This document shows, in pieces, positions 1-52,936 of a DNA stretch of 52,936 nt (position 1 is its first letter; every line of letters begins with the position of its first letter). Below the pieces are notes generated by a model. The model was given only the letters and a program-made list of their open reading frames with translations. It had not been told where the DNA came from and made no database searches. The DNA comes from Phenylobacterium parvum (GTDB lineage: Bacteria; Pseudomonadota; Alphaproteobacteria; Caulobacterales; Caulobacteraceae): the NCBI GenBank assembly GCA_029977805.1, contig JAPOKE010000002.1, positions 1 to 52,936 on the forward strand, read 5' to 3'. The translations under genes and the position numbers were made by a program.

Positions 1-1644
1 GTCGAGGAAAAGGCCATGGGGCCCCTCATCAATACGGTCATGACCCGGTGCATCCAGTGCACCCGCTGCGTCCGCTTCATCACCGAGGTCGCCGGGGTCC
101 CCGAGATCGGCCTCATCTCGCGCGGCGAAGACGTTGAAATCACGACCTATCTGGGCAGCGCCGTCACCTCCGAGCTTTCCGGGAACGTCATTGACCTCTG
201 CCCGGTCGGCGCCCTGACCTCCAAGCCCTATGCCTTCAACGCCCGGCCCTGGGAGCTGAAGAAGACCGAGACCGTCGACGTGATGGACGCCATGGGCGCG
301 GCCATCCGGGTCGACAGCCGCGGCCCGGCGGTCCTGCGGGTGCTTCCCCGCATCAACGAGGACGTCAACGAGGAGTGGATCTCCGACAAGACCCGCTTCG
401 CCGTGGACGGCCTGTCGCGCCAGCGCCTCGATACGCCCTACATCCGCGAGAACGGCCGCCTGCGGCCGGCCTCCTGGAAGGAAGCCCTCGACCTCGCGGC
501 GGCCCGCCTGTCGGCCGCTGCGCCCGGCCGGGTCGGCGCCATTGCCGGCGACCTTCAGGACGCCGAGTCCATGAAGGCGACCCTCGACCTCTTCCGCGCC
601 CTGGGCTCCGCCAACACCGACTGCCGCCAGGATGGCATGGCCCTTGGCGCCGGACCCCGGGAATCCTGGCTGTTCAACGCCGCCATCGCCGGGCTTGAAG
701 AGGCCGACGTCGTCCTCCTGGTGGGGACCAACCCCCGCTTCGAGGCGCCCGTCCTGAACGCCCGCCTGCGTCGTCGCTGGCTGGCCGGCGCGCTGCAGGT
801 CGGCCTGGTCGGCGAGGCCGCGGACCTGACCTACGAATTCGAGCACCTCGGCGACACGGCTGCGGCCCTCGCGACCCTCGCCAAGTCCCGCTCGGGCTTC
901 GCCAAGGTGCTGAAGGGAGCCAAGGCTCCGGCCCTCGTCATCGGCGCGGGCGCCCTGTCGGGTCCGAACGGCGCGGCCGTGGCCCATGCGGCCGCCCAGG
1001 CGGCGAAGGCCTTCGGCATGAGCTGGAACGTCCTCCACACCGCAGCCTCCCGGGTCGGCGGCCTGGACATGGGCTTCATCCCCGGCGAGGGCGGCCTGGA
1101 CGCCCGGGCCATGACGGCGAAGGGCGCGCTGGACGTGCTCTTCCTGCTGGGCGCCGACGAAATCGACCTCTCGGCTTCCGACGCCTTCCGCATCTACCTC
1201 GGCTCGCACGGCGACGCCGGCGCCCATGCGGCGGACCTGATCCTGCCCGGCGCCGCCTACACCGAGAAGGACGGCCTCTACGTCAACCTCGAGGGCAGGG
1301 TGCAGATGGGCCAGAGGGCGGTCTTCCCGAAGGGCGAGGCCCGTGAGGACTGGACCATCCTGCGCGCCCTCTCCGAACGCCTCGGCAAGACCCTGCCGTA
1401 CGACACCCTCGACCAGCTGCGCGCCCGGCTCTTCGCCGAGCATCCCACCTTCGGCCAGATCGACTGGGCGCCTAAGGGGCAGGCGGACCTGTCGGCCATC
1501 GGCGCGCCGGGCGACCTCGGCGACGCGCCGCTCGCCAGCGCGGTGAAGGCCTTCCATCTCACCAACCCGGTCGCGCGCGCCAGCGTGACCATGGCCGAGT
1601 GCGCCGCCCTGGCGGCCGGCCCGGCGAAACTGGCGGCGGAGTAG
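1..1644 (+). CDS. nuoG: NADH-quinone oxidoreductase subunit G (5'-truncated by window edge)
   Basis: This is the large iron-sulfur subunit of the complex I peripheral arm, which relays electrons from NADH towards quinone. The frame is open from base 1, so the true start and the N-terminal 2Fe-2S domain lie upstream. The first in-frame ATG at 16 is internal (context MGPLINTVMTRC). Visible are a Cys cluster CIQCTRC (codons at 49, 58 and 67) and a fourth Cys in DLCPVGA (codon at 199), which together form a 4Fe-4S site. A molybdopterin-oxidoreductase-like body follows, as in other NuoG proteins. The gene ends TAG, 3 bp before nuoH. Family assignment is secure; only the left boundary is unknown. 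Confidence 0.96.
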   Translation, partial: VEEKAMGPLINTVMTRCIQCTRCVRFITEVAGVPEIGLISRGEDVEITTYLGSAVTSELSGNVIDLCPVGALTSKPYAFNARPWELKKTETVDVMDAMGAAIRVDSRGPAVLRVLPRINEDVNEEWISDKTRFAVDGLSRQRLDTPYIRENGRLRPASWKEALDLAAARLSAAAPGRVGAIAGDLQDAESMKATLDLFRALGSANTDCRQDGMALGAGPRESWLFNAAIAGLEEADVVLLVGTNPRFEAPVLNARLRRRWLAGALQVGLVGEAADLTYEFEHLGDTAAALATLAKSRSGFAKVLKGAKAPALVIGAGALSGPNGAAVAHAAAQAAKAFGMSWNVLHTAASRVGGLDMGFIPGEGGLDARAMTAKGALDVLFLLGADEIDLSASDAFRIYLGSHGDAGAHAADLILPGAAYTEKDGLYVNLEGRVQMGQRAVFPKGEAREDWTILRALSERLGKTLPYDTLDQLRARLFAEHPTFGQIDWAPKGQADLSAIGAPGDLGDAPLASAVKAFHLTNPVARASVTMAECAALAAGPAKLAAE

Positions 1645-1647
1645 GGC

Positions 1648-2729
1648 ATGGACGCGGCGCAATCCTTCTGGGCCACGCCGGGCGGCTGGACCCTGATCAC
1701 CGTCCTGCAGATCCTGGCCGTGCTCGGCTGGCTGCTGATGTCGCTCGCCTTCTTCATGTACGGCGACCGCAAGATCTGGGCCGGCGTCCAGATGCGGAAG
1801 GGCCCGAACGTGGTGGGCCCCTTTGGCCTGCTCCAGTCCTTCGCCGACCTGATCAAGTTCATCCTGAAGGAGATCGTCATCCCTGACGGGGCGGACAAGA
1901 CGGTCTTCCTCCTGGCCCCCGTCCTGACCTTCGCCCTGGCCCTGGTGGGCTGGGCGGTCATCCCCCTGGCCCCCGGCTGGGTCGTCTCTGACATCAATGT
2001 CGGGGTGCTCTACCTCTTCGCCATCTCGTCCCTGGGCGTCTACGGCATCATCATGGGCGGCTGGGCGTCGAACTCGAAGTATCCCTTCCTCGGCAGCCTC
2101 CGGTCGGCGGCGCAGATGGTGTCCTACGAGGTCTCCATCGGCTTCGTGATCATCACGGTGATCCTGCTGGCGGGCACGATGAACCTGAACCAGATCGTCG
2201 AGAAGCAGGCGGGCGGCTTCTGGAACTGGAACGTCTTCGGCGGCGGCTTGCAGAACCTGCCCATCGCCCTGGTCATGGTTCCCATGTCGGTGATCTTCTT
2301 CATCTCGGCCCTGGCCGAGACCAACCGGCCGCCCTTCGACCTGCCCGAGGCCGAGTCCGAGCTCGTGGCCGGCTACCAGGTCGAGTACTCCTCCTCGCCC
2401 TTCCTGCTCTTCATGATCGGCGAACTGGCCAACATCGTCCTGATGTGCGCCATGATCTCGATCCTGTTCTTCGGCGGGTGGCAGGCGCCGGTGGACCTCG
2501 CCTTCGTGCGCGAGTGGTCGCCCACGGCCCAGAGCTTCTACGGCTTCATGTGGCTGTTCCTGAAGATCATTTTCTTCTTCTTCCTGTTCGCCATGGTGAA
2601 GGCCATCGTGCCCCGCGTTACCGCTACGACCAGCTGATGCGGCTGGGCTGGAAGGTCTTCCTGCCCATCTCCCTGGTGGCGGTCGTGCTGGTGGCCGGCT
2701 GGCGCGTCCTGGGACACCCGGGCGCATGA
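1648..2729 (+). CDS. nuoH: NADH-quinone oxidoreductase subunit H, frameshifted near the 3' end
   Basis: This is the membrane subunit of complex I at the quinone site. The frame from ATG 1648 shows the NuoH multi-pass pattern, including [16 protein letters not shown] and the [19 protein letters not shown] quinone-site loop. After AMVKAIVPR it runs into VTATTS and a stop at 2635-2637 (329 aa). The expected family tail ([16 protein letters not shown], then a hydrophobic helix ending GHPGA) continues without interruption in the third forward frame and stops at 2729. The next gene starts by an ATGA overlap exactly at that second stop. Joining the frames near 2608-2618, by removing 2 nt or adding 1, gives about 359-360 aa, normal for alphaproteobacteria. 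As written, the last transmembrane helix is lost. It could be a real mutation or an assembly error. Confidence 0.93.
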
Positions 2730-2938
2730 GGATGGCGGCCATCTCCTTCCTGGGGCTGGGGCTCCTGCTCGCGGCGGGATGCGCCTCCACGTCCGGCAGC
2801 ACGCCGGATGGCGACGTGGCGACCTATGACTCCCTTCGCCAGCTGCGCGCGCAGTGCACGGCGCAGGGCAAGGAGCTGGCCCTCAGGTCGGGCGGCAATG
2901 ACCGGCGTCTGTCCGGCTATGAGTGCAGGGGAAAGTAG
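2726..2938 (+). CDS. small predicted lipoprotein within the nuo operon
   Basis: This 70-aa protein has a short basic start, a hydrophobic stretch and a lipobox LLAAGC with the acylated Cys at residue 19, so it should be exported and lipid-anchored. The mature part is about 50 residues, Ser/Thr/Asp-rich then charged, with two more Cys (context RAQCTA and YECRG) that could form a disulfide. Its ATG overlaps the stop of the restored nuoH frame (ATGA) and its TAG lies 6 bp before nuoI, so it is translationally embedded in the complex I operon. No catalytic motif is visible. A role in complex I biogenesis is only guilt by association. Confidence 0.75.
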
Positions 2939-2944
2939 GACGGC

Positions 2945-3436
2945 ATGCTGAAGCGCATTTCCCAGGCGGTCCGGGGCGCGGCCCTTTCCGACTTCATCGG
3001 CGCCTTCGGCATGGCCATGGTCTACATGGTCCGGCCCAAGGCGACCGTCATCTATCCCTACGAGCGCGGGCCCCAGTCGCCCCGCTTCCGCGGCGAACAC
3101 GCCCTGCGGCGCTATCCCAGCGGCGAGGAGCGCTGCATCGCCTGCAAGCTCTGCGAGGCCATCTGCCCGGCCCAGGCCATCACGATCGAGGCCGAGCCCC
3201 GCGAGGACGGCAGCCGCCGGACGACCCGCTACGACATCGACATGGTCAAGTGCATCTACTGCGGCCTGTGCCAGGAGGCCTGCCCGGTGGACGCCATCGT
3301 CGAGGGACCGAACATCGAATTCGCGGTCGAGACCCGCGAGGAGCTCTACTACGACAAGGAACGCCTGCTCGATAACGGGGACCGTTGGGAGCGGGAGATC
3401 GCCAAGAATCTGGAACTGGACGCGCCCTACCGGTAG
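2945..3436 (+). CDS. nuoI: NADH-quinone oxidoreductase subunit I
   Basis: This ferredoxin-like subunit carries two 4Fe-4S clusters (N6a, N6b) between the NuoG chain and the terminal cluster of NuoB. Two complete motifs are present: Cys64-67-70-74 ([12 protein letters not shown]) and Cys103-106-109-113 ([12 protein letters not shown]). The length of 163 aa matches the family. An N-terminal amphipathic segment (about residues 15-30) is typical of membrane attachment. It starts at ATG 2945, 6 bp after the small lipoprotein gene, and is followed by an 81-bp gap before nuoJ, the longest gap within this nuo segment. Confidence 0.97.
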
Positions 3437-3517
3437 ACCCGGGCGGCGATTCCGAACGCACTGAAACCCCGCCGGTTCCTCCGGGACGCGGCGGTCCAAG
3501 AAGAGGGGCTGAACCCG

Positions 3518-4135
3518 GTGGCCTTGCAGGCAATCGCATTCTATCTGCTGGCGGCGGTGACGATCGCGGCGGGGTTCGGCGTGGTTTCCGCCCGGAACCC
3601 CGTGCACTCGGTCCTCTTCCTCATCCTCGCCTTCTTCTCGGCGGCGGGCCTCTTCGTCCTCATGGGGGCGGAGTTCCTGGCCATGCTGCTGGTGGTCGTC
3701 TACGTCGGCGCGGTCGCCGTCCTCTTCCTCTTCGTCGTCATGATGCTGGACGTGGACTTCGCCGCCCTCCGTCAGGGCTTCGCCCGGTCCATGCCCCTGG
3801 GCGCGGCCGTGGCGGGCATCCTCGCCTTCGAGATGGTCGCCGTCTCGGCGGTGGTGGCCAACCGCGGCGCGGCGGGCGCTTCCGAGGGGCCGCTCGCAGC
3901 GACCCCCGACGCGCCGAACGCCGAGGCGATCGGGCGGGTGCTCTACACCGACTACGTCTACTTCTTCCAGGCGGCGGGCCTGGTCCTGCTGGTGGCCATG
4001 ATCGGCGCCATCGTCCTGACCCTGCGCCACAAGCCCGGGGTCAAGCGGCAGGTCATCGCCGACCAGGTGGCCCGTACGCCGGCCACCGGCATGCGCGTCG
4101 TCTCAGCCAAGCCGGGCGAGGGGATCCAGGAATGA
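3518..4135 (+). CDS. nuoJ: NADH-quinone oxidoreductase subunit J
   Basis: This is a membrane subunit of complex I (ND6 homologue), 205 aa, with about five hydrophobic helices. The characteristic segment is [18 protein letters not shown] around residues 22-39, followed by the helix with [19 protein letters not shown]. The start is GTG at 3518, preceded by a purine-rich stretch (AAGAAGAGGGG) about 8 bp upstream that serves as ribosome-binding site. The stop overlaps the nuoK start (ATGA at 4132-4135), which implies translational coupling. The C-terminal 30 residues are hydrophilic and variable, as usual. Confidence 0.95.
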
Positions 4136-4440
4136 TCATCGGTCTGTCCCACTACCTGGCGGTCGCCGCCATCCTGTTCACGATCGGCGTCTTCGGCATC
4201 TTCGTGAACCGCAAGAACATCATCGTCATCCTGATGTCGATCGAGCTGATCCTCCTGGCGGTGAACATCAACTTCGTCGCCTTCTCGGCCTTCCTGCACA
4301 ACGCCATCGGCCAGATCTACGCCATGTTCATCCTGACCGTGGCCGCCGCCGAGGCCGCCGTCGGCCTGGCCATCCTGGTGACCTTCTTCCGAAACCGCGG
4401 GGACATCGCCGTGGACGACGCCTCCGTGATGAAGGGCTGA
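4132..4440 (+). CDS. nuoK: NADH-quinone oxidoreductase subunit K
   Basis: This is a 102-aa three-helix membrane subunit (ND4L homologue) of the proton-pumping arm. The second helix contains [17 protein letters not shown] with the conserved membrane Glu, and the third contains the [11 protein letters not shown] segment with the second conserved Glu. It begins at ATG 4132, overlapping the nuoJ stop by 4 nt, and ends 9 bp before nuoL. Length and helix pattern match the family exactly. Confidence 0.96.
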
Positions 4441-4449
4441 TTTCCCGAG

Positions 4450-6537
4450 ATGACCGCGCAAGCCCTTCTTCCCCTGATCGTCTTCGGCCCCCTGGCCGGA
4501 GCCCTCATCGCCGGCCTCTTCGGCTCCCGCATCGGGGCCCTGGCCTCGCAGGCGGTGACGACGGGTCTCCTGCTCCTGTCCGCCGTCCTGTCCTGGGTGG
4601 TCTTCGCCCAGTGGACCTGGGGCGGGCTCGAGCCCTTCACCCTGACGATCGCCCCCTTCATCCACGTGGGCGAGTTCATCTCGAACTGGTCCATCCGCCT
4701 CGACGGCCTGTCCGCCGTCATGCTGGTCGTCGTGACCAGCGTCTCGGCCCTCGTCCACGTCTACAGCTGGGGCTACATGGCCGAGGACCCGTCCCGGCCG
4801 CGCTTCTTCGCCTACCTGTCCCTGTTCACCTTCGCCATGCTGGCCCTGGTGACCGCCGCCGACTTCATGCAGCTGTTCTTCGGCTGGGAGGGCGTGGGCC
4901 TGGCCTCCTACCTGCTGATCGGCTTCTGGCACCACAAGGACAGCGCCAACGCCGCCGCCATCAAGGCCTTCGTGGTCAACCGGGTCGGCGACTTCGGCTT
5001 CGCCCTCGGCATCATGACCGTCTTCTGGATGTTCGGTTCCATCCAGTTCGCCGAGGTCTTCTCGCACATTGACGAGATCGCCGGCTCCAAGTGGCGCTTC
5101 ATCGGCTACGACTGGTCGGCCATCGACCTGGCTGCGGGCCTGCTGTTCATCGGCGCCATGGGCAAGTCCGCCCAGTTCTTCCTGCACACCTGGCTTCCCG
5201 ACGCCATGGAGGGCCCGACCCCGGTCTCGGCCCTCATCCACGCCGCCACCATGGTGACGGCCGGCGTCTACATGGTCTGCCTGCTGTCGCCCATGTTCGA
5301 GGCGGCGCCGGTCGCCCGCGACATCGTCACCCTGATCGGCGCGGTCACGGCCCTCTTCGCCGCGACCGTCGGCCTCGCGCAGAACGACATCAAGCGGGTC
5401 ATCGCCTACTCGACCTGCTCGCAGCTCGGCTACATGTTCTTCGCCGCCGGCGTGGGCGCCTACCAGGCGGCCATGTTCCACCTCTTCACCCACGCCTTCT
5501 TCAAGGCCCTGCTGTTCCTGGGCGCCGGCTCCGTGATCCACGGCATGCACCACGAGCAGGACATGCGGCGCATGGGCGGCCTGTGGCGCTACCTGCCGGT
5601 GACCTACGCGGTCATGACCATCGGGACCCTGGCCATCACCGGCTTCGGCATCCCGAGCCTGCACCTGGGCCTGGCGGGCTTCTACTCGAAGGACACCATC
5701 ATCGAGTCCGCCTGGGCGGCGGCCACCTCGCACGGCGGCGTCGCGGCCTTCGCCTTCATGGTCAGCCTGATCGCCGCCGGCCTGACGGCCTTCTACTCCT
5801 GGCGCCTGGCCTTCATGACCTTCCACGGGACCCCGAAGTGGGCCGGGGAGGGCGCGCATGGCCATCACGACGCCGCGCATGACGACCACGCGCACGCCAG
5901 CCACGCCCATGAAGAGCACGCCCACGGCGATCACGGGCACGGCGATCACGGGCACGGCCACGGCGCCCATACGCCGCACGAGAGCCCGGCCTCCATGCTC
6001 GGCCCGATCCTCGCCCTGTCCGTCGGCGCGATCGCCGCCGGCTATGTCTTCGTCGAGAAGTTCGTCGGCGAGGAGCGCAACGAATTCTGGCGCGGCGCCA
6101 TCTTCAACGCCCCGGCCAACAAGGTGCTGGAGCACGCCCACCACGCCCCCGCCTGGGTGCTCTGGGCGCCCCTGGTGGTCTCCGCCATCGGCTTCGCCGC
6201 CGCCTGGTACGTCTACATCGCCCGCGAGGGCCTCGGCGCCCGGATCGCGGCGCGCCGGGGGATCGTCTGGTCCTTCCTCTACAACAAGTGGTTCTTCGAC
6301 GAGCTCTACCAGGCCACCTTCGTCCGGGCGGCCAAGCTGCTGGGCGACCTGTTCTGGAAGGTCGGGGACCAGAAGATCATCGACGGCCTCGGCCCGGACG
6401 GCGTCTCGGCGGCGTCCTACGCCCTGGGCCGCCGGACAGGCCGGCTTCAGACCGGCTATCTGTACCACTACGCCTTCGTCATGCTGCTCGGGGTGGCGGG
6501 TCTCCTGACCTTCGCCCTTTGGGCCTGGCGGGCTTGA
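4450..6537 (+). CDS. nuoL: NADH-quinone oxidoreductase subunit L, with His-rich loop
   Basis: This is the distal antiporter-like subunit (ND5) of complex I, 695 aa. It contains the Mrp-type core, with motifs [37 protein letters not shown] and [15 protein letters not shown], and the long C-terminal lateral helix region. Between core helices, residues about 469-512, lies a hydrophilic loop with 17 His in about 44 residues, rich in Asp and Gly. It includes a perfect 15-bp tandem duplication at 5926-5940 and 5941-5955. Such loops occur in some alphaproteobacterial NuoL proteins, but this one is strongly enriched and could bind metal. The gene lies 9 bp after nuoK and 13 bp before nuoM. Confidence 0.96.
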
Positions 6538-6550
6538 GGGAGGCGAGACA

Positions 6551-8035
6551 ATGACCGGCATCCTCTCCCTCATCACCTTCGCCCCCGTCCTCGGCGCGGC
6601 CCTGATCCTGGCCCTGCGCGCCGGGCGTACGGCTTCGCCCCGGGGTGATGACCTGGCGCGCTGGATCGCCTTCGGCGCCAGCCTGGCGACCCTCGGCCTT
6701 TCGGTCCTCCTGACCCTTCGGTTCGACACGGCGAACGGCGGCTTCCAGTTCGTCGAGGACATCCCCTGGTTCGCAGGGCTTCACTACCGGATGGGCGTCG
6801 ACGGCGTTTCCGTCCTGTTCGTCCTCCTGACCGCCTTCCTGACCCCACTGTGCATCGCCGCCTCCTGGAAGTCGGTGGAGCAGAGGGTGACCTCCTACAT
6901 GGTCGCCTTCCTGCTGCTCGAGGCCCTGGTCATCGGCGTCTTCTGCGCCCTCGACCTGGTGCTCTTCTACGTCTTCTTCGAGTTCGGCCTGGCGCCCATG
7001 TTCCTGATCATCGGGATCTGGGGCGGCAAGCGGCGGGTCTACGCGGCCTTCAAGTTCTTCCTCTACACCCTGCTCGGCTCGGTCCTGATGCTGGCGGCGG
7101 TCCTGGCCATGATCGGCGCGGCGGGCACCAGCTCCATCCCCGACCTCATGACCTTCCGCTTCGAGCCCTGGATGCAGACCTGGCTCTGGCTGGCCTTCTT
7201 CGCCTCCTTCGCGGTGAAGATGCCCATGTGGCCGGTGCACACCTGGCTTCCCGACGCCCACGTCGAGGCGCCGACGGCCGGCTCGGTCATCCTGGCGGGC
7301 ATCCTGCTGAAGATGGGGGGCTACGGCTTCCTGCGCTTCAGCCTGCCGATGTTCCCGGACGCCTCCCAGGCCTTTGCGCCCCTGGTCTTCGCCCTGTCGG
7401 CCATCGCCATCGTCTACACCTCGCTGGTCGCCTTCCGTCAGACCGACATCAAGAAGCTGATCGCCTATTCCTCGGTGGCCCACATGGGCTTCGTGACCAT
7501 GGGAATCTTCTCCTTCGACGTGCTCGGCGTGCAGGGGGCCATCTTCCAGATGCTGAGCCACGGGGTGATCTCCGGGGCCCTCTTCCTCTGCGTCGGCGTC
7601 GTCTACGACCGGATGCATACGCACGAGATCTCGGTGTTCGGCGGCCTGGTGAACCGCATGCCGCTCTACGCCGCCATCTTCCTGCTCTTCACCATGGGCA
7701 ATGTCGGCCTGCCGGGGACCTCGGGCTTCATCGGCGAGATCATGACGCTGACAGGGGTCTACTTCAGCTCGACCTGGACGGCGGTCATCGCCACCACCGG
7801 CGTCATCCTCTCGGCGGTCTACGCCCTCACCCTCTACCGGCGCGTCGTGTTCGGCGAGATGACCAACCCGGCCCTCGCCGACATCACCGACGTGGACCTG
7901 CGCGAGATCCTGATCTTCCTCCCGCTGGTGATCGCCACCCTCTGGCTGGGCTTCCAGCCGGGCCTCGTCTTCAACGTCACCGCCAGTTCGGTCGACGGTC
8001 TTCTGGACGCCTTCCGCACTGCGGTCGGCAACTGA
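6551..8035 (+). CDS. nuoM: NADH-quinone oxidoreductase subunit M
   Basis: This is a 494-aa antiporter-like subunit (ND4) of the complex I membrane arm. Recognisable are [21 protein letters not shown] with the key Glu, the lysine-bearing helix [20 protein letters not shown], and the [14 protein letters not shown] motif. Multiple hydrophobic helices fill the length, which is normal for the family. A purine-rich GGGAGGCGAGAC sequence just before ATG 6551 provides the ribosome-binding site. The gene sits between nuoL and nuoN in canonical order. Confidence 0.96.
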
Positions 8036-8056
8036 CGGAGGCCGAAGGAAACCGCC

Positions 8057-9493
8057 ATGTTCGCCACTGACCTCGCCCTTGCAACGCCCCTGCTGATCCT
8101 CGCAGGCGCTGCGCTCCTTCTCCTGGTCGTCGGCGCCTACCTGCCGCGGCCGGAACGCCTGGTGGGCCTGGGCGCCATGGCCGCCCTGGCGGCCTCCGCC
8201 GTCGCCGCCGTGACCGGGCCCCAGGGCCAGGCCTTCTCGGGCGCCCTGACGGCCGACGCCGCCTCGGTCTTCGCCCAGGTGGTGATCTGCCTCGGCAGCC
8301 TGGTCGCCATTCCCCTGGGCCAGGCCTGGTTCGAGCGCCGCGGCATCCGCCACTTCGAGTTCCCGGTCCTCATCCTCCTCGCCGCCCTCGGCATGGGCAT
8401 GATGGCGGGGGCAGGGGACCTCCTCAGCCTCTACATCGGCGTCGAGCTGCAGTCCCTGGCCCTGTACGTCCTTGCGGCGCTCCAGAGGGACGACGCCAAG
8501 GCCTCCGAGGCCGGCCTGAAGTACTTCGTGCTCGGGGCCCTGTCCTCGGGCCTCCTGCTCTACGGGGCCTCGCTGGTCTACGGCTTCTCCGGGGCCATCG
8601 GCTTCGACGAGATCGCCGCCGCGGTGAAGGGCGAGGCCGGGACGGGCGTCCTGTTCGGCCTGATCTTCATGGTCTGCGGACTGGCCTTCAAGGTCTCGGC
8701 CGCGCCCTTCCACATGTGGACCCCCGACGTCTACGAGGGCGCGCCGACGCCCGTCGTCGCCTTCTTCGCCGGCGCGCCGAAGCTGGCGGCCATGCTCCTC
8801 TTCGCCCGGGTCCTGGCCGAGGCCTTCCCCCTGGCCGCCGACCAGTGGCGGCAGGTGCTGATCCTCATCGCCCTGGCCTCCGTCGCGGTGGGCGCCTTCG
8901 CGGGCCTCGCCCAGACCAACCTGAAGCGCCTGTGGGCCTATTCCTCCATCGCCAATGTCGGCTACGCCGTACTCGGCCTCGCCGCCGGCACGGCCCAGGG
9001 CGTCCAGGCCATGCTGGTCTTCATGGCCCTCTACACCGTGGCGGTGATCGGCTTCTTCGCCTGCCTCGCGGCCCTGTCGCGCAACGGCCGGCCCCTCGAG
9101 ACCCTCGACGACATGGCCGGGCTCTTCCAGCAGCGTCCCTGGCTCAGCCTCGCCCTGACGGTCTTCGCCCTGTCCGGCCTGGGCCTGCCGCCCTTCGCCG
9201 GCTTCTGGGGCAAGTACTACGTCTTCATGGCGGCGGTGAACGCCGGCGATCCCATCCTGCTCTGGTCCGCCGTCGCGGCCCTGGTCGGCAGCGTCATCGC
9301 GGCCTTCTACTATCTGCGTCTCGTCAAGGTGATGTGGTTCGACCCCGCCCCCGGCGAGACGGACCGCCCGCCCGTCGAGGCCGGGGCCATCGCGGTGGGC
9401 GCCGCGGCCTTCACCTTCCCGGTCGTCCTCGGCCTCATGCCCCTGATCGACCACTATGCGAAGGCGGCGGCCGCCGCCCTTGGCCTGGGCTAG
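8057..9493 (+). CDS. nuoN: NADH-quinone oxidoreductase subunit N
   Basis: This is a 478-aa antiporter-like subunit (ND2) closest to the quinone module. Family features include LYIGVELQSLALYVLAAL with the conserved Glu, the FKVSAAPFHMWTPDVYEGAP segment and the KRLWAYSSIANVGY motif. It is the last complex I subunit of the operon. Its TAG is directly abutted by the birA GTG at 9494, with no terminator visible, so the downstream genes probably share the transcript. Confidence 0.96.
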   Translation: MFATDLALATPLLILAGAALLLLVVGAYLPRPERLVGLGAMAALAASAVAAVTGPQGQAFSGALTADAASVFAQVVICLGSLVAIPLGQAWFERRGIRHFEFPVLILLAALGMGMMAGAGDLLSLYIGVELQSLALYVLAALQRDDAKASEAGLKYFVLGALSSGLLLYGASLVYGFSGAIGFDEIAAAVKGEAGTGVLFGLIFMVCGLAFKVSAAPFHMWTPDVYEGAPTPVVAFFAGAPKLAAMLLFARVLAEAFPLAADQWRQVLILIALASVAVGAFAGLAQTNLKRLWAYSSIANVGYAVLGLAAGTAQGVQAMLVFMALYTVAVIGFFACLAALSRNGRPLETLDDMAGLFQQRPWLSLALTVFALSGLGLPPFAGFWGKYYVFMAAVNAGDPILLWSAVAALVGSVIAAFYYLRLVKVMWFDPAPGETDRPPVEAGAIAVGAAAFTFPVVLGLMPLIDHYAKAAAAALGLG

Positions 9494-10237
9494 GTGGGCG
9501 TCCCGCGCATCGAATGTCACGCCGTCCTCGACTCGACCAACGCCGAGGCCCGGCGTCGGGCGGAGGCCGGCGACTTCGGACCCGTCTGGATCCACGCCCT
9601 TGAGCAGACCGCTGGCCGGGGGCGTCGCGGACGGCCCTGGCGGGGCGGGGGCGGCAACCTCGCCGCCACCCTCCTGATCCCCGTCGACCTGCCGCCCGCC
9701 GAGGCGGCCCAGGTTTCCTTCGTCGCCGCCGTCGCCCTGGCGGAGACCGTCAACGCCCTGGCGGGCGCGGAGGTCGCGCGCCTGCGCTGGCCCAATGACC
9801 TCCAGGTCGTCGGGGGCAAGGCGGCGGGCATCCTCGTGGAATCCGGCGCGCGGCCCGGCGGCGGGCTCTGGCTGGCGGTGGGCATGGGGGTGAACCTCGC
9901 CTCCGCCCCGCCCCGGGACCAGGTGGAGCGCCCGGCGAGCGCCCTGGCGGACCTGCCCGGCTTTGGCCTGGTGGCGCCGGGCGACTTCCTCACTGTCCTC
10001 GCCGGCCGCTTCGAGGCCTGGCGGGAGACCTGGAGCCGGGAAGGCTTCGCCCCCGTGGGGCGCGCCTGGACCCGCCTGGCCGACGGCCTTGGCGGCGCCT
10101 GCACCGCGCGGCTGCCTGACCGCACCCTGTCCGGGATCGCCGAGGTCCTGGAGCCCGACGGCGCCCTGCGCCTGCGCCTGGACACGGGCGAGGCGGTCCG
10201 GATCACCGCCGGCGACGTCTTTTTCGGAGAGAGCTGA
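9494..10237 (+). CDS. birA: biotin--[acetyl-CoA-carboxylase] ligase (monofunctional)
   Basis: This enzyme activates biotin with ATP and attaches it to the biotin carboxyl carrier protein of acetyl-CoA carboxylase. The ligase core starts almost at once: DSTN at residues 13-16, the biotinyl-AMP loop GRGRRGRPW at 41-49, then LRWPNDL and [10 protein letters not shown]. There is no room for the N-terminal winged-helix DNA-binding domain of the E. coli-type repressor, so this 247-aa protein should be a pure enzyme. The start is GTG 9494, immediately after the nuoN stop. The end overlaps the coaX start (TGATG). A start further inside would remove the substrate motif, so GTG is preferred. Confidence 0.93.
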
Positions 10238-11010
10238 TGCTTCTGGCCATCGAGCAGGGCAACACCAACACCCTCTTCGCCGTCCATGACGGAAGCGACT
10301 GGATCGCCCAGTGGCGCACCGCCACCCAGTCCACGCGGACCGGGGACGAGTACGCGGTCTGGCTCTACCAGCTCCTGGCCATGGGCGGGCTGCGGTTCGA
10401 CATGCTGGACGCCTGCATCATCTCCAGCGTCGTGCCCCAGTCGATCTTCAACCTGCGCAACCTGGCGCGTCGCTACCTCAAGGTGGAGCCCCTGGTGATC
10501 GGCGAGAATGTCGACCTCGGCATTCCCGTGCGCCTGGAGAAGCCGTCCGAGGCCGGGGCCGACCGCCTGGTCAACGCCATTGGCGCCCATGTGGTCTATC
10601 CGGGGGACCTGATCGTCATCGACTCCGGGACGGCCACGACCTTCGACGTCATCGCCGCAGATGGCGGATTCGAGGGCGGGGTCATCGCGCCGGGAATCAA
10701 CCTGTCCATGGAGGCCCTGCACGCCGCGGCCGCCAAGCTGCCCAGGGTGGCCATCCGCAGGCCGGACAAGACCATCGGGCGCGACACCGTCGGCGCCATG
10801 CAGGCGGGGGTCTTCTGGGGCTACATCGCCCTGATCGAGGGCCTGATCGCCCGGATCCGCGCCGAGTGGGGCCGGCCCATGACCGTCGTGGCGACCGGCG
10901 GGGTGGCCTCGCTGTTCCACGGGGCGACCGCCGCCATCGACCACTTCGATTCCGACCTGACCATCCGGGGCATGCTCGAGATCCACCGCCGAAACACGGA
11001 GGCGCGCTAG
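10237..11010 (+). CDS. coaX: type III pantothenate kinase
   Basis: This enzyme phosphorylates pantothenate in the first step of coenzyme A synthesis. It is 257 aa with an actin/hexokinase-like fold. The phosphate motif near the start reads AIEQGNTNT (residues 4-12), with Glu where most CoaX proteins have Asp; I recall the same variant in related Caulobacter sequences. Further motifs are [29 protein letters not shown] and the late [11 protein letters not shown]. Its ATG overlaps the birA stop by one base and it abuts the RNase J gene. The biotin and CoA steps sit together, which fits acyl-CoA metabolism. Confidence 0.94.
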
Positions 11011-12693
11011 ATGGCCGGTCCGCGTCCGGACGACGAACTCGTCTTCCTGCCCCTGGGCGGGTCGGGCGAGATCGGCATGAACTTCAACCTCTACGGGTAC
11101 GGCCCCCCCGACCGCCGGCGCTGGATCGTCGCGGACCTCGGCGTCACCTTCGGCGGCCAGGACACCCCGGGCGTGGACGTGATCCTGCCGGATCCGGCCT
11201 TCATCGAGGAACATGCCGACGACATCCTCGGCATCGTCCTGACCCACGCCCACGAGGACCACATCGGCGCCGTCGCCTGGCTCTGGCCGAGGCTTCGGGC
11301 GCCCCTCTACGCCACCCCCTTCACCGCCTTCCTCCTGCGCGAGAAGCTGCGGGAGCGGAACCTCGAGGATGAGGTCGAGCTCAACGAGGTGCCCCTCGGC
11401 GGCCGGGTGGTCCTGGGGCCCTTCGACGTCGAGATGGTCACCCTGACCCACTCCATCCCCGAGCCCAACGGCCTGGTCATCCGCACGCCCCTCGGGGTGG
11501 TGCTGCACACCGGCGACTGGAAGATCGATCCCGATCCCCTGCTGGGCGAGGTGACGGACGCCGCCGCCCTGCGCCGGCTCGGGGACGAGGGCGTCCTGGC
11601 CATGGTCTGCGACTCCACCAACGTCTTCGTGGAGGGCCGGGCGGGCTCGGAGGCTGATGTCCGCGACGAGCTGGTCCGCGTCGTCGCCGCCCAGACCGGC
11701 CGCGTCGCGGTGGCCTGCTTCGCCTCCAATGTCGCGCGCATGGAGACCGCCATCCACGCCGCCCGGGCGGCGGGGCGGAAGGTCTGCCTGGTCGGACGCT
11801 CGATGATCCGCATGGCCGCCGCGGCGCGCCATGTCGGCATGGACGTGGACTCCCAGGGCTTCATCTCCGAGGCCCAGGCCTCCCACCTGCCGCCGGACCA
11901 GGTCCTGCTGCTCTGCACCGGCAGCCAGGGCGAGCCCCGCGCCGCCCTCTCGCGCATCGCCGACGGCTCGCACCCGCACATCCGCCTGGGGGCGGGGGAC
12001 AGCGTGATCTTCTCCAGCCGGGTGATCCCCGGCAACGAGATCGCCATCCGCAACATGCAGGACCGGCTGTCCGAGCGCGGCGTGCGCCTGATCACGGACC
12101 GCGAACATCCGGGCATCCACGTCTCGGGCCATCCCTGCCGGGACGAGCTGGCCGACATGTACGCCTGGGCCCGCCCCCAGGTGGCCGTGCCGACCCACGG
12201 CGAGCGCCGCCACCTGCTGGAGCACGCCGCCTTCGCCCGCGACCTGCAGGTCCCGCAGACCGTGGCCCCCCGGAACGGGGACATGGTCCGCCTGGCGCCC
12301 GGCCGCGCCGGGGTCATCGACGAGGTCCCCGCAGGGCGCATCCACCTCGACGGCGGGTTCATGTCGCCGGAGGACGGCGAGCCCCTGCGCGAACGTCGCC
12401 ATGCGGCCGTCAGCGGGGTGCTGCACGTGGCCCTCGTGCTCGATGGCCGGGGCCGGATCGCCTCCGGTCCCCAGGTGCGGGCCATTGGCCTGCCCGGCGA
12501 TCCGGAGCGTCCCCTGGAGGACATCCTGGACGACCTGGCCGACGCCGCCGAGGCCGCCGTGCGTCGCCTCGACGGCGACCAGCGCGAGATCGACGGCGAG
12601 GTCGAGGCGGCCATGTCGCGGGCCCTGAAGAAGGCCGCCCAGCGTGTCTGGGGTCGCCGTCCCGTCGTGCAGGCCACGCTTCTCCGGCTCTGA
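11011..12693 (+). CDS. rnj: ribonuclease J
   Basis: This metallo-beta-lactamase / beta-CASP ribonuclease combines 5'-3' exonuclease and endonuclease activity for mRNA decay and rRNA maturation. It is 560 aa. The zinc motif HAHEDH is at residues 79-84, preceded by the N-terminal signature LPLGGSGEIGMNFN. The beta-CASP segment contains VCDSTN, then GSQGEPRAALSRIADG, and near the C-terminal part PTHGERRHLLEHAAFA. ATG 11011 follows the coaX TAG with no gap. It ends the nuo-to-rnj run; a 70-bp spacer precedes the CoA-transferase gene. Confidence 0.95.
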   Translation: MAGPRPDDELVFLPLGGSGEIGMNFNLYGYGPPDRRRWIVADLGVTFGGQDTPGVDVILPDPAFIEEHADDILGIVLTHAHEDHIGAVAWLWPRLRAPLYATPFTAFLLREKLRERNLEDEVELNEVPLGGRVVLGPFDVEMVTLTHSIPEPNGLVIRTPLGVVLHTGDWKIDPDPLLGEVTDAAALRRLGDEGVLAMVCDSTNVFVEGRAGSEADVRDELVRVVAAQTGRVAVACFASNVARMETAIHAARAAGRKVCLVGRSMIRMAAAARHVGMDVDSQGFISEAQASHLPPDQVLLLCTGSQGEPRAALSRIADGSHPHIRLGAGDSVIFSSRVIPGNEIAIRNMQDRLSERGVRLITDREHPGIHVSGHPCRDELADMYAWARPQVAVPTHGERRHLLEHAAFARDLQVPQTVAPRNGDMVRLAPGRAGVIDEVPAGRIHLDGGFMSPEDGEPLRERRHAAVSGVLHVALVLDGRGRIASGPQVRAIGLPGDPERPLEDILDDLADAAEAAVRRLDGDQREIDGEVEAAMSRALKKAAQRVWGRRPVVQATLLRL

Positions 12694-12763
12694 ACCCGAC
12701 CCGGCGGCTTGCCAGCCCCGCCGCTTTCGCCGACCCTTGCGACAAGAAAAGGGGGGAGGGAGC

Positions 12764-15049
12764 ATGTCTGCCTACAGGGGCGTGCGCATCGCCGATTTCA
12801 CCCAGGGCGTCGCCGGGCCCATGGCCTGCATGCTGCTGGGAGACTTCGAGGCCGAAGTGGTCAAGGTCGAGCCGCCAGGCGGAGACCGGCTCAGGGACCA
12901 TCCTGGCTATCCCGCCTGGAACCGCAACAAGACGGTCGTTGCGCTGGACCTCGCCGACCCGGCGGACCTCGCCCGGGCCCGGGAACTGGCGCGCGCCGCG
13001 GACGTCGCCGTCTTCGACCACGCCCCCGGCGAACTGGAGGCCCTCGGCCTCGACGCCGCTAGCCTGCGCGACGGGGCGGATCATCTCGTCCATGTCTGGA
13101 TGCCGCCCTACGGGACAAGGGGGCGCTGGAGCGGCCTGCCGGCCCGGCACAGCCTGCTGGCGGCCGTGTCGGGCATCGCCTTCCGGCAGGGCGCCTATGG
13201 CGACAGCCCGGTCCACCTGATCCTGCCCCTGGGATGGTATGGCCAGGCCGTGATGGCGGCGGGGGCCATCGGCGCCGCACTCTACGAACGCGGGGCCTCC
13301 GGGCAGGGGCAGGCGGTGACCGTCAGCGGCCTGCACGGCGTCTCGGAGGTCGGCGGCGTGGTCATGGTGCTCGACCAGCCCCGCCTGCCGCGCGGCGCCC
13401 CCCAGGGGGCCTCGCCCAGCTATCGGCTCTACCAGTGCGGCGATGGCGACTGGTTCTTCCTCGCCACCCTCTTCATGCCCTTCTACCGCAAGGCCATCGA
13501 CGCCCTCGGCCTCGGCGCCCACTGGGAAGTCCTGGCCCTCAATCCCGTCCTCGCCAACGAGGTGCTCTGCGAGGTCTTCCTCACCAGGCCGCGCTCCCAC
13601 TGGCTTGGGCTGCTCGCCGACGCCGGCGTGCCCTGCGCCCCGGTGGGGAACCGGACGGACTGGTTCGCGGGCGATGCGGTCCGGCATGCCGGGCTGCGCC
13701 TCGAGTTCGACGACCCGGTGCGGGGGCGGCTGGCCATGCCGGGACCGCCCGCCCGGCTCTCGGCGACCCCGGCCTCGGTCCGCAGCCTGCCCCTGGCCGG
13801 CGGGTTGCCGGCCTGGACGCCGCCGGCCCCCGCCGTTCCCGGTCCAGCATCGAGCCGGCCCCTCGAGGGCGTCCGTGTCCTCGACATGGGCTCGGTCATC
13901 GCCGGCGCCCTGGCCGGGGCGGTGCTGGCCAACCTCGGCGCCGACGTCATCAAGATCGAGTCGCCGGAAGGCGATCCCTTCCGCTCGGATGGCGGACCCT
14001 TCCTGGCCTGCAACCGCGGCAAGCGCGGCCTTGGCGTCGACCTCAAGCAGCCGGGTGCGAAGGAGATGTTCCTCGACCTGGTCCGGCAGTCCGACGTGGT
14101 GCTCGACAACTACCGGTTCGGCGTCCGCAAGCGGCTCGGGGTCGACTACGAGGCCCTGAAGGCGGTCAATCCCCGGATCATCTCCTGCTCGGTCAACGCC
14201 TACGGGGACGCCGGACCCAGGGCGCCCCTGCCGGGGTTTGATCCCCTCCTGCAGGCGGAAGGCGGGATGATGGCCGCCCAGGGCGGCGACGCCGAGCCGG
14301 TCCTGCACACCATCGCCGTCAATGACGTGGCGACGGCGGGGATCGTGGCCTTCGGGATCATCTCGGCCCTCAACGCCCGCCGGCGCACCGGCGAGGGGCA
14401 GGAGGTCATCACCAGCCTCCTGGCCCAGAGCCTGACCTTCCAGCTGGGGGAGGTGGTCAGCTATCCGGGACGCCCGCCGGCGCCCTCGGGCGGCGTCGAC
14501 TGCCTGGGCCTGAGCCCCGCCCATCGCTACTACGCCTGCCGGGACGGCTGGATCGGGGTGGCGGCGGAGACGACCGCCGAGGCCTCGGCACTGCTGGAGG
14601 CGCTTGGCGTCCCCGGCGATCCCGGGGAGGCCCTCGCGGCGCCCCCCGAAGGCCCCCTCGCCGGACGCCTGGCGGAATGCCTCGCCGCGCGGGGGCGGGA
14701 GGAGGCCCTGGCCCTGCTGGGGGCCGCCGGGGTTCCCTGCGCGCCCTGCGTCCGCGGCTACGAGGCCTACGACGACGCCTGGCTGGCGGAGAACCGGGTC
14801 TTCGAGGCCTGGCGCCACGGCCGGCTGGGCGAGGCGGTCGGGGTGCGCAGCTACGCCGACTTCTCGCGGACGCCGGGGGGCTTCCGCTTCCCGGTTCCTG
14901 ACGCGGGAGAGCATACCCGGGAAGTCCTCGCCGGGTTCGGGCTCCCGGCGGAGCGCATCGAAGTCCTTCTGGCCAACGGCGCGGTCTTTGAGCCCGCCGC
15001 CGCCCGCAGCCACCTGCGCGATGGCGGCGCGGCCCTCTTCACCCAGTGA
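12764..15049 (+). CDS. tandem double-domain class III CoA-transferase (CaiB/BaiF family)
   Basis: Enzymes of this family (formyl-CoA transferase, CaiB) move CoA between carboxylic acids. This protein is 761 aa, about twice the usual length. Two homologous halves are visible: GVRIADFTQGVAGPMACMLL at residues 5-24 opens the first, and GVRVLDMGSVIAGALAGAVL near residue 370 opens the second, each followed by a V(I)KVE(S)P motif. The second half keeps an Asp in AVNDVATAG (residue 521) where the catalytic Asp belongs. The equivalent place in the first half (LPLGWYGQA) has Gly157. The first half is therefore probably non-catalytic and may form an internal pseudo-dimer. The start at ATG 12764 is chosen for the strong GGGGGGAGGGAG just upstream; an earlier in-frame ATG overlaps rnj. 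The acyl substrate cannot be told from sequence. Confidence 0.85.
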   Translation: MSAYRGVRIADFTQGVAGPMACMLLGDFEAEVVKVEPPGGDRLRDHPGYPAWNRNKTVVALDLADPADLARARELARAADVAVFDHAPGELEALGLDAASLRDGADHLVHVWMPPYGTRGRWSGLPARHSLLAAVSGIAFRQGAYGDSPVHLILPLGWYGQAVMAAGAIGAALYERGASGQGQAVTVSGLHGVSEVGGVVMVLDQPRLPRGAPQGASPSYRLYQCGDGDWFFLATLFMPFYRKAIDALGLGAHWEVLALNPVLANEVLCEVFLTRPRSHWLGLLADAGVPCAPVGNRTDWFAGDAVRHAGLRLEFDDPVRGRLAMPGPPARLSATPASVRSLPLAGGLPAWTPPAPAVPGPASSRPLEGVRVLDMGSVIAGALAGAVLANLGADVIKIESPEGDPFRSDGGPFLACNRGKRGLGVDLKQPGAKEMFLDLVRQSDVVLDNYRFGVRKRLGVDYEALKAVNPRIISCSVNAYGDAGPRAPLPGFDPLLQAEGGMMAAQGGDAEPVLHTIAVNDVATAGIVAFGIISALNARRRTGEGQEVITSLLAQSLTFQLGEVVSYPGRPPAPSGGVDCLGLSPAHRYYACRDGWIGVAAETTAEASALLEALGVPGDPGEALAAPPEGPLAGRLAECLAARGREEALALLGAAGVPCAPCVRGYEAYDDAWLAENRVFEAWRHGRLGEAVGVRSYADFSRTPGGFRFPVPDAGEHTREVLAGFGLPAERIEVLLANGAVFEPAAARSHLRDGGAALFTQ

Positions 15050-15097
15050 CCCGGGGTCATGGATGACGCCGGCGCGGCGCCGGTGTATGCCTCACGC

Positions 15098-15523
15098 ATG
15101 ATCGGAAGACTGAACCATGTGGGGGTCGCCACCCCCTCCATCGCCGAGTCCGTGAAGCTCTATCGCGACGTCCTCGGCGCCACGCAGATCTCGGCGGTCA
15201 AGGCCATGCCGGAGCAGGGCGTCAACGTCTGCTTCGTCGACCTTCCCAACAGCCAGATCGAGCTGATCGAGCCCCTGGGCGAGGCCTCGCCCCTGCACGG
15301 CTTCCTCGCGAAGAACCCGTCGGGCGGCCAGCATCATGTCTGCTTCGAGGTCGAGGACATCCTCGCCGCCCGGGACGACATGGCGGCCAAGGGCGCAACG
15401 GTCCTGAACAATGGCGTGCCGCGGATCGGCGCCCACGGCACCCCGGTGATCTTCGTCCACCCGAAGAACATGGGCGGGGTCCTGGTCGAGCTGATGGAAT
15501 CGCCGAAGGGCGGCCACGCGTGA
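15098..15523 (+). CDS. mce: methylmalonyl-CoA epimerase
   Basis: This glyoxalase/VOC-fold enzyme interconverts (S)- and (R)-methylmalonyl-CoA in propionyl-CoA catabolism. It is 141 aa from ATG 15098. The pattern MIGRLNHVGVATPS with metal-ligand His7, the IELIEPLG strand, QHHVCFEV around residues 78-84 and the C-terminal GVLVELME Glu are all typical. A longer reading from 15061 would add 13 residues not seen in the family, so the inner start is preferred. Its stop overlaps the next gene by GTGA. The upstream CoA-transferase also acts on acyl-CoAs, a plausible metabolic link. Confidence 0.92.
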   Translation: MIGRLNHVGVATPSIAESVKLYRDVLGATQISAVKAMPEQGVNVCFVDLPNSQIELIEPLGEASPLHGFLAKNPSGGQHHVCFEVEDILAARDDMAAKGATVLNNGVPRIGAHGTPVIFVHPKNMGGVLVELMESPKGGHA

Positions 15524-15780
15524 GCCCGATCACCGGCATTGCGATCTACCTGACCCTCTGGTGGACCGTGCTCTTCGCCGTCCTGCCCCTGGGCTCGAAG
15601 TCGCACGCCGAGGCGGGCATCAAGCCGCCCGGCGGCGGGGACCCGGCCTCGCCGGTCAATCCGCGCCTGAAGGAGAAGTTCCTGCTGACCACCGTCGTCT
15701 CTGCGGTGATCTTCGCGATCCTGTTCCTCCTGCTCCACTTCCAGGTCATCCCGGTCACGCCCCTCCGCCGGATCGGCTGA
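15520..15780 (+). CDS. DUF1467 family two-helix membrane protein
   Basis: This 86-aa protein starts with GTG at 15520, overlapping the mce stop. Helix one (about residues 5-24) carries LTLWWTVLFAVLPLG, typical of DUF1467. A hydrophilic linker with Gly/Pro (HAEAGIKPPGGG) follows, and helix two lies at about residues 55-75. DUF1467 genes commonly follow methylmalonyl-CoA epimerase in alphaproteobacteria. The molecular function is unknown. It is followed by the longest gene-free spacer of the window. Confidence 0.85.
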   Translation: MSPITGIAIYLTLWWTVLFAVLPLGSKSHAEAGIKPPGGGDPASPVNPRLKEKFLLTTVVSAVIFAILFLLLHFQVIPVTPLRRIG

Positions 15781-16026
15781 GGCCGCGAGACGCCCATTCA
15801 CCGGGCGCCGCGCCGCAGGTTCGCCCAGCAAGCGGGCGCCCGGCTGCAAGTCCCTCGGCCGTGCGCCGGGGCCCCGCGACAGGCGTCGGCGCAGGGCGCA
15901 CTGATGGACTCGCCGGCTGCGGCCGGAGCGTTCCCCGAGATGGAGAAGGCCGCCCAGCTCCCGGGCGGCCTTCTTTTCGCCGGCGAACCGGGGCATAGCG
16001 GGCGGGTCCCGACCAGTTCCGAGCCC
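15781..16026 (+). other. 246-bp gene-free spacer with inverted repeat and terminator
   Basis: No credible protein gene is present here. A 9-bp inverted repeat (15801-15809 with 15835-15843, 25-nt loop) lies near the left end. A near-perfect intrinsic terminator sits at 15945-15977. The stretch from about 15790 to the terminator could be a structured leader tail or a small RNA. In rhizobial genomes, as I recall the synteny, proS occupies this slot between the DUF1467 gene and lolC; here it is absent. Confidence 0.5.
15945..15977 (+). terminator. Rho-independent terminator upstream of lolC
   Basis: Perfect 11-bp stem GAAGGCCGCCC (15945-15955) with GGGCGGCCTTC (15963-15973), a 7-nt loop, then TTTT. 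It lies 50 bp before the lolC start, so lolC needs its own promoter between about 15978 and 16027 or relies on read-through. An upstream extension of lolC to 15904 would put this structure inside the gene, which argues against that start. Confidence 0.85.
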
Positions 16027-17331
16027 ATGTCCGACACCCTCGCCGCCGAAATGCCGGAAGTCCGCCCTGCAGGTCCCTTCAGCCGCTGGGAGCGGATGGT
16101 CGCCGGCCGCTACCTTCGTTCCCGCCGCCGCGAGGGCGGCGTCGCCCTGATCGGCGTCATCGCCTACATCGGGATCGCCCTGGCGGTGGCGGTGCTGATC
16201 ATCGTCATGAGCGTCATGAACGGCTTCCGGGCCGAGCTCCTGTCGCGCATCCTGGGCTTCAACGGCCACGTCTTCGTCACTGCGGCCCCCGCCTCGGGAG
16301 TCGATCCCGCCGGCCTCGCCGGGCGCCTCTCCCGTATCCCTGGGGTGGTCCAGGCGGCGCCGGTGATCGAGGGGCAGGTCATGGCCGTGGGCGACGGGCA
16401 GGTCTCGGGCGCCATCGTCCGAGGCATCTCGCGCGCCGACCTCGCCGCCACGCGCCTGGTCTCCGACAACATCAGCCCCGGCGGGCTGGAGGGCTGGGGA
16501 GAGGGCGAGTACGGCGGCGACCGCGTCCTGGTCGGCGAGCGCCTGGCGGCCAGCCTCGGCCTGCGCCCCGGCGATCCCATCACCCTCATCTCGCCCACGG
16601 GCGCCGCGACGGCCTTCGGCGACGCCCCGCAACGCAAGACCTTCATCGTCTCGGGCGTCTTCAGCGTCGGCATGAGCGAGTACGACCAGACCTTCCTCTA
16701 CATGCCGATCGCGCAGGCCGGCCTGTTCTTCGGCCGGGAGGGCGCGCCGGACTTCATCGAGCTGCGGCTGGCGAACCCGGACCGGGCCTCGGAGATCAAG
16801 GGGCAGGTCGCCGCCCTCGCCGGGCCGGCCGCCTCCGTCTCGGACTGGACCGAGCGCAACGCCGCCTTCTGGGGCGCCCTCAAGGTCGAGCGGAACGTCA
16901 TGCGCCTGATCCTGATGATGCTGGTCCTGATCGCGGCGGCCAACATCATCTCCGGCCTGATCATGCTGGTGAAGAACAAGGGCCGGGACATCGCCATCCT
17001 CCGCACCATGGGGGCGGGGCAGGGGGCCATCCTGCGGATCTTCTTCATGGCCGGGGCGGCGGTGGGCGTGGCCGGGGCCCTCACCGGCCTTCTCCTGGGC
17101 GTGGTGTTCTGCACCTACATCGGCCCGATCCAGCAGGCGGTGGAGTGGGTGACCGGGGCCCGGGTCTTCGCCTCGGACGTCTATTACCTGTCGCGCATCC
17201 CGGCGCGGATCGACTGGGGCGAGGTCGGCCTGATCCTGGGCTGGTCCCTGGCGGCCTCCTTCCTGGCCACCCTGCCGCCCGCCTGGCGCGCCAGCCGCCT
17301 CGATCCGGTGGAGGCCCTCCGCTATGAGTGA
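16027..17331 (+). CDS. lolC: lipoprotein-releasing ABC transporter permease (LolC/LolE/LolF type)
   Basis: This is the inner-membrane permease that extracts outer-membrane lipoproteins and passes them to LolA. It is 434 aa from ATG 16027. The first transmembrane helix follows the [11 protein letters not shown] motif. A large periplasmic MacB-PCD-like domain spans about residues 85-270, and three C-terminal helices follow, with [18 protein letters not shown] forming the coupling region. A single permease gene beside lolD, with no separate lolC/lolE pair, matches the LolF arrangement of many alphaproteobacteria. It overlaps lolD by 8 bp. Confidence 0.92.
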
Positions 17332-18007
17332 CGGCCCCGTCCTGTCCCTGCGCGACCTGCACCGGACCTACCGGTCCGGCGACAGGCTCCTGCACGTCCT
17401 CGATGGCGCCGAGCTGGACCTCTCGGCGGGCGAGATCGTGGGCCTGGTGGGGCCATCCGGGTCCGGCAAGTCTTCCCTCCTGCACGCCGCGGGGCTCCTG
17501 GAGCGTCCGACTTCCGGCCGGGTGCTTGTCGAGGGGAGGGACTGCACGGACCTTTCCGACGCCCTGCGGACGGCCGTCCGGCTGGCGGCGATCGGTTTCG
17601 TCTACCAGGCCCACCACCTCTCGCCCGAATTCACCGCCATCGAGAACGTCATGCTGCCCCAGCTCATGGCGGGCCGGACCCCCGCCGCCGCCCGGGAGCG
17701 CGCCGCGGCCCTCCTGGCAGAGCTCGGGCTCGCGGAACGCCAGGAGCACCAGCCGGCCCAGCTCTCCGGCGGCGAGCAGCAGAGGGTGGCCGTGGCCCGG
17801 GCCCTGGCCAACCGTCCGCGCATCCTCCTTGCCGACGAGCCCACCGGGAACCTCGACCCGGAGACCTCGGCCGCGGTCTTCGACAACCTGCGCGCCATGG
17901 TGCGGGGGCAGGGGACAGCCGCCCTGATCGCCACCCACAACCTGGAGCTCGCGGGCCGGATGGACCGGGTGCTCACCCTGCGCCAGGGCCGCATCGTCCC
18001 GGCCTGA
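17324..18007 (+). CDS. lolD: lipoprotein-releasing system ATP-binding protein
   Basis: This is the ABC ATPase that powers lipoprotein extraction with the adjacent permease. It is 227 aa. Walker [10 protein letters not shown] is at residues 43-51, the Q-loop/LolD region contains [16 protein letters not shown], the signature is [15 protein letters not shown], and Walker B is [12 protein letters not shown] followed by the switch His in ATHN. ATG 17324 lies inside the end of lolC (8-bp overlap), implying coupled translation. Confidence 0.95.
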
Positions 18008-18028
18008 CCCCGCGTGCGTTTTTCCCCC

Positions 18029-18057
18029 TTGCGATGAGAACAAAACCGGAATAGGAA
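18029..18057 (+). promoter_or_regulatory. candidate sigma-70-type promoter for the sidA-like gene
   Basis: TTGCGA (18029-18034), a 17-bp spacer and TAGGAA (18052-18057) form a plausible -35/-10 pair. The -10 element runs into the LexA box, so repressor binding would block polymerase. The consensus match is modest; the positional fit with the operator is the main support. Confidence 0.45.
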
Positions 18058-18069
18058 CATTTCACGAAC
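18055..18069 (+). promoter_or_regulatory. LexA (SOS) operator upstream of the sidA-like gene
   Basis: GAAC at 18055-18058, seven bases, GAAC at 18066-18069. This is the reverse complement of the alphaproteobacterial LexA consensus GTTC-N7-GTTC. It lies 18 bp before the ATG of the 29-codon gene at 18088, and the same spacing occurs at the lexA promoter in this window. SOS control is expected. Confidence 0.82.
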
Positions 18070-18087
18070 AAGGTGGGAGATCGAGAC

Positions 18088-18177
18088 ATGGCTCGACTTG
18101 CAAGGGAATCGCTGGCCTTTCTGTCCGTGGCCGGCTTTGTGTGGATGATGTGCCAGGTCGCAGTCCTCGCGGCCTGA
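18088..18177 (+). CDS. sidA: SidA-like SOS-induced cell-division inhibitor (29 aa)
   Basis: This is a 29-residue protein: a short basic, amphipathic start ([11 protein letters not shown]), one hydrophobic transmembrane helix containing VAGFVWMM, and the end QVAVLAA. It is preceded by AAGGTGGGAG as ribosome-binding site and by a perfect LexA box 18 bp upstream. In Caulobacter crescentus, SidA is a 29-aa SOS-induced inner-membrane peptide that inhibits division through the FtsW/FtsN divisome. Size, membrane topology and LexA control all match. Identity is inferred from these and from recollection of the family, not from an alignment. Genes this short are often missed. dnaE starts 43 bp downstream, so the two may be co-transcribed under DNA damage. 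Confidence 0.8.
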
Positions 18178-18220
18178 GGGCCGGCGTTCCGCAGCCTGCG
18201 GAGAGGGACGGGAAGGACCA

Positions 18221-21650
<3,430 letters not shown>

Positions 21651-21652
<2 letters not shown>

Positions 21653-21696
21653 GCAAGGCTCCTCTCCCGCCGGAGGGCGGGCGGGACTTGCCTTTT
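21651..21696 (+). terminator. Rho-independent terminator after dnaE
   Basis: The outer arms AGGCAAG (21651-21657) and CTTGCCT (21687-21693) enclose an inner hairpin CCCGCC-ggag-GGCGGG, followed by TTT at 21694-21696. The outer left arm begins at the dnaE stop codon. It separates dnaE from the rpsB unit. Confidence 0.75.
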
Positions 21697-21716
21697 CGCC
21701 CGTCACGGCCTAAAGC
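21688..21716 (+). promoter_or_regulatory. weak candidate promoter for rpsB
   Basis: TTGCCT (21688-21693), 17 bp, TAAAGC (21711-21716). The -35 element would reuse the right arm of the dnaE terminator. The match is modest. If used, the rpsB mRNA would carry a leader of about 115 nt. Confidence 0.3.
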
Positions 21717-21728
21717 CCGCGCCATTCC

Positions 21729-21837
21729 ACACGCAGGTGTTCGGTGGAGCCGGGGAGACATCCCGGCGGCGCCGTTCCGGTCCCCCGTCCGGGGGGTTTG
21801 CCTGCGGAGGTCAACCGGAAGAAGAGGACACTACGCC
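21729..21837 (+). promoter_or_regulatory. structured rpsB mRNA leader
   Basis: Several pairings are visible: a local hairpin ACAC-gcag-GTGT (21729-21740); GCCGGG with CCCGGC (21749-21754 / 21762-21767); CCCCC with GGGGG followed by TTT (21782-21799); and a long-range pair CGCAGG (21732-21737) with CCTGCG (21801-21806). The long-range pair would enclose the two middle hairpins and excludes the first local one. This suggests a two-state leader, perhaps bound by S2 protein or acting in attenuation. The role is inferred. Confidence 0.45.
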
Positions 21838-22620
21838 ATGGCGCTTCCCGATTTCTCCATGCGTCAGCTGCTTGAGGCCGGCGCCCACTTCGGTCACCAG
21901 ACGCACCGCTGGAACCCGAAGATGGACCGCTACATCTTCGGCAGCCGCTCGAACATCCACATCATCGACCTGTCGCAGTCGATCCCCCTGCTGCACCAGG
22001 CCCTGGTCAAGGTGCGCGAGGTCGCCGCCGGCGGCGGTCGCGTGCTCTTCGTGGGCACCAAGCGCCAGGCCTCCGACCCGATCGCCCAGGCCGCCCGCCG
22101 CTGCGCCCAGTACTACGTCAACCACCGCTGGCTCGGCGGCACCCTGACCAACTGGCGCACCGTCTCCGGCTCCATCAACCGCCTGCGTGAACTCGAGGGC
22201 GTTCTGGAAGGCGGCGAGGGCAACCGCACCAAGAAGGAGCTGCTGCAGCTCACCCGCGAGCGCGACAAGCTTGAGCTGTCCCTCGGCGGCATCAAGGACA
22301 TGGGCGGCATCCCCGACCTGATGTTCGTGATCGACACCAACAAGGAGGCCATCGCCATCCAGGAAGCCCGCAAGCTGGGCATCCCGGTGGTCGCCATCCT
22401 CGACACCAACTGCGATCCCGACGGCATCACCTACCCGATCCCGGGCAATGACGACGCCGCCCGCGCCATCCAGCTCTACTGCGACCTGATGGCCGATGCG
22501 GTCCTCGACGGCCTCGCCGCCGGCGCCGCCGCCTCGGGCGTCGACCTCGGCGCCTCCGCCGAGCCGGTCGAACCCGTGGTCGCCGCCGAGGCCGCCGCGG
22601 AAGCTGCCGCCGAAGCCTGA
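21838..22620 (+). CDS. rpsB: 30S ribosomal protein S2
   Basis: This small-subunit ribosomal protein is 260 aa from ATG 21838. The typical start [20 protein letters not shown] is followed by [36 protein letters not shown] and the late [19 protein letters not shown]. The C-terminus is a short Ala/Glu-rich tail (about 20 residues) as in other alphaproteobacteria. The region upstream of ATG 21838 has no S2-like sequence and carries the leader structures, so the inner start is right. It precedes tsf in the usual order. Confidence 0.97.
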
Positions 22621-22633
22621 TCCGACCTGAATT

Positions 22634-22658
22634 GCGCCCGTCCCCCCGGGGCGGGCGC
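22634..22658 (+). other. hairpin between rpsB and tsf
   Basis: GCGCCCG (22634-22640) pairs with CGGGCGC (22652-22658) around a C/G-rich loop. No T tract follows, so it is not a classical terminator. It could be a partial attenuator or an mRNA processing or stability element setting different rpsB and tsf levels. Confidence 0.5.
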
Positions 22659-22682
22659 CACCCCTGACCGAAGGAGCTCCCG

Positions 22683-23618
22683 ATGGCGGAGATCACTGCT
22701 GCCCTTGTGAAGGAACTGCGCGAGAAGTCCGGCGCGGGCATGATGGACTGCAAGAAGGCCCTGCAGGAGAACGAAGGCGACATCGACCTCGCCATCGACT
22801 GGCTGCGGACCAAGGGCCTGTCCAAGGCGGCCAAGAAGTCCGACCGGGCGGCCGCCGAGGGCCTGGTGGGCGCGGCTGTCCGCAAGGACGGCGCGGGCAT
22901 GACCGGCGTCGTCGTCGAGCTGAACGCCGAGACCGACTTCGTGGCCCGGAACGAGCTGTTCCAGAAGGCCGCCAAGGAGATCGCCGGCATCGCCCTGGAC
23001 CAGGACGGCGTCGAGGCCGTGGCCGCGGCGAAGACCGCCGGCGGCGAGACCGTCGCCGACATGGTCACCAACCTGATCGCCACCATCGGCGAGAACATGA
23101 ACCTGCGCCGGGCGCACCGCTTCGTGGTGCCGGAAGGCGCCGTGGCCTCCTATGTCCACTCCGCCATCGTGCCGGACCTCGGCAAGATCGGCGTGCTCGT
23201 GGCCGTCGAGGGCAAGGGCGACCAGGCCAAGCTGGCGGAGATGGGCCGGAAGATCGCCATGCACGTGGCGGCCACCAACCCGCTCTCCCTGTCGACCGAC
23301 GACCTGGACCCGGCCGCCGTCGAGCGCGAGAAGGCCATCTTCACCGAGCAGGCCCTCGCCTCCGGCAAGCCGGCCGGCGTGGTCGAGAAGATGGTCGAGG
23401 GCCGGATCCGCAAGTTCTTCGAGGAAGTGGTCCTGCTGAAGCAGGCCTTCGTCATGAACCCGGACCAGACCATCGAGCAGCTGGTGGCCGAGACGGCCAA
23501 GGAGACCGGTTCCCCCGTCGCGGTGAAGGGCTTCGTGCGCTTCGCCCTGGGCGAGGGCGTCGAGAAGAAGGTGGACGACTTCGCCGCCGAGGTCGCCTCC
23601 ATGACCGGCCAGGGCTGA
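22683..23618 (+). CDS. tsf: translation elongation factor Ts
   Basis: This is the guanine-nucleotide exchange factor that recycles EF-Tu. It is 311 aa. The N-terminal UBA-like module contains [19 protein letters not shown], followed by the dimerisation/core part with [15 protein letters not shown], the motif that contacts EF-Tu. Ribosome-binding site AAGGAG lies 7 bp before ATG 22683. The gene ends before a clear terminator. Confidence 0.97.
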
Positions 23619-23645
23619 TCCAGCCTTCCACCGCCTGTCTTTCGG

Positions 23646-23683
23646 GGGCGTGGTGCGTTCAACGCGCGCCACGCCCTCGTTTT
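23646..23683 (+). terminator. Rho-independent terminator after tsf
   Basis: A 12-bp stem, GGGCGTGGTGCG (23646-23657) with CGCGCCACGCCC (23665-23676), containing one G-T wobble and a 7-nt loop, followed by TCGTTTT. It closes the rpsB-tsf unit; pyrH starts 62 bp later. Confidence 0.8.
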
Positions 23684-23744
23684 ATGTAAACTCGCCCGAG
23701 ATTCCCCGCCCACCCAGGACGGGCCCAGCCTGACGGATTGGCCC

Positions 23745-24464
23745 ATGAGCGCGCCCAAGCCCCGCTTCCGGAAGATCCTCCTGAAGATGTCCGGAGAGGT
23801 GCTGATGGGGGACTCCCTCTTCGGCATCGACACCGCGACCCTCGACAGGGTGGCGGCCGACATCAAGGAGGTGGTCGACGCCGGCGTTGAGCTCTGCCTC
23901 GTCGTCGGCGGGGGCAACATCTTCCGGGGCGTGTCGCTTGCCGGCCGCGGCATGGAGCGCGCCAGCGCCGACTACATGGGCATGCTGGCCACGGTGATGA
24001 ACGCCCTCGCCCTCCAGGGCGCCCTCGAGAAGGCCGGCGTCGACACCCGGGTGCAGTCGGCCATTCCCATGGACGCGGTCTGCGAGCCCTACATCCGCCG
24101 CCGGGCCCTCCGGCACCTGGAGAAGGGCAGGGTGGTGATCTTCGCCGCCGGCCTCGGCGCCCCCTTCTTCACCACCGACACGCCCGCCGCCCTGCGGTCC
24201 GCCGAAATGGGCTGCGACGCCCTGTTCAAGGGAACCAGCGTCGACGGGGTCTACACCGCCGACCCCAAGAAGGACCCTGCCGCCCGGCGCTATGAATCCC
24301 TGAGCTACCACGACGTGCTGGCCCAGGACCTGAAGGTCATGGACGCCTCGGCCATCGCCCTGATGCGCGACAACCAGATCCCCATCGTGGTCTTCTCGAT
24401 CCGCGAGCCGGGCAACTTCATGAAGGTCCTCACCGGCCAGGGCGTCTTCACCACCATCAACTGA
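23745..24464 (+). CDS. pyrH: UMP kinase
   Basis: This amino-acid-kinase-fold enzyme phosphorylates UMP to UDP. It is 239 aa. The N-terminal [15 protein letters not shown] motif, then [22 protein letters not shown], and the ATP-site [27 protein letters not shown] are all typical. It sits between tsf and frr as in most bacteria. ATG 23745 is in the context GCCCATGAGC; an in-frame alternative close by is not apparent. Confidence 0.96.
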
Positions 24465-24484
24465 CCGCAGAACGGGAACCCGTC

Positions 24485-25048
24485 ATGCCTGCCGAAAAGC
24501 CCCAACTGTCCCGCTACCGCGACCGCATGGACAAGGCGGTCTCCGCCCTGAAGGAGGAATTCGCCAGCCTGCGCACCGGCCGGGCCTCTGCCAACCTCCT
24601 GGACCAGATCATGGTGGAGGCCTATGGCGCGACCACCCCGATCAACCAGGTCGCGGCCATCACCGTGCCGGAGCCGCGCTCGATCAGCGTCAGCGTCTGG
24701 GACCGCGGCGTCGTGGTCTCGGTGGAGAAGGCCATCCGCGCCTCCGGCCTCGGCCTGAACCCTGTGGTCGAGGGCCAGACCCTGCGGATCCCGATCCCGC
24801 CCCTCACCGAGGAACGCCGCCGGGACCTGGCCAAGATCGCCGCCAAGTACGCCGAGCAGCAGCGCATTGCGATCCGCAACGTCCGCCGCGAGGCCAATGA
24901 CGACCTGAAGAAGGCCGAGAAGGATTCGGTCATCAGCCAGGACGAGCAGAAGCGCATGGAATCCGAGGTCCAGAAGATGACCGACGAGGCCGTGAAGAGG
25001 GTCGACGAAGCCTTGAAAACCAAGGAACAAGAGATCATGCAGGTCTAG
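24485..25048 (+). CDS. frr: ribosome recycling factor
   Basis: This protein splits post-termination ribosomes together with EF-G. It is 187 aa, the standard length. Motifs include the helical start RYRDRMDKAVSALKEEFASL, then LRTGRASANLLDQIMVEAYG, and VWDRGVVVSVEKAIRASGLGLNP in the beta domain. The C-terminal helices are rich in Lys/Glu. It starts 20 bp after pyrH and is followed 22 bp later by uppS, probably one operon. Confidence 0.97.
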   Translation: MPAEKPQLSRYRDRMDKAVSALKEEFASLRTGRASANLLDQIMVEAYGATTPINQVAAITVPEPRSISVSVWDRGVVVSVEKAIRASGLGLNPVVEGQTLRIPIPPLTEERRRDLAKIAAKYAEQQRIAIRNVRREANDDLKKAEKDSVISQDEQKRMESEVQKMTDEAVKRVDEALKTKEQEIMQV

Positions 25049-25070
25049 GCCGGGGGCGGTCGGAGGCGAC

Positions 25071-25856
25071 ATGGCCGCGAGGTCGAGGACATCCCGAGAG
25101 CGATCGGAGCCGGCGCCCGGACCGGGCGGCCCGCAGGCGCCCCTGCATGTCGCGATCGTCATGGATGGCAATGGCCGCTGGGCCCAGAAGCGCGGCCTGC
25201 CGCGCACCCTCGGGCACCGGGCCGGCGTCGAGGCCCTCAAGCGGACGGTCGCCGCCGCCCCGGGCCTGGGCGTCCGCTGGCTCACCGTCTTCGGCTTCTC
25301 CACGGAGAACTGGAGCCGGCCGGCCGCCGAGGTCAGCGAGCTGATGGCCCTGCCGAAGCGCTATTTCGACGCCGACCTCAAGCGGCTTGAACGCGAAGGG
25401 GTGCGGGTCCGCGCCCTCGGCCGGCGCCAGGGCCTTGCGCCGGACGTCGTCGCACTGCTCGACGAGGCCGAGCGGCGCACGGCGGGGAACGACCGGTTCT
25501 TCCTCCAGGTCGCCTTCAACTATGGCGGGCAGGCCGACATCGCCGACGCCGCCCGGCGGCTTGCCGAGGCCGCCGCCGAGGGGCGGCTGGACCCGGCCTC
25601 GATCGACGAGAAGGTCTTCGCCGGCGGCCTGTCCACGGCGGGTCTTCCGCCCGCCGACCTGATCGTCCGGCCCTCGGGCGAGCAGCGGCTCTCCAACTTC
25701 CTGCTCTGGGAAGCGGCCTACGCCGAACTGGTCTTCCAGGACGTCCTCTGGCCCGACTACGACGAGGCCAGCCTCGCCGCCGCCATCGCCGCCTTCCGCG
25801 CCCGTGACCGCCGCTTCGGTGGAGCCGTCTCTGATGACGTCCTTGTCGCCGGCTAG
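25071..25856 (+). CDS. uppS: undecaprenyl diphosphate synthase
   Basis: This cis-prenyltransferase makes the C55 lipid carrier for peptidoglycan and polysaccharide synthesis. It is 261 aa, with about 25 extra Arg/Pro-rich residues before the catalytic AIVMDGNGRWA (Asp about residue 32). The FGFSTENWSRP and FNYGGQADI motifs are intact. The diphosphate-binding motif reads RPSGEQRLSNFLLW, with Pro where most members have Thr/Gly. The 3' end overlaps the cdsA start. The family call is firm; a shorter start is possible but no better site is seen. Confidence 0.94.
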   Translation: MAARSRTSRERSEPAPGPGGPQAPLHVAIVMDGNGRWAQKRGLPRTLGHRAGVEALKRTVAAAPGLGVRWLTVFGFSTENWSRPAAEVSELMALPKRYFDADLKRLEREGVRVRALGRRQGLAPDVVALLDEAERRTAGNDRFFLQVAFNYGGQADIADAARRLAEAAAEGRLDPASIDEKVFAGGLSTAGLPPADLIVRPSGEQRLSNFLLWEAAYAELVFQDVLWPDYDEASLAAAIAAFRARDRRFGGAVSDDVLVAG

Positions 25857-26679
25857 GGCGTTCGACTGGAACAATCTCGGCGTCCGGGCGGCGTCCGCGG
25901 CGGTGCTCCTGCCCGCCGCCCTTGCGGCCGTCTGGTTCGAGATGGGCCCGGGCCAGCCGGCCTGGCCCTTCCTGCTGATGGTGGTCGCCGCCGTCTCCAT
26001 GCTGTGCGTCGAGTGGGGCGGGATGACCGCGCCCTCCGCCAAGGCCCGGGTCTCCACGGCCGTCTGCGCCGCTGTCCTGACCGCGGTCTTCTTCGCCCAG
26101 AGGGACAGCATGTTCATCGCCTGGGGCGTCCTGGCGGTCGGCGGCGCCCTGGCGGCGGTGGTGGCGCGGGGCGTCTCCGAGCGTCCCGGCAACGCCGCCC
26201 TGGGGGTGTTCTACATCGGCGCGGCGGCTGTCTGCTTCATCTGGCTCAGGTCCATGCCCCAGGGGCGCTGGTGGATCTTCATGACCTTCGCCGTCGCCTG
26301 GGCGGCGGACATCGCCGCCTACGCCGTGGGCAACATGGTCGGCGGCCCCAAGCTCTGGCCCCGCTTCTCGCCCAACAAGACCTGGTCGGGCTTCCTCGGC
26401 GGCCTCGCCGCCGCAGCCCTCGCCGCAGTGGCCCTGGCGGCCCTGCCGGTCTTCAGCCTCAACCCCTGGGCCGCAGCGGTCGCGGGTCTCTGCGGCGGCC
26501 TGGCCGGCATGGCCGGCGACCTCTGGGAATCCATGCTGAAGCGCCGCTTCGGGGTGAAGGATTCCGGCGACCTCATCCCGGGCCACGGCGGCCTGCTCGA
26601 CCGGGTGGACGGCCTGATGTTCGTGGTCGTGATCCTGTCGGTCTTCCGGCTGGTGAACCACCTGGGATGGGGCCATTGA
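25834..26679 (+). CDS. cdsA: phosphatidate cytidylyltransferase
   Basis: This multi-pass membrane enzyme forms CDP-diacylglycerol from phosphatidate and CTP for phospholipid synthesis. It is 281 aa from ATG 25834. Hydrophobic helices fill the chain. The C-terminal family signature is complete: [20 protein letters not shown] followed by [13 protein letters not shown] at 25804 would add ten residues, but ATG 25834 is preferred; both lie within the end of uppS (23-bp overlap). The stop overlaps the dxr start region. Confidence 0.93.
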
Positions 26680-27887
26680 GCCTGTCCCGGACGGTCTCCA
26701 TCCTCGGATCCACGGGCTCGGTCGGTGTGTCCACCCTGGACCTACTGTCCGTCGCCGGGCCGGCTGTTCAGATCCGGGCCCTGACGGGAGGGCGCAACGC
26801 CGCCCTGCTGGCCGAGCAGGCCCTGGCCTGGCGGCCGCAGGTCGCCGTGATCGCCGACCCGGCCGCGGCCCCCGAACTCCGTGACCGCCTTTCGGGGACC
26901 GGGATCGCCGTGGAGGCGGGGGAGGCCGCGGTCGCCGCCGCCGCCGCCATGCCGGCCGACTGGGTCATGTCCGCCATCGTCGGCTTTGCCGGGCTCGCTC
27001 CGACCCTGGCGGCCGTCGACGCCGGCGCCGTGGTGGCCCTGGCCAACAAGGAAAGCCTGGTCTGCGCCGGGCCGGCCCTGCTGCGCCGGGCGCGGATGTC
27101 CGGGGGCGCGGTCATCCCGGTCGATTCCGAGCATTCGGCCATCTTCCAGGCCCTCGACCCGCAGCACGCCGCGAGCGTGGCGCGGCTTGTCCTGACGGCC
27201 TCGGGCGGCCCGTTCCGCACCTGGTCCGCCGAGCGCATGGCCGCGGCGACGCCGGAGGAGGCCGTCGCCCATCCCAACTGGGACATGGGGCGGAAGATCT
27301 CCGTGGATTCCGCCACCATGATGAACAAGGGCCTTGAGATGATCGAGGCGGCCTTCCTCTTCGGCGTGGAGGCCGACCGGATCGAGGTGGTGGTGCACCC
27401 GGAATCGATCCTCCACAGCCTGGTCGAGTACGCCGACGGCTCCAGCCTCGCCCAGCTCGGCCCGCCCGACATGCGCACCCCGATCGCCGTCGCCTTCGCC
27501 TGGCCGGACCGGATCGCCTGGCCGGCGCCGCGCCTCGACCTCGGCCAGCTGGGGCGACTGACCTTCGAGCCGCCGGACCCGGCCCGTTTCCCGGCGCTGG
27601 GCCTCGCCCGCCAGGCCCTGCGCGCCGGCGGCCCGGCGCCTGGACTCCTCAACGCCGCCAACGAGGTCGCCGTCGAGGCCTTCCTTGACCGGCGTATCGG
27701 CTATCTCGATATTGCCGCAATCGTGTCGGAAACCCTGGATAAGGCAGGCTCTGAGCAGCTGGGAGACGACATGCCGGACCACAATTCGCCTGACGACATC
27801 CTCGAGCAGGCCCGCCGGGTCGACCGCGCGGGCCGCCGGCTCGCCGCCGTCGCCGTCGAGGCCCGTCGCGCCCGGGGAGCCGCCTGA
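26667..27887 (+). CDS. dxr: 1-deoxy-D-xylulose 5-phosphate reductoisomerase
   Basis: This NADPH-dependent enzyme of the MEP isoprenoid pathway makes MEP from DXP. It feeds uppS, which lies nearby. From ATG 26667 it is 406 aa. The NADPH site is [15 protein letters not shown], followed by [21 protein letters not shown] with the metal-binding acidic residues, and [20 protein letters not shown]. The start overlaps cdsA by 13 bp; a TTG at 26676 is an alternative in the same frame. RseP starts 2 bp after the stop. Confidence 0.94.
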
Positions 27888-27889
27888 AC

Positions 27890-29092
27890 ATGGGTGTGAT
27901 CCTCGACCTCGCCTGGCACCTCGCGCCCTTCATCCTCGTCCTGTCCCTCGTGGTGACCATCCATGAGCTGGGGCACTTCCTCGCCGCACGAAGCTGCGGG
28001 GTCGCGGTGGAGCGATTCTCGATCGGCTTCGGGCGCGCCATCTTCTCGCGGCGCGACCGCTCGGGCGTGGAATGGCGGATCGGATGGATCCCGCTGGGCG
28101 GCTACGTCATGTTCGCCGGCGACCACAACGCCGCCAGCGTGCCGGACGCCGCCGGGCTCCAGGCCATGAAGGCCGAGATCCTCGCCCGCAGCGGTCCCGA
28201 GGCCCTGGCCCGGAACTATCATTTCAAGCCGGTCTGGCAGCGGGCCTTCGTCACGATCGCCGGGCCGGCCGCCAACTTCCTGCTCGCCATCGTCCTCTTC
28301 GCCGCCCTCTTCATGACCTTTGGCGAGCGCACCCTCGCGCCCCGAATCGGGGCGGTGGAGCCGGGCAGCGTCGCGGAGGCGGCGGGCTTCCAGAAGGGCG
28401 ACCGCGTGGTCCAGGCCGCCGGGCGGAGCATCGGCTCCTTCCAGGACCTGATCGAGGTCATCCAGGTCCGGGGCGGCGCGCCCACGGACTTTGTCCTCGA
28501 GCGCAATGGCGCGACCGTCCGCCTCACGGCGACGCCGGAGTGGCGGCGGATGGAGGGACAGCCCGGCGCCCCGCGCGTCGGCCGGCTCGGCCTTGGCCCC
28601 ACGGGCGAGGTCATCCGGCAGGCCTATGGTCCCCTCGAGGCGGTCGCCAAGGGCGTCGACCGGACCTGGCGGGTCCTGGCGACCAGCGTCTACGCCATGG
28701 GCCGCATGGTCACCGGCCAGATGTCCGCCGAACAGCTCAACGGCCCCCTCGGCATCGCCCAGATGTCGGGCCAGATCGCCAAGGCGGGCGCCGAGGCCGC
28801 CCCGGATCTCGGGCGCAAGGTGCTCTACGCCGGCGCCAACCTCGTCGCCCTGGCGGCGGTCCTGTCGGTGGGCGTCGGATTCATGAATCTCCTGCCCATC
28901 CCCGTCCTCGACGGGGGGCACCTCGTGTTCTACGCCTACGAGGCCGTGGCCCGAAGGCCGCTGGCCGCCAATGTCCAGGCCTTTGGATACCGGGTGGGCC
29001 TTGCGCTGGTGCTGGCTTTGATGTTGTTCGCCACCTGGAATGACCTGCAGCGACTGCAGGTGTTCCAGTTCTTCGGCGGATTGTTCTCCTGA
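27890..29092 (+). CDS. rseP: site-2 zinc metalloprotease RseP (MmpA type)
   Basis: This intramembrane protease cleaves membrane-bound regulators; the Caulobacter homologue MmpA processes the polar protein PodJ. It is 400 aa. The zinc motif HELGH is at residues 25-29 in the first helix. A PDZ domain lies at about residues 125-205 (context VEPGSVAEAAGFQKGDRVV), and the second active-site motif is PVLDGGHLVFY near residue 345. It starts 2 bp after dxr and precedes bamA by 17 bp, tying it to envelope biogenesis. Confidence 0.95.
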   Translation: MGVILDLAWHLAPFILVLSLVVTIHELGHFLAARSCGVAVERFSIGFGRAIFSRRDRSGVEWRIGWIPLGGYVMFAGDHNAASVPDAAGLQAMKAEILARSGPEALARNYHFKPVWQRAFVTIAGPAANFLLAIVLFAALFMTFGERTLAPRIGAVEPGSVAEAAGFQKGDRVVQAAGRSIGSFQDLIEVIQVRGGAPTDFVLERNGATVRLTATPEWRRMEGQPGAPRVGRLGLGPTGEVIRQAYGPLEAVAKGVDRTWRVLATSVYAMGRMVTGQMSAEQLNGPLGIAQMSGQIAKAGAEAAPDLGRKVLYAGANLVALAAVLSVGVGFMNLLPIPVLDGGHLVFYAYEAVARRPLAANVQAFGYRVGLALVLALMLFATWNDLQRLQVFQFFGGLFS

Positions 29093-29112
29093 TCCCGCGC
29101 TTTTCTCCGGTG

Positions 29113-31488
29113 ATGGCCCAGACCATGCAAACTCGACGCGCCCGCAGCGCCGCCCTCGTTTCCGGACTGGCCATCCTGATGGCCGGAGGCGCGACCCTGG
29201 CGCCCCTGCCGGCCCTCGCCCAGGCGGCGGGTCCCCAGCAGGGGACGGTCCAGCGCATCATCGTGTCCGGCAATGAGCGGATCGAGCAGTCCACCATCCT
29301 GTCCTACCTGCCCATCGGCGTCGGCGACACGGTGGACCCTGCGCGGATCGACCTGGCCCTGAAGGCCCTGTTCCGGACGGACCTCTTCTCCGACGTGAAG
29401 GTCGGGCTTTCCGGGGGCGACCTGACCATCCAGGTGGTGGAGAACCCGATCATCAACCGGGTGGTTTTCGAGGGGAACTCGGGCCTCAAGGAAGACAAGC
29501 TGCGGGACGAGATCACGGTCCGGCCCCGCGGCATCTTCACCCGCGCCAAGGTCCAGTCGGACATCCAGCGGATCATCGAGCTCTACCGCCGTTCAGGCCG
29601 CATCTCGGCCACGGTGACCCCGAAGATCGTCGAGCTTCCCCAGAAGCGCGTCGACCTGATCTTCGAGATCGACGAGGGCCAGAAGAGCGGCGTCCTCGGT
29701 GTGAACTTCCTGGGCAATGTCGAGTTCTCGGACAATGACCTGCGCGACGTGGTCGTGACCGAGGAGTCGGCCTGGTACCGCTTCTTCTCCAGCAACGCCA
29801 ACTACGACCCGGACCGGCTGGAGTACGACAAGGAGCAGCTGCGCAAGCACTACCGGAACCGCGGCTTCTATGATTTCCGCGTCATTTCCGCGATCGCCGA
29901 GCTGTCTCCGGCGCGCAATGGCTTCGCCGTGACCTACACCCTCGAGGAGGGGCCCGAGTACAAGTTCGGCAAGATCTCCGTCGAGACCGAGCTCAAGAAG
30001 CTCGACACCGCCGTCCTGACCCAGCTCGTGCCCATCCGCAGCGGCGACCTCTACGAGGACGAGCGCATCGAGTCCGCCACGGACGCCCTGACCTTCGCCG
30101 CCGGTGCGGCGGGCTTCGCGGCCGTTGACGTGCGCCCCCGCTATGTCGCCGACCCGAAGACACGGACGGTGGACGTCGTGTTCCAGGTCAACGAGGGGCC
30201 GCGGGTCTACGTCAACCGCATCGACATCGTCGGCAACACCCAGACCCTGGACCCGGTCATCCGCCGCGAGCTCAACCTCGTCGAGGGCGACGCCTACAAC
30301 AGGGCCCTGGTCGACCGCTCCAAGAACAACCTCAAGGCCCTGGGTTTCTTCAAGGACGTCACCATCGAGGAGACGCCCACCGCCAGTCCTGACCGCACCG
30401 ACCTCCTGGTCAAGGTCGAGGAGCAGCCGACGGGCGAGCTGACCTTCAGCGCCGGCTATTCTTCCGTCGACCAGCTGATGATCGACCTCGGCATCACCCA
30501 GAGGAACTTCCGGGGCCGGGGCCAGGACGCCCGGGCGCGGGTCTCCTGGGGCTCCTACCGCAAGCAGCTGGACTTCTCGTTCACCGAGCCGCGGTTCCTG
30601 GACCGCAACCTCCGGGCGGGCGTGGACCTCTACTACTTCGTCTACGACCTGTCGGACTACTCGTCCTACAAGACCACCTCGCTCGGCACCAATGTCCGCA
30701 TCGGCTTCCCGCTGACGGCCAACGCCTTCATGACCATGCGCTACGTCCTCCGCGAGGATGACGTCCAGGTGCCGGACTATTACTGCGACCCCTCCCAGCA
30801 GCAGGTCTCCCAGACCCTCTGCGACCAGCGCGGCCGCTACACCACCTCTCTCCTCGGCTACCAGGTCACCCTGGACCACCGGAACGACCCGGTGCGCCCG
30901 ACCCGGGGCTACTATGTCAGCGCAGCCCAGGACTTCGCCGGTCTGGGCGGGGACGTGAAGTATCTGCGCTCCGAGCTCGAGGGCGGCTGGTACCACGGCT
31001 TCAACAAGGACTTCGTCCTCAGCCTGTCCGGCAGCGCCGGCTACATCACCGGCTGGGGCGACGACGTGGTCCGGATCAATGACCGCTTCTACAAGGGCGG
31101 CAACAGCTTCCGGGGCTTCCGCGTCGCAGGCATCGGTCCGCGGGACACCAGCTACGGCCGGTCCGACGCCCTCGGCGGCCAGGCCTTCGCCATCGGGTCC
31201 GCGGAGCTCACCGTCCCGACCTTCATCCCGCAGCAGTATGGCATCCGCGCCTCCCTGTTCACGGACGTCGGCACCCTGGGCATCCTCGACGACTCCATGA
31301 AGGTCGGGACCGACGGCCTGCCGATCCCCGGCATCTATGACGACCTGTCGCTCCGCGCCTCCGCGGGTCTGTCGGTGTTCTGGCGCTCACCCATGGGACC
31401 CATCCGCTTCGACTTCAGCCACATCCTCCAGCGCGAGGACTACGACCGGGTCGAGACCTTCCGCTTCTCGCAAACCACAAAGTTCTGA
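29113..31488 (+). CDS. bamA: outer membrane protein assembly factor BamA
   Basis: This is the central Omp85 component that folds beta-barrel proteins into the outer membrane, about 791 aa. A signal peptide (basic MQTRRARSA, hydrophobic core, cleavage near ALAQA) precedes POTRA domains from about residue 40 to 420 (for example VQRIIVSGNERIEQSTI and VNRIDIVGNTQTLDP). The 16-strand barrel follows with the lid motif KGGNSFRGF (VRGF class), ending with C-terminal Phe in SQTTKF. An in-frame GTG lies just before at 29110 and an ATG at 29125; ATG 29113 is a compromise. Skp follows 10 bp later. Confidence 0.95.
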   Translation: MAQTMQTRRARSAALVSGLAILMAGGATLAPLPALAQAAGPQQGTVQRIIVSGNERIEQSTILSYLPIGVGDTVDPARIDLALKALFRTDLFSDVKVGLSGGDLTIQVVENPIINRVVFEGNSGLKEDKLRDEITVRPRGIFTRAKVQSDIQRIIELYRRSGRISATVTPKIVELPQKRVDLIFEIDEGQKSGVLGVNFLGNVEFSDNDLRDVVVTEESAWYRFFSSNANYDPDRLEYDKEQLRKHYRNRGFYDFRVISAIAELSPARNGFAVTYTLEEGPEYKFGKISVETELKKLDTAVLTQLVPIRSGDLYEDERIESATDALTFAAGAAGFAAVDVRPRYVADPKTRTVDVVFQVNEGPRVYVNRIDIVGNTQTLDPVIRRELNLVEGDAYNRALVDRSKNNLKALGFFKDVTIEETPTASPDRTDLLVKVEEQPTGELTFSAGYSSVDQLMIDLGITQRNFRGRGQDARARVSWGSYRKQLDFSFTEPRFLDRNLRAGVDLYYFVYDLSDYSSYKTTSLGTNVRIGFPLTANAFMTMRYVLREDDVQVPDYYCDPSQQQVSQTLCDQRGRYTTSLLGYQVTLDHRNDPVRPTRGYYVSAAQDFAGLGGDVKYLRSELEGGWYHGFNKDFVLSLSGSAGYITGWGDDVVRINDRFYKGGNSFRGFRVAGIGPRDTSYGRSDALGGQAFAIGSAELTVPTFIPQQYGIRASLFTDVGTLGILDDSMKVGTDGLPIPGIYDDLSLRASAGLSVFWRSPMGPIRFDFSHILQREDYDRVETFRFSQTTKF

Positions 31489-31498
31489 GATCAAGCAC

Positions 31499-32125
31499 AT
31501 GAAAAAGACCGCTCTCCTCGCCGCCTCTGCGGCCGTCCTGCTGGCTTCCGCCCCGGTCCAGGCCCAGACGCCTCCGGCGCCGCCGCCGGTGAACCATGGC
31601 CCGGCCCTGACCGGCGTCTGCATCCTTTCGCTCGACGGCGCCATCGGGTCCTCGACGGTCGGCAAGTATGTCCAGACCCGCCTCCAGCAGATCACCCAGC
31701 AGGTGCAGACCGAGCTGACCGCCGAGCAGAACACCCTGCAGAACGAGGCCAAGGCCCTGGACGCCCAGAAGGCGACCCTGGACCAGGGGGCCTTCGACCA
31801 GAAGAACGCCAGCCTCCAGGTCCGTGCGGCCGCCCTCCAGCGCAAGGCCCAGCTGCGCGAGCGCGAGCTCCAGGCGACCCAGCAGAAGGCCCTGGCCCGC
31901 GTCGGCCAGGAGCTGGAGCCGGTGATCCGCGGCGCCTACCAGCAGTCCAAGTGCAGCCTGCTGCTGCAGCGCGACTCCGTGATCCTCGCCAACCCGGCCA
32001 TGGACATCACCCCGTCCGTGATCACCGGCCTCAACGCCAAGATCACCCAGTTCGCCTTCGACCGTGAGCGCCTCGACCAGGCGGCCGCGCCGGCGGCGCC
32101 CGCCCAGCCCGCGAAGAAGCCCTGA
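31499..32125 (+). CDS. skp: periplasmic chaperone Skp/OmpH
   Basis: This periplasmic holdase keeps unfolded outer-membrane proteins soluble on the way to BamA. It is 208 aa from ATG 31499. Signal peptide [22 protein letters not shown] is followed by a Pro-rich linker. The mature part has a short beta strand ([14 protein letters not shown]) and long Gln/Glu/Ala-rich helices (about residues 65-140), the coiled tentacles of the family. Pro/Ala-rich C-terminus. It lies between bamA and lpxD as in most proteobacteria. Confidence 0.92.
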
Positions 32126-32165
32126 GGACGGGCGTCCCGGGGCCAGTCGAAGAAGGATGATCCCC

Positions 32166-33182
32166 ATGCCGGATCCCCGCTTCTTTGAGTCGACGGGCCC
32201 CCTTGGCCTCGAGGCGATCCGCCGGCTGACCGGGGCGACCTGCCCGGACGGCGCCGGCGAGATCGTGGTCGACCGGGTGGCCATCGCCTCCCGGGGCGGG
32301 CCGGGCGCCGTGGCCTTCGTCACCTCCAGGGCCTTCCTGGAGGACCTCCGGGCGGCGCCGCCCAGCGCCTGCTTCGTGACGGAGGACCTGGCCGGCGACC
32401 TGCCGGAAGGCTGCCTTGCCCTGGTTCACCGCAACCCCCACGGCGCCTACGCCCTCCTGGCCGCCGCCCTGCATGCGCCGCGGAGTCATGTGGGGGCCGC
32501 CGCCATCTCACCCGAGGCGCGTCTCGAGCCGGGGGTCCGGCTGGGTCCCGGCGTCGTGGTGGGGCAGGGGGCGGCCATCGGCTCGGGCACGGTGATCGGC
32601 CCGAACACGGTGATCGGCCCGGGCGTGGCCATTGGCCGGAACTGCCAGGTCGGGTCCAACGTCACCCTGGGCTTCGCCCTTGTCGGCGACCGGGTGAAGA
32701 TCCTGTCGGGATCGGTGATCGGCGAGCCGGGCTTCGGCGCGACCGCCGGCGCCGGCGGCCTGATCGACATTCCCCAGCTGGGCCGGGTGATCCTGCAGGA
32801 CGGCGTCACCATCGGGGCCTGCACCACCATCGACCGCGGCGCCTATGACGACACGGTCATCGGCGAGAACACCAAGATCGATAACCTGGTGCAGATCGCC
32901 CACAATGTCCGGATCGGGCGCAACTGCGTCCTGGCCGGGCAGGCGGGGATCTCGGGAAGCGTCACCATCGGCGATGGCTGCCAGTTCGGCGGGCGCGCCG
33001 GCGTGGCCGACCACATCACCATCGGCGACGGGGCGCGTATCGGCGCCTCGGGCGGCGTCCTGAAGAACGTGCCGGCCGGCGAGACCTGGAGCGGTTTCCC
33101 CGCCCAGCCCGTCCAGCGCTGGCTGCGCGAGGTGGCCTGGGTCTCCCGCTCGGCCGGCCGTCGCCGCAGGGGAGGGGACTGA
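32166..33182 (+). CDS. lpxD: UDP-3-O-(3-hydroxyacyl)glucosamine N-acyltransferase
   Basis: This enzyme adds the N-linked hydroxyacyl chain in the third step of lipid A synthesis. It is 338 aa. An N-terminal uridine-binding domain is followed by a left-handed beta helix of hexapeptide repeats ([17 protein letters not shown] onwards) with the acyl-transfer His in [12 protein letters not shown] 32166 is chosen because AGAAGG lies 9 bp upstream; ATG 32157, only 3 codons earlier, would sit on top of that site. The stop overlaps the fabZ start by one base. Confidence 0.94.
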
Positions 33183-33640
33183 TGACCGAAGCGACCACAG
33201 CCATCGAGATCGGCGAGATCCTCGCCCGCATCCCGCACCGCTACCCCTTCCTGCTGGTCGACCGGGCCGAGGACTACGTGCCGGGCGAGTCCATCACCGG
33301 GATCAAGGCGGTCAGCATCAACGAGTCCTTCTTCCAGGGCCATTTCCCGGACTATCCGGTGATGCCGGGCGTCCTGATCGTCGAGGCCATGGCCCAGACC
33401 GGCGCCGTCCTGATGTCCAAGACCCTGGATGTCGACCCGCGCGGTAAGACCATCCTCTTCGCCTCGGTGGACAACTGCCGGTTCCGGCATCCCGTCCGGC
33501 CGGGCGATCTCCTGAAACTCAACGTGCGGGTCGCCAGGGCCCGGGGCGGGCTCTTCAAGTTCGAGGGGCGCGCCATGGTGGGCGACAAGGTCGCCGCCGA
33601 GGCGGAGTTCGCCGCCATGCTGGTGGAGACCCCGCAATGA
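33182..33640 (+). CDS. fabZ: 3-hydroxyacyl-[acyl-carrier-protein] dehydratase FabZ
   Basis: This hot-dog-fold enzyme dehydrates 3-hydroxyacyl-ACP in fatty-acid elongation and competes with lipid A synthesis for substrate. It is 152 aa. Motifs are [12 protein letters not shown] near the start and [14 protein letters not shown] with catalytic His54, then Glu68 in IVEAMAQTG. Coupled with lpxD (TGATG) and overlapping lpxA by 4 bp (ATGA), a placement that balances phospholipid and lipid A flux. Confidence 0.96.
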
Positions 33641-34437
33641 CCGTCGACATCCATCCCACCGCCATCGTGGCCCCGGGCGCCCAGCTCGACGAGGGCGTCA
33701 GCGTCGGGCCCTACAGCCTGATCGGCGAGCACGCCCGGATCGGCGCCCGGACCCGGATCCTCGCCCATGTGGTGATCGAGAACCGGACCACGATCGGCGC
33801 CGACTGCCTGGTCCGCAACTTCTCCAACCTGGGCGGCCCGCCGCACCACACCGGCTACCGGGGCGAACCCACCGAACTGGTGATCGGCGAGCGCAACCAG
33901 ATCTGGGAACACGTGACCATGCACATCGGCACCGCCAATGGCGGCGGCGTGACGCGGGTCGGCAATGACGGCATGTTCATGGCCACCAGCCATGTGGGCC
34001 ACGACTGCACGGTGGGCGACAACGTGATCCTCGCCCATTCGGCGACCCTCGGCGGTCATGTGGAGATCGGCGACCATGTCATGGTCTCGGGTCTCGCCGC
34101 CGTGCACCAGCACTGCCGGGTCGGCCGCTTCGCCTTCATCGGCGGCCTGGCGGCGGTGACCAAGGACGTCATCCCCTATGGCCTGGTCTGGGGCAACCAC
34201 GCCCACCTCGAGGGGCTGAACCTGGTCGGCCTCAAGCGCCGGGACTTCAGCCGCGAGACCATCAGCCACCTGCGCGCCGCCTATCGCCTGCTCTTCGCCC
34301 GCGAGGGCAGCTTCCAGGAGCGGATCGACGACACCCTGGCCCTCTATGGCCACAGCGCCCCCGTCCTCGAGGTGATCGACTTCATCCGCGCCGACGAGGC
34401 CAATCGTCCGATCTGCCTCCCCGCCCGGGAGGACTGA
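33637..34437 (+). CDS. lpxA: UDP-N-acetylglucosamine acyltransferase
   Basis: This enzyme catalyses the first committed step of lipid A synthesis, acylating UDP-GlcNAc from hydroxyacyl-ACP. It is 266 aa. Left-handed beta-helix hexapeptide repeats begin at [20 protein letters not shown], and the catalytic His122 sits in [13 protein letters not shown]-terminal helical domain ends near [12 protein letters not shown]. It overlaps fabZ by 4 bp and is 5 bp before lpxI. Confidence 0.96.
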
Positions 34438-34442
34438 CCGCC

Positions 34443-35282
34443 ATGCCGGGGCGGCTCGGCCTGATCGCCGGCGGGGGCGACCTTCCCCTCCAGATCGCCC
34501 GGCACTGCCAGGAGACCGGCAGGCCCCTGTTCGTGGTCCGCCTGCGCGGATTCGCCGATCCGTCCATGGAGGCCTTTCCCGGCGAGGTCGTCGGGCTGGC
34601 CGAGGTGGGGCGCTGCATCCGGGTCCTCAAGGCCGCGGGCTGCGAGGCGGTCTGCCTGGCGGGCAATGTCGCCCGTCCCGACTTCGCCGCCCTCAAGCCG
34701 GACTTCCGCGGCATGGCCATGCTGCCCCGCCTGGTGCTGGAGGCGCGCAAGGGTGACGACGCCCTGCTGCGCGCCGTCCTGGACGAGTTCCGCAAGGAAG
34801 GCTTCGCCATTGAGGGCGCCCATGAGGCGCGCAGCGACCTCGTCCTGGGGGCGGGGCCCCTGGGTCGTCACGCGCCCTCCGCCGACCAACTGGCGGACGT
34901 GCGCCGCGCCCTCGAAATCGCCCGCCGGATCGGCGAACTGGACATCGGCCAGGGCGCTGTGGTCTGCGACGGTCTCGTCCTGGCCGTCGAGGCCCAGGAG
35001 GGCACGGACGCCATGCTCCGGCGCGTGGCGGATGAGGTGGCGCCCGCCCTCCGGGGCGAGCCTGGACGACGTCGCGGCGTCCTGGCCAAGGCGCCCAAGC
35101 CCATCCAGGAGACGCGGGTCGACCTGCCGACCCTTGGTCCCGCCACTGTTCGCGGCGCCGCGCAGGCGGGCCTGGCGGGCATCGCCGGAGAGGCGGGCCG
35201 GACGTTGGTGCTCGAGCGCGAGGCGGTGATCGCCCTGGCGGACGAACTTGGCCTCTTCGTTGTCGGGGTCGGGCCGTCGTGA
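34443..35282 (+). CDS. lpxI: UDP-2,3-diacylglucosamine diphosphatase LpxI
   Basis: This DUF1009-family enzyme hydrolyses UDP-diacylglucosamine to lipid X. It replaces LpxH in alphaproteobacteria and was first characterised in Caulobacter. It is 279 aa. The N-terminal LGLIAGGGDLPLQIA motif, CLAGNVARPDF, and VCDGLVLAVEAQEGTDAML are typical. It lies between lpxA and lpxB, overlapping lpxB by 4 bp (GTGA). The position and the absence of an LpxH-type metallophosphatase in the cluster support the role. Confidence 0.94.
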   Translation: MPGRLGLIAGGGDLPLQIARHCQETGRPLFVVRLRGFADPSMEAFPGEVVGLAEVGRCIRVLKAAGCEAVCLAGNVARPDFAALKPDFRGMAMLPRLVLEARKGDDALLRAVLDEFRKEGFAIEGAHEARSDLVLGAGPLGRHAPSADQLADVRRALEIARRIGELDIGQGAVVCDGLVLAVEAQEGTDAMLRRVADEVAPALRGEPGRRRGVLAKAPKPIQETRVDLPTLGPATVRGAAQAGLAGIAGEAGRTLVLEREAVIALADELGLFVVGVGPS

Positions 35283-36469
35283 CCGATCGGGCGCCTGTCA
35301 TCATGTTGGTCGCGGGCGAGCCGTCGGGCGACGACCGCGGCGCCGGCCTCGCCTTGGCTCTCAGGTCGCGCCTGGGGCAGGACCTTCGACTCATCGGCGT
35401 CGGCGGCCCCCGCATGGCCGAGGCGGGCGTCAGCAGTCTCTTCGACATGTCCGAGATCTCGGTCTTCGGCCTGTTGGAGGGCCTCCTGGCCATCCCGCGC
35501 GTGCGGCGCAGGGCCGAGGAGACGGCGAAGGCCGTGGTCCGGGAAGGCGCCGACCTCGTGGTCCTGATCGACTCCTGGGGCTTCAGCTGGCTGGCGGCCC
35601 GGGCCATTCGCCGCCTCGCCCCGCAGGTCCGCCTCGTGAAGTACGTCGCCCCCCAGGTCTGGGCCACCCGGCCGGGCCGGGCCCGGGCGCTTGCGGGTCT
35701 TGTCGACCATCTCCTGGTCATCAACAGCTTCGAGCCGCCCTATTTCGAGGAATGGGGCCTGCCGACCACCTTCGTGGGCAACCCGGCCCTGCACCTGGAT
35801 TTCTCGGCCTGTGACCCCGCCGCCTTCCGCGCGCGGCATGGGATCGCGCCGCAGGCGCCGGTGCTGCTGGTCCTTCCCGGAAGCCGGCCGGGGGAGGTCG
35901 ACCGCCTCCTGCCGCCCTTCGAGGACGCCATCCGGCGCCTCAAGGCGGACCATCCGGGCCTGCAGGTCGTCCTGCCCCTGGCGGACGCCGTGGCGGCGCG
36001 CGTGAAGGCGGCCGTGGCTGGCTGGCCCTTCCGGGTTCATGTGGTCGAGGGCGAAGCGGAGAAGCTGGAGGCGATGAAGGCCTCGGACCTCGCCCTGGCC
36101 TGCTCCGGAACCGTTACCCTTGAGGTCGCGCAGGCCGGGGTTCCCATGGTCGTGGTCTATCGGCTGGGCGCGGTGACCCACTTCCTCGCCAGCCTGATCA
36201 TCCGCACGAAGTGGGTGGTGCTGTTCAACATCGCGGCGCGGGACTTCGTCGCTCCGGAATTGATCCAGGGCGACTGCACCGGGCCGCGCCTCGCCGCCGA
36301 GCTCGACCGCCGCCTGCGCGATCCCGACCTGCGCCGCGCCCAGGTCGCGGCCCAGGACGCGGCCCTCGACAAAATGGGACGCGGCGGCCCCGATCCCTCG
36401 GAGACCGCCGCGCGGGTCGTTTCAGAAGTGCTGTCGGGGGATCAGCCGCGCTTGTCGAGCGGCACGTAG
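35279..36469 (+). CDS. lpxB: lipid-A-disaccharide synthase
   Basis: This GT-B glycosyltransferase condenses lipid X with UDP-diacylglucosamine. It is 396 aa from GTG 35279. Motifs are [17 protein letters not shown] near the start, [28 protein letters not shown] and [20 protein letters not shown]. The last 28 nt overlap the 3' end of gltA on the opposite strand, so the C-terminal residues (QPRLSSGT) are encoded opposite the end of citrate synthase. It closes the envelope cluster. Confidence 0.95.
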
Positions 36470-37725
36470 TCCCGGACCGGGGCGCCGGTGTAGATCTGCC
36501 GCGGGCGGCCGATCTTCTGCGACGGATCCTCGATCATTTCCTTCCACTGCGAGATCCAGCCCACCGTCCGCGCCAGGGCGAACAGCACGGTGAACATCTC
36601 CGGCGGGAAGCCGAGGGCGCGCAGGGTGATGCCCGAGTAGAAGTCGACGTTCGGGTAGAGCTTGCGCTGAACAAAATAATCGTCCTCCAGGGCAATCTTC
36701 TCGAGCTTCATGGCCACCTTCAGCAGGGGGTCGTCGGAGTGGCCGACCTCGGCCAGGACCTCGTGGCAGGTCTGCTGCATGACCTTCGCGCGCGGGTCGT
36801 AGTTCTTGTAGACCCGGTGGCCGAAGCCCATCAGCCGGTACTTCCGGTCCTTCACGCCCTGGACGTATTCCGGGATGCGGTCGACCGTCCCGATCTCGGC
36901 CAGCATGTTCAGCGCCTCTTCGTTCGCCCCGCCGTGGCTGGGGCCCCAGAGGCAGGCGATGCCGGCGGCGATGCAGGCGAAGGGGTTGGCGCCCGAGGAG
37001 CCCGCCAGGCGCACCGTGGAGGTGGAGGCGTTCTGCTCGTGGTCGGCGTGCAGGATGAAGATGCGGTCCATGGCCCGGGTCAGGACCGGGTTCGGCTTCC
37101 AGTCCTCGGCGGGCACCGAGAAGCACATGCGCAGGAAGTTCTCCGAGTAGGAGAGCTCGTTGCGCGGATAGACGAAGGGCTGGCCGCGGAAGTACTTGAA
37201 GGCCCGCGCCGCGATGGTCGGCATCTTGGCGATCAGCCGGTGCGACGAGATCATCCGCTGCTGCGGATCGTCGATGTTGGCGCTGTCGTAATAGAAGGCC
37301 GACAGGGCGCCGACGGCTCCGACCATGATGGCCATCGGGTGAGCATCACGCCGGAAGCCATTGAAGAAGCGGTCGAACTGATCATGGACCATGGTGTGGT
37401 TCGTGATCGTGTTCTGGAAGGTCTCATACTCCTTGGCGTTCGGCAGGTCGCCGTTCAGGAGCAGGTAGCAGACCTCGAGGAAGGTCGACTTCTCGGCCAG
37501 CTGGTCGATGGGATAGCCGCGGTGGAGCAGCACGCCCTTGTCGCCGTCGATGAAGGTGATCTTGCTCTCGCACGACGCCGTCGAGGTGAAGCCGGGGTCG
37601 TAGGTGAAGACGTCCGCCTCCGCATAGAGCTTGCGGACATCGACGACGGCCGGGCCGTCCGTGCCCCGAAGCACCGGAAGCTCGACGGTCGTCCCTGCGA
37701 CGCTGATCTTGGCCGTGTCCCCCAT
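36442..37725 (-). CDS. gltA: citrate synthase
   Basis: This enzyme condenses acetyl-CoA and oxaloacetate at the entry of the TCA cycle. It is 427 aa from ATG 37725, with a GAGGGG ribosome-binding site 6 bp upstream on the minus strand. A GTG one codon earlier is possible. Active-site regions are intact: [30 protein letters not shown] and [14 protein letters not shown], and the Asp-bearing end is DVDFYSG. Length fits the type II (NADH-sensitive) hexameric form of Gram-negatives. The 3' end overlaps lpxB convergently by 28 bp. Confidence 0.96.
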
Positions 37726-37786
37726 CACATCCCCTCGTTCTGGAAGAAATTGAACATGTCGTTTGAAGCCTTATACCGCCTAACAT

Positions 37787-39184
37787 TCAGTTAGGAAGCG
37801 CATCCTGTATCCGGGCCAGGCTTTCCGCCTGGCCGATCGAAACCAGGGCGCCCGCAAGGTCCGGCGCGGGCGATCCGCCCGAGAGCACAGCCCTCAGGGC
37901 CGGCCCGAACTTGCCGATCCCGACCCCTTCGGCCTCGGCGAAGGCGCGGATTTCCGCCTCGAGGGAAGGGACGGTCCATTCCGCGCCCGCCAGCCGCGTC
38001 GCCAGCCGGCCCAGTCGGCCCTGCGTCTCTTCCGTCAGCAGGCCGCGGGCCTTCTCGGGCAGGTCGAGGGGGCGGCGCTTCAGGGCGAAGACCGCGGCGT
38101 CCGCCAGGTCCAGGACGGTGCGGGCCCCTTCGCGGACGAGGGGCAGGGTGCGAAGCAGGATCTCCCGGTCGCCGTCATGGACCGGCCAGTCGCGGCTCGC
38201 GAGCACCTTCTCGACCAGGTCGGCCAGCCGGGCCGGGTCCGCCAGCCGGATGTAGTGGTTGTTCAGGTGGTTGAGCTTGTCCCAGTCCAGGCGGGCGGGC
38301 GCGCCCACCACGTCGCGGATGTCGAACCAGGACGAGGCCTGGGCGTCCGAGAAGATCTCGTCGTCCCCGTGGCCCCAGCCCAGCTTGGCCAGGTAGTTGC
38401 GCAGGGCCTCGGGCAGGTAGCCCATGTCGTCGAATTCGCTGACCGCCTGGGCGCCGTGCCGCTTGGACAATTTCTTGCCGTCAGGGCCGTGGATCATGGG
38501 CAGATGAGCCCAGACCGGCGTGTCCCATCCCATGGCCTGGTAGATGTGCGTCTGCCGGGCGGCGTTGTTCAGGTGGTCGTCGCCCCGGATGACGTGGGTG
38601 ACGCCCATGTCGTGGTCGTCGACCACGACGGCGAGGTTGTAGGTCGGCGTGCCGTCCGTGCGCAGCAGGATCAGGTCGTCCAGGTCGACATTGCGGAAGA
38701 CCACCTCGCCCTTCACCTGGTCGTCGATCCGGGTCTCGCCCTCCTGTGGCGCCCGCAGGCGGATGACGTGCGGGCGGCCGGGATCGACGGGGCCGTCATG
38801 GTCGCGCCAGGGCGAGCGGACCACGCGGCCCTCGGCCCGCGCCCGCTCCCTTTCCTCGGCCAGTTCGTCCGGCGTCATGTAGTCCCGGTAGGCGCTGCCC
38901 CGGGACAGCAGGTCGAGGGCGACCTCGCGGTGCCGGTCGGCGCGGGCGAACTGGAAGACGGGGGTCTCGTCCGGCTCCAGCCCCAGCCAGGTCAGGCCGT
39001 CCAGGATCACCTTCACGGCGGCGTCCGTCGACCGCTCCCGGTCGGTGTCCTCGATGCGCAGGAGGTACTTGCCGCCGGTGCGCCGGGCGTAGAGCCAGTT
39101 GAAGAGGGCGGTGCGCGCCGTGCCGATATGCATGGAGCCGGTCGGCGAGGGCGCGATGCGCGTGACGACCTGACGTTCGCTCAT
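37787..39184 (-). CDS. gltX: glutamate--tRNA ligase
   Basis: This class I aminoacyl-tRNA synthetase charges tRNA-Glu. It is 465 aa from ATG 39184 (MSERQVVTRIAPSPTGSMH). The class I HIGH motif appears as MHIGT and the KMSKS motif as KLSKR. A catalytic-domain segment TGGKYLLRIEDTDRERS and a helical anticodon-binding C-terminus are visible. A longer frame to 39244 adds 20 residues not typical of the family. The start lies divergently against the comEC start. gltA follows 61 bp downstream on the same strand. Confidence 0.95.
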   Translation of the reverse strand: MSERQVVTRIAPSPTGSMHIGTARTALFNWLYARRTGGKYLLRIEDTDRERSTDAAVKVILDGLTWLGLEPDETPVFQFARADRHREVALDLLSRGSAYRDYMTPDELAEERERARAEGRVVRSPWRDHDGPVDPGRPHVIRLRAPQEGETRIDDQVKGEVVFRNVDLDDLILLRTDGTPTYNLAVVVDDHDMGVTHVIRGDDHLNNAARQTHIYQAMGWDTPVWAHLPMIHGPDGKKLSKRHGAQAVSEFDDMGYLPEALRNYLAKLGWGHGDDEIFSDAQASSWFDIRDVVGAPARLDWDKLNHLNNHYIRLADPARLADLVEKVLASRDWPVHDGDREILLRTLPLVREGARTVLDLADAAVFALKRRPLDLPEKARGLLTEETQGRLGRLATRLAGAEWTVPSLEAEIRAFAEAEGVGIGKFGPALRAVLSGGSPAPDLAGALVSIGQAESLARIQDALPN

Positions 39185-39200
39185 GGGGATCCCGGGGCAG

Positions 39201-41381
39201 ATGACTGAAGGGGCCGCGACCGGCGGCGGGCCGCCTCTTAGCATGGGCCTTGCCGGCGGTCCTAGTCTCGGCCGCGTCCGGTCCTGGCTGGCGCGCCAGG
39301 CCGCCCTCCAGGCGGGCCGGGCGGGCCTCTGGGTCCCGGTCGGCCTGGGCTGCGGCGCGGCGATCTACTTCTCCCTCCCGCGGGAGCCCCTGGCCGCAGT
39401 CGGCGTCGCGGGCCTCTGCGCCGCCGGCGCCCTCGTCCTCCTGGCCCGCGCGGCGAGCCGGCGACCAATTCTGGCCCTGGGCCTCGTCTTCCTTGCCTGC
39501 CTTCTCGCCGGCTTTGGCCTCGCCCGCGGCCGGACCGGCCAGGTGCGGGCGCCCGTCATGCCCCCGGGCGGGCAGGTCCGGCAGGTCGAGGCCTGGGTGC
39601 TGGATGTCGCCAGCCCGGGGCAGGGCGGCGCCCGGGTGCTGCTGGCGCCCGTCTCGGTCTCGGGGCTTGCCCCCGCCGCGACTCCCCTGCGCCTGCGTCT
39701 CCCCCTCCGGGGCGAGGCGCCGCCGCCCGCGCCCGGGACCCGCCTCTTCGTTACCGCCCTCCTGAACCCGCCGCCGCCGCCCAGCGCCCCGGGGGCCTAC
39801 GACTTCGCCCGGGACGCCTTCTTCGACGGCGTCGGGGGCGTCGGCCTCGCCCTGGGCGGGGGGCGGACCCTTCCGGCCGACGCGTCCGGACTGCCCTGGC
39901 GCCTAAGGCTTGAGATGCGGGTCAACGCCTTCCGCTGGGACCTGACCCGGCGGCTGGTCGCCCGCATGGGACCCGACCGCGGCGGTCTCGCCGCCGCCAT
40001 GACCACCGGCTGCGAGGCCTTCGTCCCGCCGGCCCAGGTCGAGGCCCTCCGCGCCGCGGGGCTGGCCCACATCATCTCGATCTCTGGCCTTCACATGGCG
40101 ATCGTCGGCGGCTTCGTCTTCGGCCTCGTCCGCCTGGCGGTCGCGGCGGCGCCGGCCCTCGCCCTGAGGCTTGCCGGGCGCAAGCTGGCGGCGGGCGCCG
40201 GCATGGCTGCGGTTCTGGCCTATCTCCTCCTCTCCGGGGCGCCGGACCCCGCCGTGCGGGCCGCCGTCACCGCCTGCGCCGCCTTCGGGGCCATCCTGAC
40301 CGACCGGCGCGCGATCAGCCTGCGGACCCTGGCCTTCGCCGCCGCCCTCCTGCTGGTCCTCAGGCCGGAGTCCGTGACCCAGCCCGGCTTCCAGATGTCC
40401 TTCGCCGCCACCGCGGCCCTCGTCGCCCTGGCCGAGGCCTGGCCCCGGCCCGTGCGGGAGATCTCGGCGCCCCTGGCGGTCAGGCTCCTCCAGGGGGCGG
40501 GCGCCGCCCTTGTCGCCGGCATGATGATCTCCTTCGTGGCGGGCCTCGCCACCGGCCCCTTCGCCCTGCAGCACTTCAACCGCGTCGCCCTCTACGGCTT
40601 GCCCGCAAACCTCCTGGCCGAGCCGGTCTCGACCCTTCTCCTCATGCCGGCCCTGGCCCTCGGGGTCGTCCTGTCGCCCCTCGGCCTGGCGGACCTGCCC
40701 CTGTCCGCCGCCGGCCTGGGCATCGACGCCCTGAACGCCACGGCCTCGACCTTCGCGGGCCTGCCCGGGGCCGAGCGGGTCGTCGCCAGCGCCCCGCCCT
40801 GGGCCCTCCCGGCGGCCTTCCTGGGCCTGCTCTTCTGCTGCCTCTGGCGCGGCCCGCTGCGCTGGCTGGGCCTGCCCCTGGCCCTCGCCGTCAACCTCGC
40901 GCCCCGCCTGCCGCCGCCGGACCTCTGGGTGGCCCACGACGCCGCCTCTGCGGCCGTTCGCGCCGGGGACGCCGCTGTCTTCCTGAGACCGGATGTCCGC
41001 CGGTTCGGGGCGGAGATCTGGGCGCGCCGCCGGGGCCTCGTCCTGGCGCCGGAGGGCCAGGACGCGCCCGTTGCGACTGCCGACTGTGGGCCCCATGCCT
41101 GCCAGCCCGTCCGGGGAGGGCTGCCGGCAGCTGTGATCTGGACACGCCGCCCAAGCGTCCTCGCCCGGGAGTTCAGCATCGCCTGCGCGCGCGCGGAAGT
41201 CGTGATCCTGCGGGCGCCCCGGCCCGGCTCAGCCTGCGCGGCGCCCATCATCCTCGATGAGGCGGACTTCGCGCGCGGCGGTTCGGTGGAGTTGTGGCGG
41301 CGGGCGGATGGCGGCTGGGACGCCCTCTGGGCCCAGCCCCTCAGGGGCGAGCGCCCCTGGTCCGCCCCCTGGCCTCAGTGA
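39201..41381 (+). CDS. comEC: ComEC/Rec2-family membrane protein
   Basis: This is a DNA-uptake-channel family protein of the inner membrane, about 726 aa. The N-terminal helices and a DUF4131-like soluble part precede the competence core with [19 protein letters not shown] and several helices up to about residue 570. The C-terminal part (from [15 protein letters not shown]) is a short soluble domain; the metallo-beta-lactamase domain of Bacillus ComEC is not evident. Start choice is uncertain among ATG 39183, 39201 and 39243; 39201 has CGGGGCAG just upstream. The stop overlaps the lexA end by 7 bp. Confidence 0.88.
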
Positions 41382-42076
41382 TAGGCGCGGATCAGGCCGA
41401 CCAGCTTGCCCTGCACCGCCACCTGATCCGGACCGAAGATCCGGGTCTCGTAGGCGGGATTGGCCGCCTCCAGGGCGATGGAGGCGCCCTTGCGGCGAAG
41501 GCGCTTCAGGGTGGCTTCCTCGCCCATGACCAGGGCGACGACGATGTCGCCGGAATTGGCCGAGTCGGTGCGGCGGATGATCACCCGGTCACCGTCGAGG
41601 ATGCCGGCGTTGATCATGGAGTCGCCCTGGACCTCCAGGACGAAATGCTCGCCTGCGCCCAGGATGGCCTCGGGCACGGGCATGCGGTCGCGCTCCTGCT
41701 GGATGGCCTCGATGGGCGTGCCGGCGGCGATCCGGCCCAGGACCGGCAGTTCGCGGGTGTCGTTTGCGGCGAAGGGCGGCGCCGGGGGCGGCGGTGCGCT
41801 GGGCTCGACGACGGAAAGGCGGGCCGGACCTCGCCCCTTGGGCGGCGCCGAGGCCGTGGCCTGCTGGGGCAGCTTGACCACCTCGAGGGCCCGGGCCCTG
41901 TGCGGGAGACGGCGCAGGAAGCCCCGTTCCTCAAGCGCCGTGATCAGCCGGTGGATGCCGGACTTGGACGCCAGGTCCAGGGCGTCCTTCATCTCGTCGA
42001 AGGAGGGCGAGACGCCGGTCTCCTTGATGCGTTCGTGGATGAACATGAGCAGCTCGTGCTGCTTGCGCGTCAGCAT
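41375..42076 (-). CDS. lexA: LexA repressor
   Basis: This is the SOS master repressor and self-cleaving serine protease. From ATG 42076 it is 233 aa. The winged-helix DNA-binding domain is residues 1-65 ([37 protein letters not shown]). A Pro/Ala-rich linker of about 40 residues is followed by the peptidase domain: cleavage site Ala118-Gly119 in [10 protein letters not shown], Ser153 in QGDSMINAG and Lys191 in [19 protein letters not shown] site lies upstream of the start. Its own LexA box is 45 bp upstream, so it is autoregulated. It converges on comEC with a 7-bp overlap. Confidence 0.97.
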
Positions 42077-42120
42077 GTCCGGAGCCCCCTCCAGGGAACA
42101 AAGCAACAACTTCTGCGGAT

Positions 42121-42135
42121 GTTCTTCTGGTGTTC
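42121..42135 (-). promoter_or_regulatory. LexA (SOS) operator of lexA
   Basis: Plus-strand GTTC (42121-42124), seven bases TTCTGGT, GTTC (42132-42135): an exact alphaproteobacterial LexA box. It overlaps the promoter -10, giving classical autorepression. It is the internal control that supports the matching box at 18055. Confidence 0.9.
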
Positions 42136-42149
42136 TCCCGGAATGTCAA
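42121..42149 (-). promoter_or_regulatory. lexA promoter
   Basis: On the minus strand, TTGACA (complement of 42144-42149), 17 bp, AAGAAC (complement of 42121-42126). The -35 is a perfect consensus, and the LexA box covers the spacer and -10. It lies in the 95-bp gap between trpC and lexA. Confidence 0.65.
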
Positions 42150-42171
42150 GCGCCCTGGCGCCGGGCGGGGC

Positions 42172-42963
42172 TCAGGCGCCGAGGAGGGCCCGGGTCGCCG
42201 CGGCGACGTCGTCCTGGCGCATCAGGCTTTCGCCCACCAGCATGGCCGTCGCTCCCGCCCGCGAGAGACGCTCGGCGTCCTGCCGGCTGAAGATCCCGCT
42301 CTCGGTGACAAGTCGAGCGTTTTCAGGGACCTGGGTGGCCAGTCTTTCCGTGACGGCGAGGTCGGTCACGAAGGTCCGCAGGTCGCGGTTGTTCACCCCG
42401 ACGAGGCGCGCCCCGAGAACTGCGGCCCGGCGCATCTCGTCCTCGTCGTGCACCTCGACGAGGGCGTCCATGCCCAGCCGGCCGGCCTCCGACATGAGTT
42501 CGGCGGCGAGGCCATCGTCGACCATGGCCAGAATCACGAGGATGGCGTCGGCGCCGAGGGCCCGGGATTCGGCCACCTGCCAGGGATCGACCAGGAAGTC
42601 CTTGCGCAGGCAGGGCAGGGCGGTCGCCGCCCGCGCCGCGACGAGGTAGGCGTCGTCCCCCTGGAAGCTCGGGCCGTCGGTCAGCACCGACAGGCAGGCC
42701 GCGCCGCCCTCGGCATAGGCGCGGGCCAGGACGGGCGGGTCGAAGTCGGCGCGGATGAGCCCCTTGGACGGCGAGGCCTTCTTGATCTCGGCGATCAGGG
42801 CCAGTCGCCCGGGGCCGGAGGCGGCCTCGAGGGCGGCGGCGAAGCCCCGGGGCGGGGATGCGATCGCTGCAGCCGCCTCGACCTGCGCCTGCGACCGGGC
42901 GGCCTTGCGCCCGGCGACGTCGGCGCGCTTGTAGTCGGCGATCCGGGCGAGGATGTCGGTCAT
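42172..42963 (-). CDS. trpC: indole-3-glycerol phosphate synthase
   Basis: This TIM-barrel enzyme makes indole-3-glycerol phosphate, the fourth step of tryptophan synthesis. It is 263 aa, without a fused TrpF. Motifs are [17 protein letters not shown] (catalytic Lys region), [13 protein letters not shown], and [10 protein letters not shown] and VTESGIFSR near the C-terminus. The ATG at 42963 overlaps the trpD stop by 4 bp. In rhizobia, as I recall, moaC and moeA come next; here lexA follows directly. Confidence 0.96.
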
Positions 42964-43976
42964 CGGCCGTTCGAGATCCGGACGAGGGCGTCCAGGGCGG
43001 CGAGCGCCCGGCCGTCGTCGATCACCTGGCCGGCGAGGCGGACGCCCTCGGCCAGGGTGCGGACCCGGTCCCCGACGAGGAAGGCCGCTGCGGCGTTGAG
43101 CAGGACGATGTGCCGGTAGGCGCCCGGGGCGCCGGAAAGCAGCGCGCGCAGGGCCTCGGCGTTGTGCTGGGGGTCGCCCCCGACGAGGTCCTCCAGCCGG
43201 CCCTCGGGGATACCGGCTTCCGACGGGCGCACGGTGAAGCGCCGCAGGGCGCCGTCCTTCAGCTCCACCACCTCGGTCTCGCCGGTGGTGGTCAGCTCGT
43301 CCATGCCCTGGCCGTGCACCACCCAGGCGCGCTCCGAGCCCAGGTCGCGCAGGACCTCGGCGAGGGGTTCGAGCCAGGCGGCGTCGAACACGCCCAGCAC
43401 CTGGCGGCGGGCGCCGGCGGGGTTGGTCAGGGGACCCAGCAGGTTGAACAGGGTCCGGAAGCCCAGTTCGGCGCGGATCGGGGAGACATGGCGCATCGCG
43501 CCGTGATGGGCCTGGGCGAAGAGGAAGCAGACCCCGGCCTCCTCCAGCGCCTTCAGCTGTCGGTCGGGATGGGCGGCGATCTCCACCCCCAGGGCGGCGA
43601 GGACGTCGGCCGTCCCGGACTTCGAGGACAGGGCGCGGTTGCCATGCTTGGCCACCTTCAGGCCGCCGCCCGCCGCCACGAAGGCCACGGCGGTCGAGAC
43701 GTTCAGGGTGTGCAGGCCGTCGCCGCCCGTGCCGCAGACGTCCAGGGTGGGGAATGGGACTTCAAGCCGCACGGCGGCGGCGCGCATGGCGCGGGCGCCT
43801 GCGGCGATCTCGCCGGGGGTCTCGCCGCGCATGCGAAGGGCCGTCAGGGCCGCGCCCACCTGGGCGGGCGAGGGTTCGCCCTTCAGGCAGGCGGTGAAGA
43901 AGGCCTCGGCCTCGGCGGCGTCGAGCACCTGTCCGGCGGCGAGCCGGCCCAGCAGCGGGCGGAAGGTCTCAGACAC
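42960..43976 (-). CDS. trpD: anthranilate phosphoribosyltransferase
   Basis: This enzyme transfers phosphoribose to anthranilate in step two of tryptophan synthesis. It is 338 aa. The PRPP-binding motif [16 protein letters not shown] and the [21 protein letters not shown] segment are complete. The start is GTG at 43976, inside the end of trpG (8-bp overlap), and the stop overlaps trpC, giving a tightly coupled trpGDC block. Confidence 0.96.
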
Positions 43977-44550
43977 GGGCCCGGGCCGCGAGTTCCAGGA
44001 AGTTGCCCAGCAGCTTGTGGCCGCCCTCGGTGGCGATGGACTCCGGGTGGAACTGGACGCCGTGGACCGGCCGCGAGCGGTGCTGCAGGCCCATGATCTC
44101 GCCGTCGTCGGTCCAGGCCGTCACCTCCAGGCAGTCCGGCAGGCTGGCCTGTTCAACGGCAAGGCTGTGGTAGCGGGTGGCGGTGAAGGGATTGGGCAGG
44201 TCAGCGAAGACCCCCTTGCCCGAATGACGGATCGCGCTGGTCTTGCCGTGCATCAGGGCCTTGGCCCGGACCACCCGGCCGCCAAAGGCCTGGCCGATCG
44301 ACTGGTGTCCCAGGCAGACGCCCAGGATCGGCAGGTGATCGGGCGCCCGCTGCAGGAGTCCCAGGCAGATCCCCGCCTCGTCCGGCGAACAGGGGCCCGG
44401 TGAAAGGAGGACGGCGTCGGGCTTCAGGGCGAGGGCCGCCTCGACGCTCAGGTCGTCATTACGGTGGACGCGCGTCTCCGCCCCCAGTTCGTTCAGGTAA
44501 TGAACCAGGTTGTAGGTGAAGCTGTCGTAGTTATCGATCATCAGGATCAT
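43969..44550 (-). CDS. trpG: anthranilate synthase component II (glutamine amidotransferase)
   Basis: This class I glutaminase supplies ammonia to TrpE. It is 193 aa. [15 protein letters not shown] at the start, the nucleophile Cys79 in [15 protein letters not shown] and the His/Glu pair in [13 protein letters not shown] are present. It heads the minus-strand trpGDC operon. The partner trpE lies about 1.3 kb away (nearest ends 44550 and 45896), separated by a + strand small gene and a DUF481 gene. Confidence 0.96.
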
Positions 44551-44626
44551 GGACCTGTCCCTAGTGAAACCGGGGCCGGAGGGAAAGCCTGATTGTCATG
44601 CCGGCCCGCCGGAGACACGCTGGGGC

Positions 44627-44806
44627 ATGGATCAGGATGATTCCCGACCGGGGGCGGTCAGCCCCGACGAAATGGCCCGCGCCAAGGCCCTGCTCGAGAC
44701 TCCTCGGCGCCGTGACGGAACCTGGGCGGCCCTGGCCGCCGCGGCGTTCGCGGCCGCCACCGCCCTGGCCCTCGCCGCCGCCGTCATCCTCGCCCCGACC
44801 CCCTGA
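44627..44806 (+). CDS. small hypothetical single-helix membrane protein
   Basis: This 59-aa reading from ATG 44627 starts with an acidic, polar segment (MDQDDSRPGAVSPDEMARAK), a basic stretch TPRRRDG and one strongly hydrophobic Ala-rich helix (about residues 33-55), ending ILAPTP. Tail-in or tail-anchored topology is likely. It is divergent from trpG and convergent with the DUF481 gene, and a hairpin covers its stop. I know no function. The ATG is preceded by CGCTGGGGC, a weak ribosome-binding site, so expression is uncertain. Confidence 0.5.
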   Translation: MDQDDSRPGAVSPDEMARAKALLETPRRRDGTWAALAAAAFAAATALALAAAVILAPTP

Positions 44807-44837
44807 AGCCGCCTGGGCGGGGGTCGGGCGGAGGTTT
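44794..44837 (+). terminator. hairpin at the end of the small hypothetical gene
   Basis: A perfect 10-bp stem, CCCGACCCCC (44794-44803) with GGGGGTCGGG (44819-44828), 15-nt loop, followed by a weak TTT (44835-44837). The left arm overlaps the last codons of the + strand gene and the hairpin sits between convergent genes. The short T tract makes termination efficiency uncertain. Confidence 0.5.
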
Positions 44838-44845
44838 CCGGTTCC

Positions 44846-45763
44846 TCAGAAGGAATAGACCAGCGAGGCGCGCGTGGTGGTGTCGGTCTGCTCGCGGCCG
44901 ACGGGCGGGTCGGACTCGTTGCGGATGTTGAAGGACAGGCGCGCCGCCAGCGAGCCCGACAGCCGGGTGGTCAGGGCGGTGGTCGATTCCAGCGTGTTGC
45001 TGCGGCTGTCGATGTAGGCGACGGCGACTTCCGAGAGCGAGGTGTTCTCGTTGATGTCCCAGACCAGCCGGCCGCCCAGGCGTCCCCCGATGGTGGACTC
45101 GCTGTAGTCCTTCTCCGGAATGGAGACCTGCGGGCGGACATATTCGGTCTGCCGGGCGGCGACGCTGGCGTCGACATCGAGGTGCAGGGTCTTCTGGTCG
45201 ATCACCCGGTAACCGACACCGAGGGACTCGGCGAACCGGCGGTCGATGCCGGCGAAGACGTCCTTCTCCCAGCTCAGGGCGCCGACGGCGTAGAGCCTGT
45301 CGGTGATCTTGTAGTTGCCCTCGTAGCCGGCGAAGTAGCGCTCCTTGGTCTTGACGCCCTCGGTCTCGCGGTAGTCGGCGATGGCGTCGACCCGGTGCCG
45401 CCACTTGAGCGACTCCTTCTTGAGGCCAAGCCCCAGGGCCAGGCCGGATTCCTCGGCGTTGCCGGTGGAGACGAAGCCCCCGGCCTCGCCCTGGCCGGTC
45501 CAGCCTTCGAGGAAGGTCTGGCTGGACAGCTTCTCGATCCGAGCCGCCTCGGCGGCGGCGTTGATCTCGGCCACCCGCGCGTCGATCTCGGCGGCGGAAG
45601 CGGGGTTGGTCTGCTTGGCGATGTCGGCCACCACCTTGAGCTTGGCCGGGTCCTTGGCGGCGGCCTCGATCATCGAGGCGACGCCTGCGGGGATGGGGTC
45701 GGCGGCGGCGACGGCGGGCGCGGCGAGGGCCGCGAGGAGGGCGACAGCGGTGAGGCTTCTCAT
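44846..45763 (-). CDS. DUF481 family outer-membrane beta-barrel protein
   Basis: This is a YdiY-like (DUF481) protein of 305 aa from ATG 45763. A signal peptide MRSLTAVALLAALAAPAVAA is followed by a helical, Ala/Glu-rich part (about residues 25-85). A beta-rich region with alternating polar/hydrophobic strands follows and ends in Phe (ASLVYSF), a typical outer-membrane barrel end. The start at 45763 gives a clean signal peptide; a frame ten codons longer does not. Function in this family is not defined. It is an insert between trpE and trpGDC. Confidence 0.82.
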   Translation of the reverse strand: MRSLTAVALLAALAAPAVAAADPIPAGVASMIEAAAKDPAKLKVVADIAKQTNPASAAEIDARVAEINAAAEAARIEKLSSQTFLEGWTGQGEAGGFVSTGNAEESGLALGLGLKKESLKWRHRVDAIADYRETEGVKTKERYFAGYEGNYKITDRLYAVGALSWEKDVFAGIDRRFAESLGVGYRVIDQKTLHLDVDASVAARQTEYVRPQVSIPEKDYSESTIGGRLGGRLVWDINENTSLSEVAVAYIDSRSNTLESTTALTTRLSGSLAARLSFNIRNESDPPVGREQTDTTTRASLVYSF

Positions 45764-45895
45764 GGAGGGCTCCGTCAGGGGACTTGCGGACAACGCCGGG
45801 GCATGACCCGGGCGAATGCGGCGTGGAAGTGGGTTTGAAGTTTGACGCCGGTCACTGCGGGTTATCGCGCAGGCGGCGAATCCGCACCAGTCCGG

Positions 45896-47428
45896 TCAGA
45901 CGAAGCGCCAGGCCTCCTCGGCCGCCCGGCGGAGGGCCCGGGCCTTGTGCAAAGTCTCGTCGTACTCGGCGTCGGCGTCGCTGTCGGCCACGACACCGCC
46001 GCCGGCCTGGATGTGCATGATCCCGTCCTTGAAGCAGGCGGTGCGCAGGACGATGCAGGTGTCCACCGACCCGTCCGCCCCGAAATAGCCCACGGCCCCG
46101 GCGTAGGCGATGCCGCGCTTCTCGATCTCGAGTTCGTCGATGATCTGCATGGCCCGCACCTTGGGCGCGCCGGACAGCGTGCCTGCGGGAAGGGCGGCCA
46201 TCAGCACGTCGACGGGGTCGAGGCCGTCCGGGGCGTCGCCCTCGACGTTCGAGACCAGGTGCATGACGTGGCTGTAGCGCTCGACGAAGAAGCTGGCGGT
46301 GACCCGCACGTGCGGACCCGCCGCCTGCGGGGCGGGGGCGTTGGCGCCGGCGGCGTTCAGCATGGCCACCCGGCCGACGTCATTGCGGCCGAGGTCCAGC
46401 AGCATGAGGTGCTCGGCCCGCTCCTTGGGGTCGGCGATGAGCTCGGCCTCGAGGGCGAGGTCCTCCTCCGGCGTCGCGCCGCGCGGGCGGGTCCCGGCGA
46501 TGGGCCGGATGGTGATCTTGCCGTCGCGCAGGCGGACCAGGATCTCGGGCGAGGAGCCCGCCAGCTGGAAGTCGCCGAAGTTCAGGTAGAACAGGAAGGG
46601 CGAGGGATTGGTCCGCCTGAGCGACCGGTAGAGGGCGAAGGGGTCGTGCGGGAAGGGCGCGCGGAACCTGTGGCTGGGCACCACCTGGAAGATGTCGCCG
46701 GCGGCGATGTAGGCCTTGGCCCGGTCCACGACGGTCCGGTAGTCCTCGCGGCTGACAGGCGTTGTGAAACGGTCCGGCTCCGGCGTGGCGGAGCCCGTCG
46801 GCAGGGGCGTCGGCCGCGCCAGGTCCGACCGGACGGCCTCGAGCCGCGCGCCGGCGGCGGCCCAGGCCGCTTCGGCGCCTGTCCCCGAGGGCCGGACGGT
46901 GGTGGCCAGCAGGATCTCCTGCGCGATGCCGTCGAAGACGGCGACCACGGAGGGACGGATCATCACGGCGTCTGGCAGGCCCATCGTGTCGGGGTTCACG
47001 CCGGGAAGGCGCTCGACCAGGCGGATCATGTCGTAGCCCACCGCGCCGAAGACCCCGGCGGTCATGGGCGGCAGGCCCGGCGGCAGCTCGAGGCGCGAGG
47101 CCGACACCAGGTCACGCAGGGAATCTAGGGCGCCGCCCGGCTGGGGGGTGAAGCGGCCGGCGGCGATGTCCTCGCCTTCGGCGACCTCCGCGGCGTCGCC
47201 CCGGCAGCGCCAGACCAGATCGGGCTTCAGGGCGATGACCGAGTAGCGGCCGCGCCAGGCTCCGCCCTCGACGCTTTCGAAGAGGAAGGCGTAGGGGTGG
47301 CCGTTGCCGATCTTCAGGTAGGCCGAGACCGGGTTCTCGAGGTCGTCGATCAGCCGCGTCCAGACCACCTGGGCCCGGCCGGCGGCGTAGGCCTCGGCGA
47401 AGGCGGGGAAGCCGGGTTCGAGCTTCAC
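45896..47428 (-). CDS. trpE: anthranilate synthase component I
   Basis: This enzyme converts chorismate to anthranilate with ammonia from TrpG. It is 510 aa. The feedback-inhibition loop region is near the N-terminus, and the chorismate-binding C-terminal half contains FQVVPSHRF, FYLNFGDFQLAGSSPE, IAGTRPRG and VTASFFVERYSHVMHLVSN, ending in the conserved AGGGVVADSDADAEYDE. The GTG start at 47428 overlaps the ppiD stop (GTGA), so translation is coupled to ppiD. No leader peptide or attenuator is apparent. Confidence 0.96.
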   Translation of the reverse strand: MKLEPGFPAFAEAYAAGRAQVVWTRLIDDLENPVSAYLKIGNGHPYAFLFESVEGGAWRGRYSVIALKPDLVWRCRGDAAEVAEGEDIAAGRFTPQPGGALDSLRDLVSASRLELPPGLPPMTAGVFGAVGYDMIRLVERLPGVNPDTMGLPDAVMIRPSVVAVFDGIAQEILLATTVRPSGTGAEAAWAAAGARLEAVRSDLARPTPLPTGSATPEPDRFTTPVSREDYRTVVDRAKAYIAAGDIFQVVPSHRFRAPFPHDPFALYRSLRRTNPSPFLFYLNFGDFQLAGSSPEILVRLRDGKITIRPIAGTRPRGATPEEDLALEAELIADPKERAEHLMLLDLGRNDVGRVAMLNAAGANAPAPQAAGPHVRVTASFFVERYSHVMHLVSNVEGDAPDGLDPVDVLMAALPAGTLSGAPKVRAMQIIDELEIEKRGIAYAGAVGYFGADGSVDTCIVLRTACFKDGIMHIQAGGGVVADSDADAEYDETLHKARALRRAAEEAWRFV

Positions 47429-49371
47429 TTGCCGGCGGCCTCTTTCCCGCCCTTGGCCGCGCCGTCCTTCGCGCCGTCCGTCTTGGGCGGTTCGACGCCG
47501 AGGGTCTGGCGCGCCAGGGCCGGATCGGTGCGCACCTTGAGGATGGCCCGGGCGTAGCGCGGCATGCGCGCGCCGATTTCCTCGAACAGGGTCATGCCCA
47601 GCTGGGGCCGGACCTGCTCGACGGCCCGGGCGTTGTCGGCGACGGCCGGCGGCGTGATCGCATCGACCTTGCCGACGACGAGGGCGAAGGCGTTCGCGGC
47701 CTGGGCGACGAAGACGCCGCCCTTGCCGGCGCTGAAGGCCTGGGCGAAGCCCTCCTGGGACAGCGGGCCGCCCTGGCCGGCGCCCTGGCGGGTCAGGCCG
47801 GGAATGCGCTCGGGACGCGCGCCGATGCTGGCGGCCACGGCGGCGAGGTCCTCGCCCTTGCGCACCCGGCCGGCGAGTTCATCGGCCTTGGCCCGCAGGC
47901 GCCGCGCCATCTCCTGGCTCATCCAGGCCCGGGCGAGGGGCTGGCGGATCTCCGCCAGGGGCGGCAGGGCGCGGGGGATGATCTTGTCGACGCGGACGAC
48001 GAAGGACTCGCCCTGGCCTTCGTCCTCGATCTGGCTCTCGCCGCCCTCGGGCAGGCGGAAGGCGGTCTGGACGAGCCGCGCGGACAGGCCGGTCACGGGC
48101 CGGCCGGTGGGGTCGAAGCCCTGTTCCGCGACCGGGCCGAGGGTGGTCACCGGGACCCCGGCCTTCGCGGCCGCCTCGTCCAGGTTGGCCCCGCCCGCGT
48201 GGGCGTCGTCATAGGCCTGGCTGATCTCGTAGACCTTCTCGGCGGCGACGGTCTTGCGGGCCTCGGCCTCGAGCATGGGCCGGGCCTCCTCCAGCGTCAC
48301 GACCCGCCCCGGTGTAATCCCGGTGACCTTGACCACGGCCAGGCCCAGGTCGCCCTGCACCACGCGGACCTCGCCGCTGGCCATGCCGAAGGCCGCCTCG
48401 CCCACCTTCGCGTCGACGACCGCCGTGCGCGGCTTGTCGGCGTAGAGGACCGGGTCCACCCCGGCGGAGCGGGCGACGGCGGCGGCGTCCTCGCCCTTGC
48501 CGAGCCGGTCGGCCAGGCCGCGGGCGCTGTTGGCGTCCTTGGCCGGGATCTGCACCAGCGAGCGCGTCTCCGGCCGGTTCAGCGAGTCCTTGCGGAAGTC
48601 GAACTGCTTGCGGATGTCGGCCTCGGTCACCTTCACCTGCCCGGCGAACTGGGCCGAGCTGAACCGCACCACGCTCAGAACCCGGAATTCCGGCCGCATC
48701 AGGCGCTCGGAATTGGCCTTCATGAACTCGGTCAGCTGGGCGTCGGTGGGCGGTGAGGGCGGCGTGACGGCGGCGGGGCCGACGGCGAAGACCGAGACGT
48801 CCCGCGCCTCCTGGGCGAAGATCACGGCGAGCGCGCCATAGGCCCGCGGCGGACGCAGGCCGTCCACGACCCCCGAGGCCAGGTGCGCCTGGGCGATGTC
48901 GTCGCGCACGCTGCGCTCGAACCGGGCGGGGGTCAGGTTGGCCCGCCCCAGGGCCTCCTGGTAGAGCCGCTTGTCGAAGCGGCCCGAGATGGGATCGAAG
49001 AAGGCCGGGATCTGCTGGATCTCGCGGGTCACCAGGGCGTCGGCCGGGCGGATGCCGATCTTGTCGATCAGGGCCGCCATGGCCTCCCGGTCGGCCAGCA
49101 TTTCCAGGACCCGCACGTCGAGCCGGTTCTCCACCGCCAGCTCATTGCTGATCTGCTGGCCGGACTGCTGCTCGACATTCTGCTTGGCCCGGTCCCACTC
49201 CGTCCGGAACTCGGCCGGGGTGATCACCCGCGAGCCCGCGTGCACCACCTCGTTCTTCGCCCGGGTCCGGAAGACGTCGCTCACGCCGAACACGGCGAAA
49301 CTGACGATCAGCAGGCCGATCAGGACGGCGGCGACCCAGGACTTTGCGAAGGCGCGGATGACGGCGAGCAT
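47425..49371 (-). CDS. ppiD: peptidyl-prolyl cis-trans isomerase PpiD-like (SurA N-domain + PpiC)
   Basis: This membrane-anchored periplasmic folding factor is 648 aa from ATG 49371. AAGGA lies 4 bp upstream. One N-terminal helix (SWVAAVLIGLLIVSFAVFG) anchors the protein. A SurA-like N-domain covers about residues 40-200, a degenerate parvulin/PpiC domain lies near residues 250-360, and a long helical C-part ends in Lys/Ala/Gly-rich sequence. It probably assists outer-membrane protein maturation. It is operonic with trpE (GTGA overlap). It diverges from tpiA with a 162-bp spacer. Confidence 0.88.
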   Translation of the reverse strand: MLAVIRAFAKSWVAAVLIGLLIVSFAVFGVSDVFRTRAKNEVVHAGSRVITPAEFRTEWDRAKQNVEQQSGQQISNELAVENRLDVRVLEMLADREAMAALIDKIGIRPADALVTREIQQIPAFFDPISGRFDKRLYQEALGRANLTPARFERSVRDDIAQAHLASGVVDGLRPPRAYGALAVIFAQEARDVSVFAVGPAAVTPPSPPTDAQLTEFMKANSERLMRPEFRVLSVVRFSSAQFAGQVKVTEADIRKQFDFRKDSLNRPETRSLVQIPAKDANSARGLADRLGKGEDAAAVARSAGVDPVLYADKPRTAVVDAKVGEAAFGMASGEVRVVQGDLGLAVVKVTGITPGRVVTLEEARPMLEAEARKTVAAEKVYEISQAYDDAHAGGANLDEAAAKAGVPVTTLGPVAEQGFDPTGRPVTGLSARLVQTAFRLPEGGESQIEDEGQGESFVVRVDKIIPRALPPLAEIRQPLARAWMSQEMARRLRAKADELAGRVRKGEDLAAVAASIGARPERIPGLTRQGAGQGGPLSQEGFAQAFSAGKGGVFVAQAANAFALVVGKVDAITPPAVADNARAVEQVRPQLGMTLFEEIGARMPRYARAILKVRTDPALARQTLGVEPPKTDGAKDGAAKGGKEAAGK

Positions 49372-49533
49372 GAAATCCTTCCAGGCCCGCGAACCGGGCG
49401 CATTGCACCGGCGGGTATAGAGGGTCGGGAGCGGGTGGAGCAAGCCGGGCCCGGACGCCATCCCGCGGGTGACAGCCGCCCCGGCGTGTCGTATCCGGCC
49501 GGAAATCCGGGATGGACGCGCAGGAGACGGGCG
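49372..49533. other. divergent ppiD-tpiA spacer
   Basis: This 162-bp stretch has no credible gene. It must hold promoters for both directions; I see no strong consensus element. The distal part carries the tpiA ribosome-binding site (CAGGAGACGGGCG before ATG 49534). Confidence 0.5.
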
Positions 49534-50271
49534 ATGGCGGCGAAGCTGGTCGTGGGCAACTGGAAGATGAATGGCCTGGGCGCCGCCCTGGACGAGGCCC
49601 GGGCCGTGGCGTCAGGCCTCGGCGCGACCTCCGCCCGGGTCGGCCTCTGCCCGCCGGCCACCCTGGTCGAGCGCATGGCGCGCGCCCTCGCCGGGACGCC
49701 CGTCCTGGTGGGCGGGCAGGACTGCCGCGCCGAGGTCTCCGGGGCCTTCACGGGCGATGTCTCCGCCGAGATGCTGGCCGACGCCGGGGCCGCCCTGGTC
49801 ATCCTCGGCCATTCCGAGCGCCGCGCCGGCTACGGCGAGACCGACGCCCTCGTCGCCGCCAAGGTCGAGGCCGCCCTGCGCGCCGGGCTCGAGCCCATCG
49901 TCTGCGTCGGCGAGACCCTGGCCGAGCGCGAGGCCGGCCGGGCCCTGGCGGTCGTGACCGGGCAGGTGAGGGGCTCCCTCCCGGCCGCCCTGGCCGGGCG
50001 CGCCTTCTCCCTGGCCTACGAGCCCGTCTGGGCCATCGGCACGGGCCTGACCCCCACCATCGCCCAGATCGAGGAGGTCCACGCCGCCGTCCGCGCCGAG
50101 CTGGTCTCGGTCCTGGGCCCGGCGGGCGCCCGGGCGCCCATCCTCTACGGCGGCTCGGTCAAGCCCTCCAATGCGGCGGAGATCCTGTCGGCGGCGGAGG
50201 TCGGCGGGGCCCTGGTCGGCGGCGCCTCCCTCAAGGCCCAGGACTTCCTCGGCATCCTCGCCGGCGCCTGA
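49534..50271 (+). CDS. tpiA: triose-phosphate isomerase
   Basis: This glycolytic enzyme interconverts dihydroxyacetone phosphate and glyceraldehyde 3-phosphate. It is 245 aa from ATG 49534. Catalytic residues are Lys11 (GNWKMNG), His93 (ILGHSERR) and Glu163 (AYEPVWAIGTG); the phosphate-binding YGGSVKPSNA and VGGASL motifs are near the C-terminus. The frame is open further upstream, but nothing there resembles the family. A 120-bp gap precedes secG. Confidence 0.97.
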   Translation: MAAKLVVGNWKMNGLGAALDEARAVASGLGATSARVGLCPPATLVERMARALAGTPVLVGGQDCRAEVSGAFTGDVSAEMLADAGAALVILGHSERRAGYGETDALVAAKVEAALRAGLEPIVCVGETLAEREAGRALAVVTGQVRGSLPAALAGRAFSLAYEPVWAIGTGLTPTIAQIEEVHAAVRAELVSVLGPAGARAPILYGGSVKPSNAAEILSAAEVGGALVGGASLKAQDFLGILAGA

Positions 50272-50391
50272 GCCTCCCCGGCGGATCCGCGCCGGTTCGC
50301 GCTTTCGCGGCGCCGGACTGGAAACCGGCCCCCGCCGATGCTAGATGAGCCGACTTCCCGGCCGACCCCGGCCTGATCCTGCGGTTCCTCC

Positions 50392-50835
50392 ATGCTCGGG
50401 CTCCTGCTCACCCTGCACATCATCGTCAGCGTCTGCCTTGCGGCGGTCGTCCTGCTCCAGCGCTCGGAGGGCGGGGCCCTCGGCATGGGCGGCGGGCCGA
50501 CCGGCTTCATGACCGCGCGGGGCGCCGGCGACCTCCTGACGCGGACCACCTGGATCCTCGGCACGGCCTTCTTCGTTCTCAGCCTGGCCCTGACCCTGGT
50601 CACCGGCCGCGAGAAGGCGGCCAGCTCCGTGGTCGACCGGGTGAAGGTGGAGTCCCTCTCTCCCGAGGCGCTCAAGGCCCGCCAGGCGCCCGCAGCGCCC
50701 CCCGCCGGAGCGCCGGCCCCGGCCGCGCCTTCGCCCTTCGAGGCGCCGCGGCCCAGCCTCGCTGATCCCTTCGGCGGCGCCCAGCCGGCCCCGGCTCAGC
50801 CTGCGCCCGCCCAGCCGGCGCCTGCGGGCAAGTAG
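50392..50835 (+). CDS. secG: preprotein translocase subunit SecG
   Basis: This small subunit of the SecYEG channel is 147 aa. Two hydrophobic helices (about residues 2-22 and 50-72) flank the conserved loop LLQRSEGGALGMGGG. The C-terminal 65 residues are an Ala/Pro-rich, disordered tail with three imperfect PAPAQ repeats before the end PAGK. The tail is longer than in E. coli SecG (110 aa) and looks like an alphaproteobacterial extension. pyrG follows after 68 bp. Confidence 0.93.
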   Translation: MLGLLLTLHIIVSVCLAAVVLLQRSEGGALGMGGGPTGFMTARGAGDLLTRTTWILGTAFFVLSLALTLVTGREKAASSVVDRVKVESLSPEALKARQAPAAPPAGAPAPAAPSPFEAPRPSLADPFGGAQPAPAQPAPAQPAPAGK

Positions 50836-50852
50836 AGTTCATCCACAGGTGA

Positions 50853-52544
<1,692 letters not shown>

Positions 52545-52561
52545 CCCGTTCCCGGCCCCGC

Positions 52562-52590
52562 TTGAATCCCCACGGCGATTGAGGCATAAG
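52562..52590 (+). promoter_or_regulatory. weak candidate promoter for rpmF
   Basis: TTGAAT (52562-52567), 17 bp, CATAAG (52585-52590), in the 111-bp gap between pyrG and rpmF. The match to a sigma-70-type promoter is modest and is based on spacing and position only. Confidence 0.3.
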
Positions 52591-52655
52591 CGCGCACCCC
52601 GACGCGCTCCGGTTTCCGCGGCCGTCCTTCCCCTGTCCGCCAGAGAGAGTCTCCC

Positions 52656-52838
52656 GTGGCCGTTCCGAAGCGAAAAACCTCCCCCTCGCGCCGCAACATG
52701 CGCCGCTCGCACCACGCCCTGGGGGCCAACAGCTACGTCGAGGACAAGGAAACCGGCGAGCTGAAGCGCCCGCACCACGTCGACCTGAAGACCGGCATGT
52801 ACAAGGGCCGCCAGGTCATCACGCCCAAGGAAGACTAG
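52656..52838 (+). CDS. rpmF: 50S ribosomal protein L32
   Basis: This large-subunit ribosomal protein is 60 aa from GTG 52656 ([20 protein letters not shown]). The body reads [20 protein letters not shown], typical of proteobacterial L32. No Cys is present, so it is the zinc-free form. It is preceded by an AGAGAGAG-like stretch as ribosome-binding region and followed by a terminator. Confidence 0.96.
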
Positions 52839-52862
52839 GTCCTCCTGCAGCAACGGATTCGA

Positions 52863-52896
52863 AGGGCGCGGCGCCGAAGGGCCCCGCGCCCTTTTC
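52863..52896 (+). terminator. Rho-independent terminator after rpmF
   Basis: A perfect 10-bp stem, AAGGGCGCGG (52863-52872) with CCGCGCCCTT (52885-52894), with a 12-nt loop that can pair further inside (GCC-gaag-GGC), ending in TTTT (52893-52896) followed by C. It lies 25 bp after the rpmF stop. Confidence 0.85.
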
Positions 52897-52936
52897 GATT
52901 CCCGCTCCCCCAATTCCTCCCCATCAGGGGGCCGGG

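Follow-up and report, generated by a model that had tools for sequence, protein, structure and literature searches.

We propose that the 29-codon gene at positions 18088–18177 of the window, a stretch of 52,936 nucleotides from Phenylobacterium parvum, is sidA, that it would be repressed by LexA through a tandem operator, and that its product would act as a damage-induced brake on FtsW/FtsI/FtsN; we put the probability of this joint reading at about 93%. For the window itself such an orthologue of Caulobacter SidA is expected and ordinary. The new part lies outside the window's family, where peptides unrecognised by the libraries tested stand before dnaE. The interest of the locus lies in this wider family and in a testable tie of a division brake to the replicase.

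Results

An orthologue of SidA directly before dnaE

The ATPase gene, two LexA-type boxes, the 29-codon frame and dnaE all lie on the + strand, in that order:

17324..18007, + strand: ABC-transporter ATPase gene (Pfam ABC_tran, 115.7 bits), presumably of the LolD type
18029..18034, + strand: possible −35 element TTGCGA, weak, read from the sequence (TTGAC in relatives)
18038..18052, + strand: LexA box A, imperfect, GAACAAAACCGGAAT (GAAC-AAAACCG-GAAT), read from the listing and recurring in relatives
18055..18069, + strand: LexA box B, perfect, GAACATTTCACGAAC (GAAC-ATTTCAC-GAAC), from a motif search
18072..18079, + strand: putative ribosome-binding site GGTGGGAG, by inspection of the sequence
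18088..18177, + strand: sidA, 29 codons and stop (NF033228 match; ATG 18088, TGA 18177)
18178..18220, + strand: sidA-dnaE spacer of 43 nt, without a terminator-like site in the scan
18221..21652, + strand: dnaE, DNA polymerase III alpha subunit, 1143 aa (Pfam DNA_pol3_alpha, DNA_pol3_finger, PHP, HHH_6)

The window peptide matches a single NCBIfam model, the equivalog NF033228.1 div_inhib_SidA, over positions 1–29 of 29, scoring 60 bits where the cut-off is 35; the match from DNA scores 57.6 bits. Judged by this match, 18088–18177 is the orthologue of Caulobacter SidA, as the first-pass annotation of this DNA had supposed. The 29-codon frame with one membrane helix that it described is found at 18088–18177, with the helix recognised by inspection, and the ribosome-binding site that it placed before the frame is plausible at 18072–18079, also by inspection. 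It had called the gene unlabelled, which is right for the raw sequence and wrong in that NCBI holds a SidA family model. A GTG start at 18073, giving a 34-aa frame, was dismissed because it follows the LexA box at 4 nt and because it is the ATG with which the first position of the SidA model aligns. Ribosome profiling led to a corrected sidA start codon in C. crescentus (PMC4117421).

NF033228 scored over its cut-off in 43 of the 398 genomes of the order, the window's own included, and all 43 belong to family f1, which we infer from the named dnaE loci to be Caulobacteraceae. With 93 f1 genomes in the sample, about half score below the cut-off, and the family therefore drifts fast even inside f1. 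A tblastn search with the peptide, which the first-pass annotation had suggested as a check, gave a match in 90 of the 92 other f1 genomes at E <= 1, a level at which chance matches occur in other families too, and in 53 of the 92 at E <= 0.001. Among 14 named control genomes, seven gave an NF033228 match and one passed the cut-off; the latter is probably Caulobacter vibrioides. The nearest dnaE loci are those of Phenylobacterium MAGs (L039–L041), at 91–92% identity, and by this the window belongs to a Phenylobacterium-like lineage within Caulobacteraceae.

We also observed a second SidA-like frame of 37 residues in an f1 genome (G017) whose main SidA match is on another contig. It lies on the minus strand at 1473–1586 of L146 (G017:C3:313600-316700) and scores 28.5 bits, below the cut-off; its 3.1-kb stretch contains no perfect LexA box, and the 200 nt before the frame hold one lone half-site.

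The sidA gene is under purifying selection

Of 523 relatives, the best 80 supplied the dnaE loci in which conservation was followed; these come from named records, whose titles are mostly Phenylobacterium, Caulobacter, Caulobacteraceae, Brevundimonas and Asticcacaulis, with some given as Alphaproteobacteria, Proteobacteria or bacterium. A SidA frame lies within 450 nt before dnaE in 80/80 of these loci by a pattern check that was drawn up with five exceptional loci in view. From the 80, 75 SidA frames were carried forward; those with a GTG start (L081, L089) or without W19 (L100, L104, L110) were excluded. For the codon test, the 64 of 76 genes with exactly 29 codons were kept and the other 12 dropped.

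Mean pS was 0.57 and mean pN 0.21 over the 2009 of 2016 pairs with less than 97% identity, and pN was below pS in 2003 of those 2009. Pooled over all pairs of the 64 genes, pN/pS is 0.38, a rough ratio because synonymous sites are near saturation. A dN/dS near 1, which the first-pass annotation had held up against its own reading, is the opposite of this outcome: sidA is under purifying selection. The window gene differs from those of L039, L040 and L041 by 14 synonymous changes and 0 non-synonymous ones, and comparison with seven further relatives gave differences of both kinds. L9, V18 and W19 do not vary among the 64 aligned genes.

A predicted tandem LexA operator

The perfect LexA box GAAC-N7-GAAC that had been reported at 18055–18069 is present there as GAACATTTCACGAAC. 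The earlier reading named this box B alone and overlooked the imperfect box A at 18038–18052; its plausible promoter overlapping the box gained no backing from a consensus scan of 17950–18300, which found no sigma-70-type match, and TTGCGA is for that reason only a guess as the −35 element.

By frequency in the window, GAAC-N7-GAAC is unremarkable: 0.89 matches are expected and 2 are seen, a number also reached by 19 of 100 shuffles; the other match, at 42121–42135 on the minus strand, is at chance level. Genome-wide, the pattern occurs 42 times against 11 for a reversed control pattern, and both recA and ruvC have the LexA motif in front of them here. In a scan of ten proteins encoded close to a subset of these 42 boxes, recA and ruvC were the clear SOS genes, radC, dprA and coaBC matches were also among them, and five had no match at 1e-10. 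Box B stands above chance because a perfect box is conserved upstream of SidA genes and because the motif occurs before recA and ruvC and, genome-wide, more often than its reversed control. The tandem pattern occurs once in the window's own genome (85.8% complete), at 18038, and its reversed control 0 times.

Upstream motifs were counted in the 115 nt before 76 SidA genes (75 relatives and the window). A perfect box is present in 67 of the 76 and absent within this distance in 9, and 75 have a box whose second half is GAAC or GAAT. The core of box A, GAACAAA-N4-GA, occurs in 69 genes and TTGAC in 48; the strict tandem form is found in 48/76, and two looser tandem patterns in 59/76 and 67/76. 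The recurring layout is a TTGAC-like element, GAAC-N7-GAAT, 2–3 bases and GAAC-N7-GAAC. It is because this layout recurs in the upstream DNA of relatives that the sidA operator looks tandem. We therefore predict a LexA operator in the sidA promoter region, made of a perfect and an imperfect box, and infer that box A is itself a LexA binding site. In Caulobacter, about 97% of SOS promoters are described as having a single LexA box, and sidA is treated as an early SOS gene (PMC12700426).

In seven relatives (L080, L081, L089, L098, L101, L105, L107), an additional perfect box, GAACATCTTGTGAAC, precedes box A by one base, and in the same seven box B is without a perfect second half. In L051, L055, L065–L068, L073, L074 and other relatives, ATCCAC or TTATCCACA stands near the LexA boxes, a motif that we take to resemble a DnaA box; neither form was seen in the window leader.

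A possible connection between sidA and dnaE

The first-pass annotation had dnaE beginning 43 bp past the sidA stop with no terminator between them; dnaE does start at 18221, and a scan of 17950–18300 found no terminator-like site. In the 75 relatives, the sidA stop and the aligned dnaE start are separated by 36 nt in the median (range 21–262), the spacer is at most 120 nt long in 72, and a run of five T occurs in 0/75 spacers. This anatomy would allow damage-induced co-transcription to raise dnaE. If this coupling is true, read-through would bring the replicative polymerase gene into the damage response.

Peptides before dnaE in other alphaproteobacterial families

Our survey rule called for an ATG frame of 24–34 aa within 450 nt before dnaE, containing a hydrophobic 17-residue stretch (mean >=1.5), with GAAC-N7-GAAC/T within 110 nt before the peptide frame. 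One f2 locus with less than 200 nt upstream was left out, as were weak second dnaE-like matches (L206, L207, L235–L237). Box and peptide together were found in 11/12 loci of family f4, where the region of the miss (L168) reads as dnaE coding sequence, in 11/28 loci of f3 and in 0/11 loci of f2. In f5 they occur together in 20/27 loci and the peptide alone is found in 24/27; a longer or GTG-start frame is visible in the other three. Shuffling gave an expectation per family of 0.00–0.01 loci for box and peptide and of 0.1–0.7 for the peptide alone.

For the other families of the class, 112 loci were fetched from 200 dnaE-positive genomes, and L263 was dropped as too short, leaving 111; the remaining dnaE-positive genomes mainly had weaker dnaE matches, many from small genomes. 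With the limit raised to 40 aa, 14/111 had box and peptide; a lone box was found in 3 and a lone peptide in 5. By eye, a 47-aa peptide can be made out in L241 and L293, two of the three loci with a lone box, and in the third (L294) the box lies inside the ATPase gene. The class-wide total is thus 16/111 loci, two of them by eye, from 12 families, against a shuffle expectation of 0.0; the layout of box and peptide was not shown by the other 95/111. Outside Caulobacteraceae, then, the peptides have 25–47 aa and one hydrophobic stretch and stand behind LexA-type boxes and before dnaE; the distance from peptide start to dnaE exceeds 200 nt in several loci of f3 and f5. As controls, 58/189 dnaE-upstream regions passed with the 40-aa limit against 0/189 of their reverse complements, and the longer loci (L154 onward), cut into 1886 pieces, gave 21 matches, all of them dnaE-upstream peptides.

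These peptides before dnaE in other families are under selection. In seven groups that were hand-picked for alignability and are not a random sample, pN/pS was 0.04 in f3 (6 genes), 0.29 in f5 (7 genes), 0.00 and 0.41 in f4 (2 and 3 genes) and 0.16, 0.03 and 0.13 in three class-level pairs. The survey thus yields candidate peptides that stand at a set position before dnaE, each behind a LexA-type box, and for which division inhibition outside Caulobacter is a candidate function.

Six f3 loci without the peptide (L180, L183, L186, L197, L198, L200) have an imperfect box, GAAC-N7-GAAT, directly before dnaE. Counted within 120 nt of dnaE, this box is present in 6/17 peptide-less f3 loci against 0.08 expected, at 60–90 nt before dnaE; it was found near dnaE in 1/11 f2 loci and in 0/96 class-level loci without box and peptide. 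The f3 count would favour a tie of dnaE to the damage response, for which the imperfect form of the six boxes and the f2 and class-level counts speak less.

A proposed kinship with SidA

At E <= 10, NF033228 matched 0/10 peptides tested from f3, f4, f5 and other families, and the sole matches of these ten to any model were weak and below cut-off. Profiles were compared from alignments picked and built by hand, against permutations that keep composition and not helix periodicity. The SidA profile matched that of f4 with a probability of 94.6 (0/100 permuted profiles as good; 95.4 in the tool's own run) and that of the class-wide set of 16 with 92.8 (0/60). Its match to f3 was marginal (40.3, 1/100; own run 31.6), and for f5 there was no direct signal (1.0, 33/100; own run 0.8). 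The f4, f3, f5 and class-wide profiles all match one another, with 0/60 permuted profiles as good. By eye, features common to the peptides are, in most cases, a basic or polar residue and then D or E immediately ahead of the helix, small residues in its early part and often a W. The profiles thus support a putative SidA superfamily, directly for f4 and the class-wide set and by linkage for f3 and f5, since the f4 and class-wide profiles match f3, f5 and SidA.

Discussion

Based on our findings, we suggest the following mechanism for the window gene. In undamaged cells, LexA bound to the tandem operator, with box A in the presumed core promoter and box B just after it, would keep sidA off. Upon DNA damage, RecA would be activated and LexA cleaved, so that the 29-aa peptide would be made; SidA would then insert in the inner membrane, hold FtsW/FtsI/FtsN inactive and delay constriction. 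That the window peptide acts as it does in Caulobacter would follow from orthology, and FtsW is encoded in the genome (360.3 bits, cut-off 337.5). For Caulobacter, LexA control of sidA is described in PMC12700426, and action of C. crescentus SidA in trans through FtsW in PMC4211646, where an FtsW mutant resistant to SidA is also reported.

The window sidA seems to belong, as one branch, to an older family of single-helix peptides that are under LexA control and stand before dnaE. A fuller form of this idea, to which we give even odds, is that single-helix division inhibitors under LexA control form an ancient and rapidly evolving family of the Alphaproteobacteria that stands directly before dnaE, with SidA as its Caulobacteraceae branch, and that one damage-induced transcript supplies both a divisome brake and extra replicase; in some f3 genomes without the peptide, the imperfect box GAAC-N7-GAAT would act on dnaE. 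Such a family would have gone unseen until now because one branch alone has a model. To our knowledge, SOS division inhibitors are known from few Alphaproteobacteria. SidA was reportedly first described by Modell in 2011. Among the matches listed, the titles and abstract openings hold no report of SidA outside Caulobacter or of a peptide before dnaE, and in the main texts searched dnaE has 0 occurrences; the passages on SidA mention neither tandem boxes nor a location before dnaE.

The peptides outside Caulobacteraceae might instead be unrelated membrane peptides that gained LexA control independently, as could be read from the failure of NF033228 to match any of the ten tested and from the absent f5 and marginal f3 signals of the SidA profile. 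Against this, place, size, boxes and topology are the same as for SidA, the SidA profile matches f4 and the class-wide set better than any permuted profile, and those two in turn match f3 and f5 (0/60 each); we hold independent origins to be unlikely. A different view of the small frame is that it is a leader ORF tuning dnaE translation or transcription in cis, with a peptide that has no target. The short spacer before dnaE in relatives, the same address in other families, and a peptide sequence that drifts strongly between families while its place stays fixed would all suit such a role. Yet the peptide is under selection, with pN/pS of 0.38 in Caulobacteraceae-type genes and 0.00–0.41 in the seven hand-picked groups, SidA acts in trans in C. 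crescentus (PMC4211646), and some f3 and f5 peptides start over 200 nt before dnaE; we consider this role improbable. The abundance of GAAC-N7-GAAC expected in the window (0.89) would also accommodate a chance open frame beside a chance LexA-like site; we rejected this, with a probability that we consider negligible, on the conservation and selection of sidA, to which the SidA family match and the 58/189 against 0/189 regions outside Caulobacteraceae may be added. We thus retain LexA-controlled sidA as our reading of 18088–18177.

Compared by sequence alone, the window gene resembles C. crescentus SidA in its 29 aa, single membrane helix, predicted LexA control and equivalog score, and we saw no functional difference. 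YneA (B. subtilis), SosA (S. aureus) and ChiZ (M. tuberculosis) are longer than SidA, YneA has a LysM domain, unlike SidA, and SulA of E. coli, an SOS-induced division inhibitor like SidA, is soluble. As described in PMC4211646, SulA differs from SidA in disrupting FtsZ polymerisation, and DidA of C. crescentus is, like SidA, a small single-helix damage-induced division inhibitor on the FtsW/I/N complex; unlike SidA, DidA has 71 aa, is induced by DriD and not via LexA, and interacts with FtsN. We rejected a DidA identity for the window gene, which has 29 aa and LexA boxes against 71 aa and DriD dependence. YneA, SosA and ChiZ share with SidA the character of damage-induced membrane division inhibitors, YneA is described as interacting with FtsW, and low-confidence models place SidA on the opposite side of FtsW TM7 (PMC13396833).
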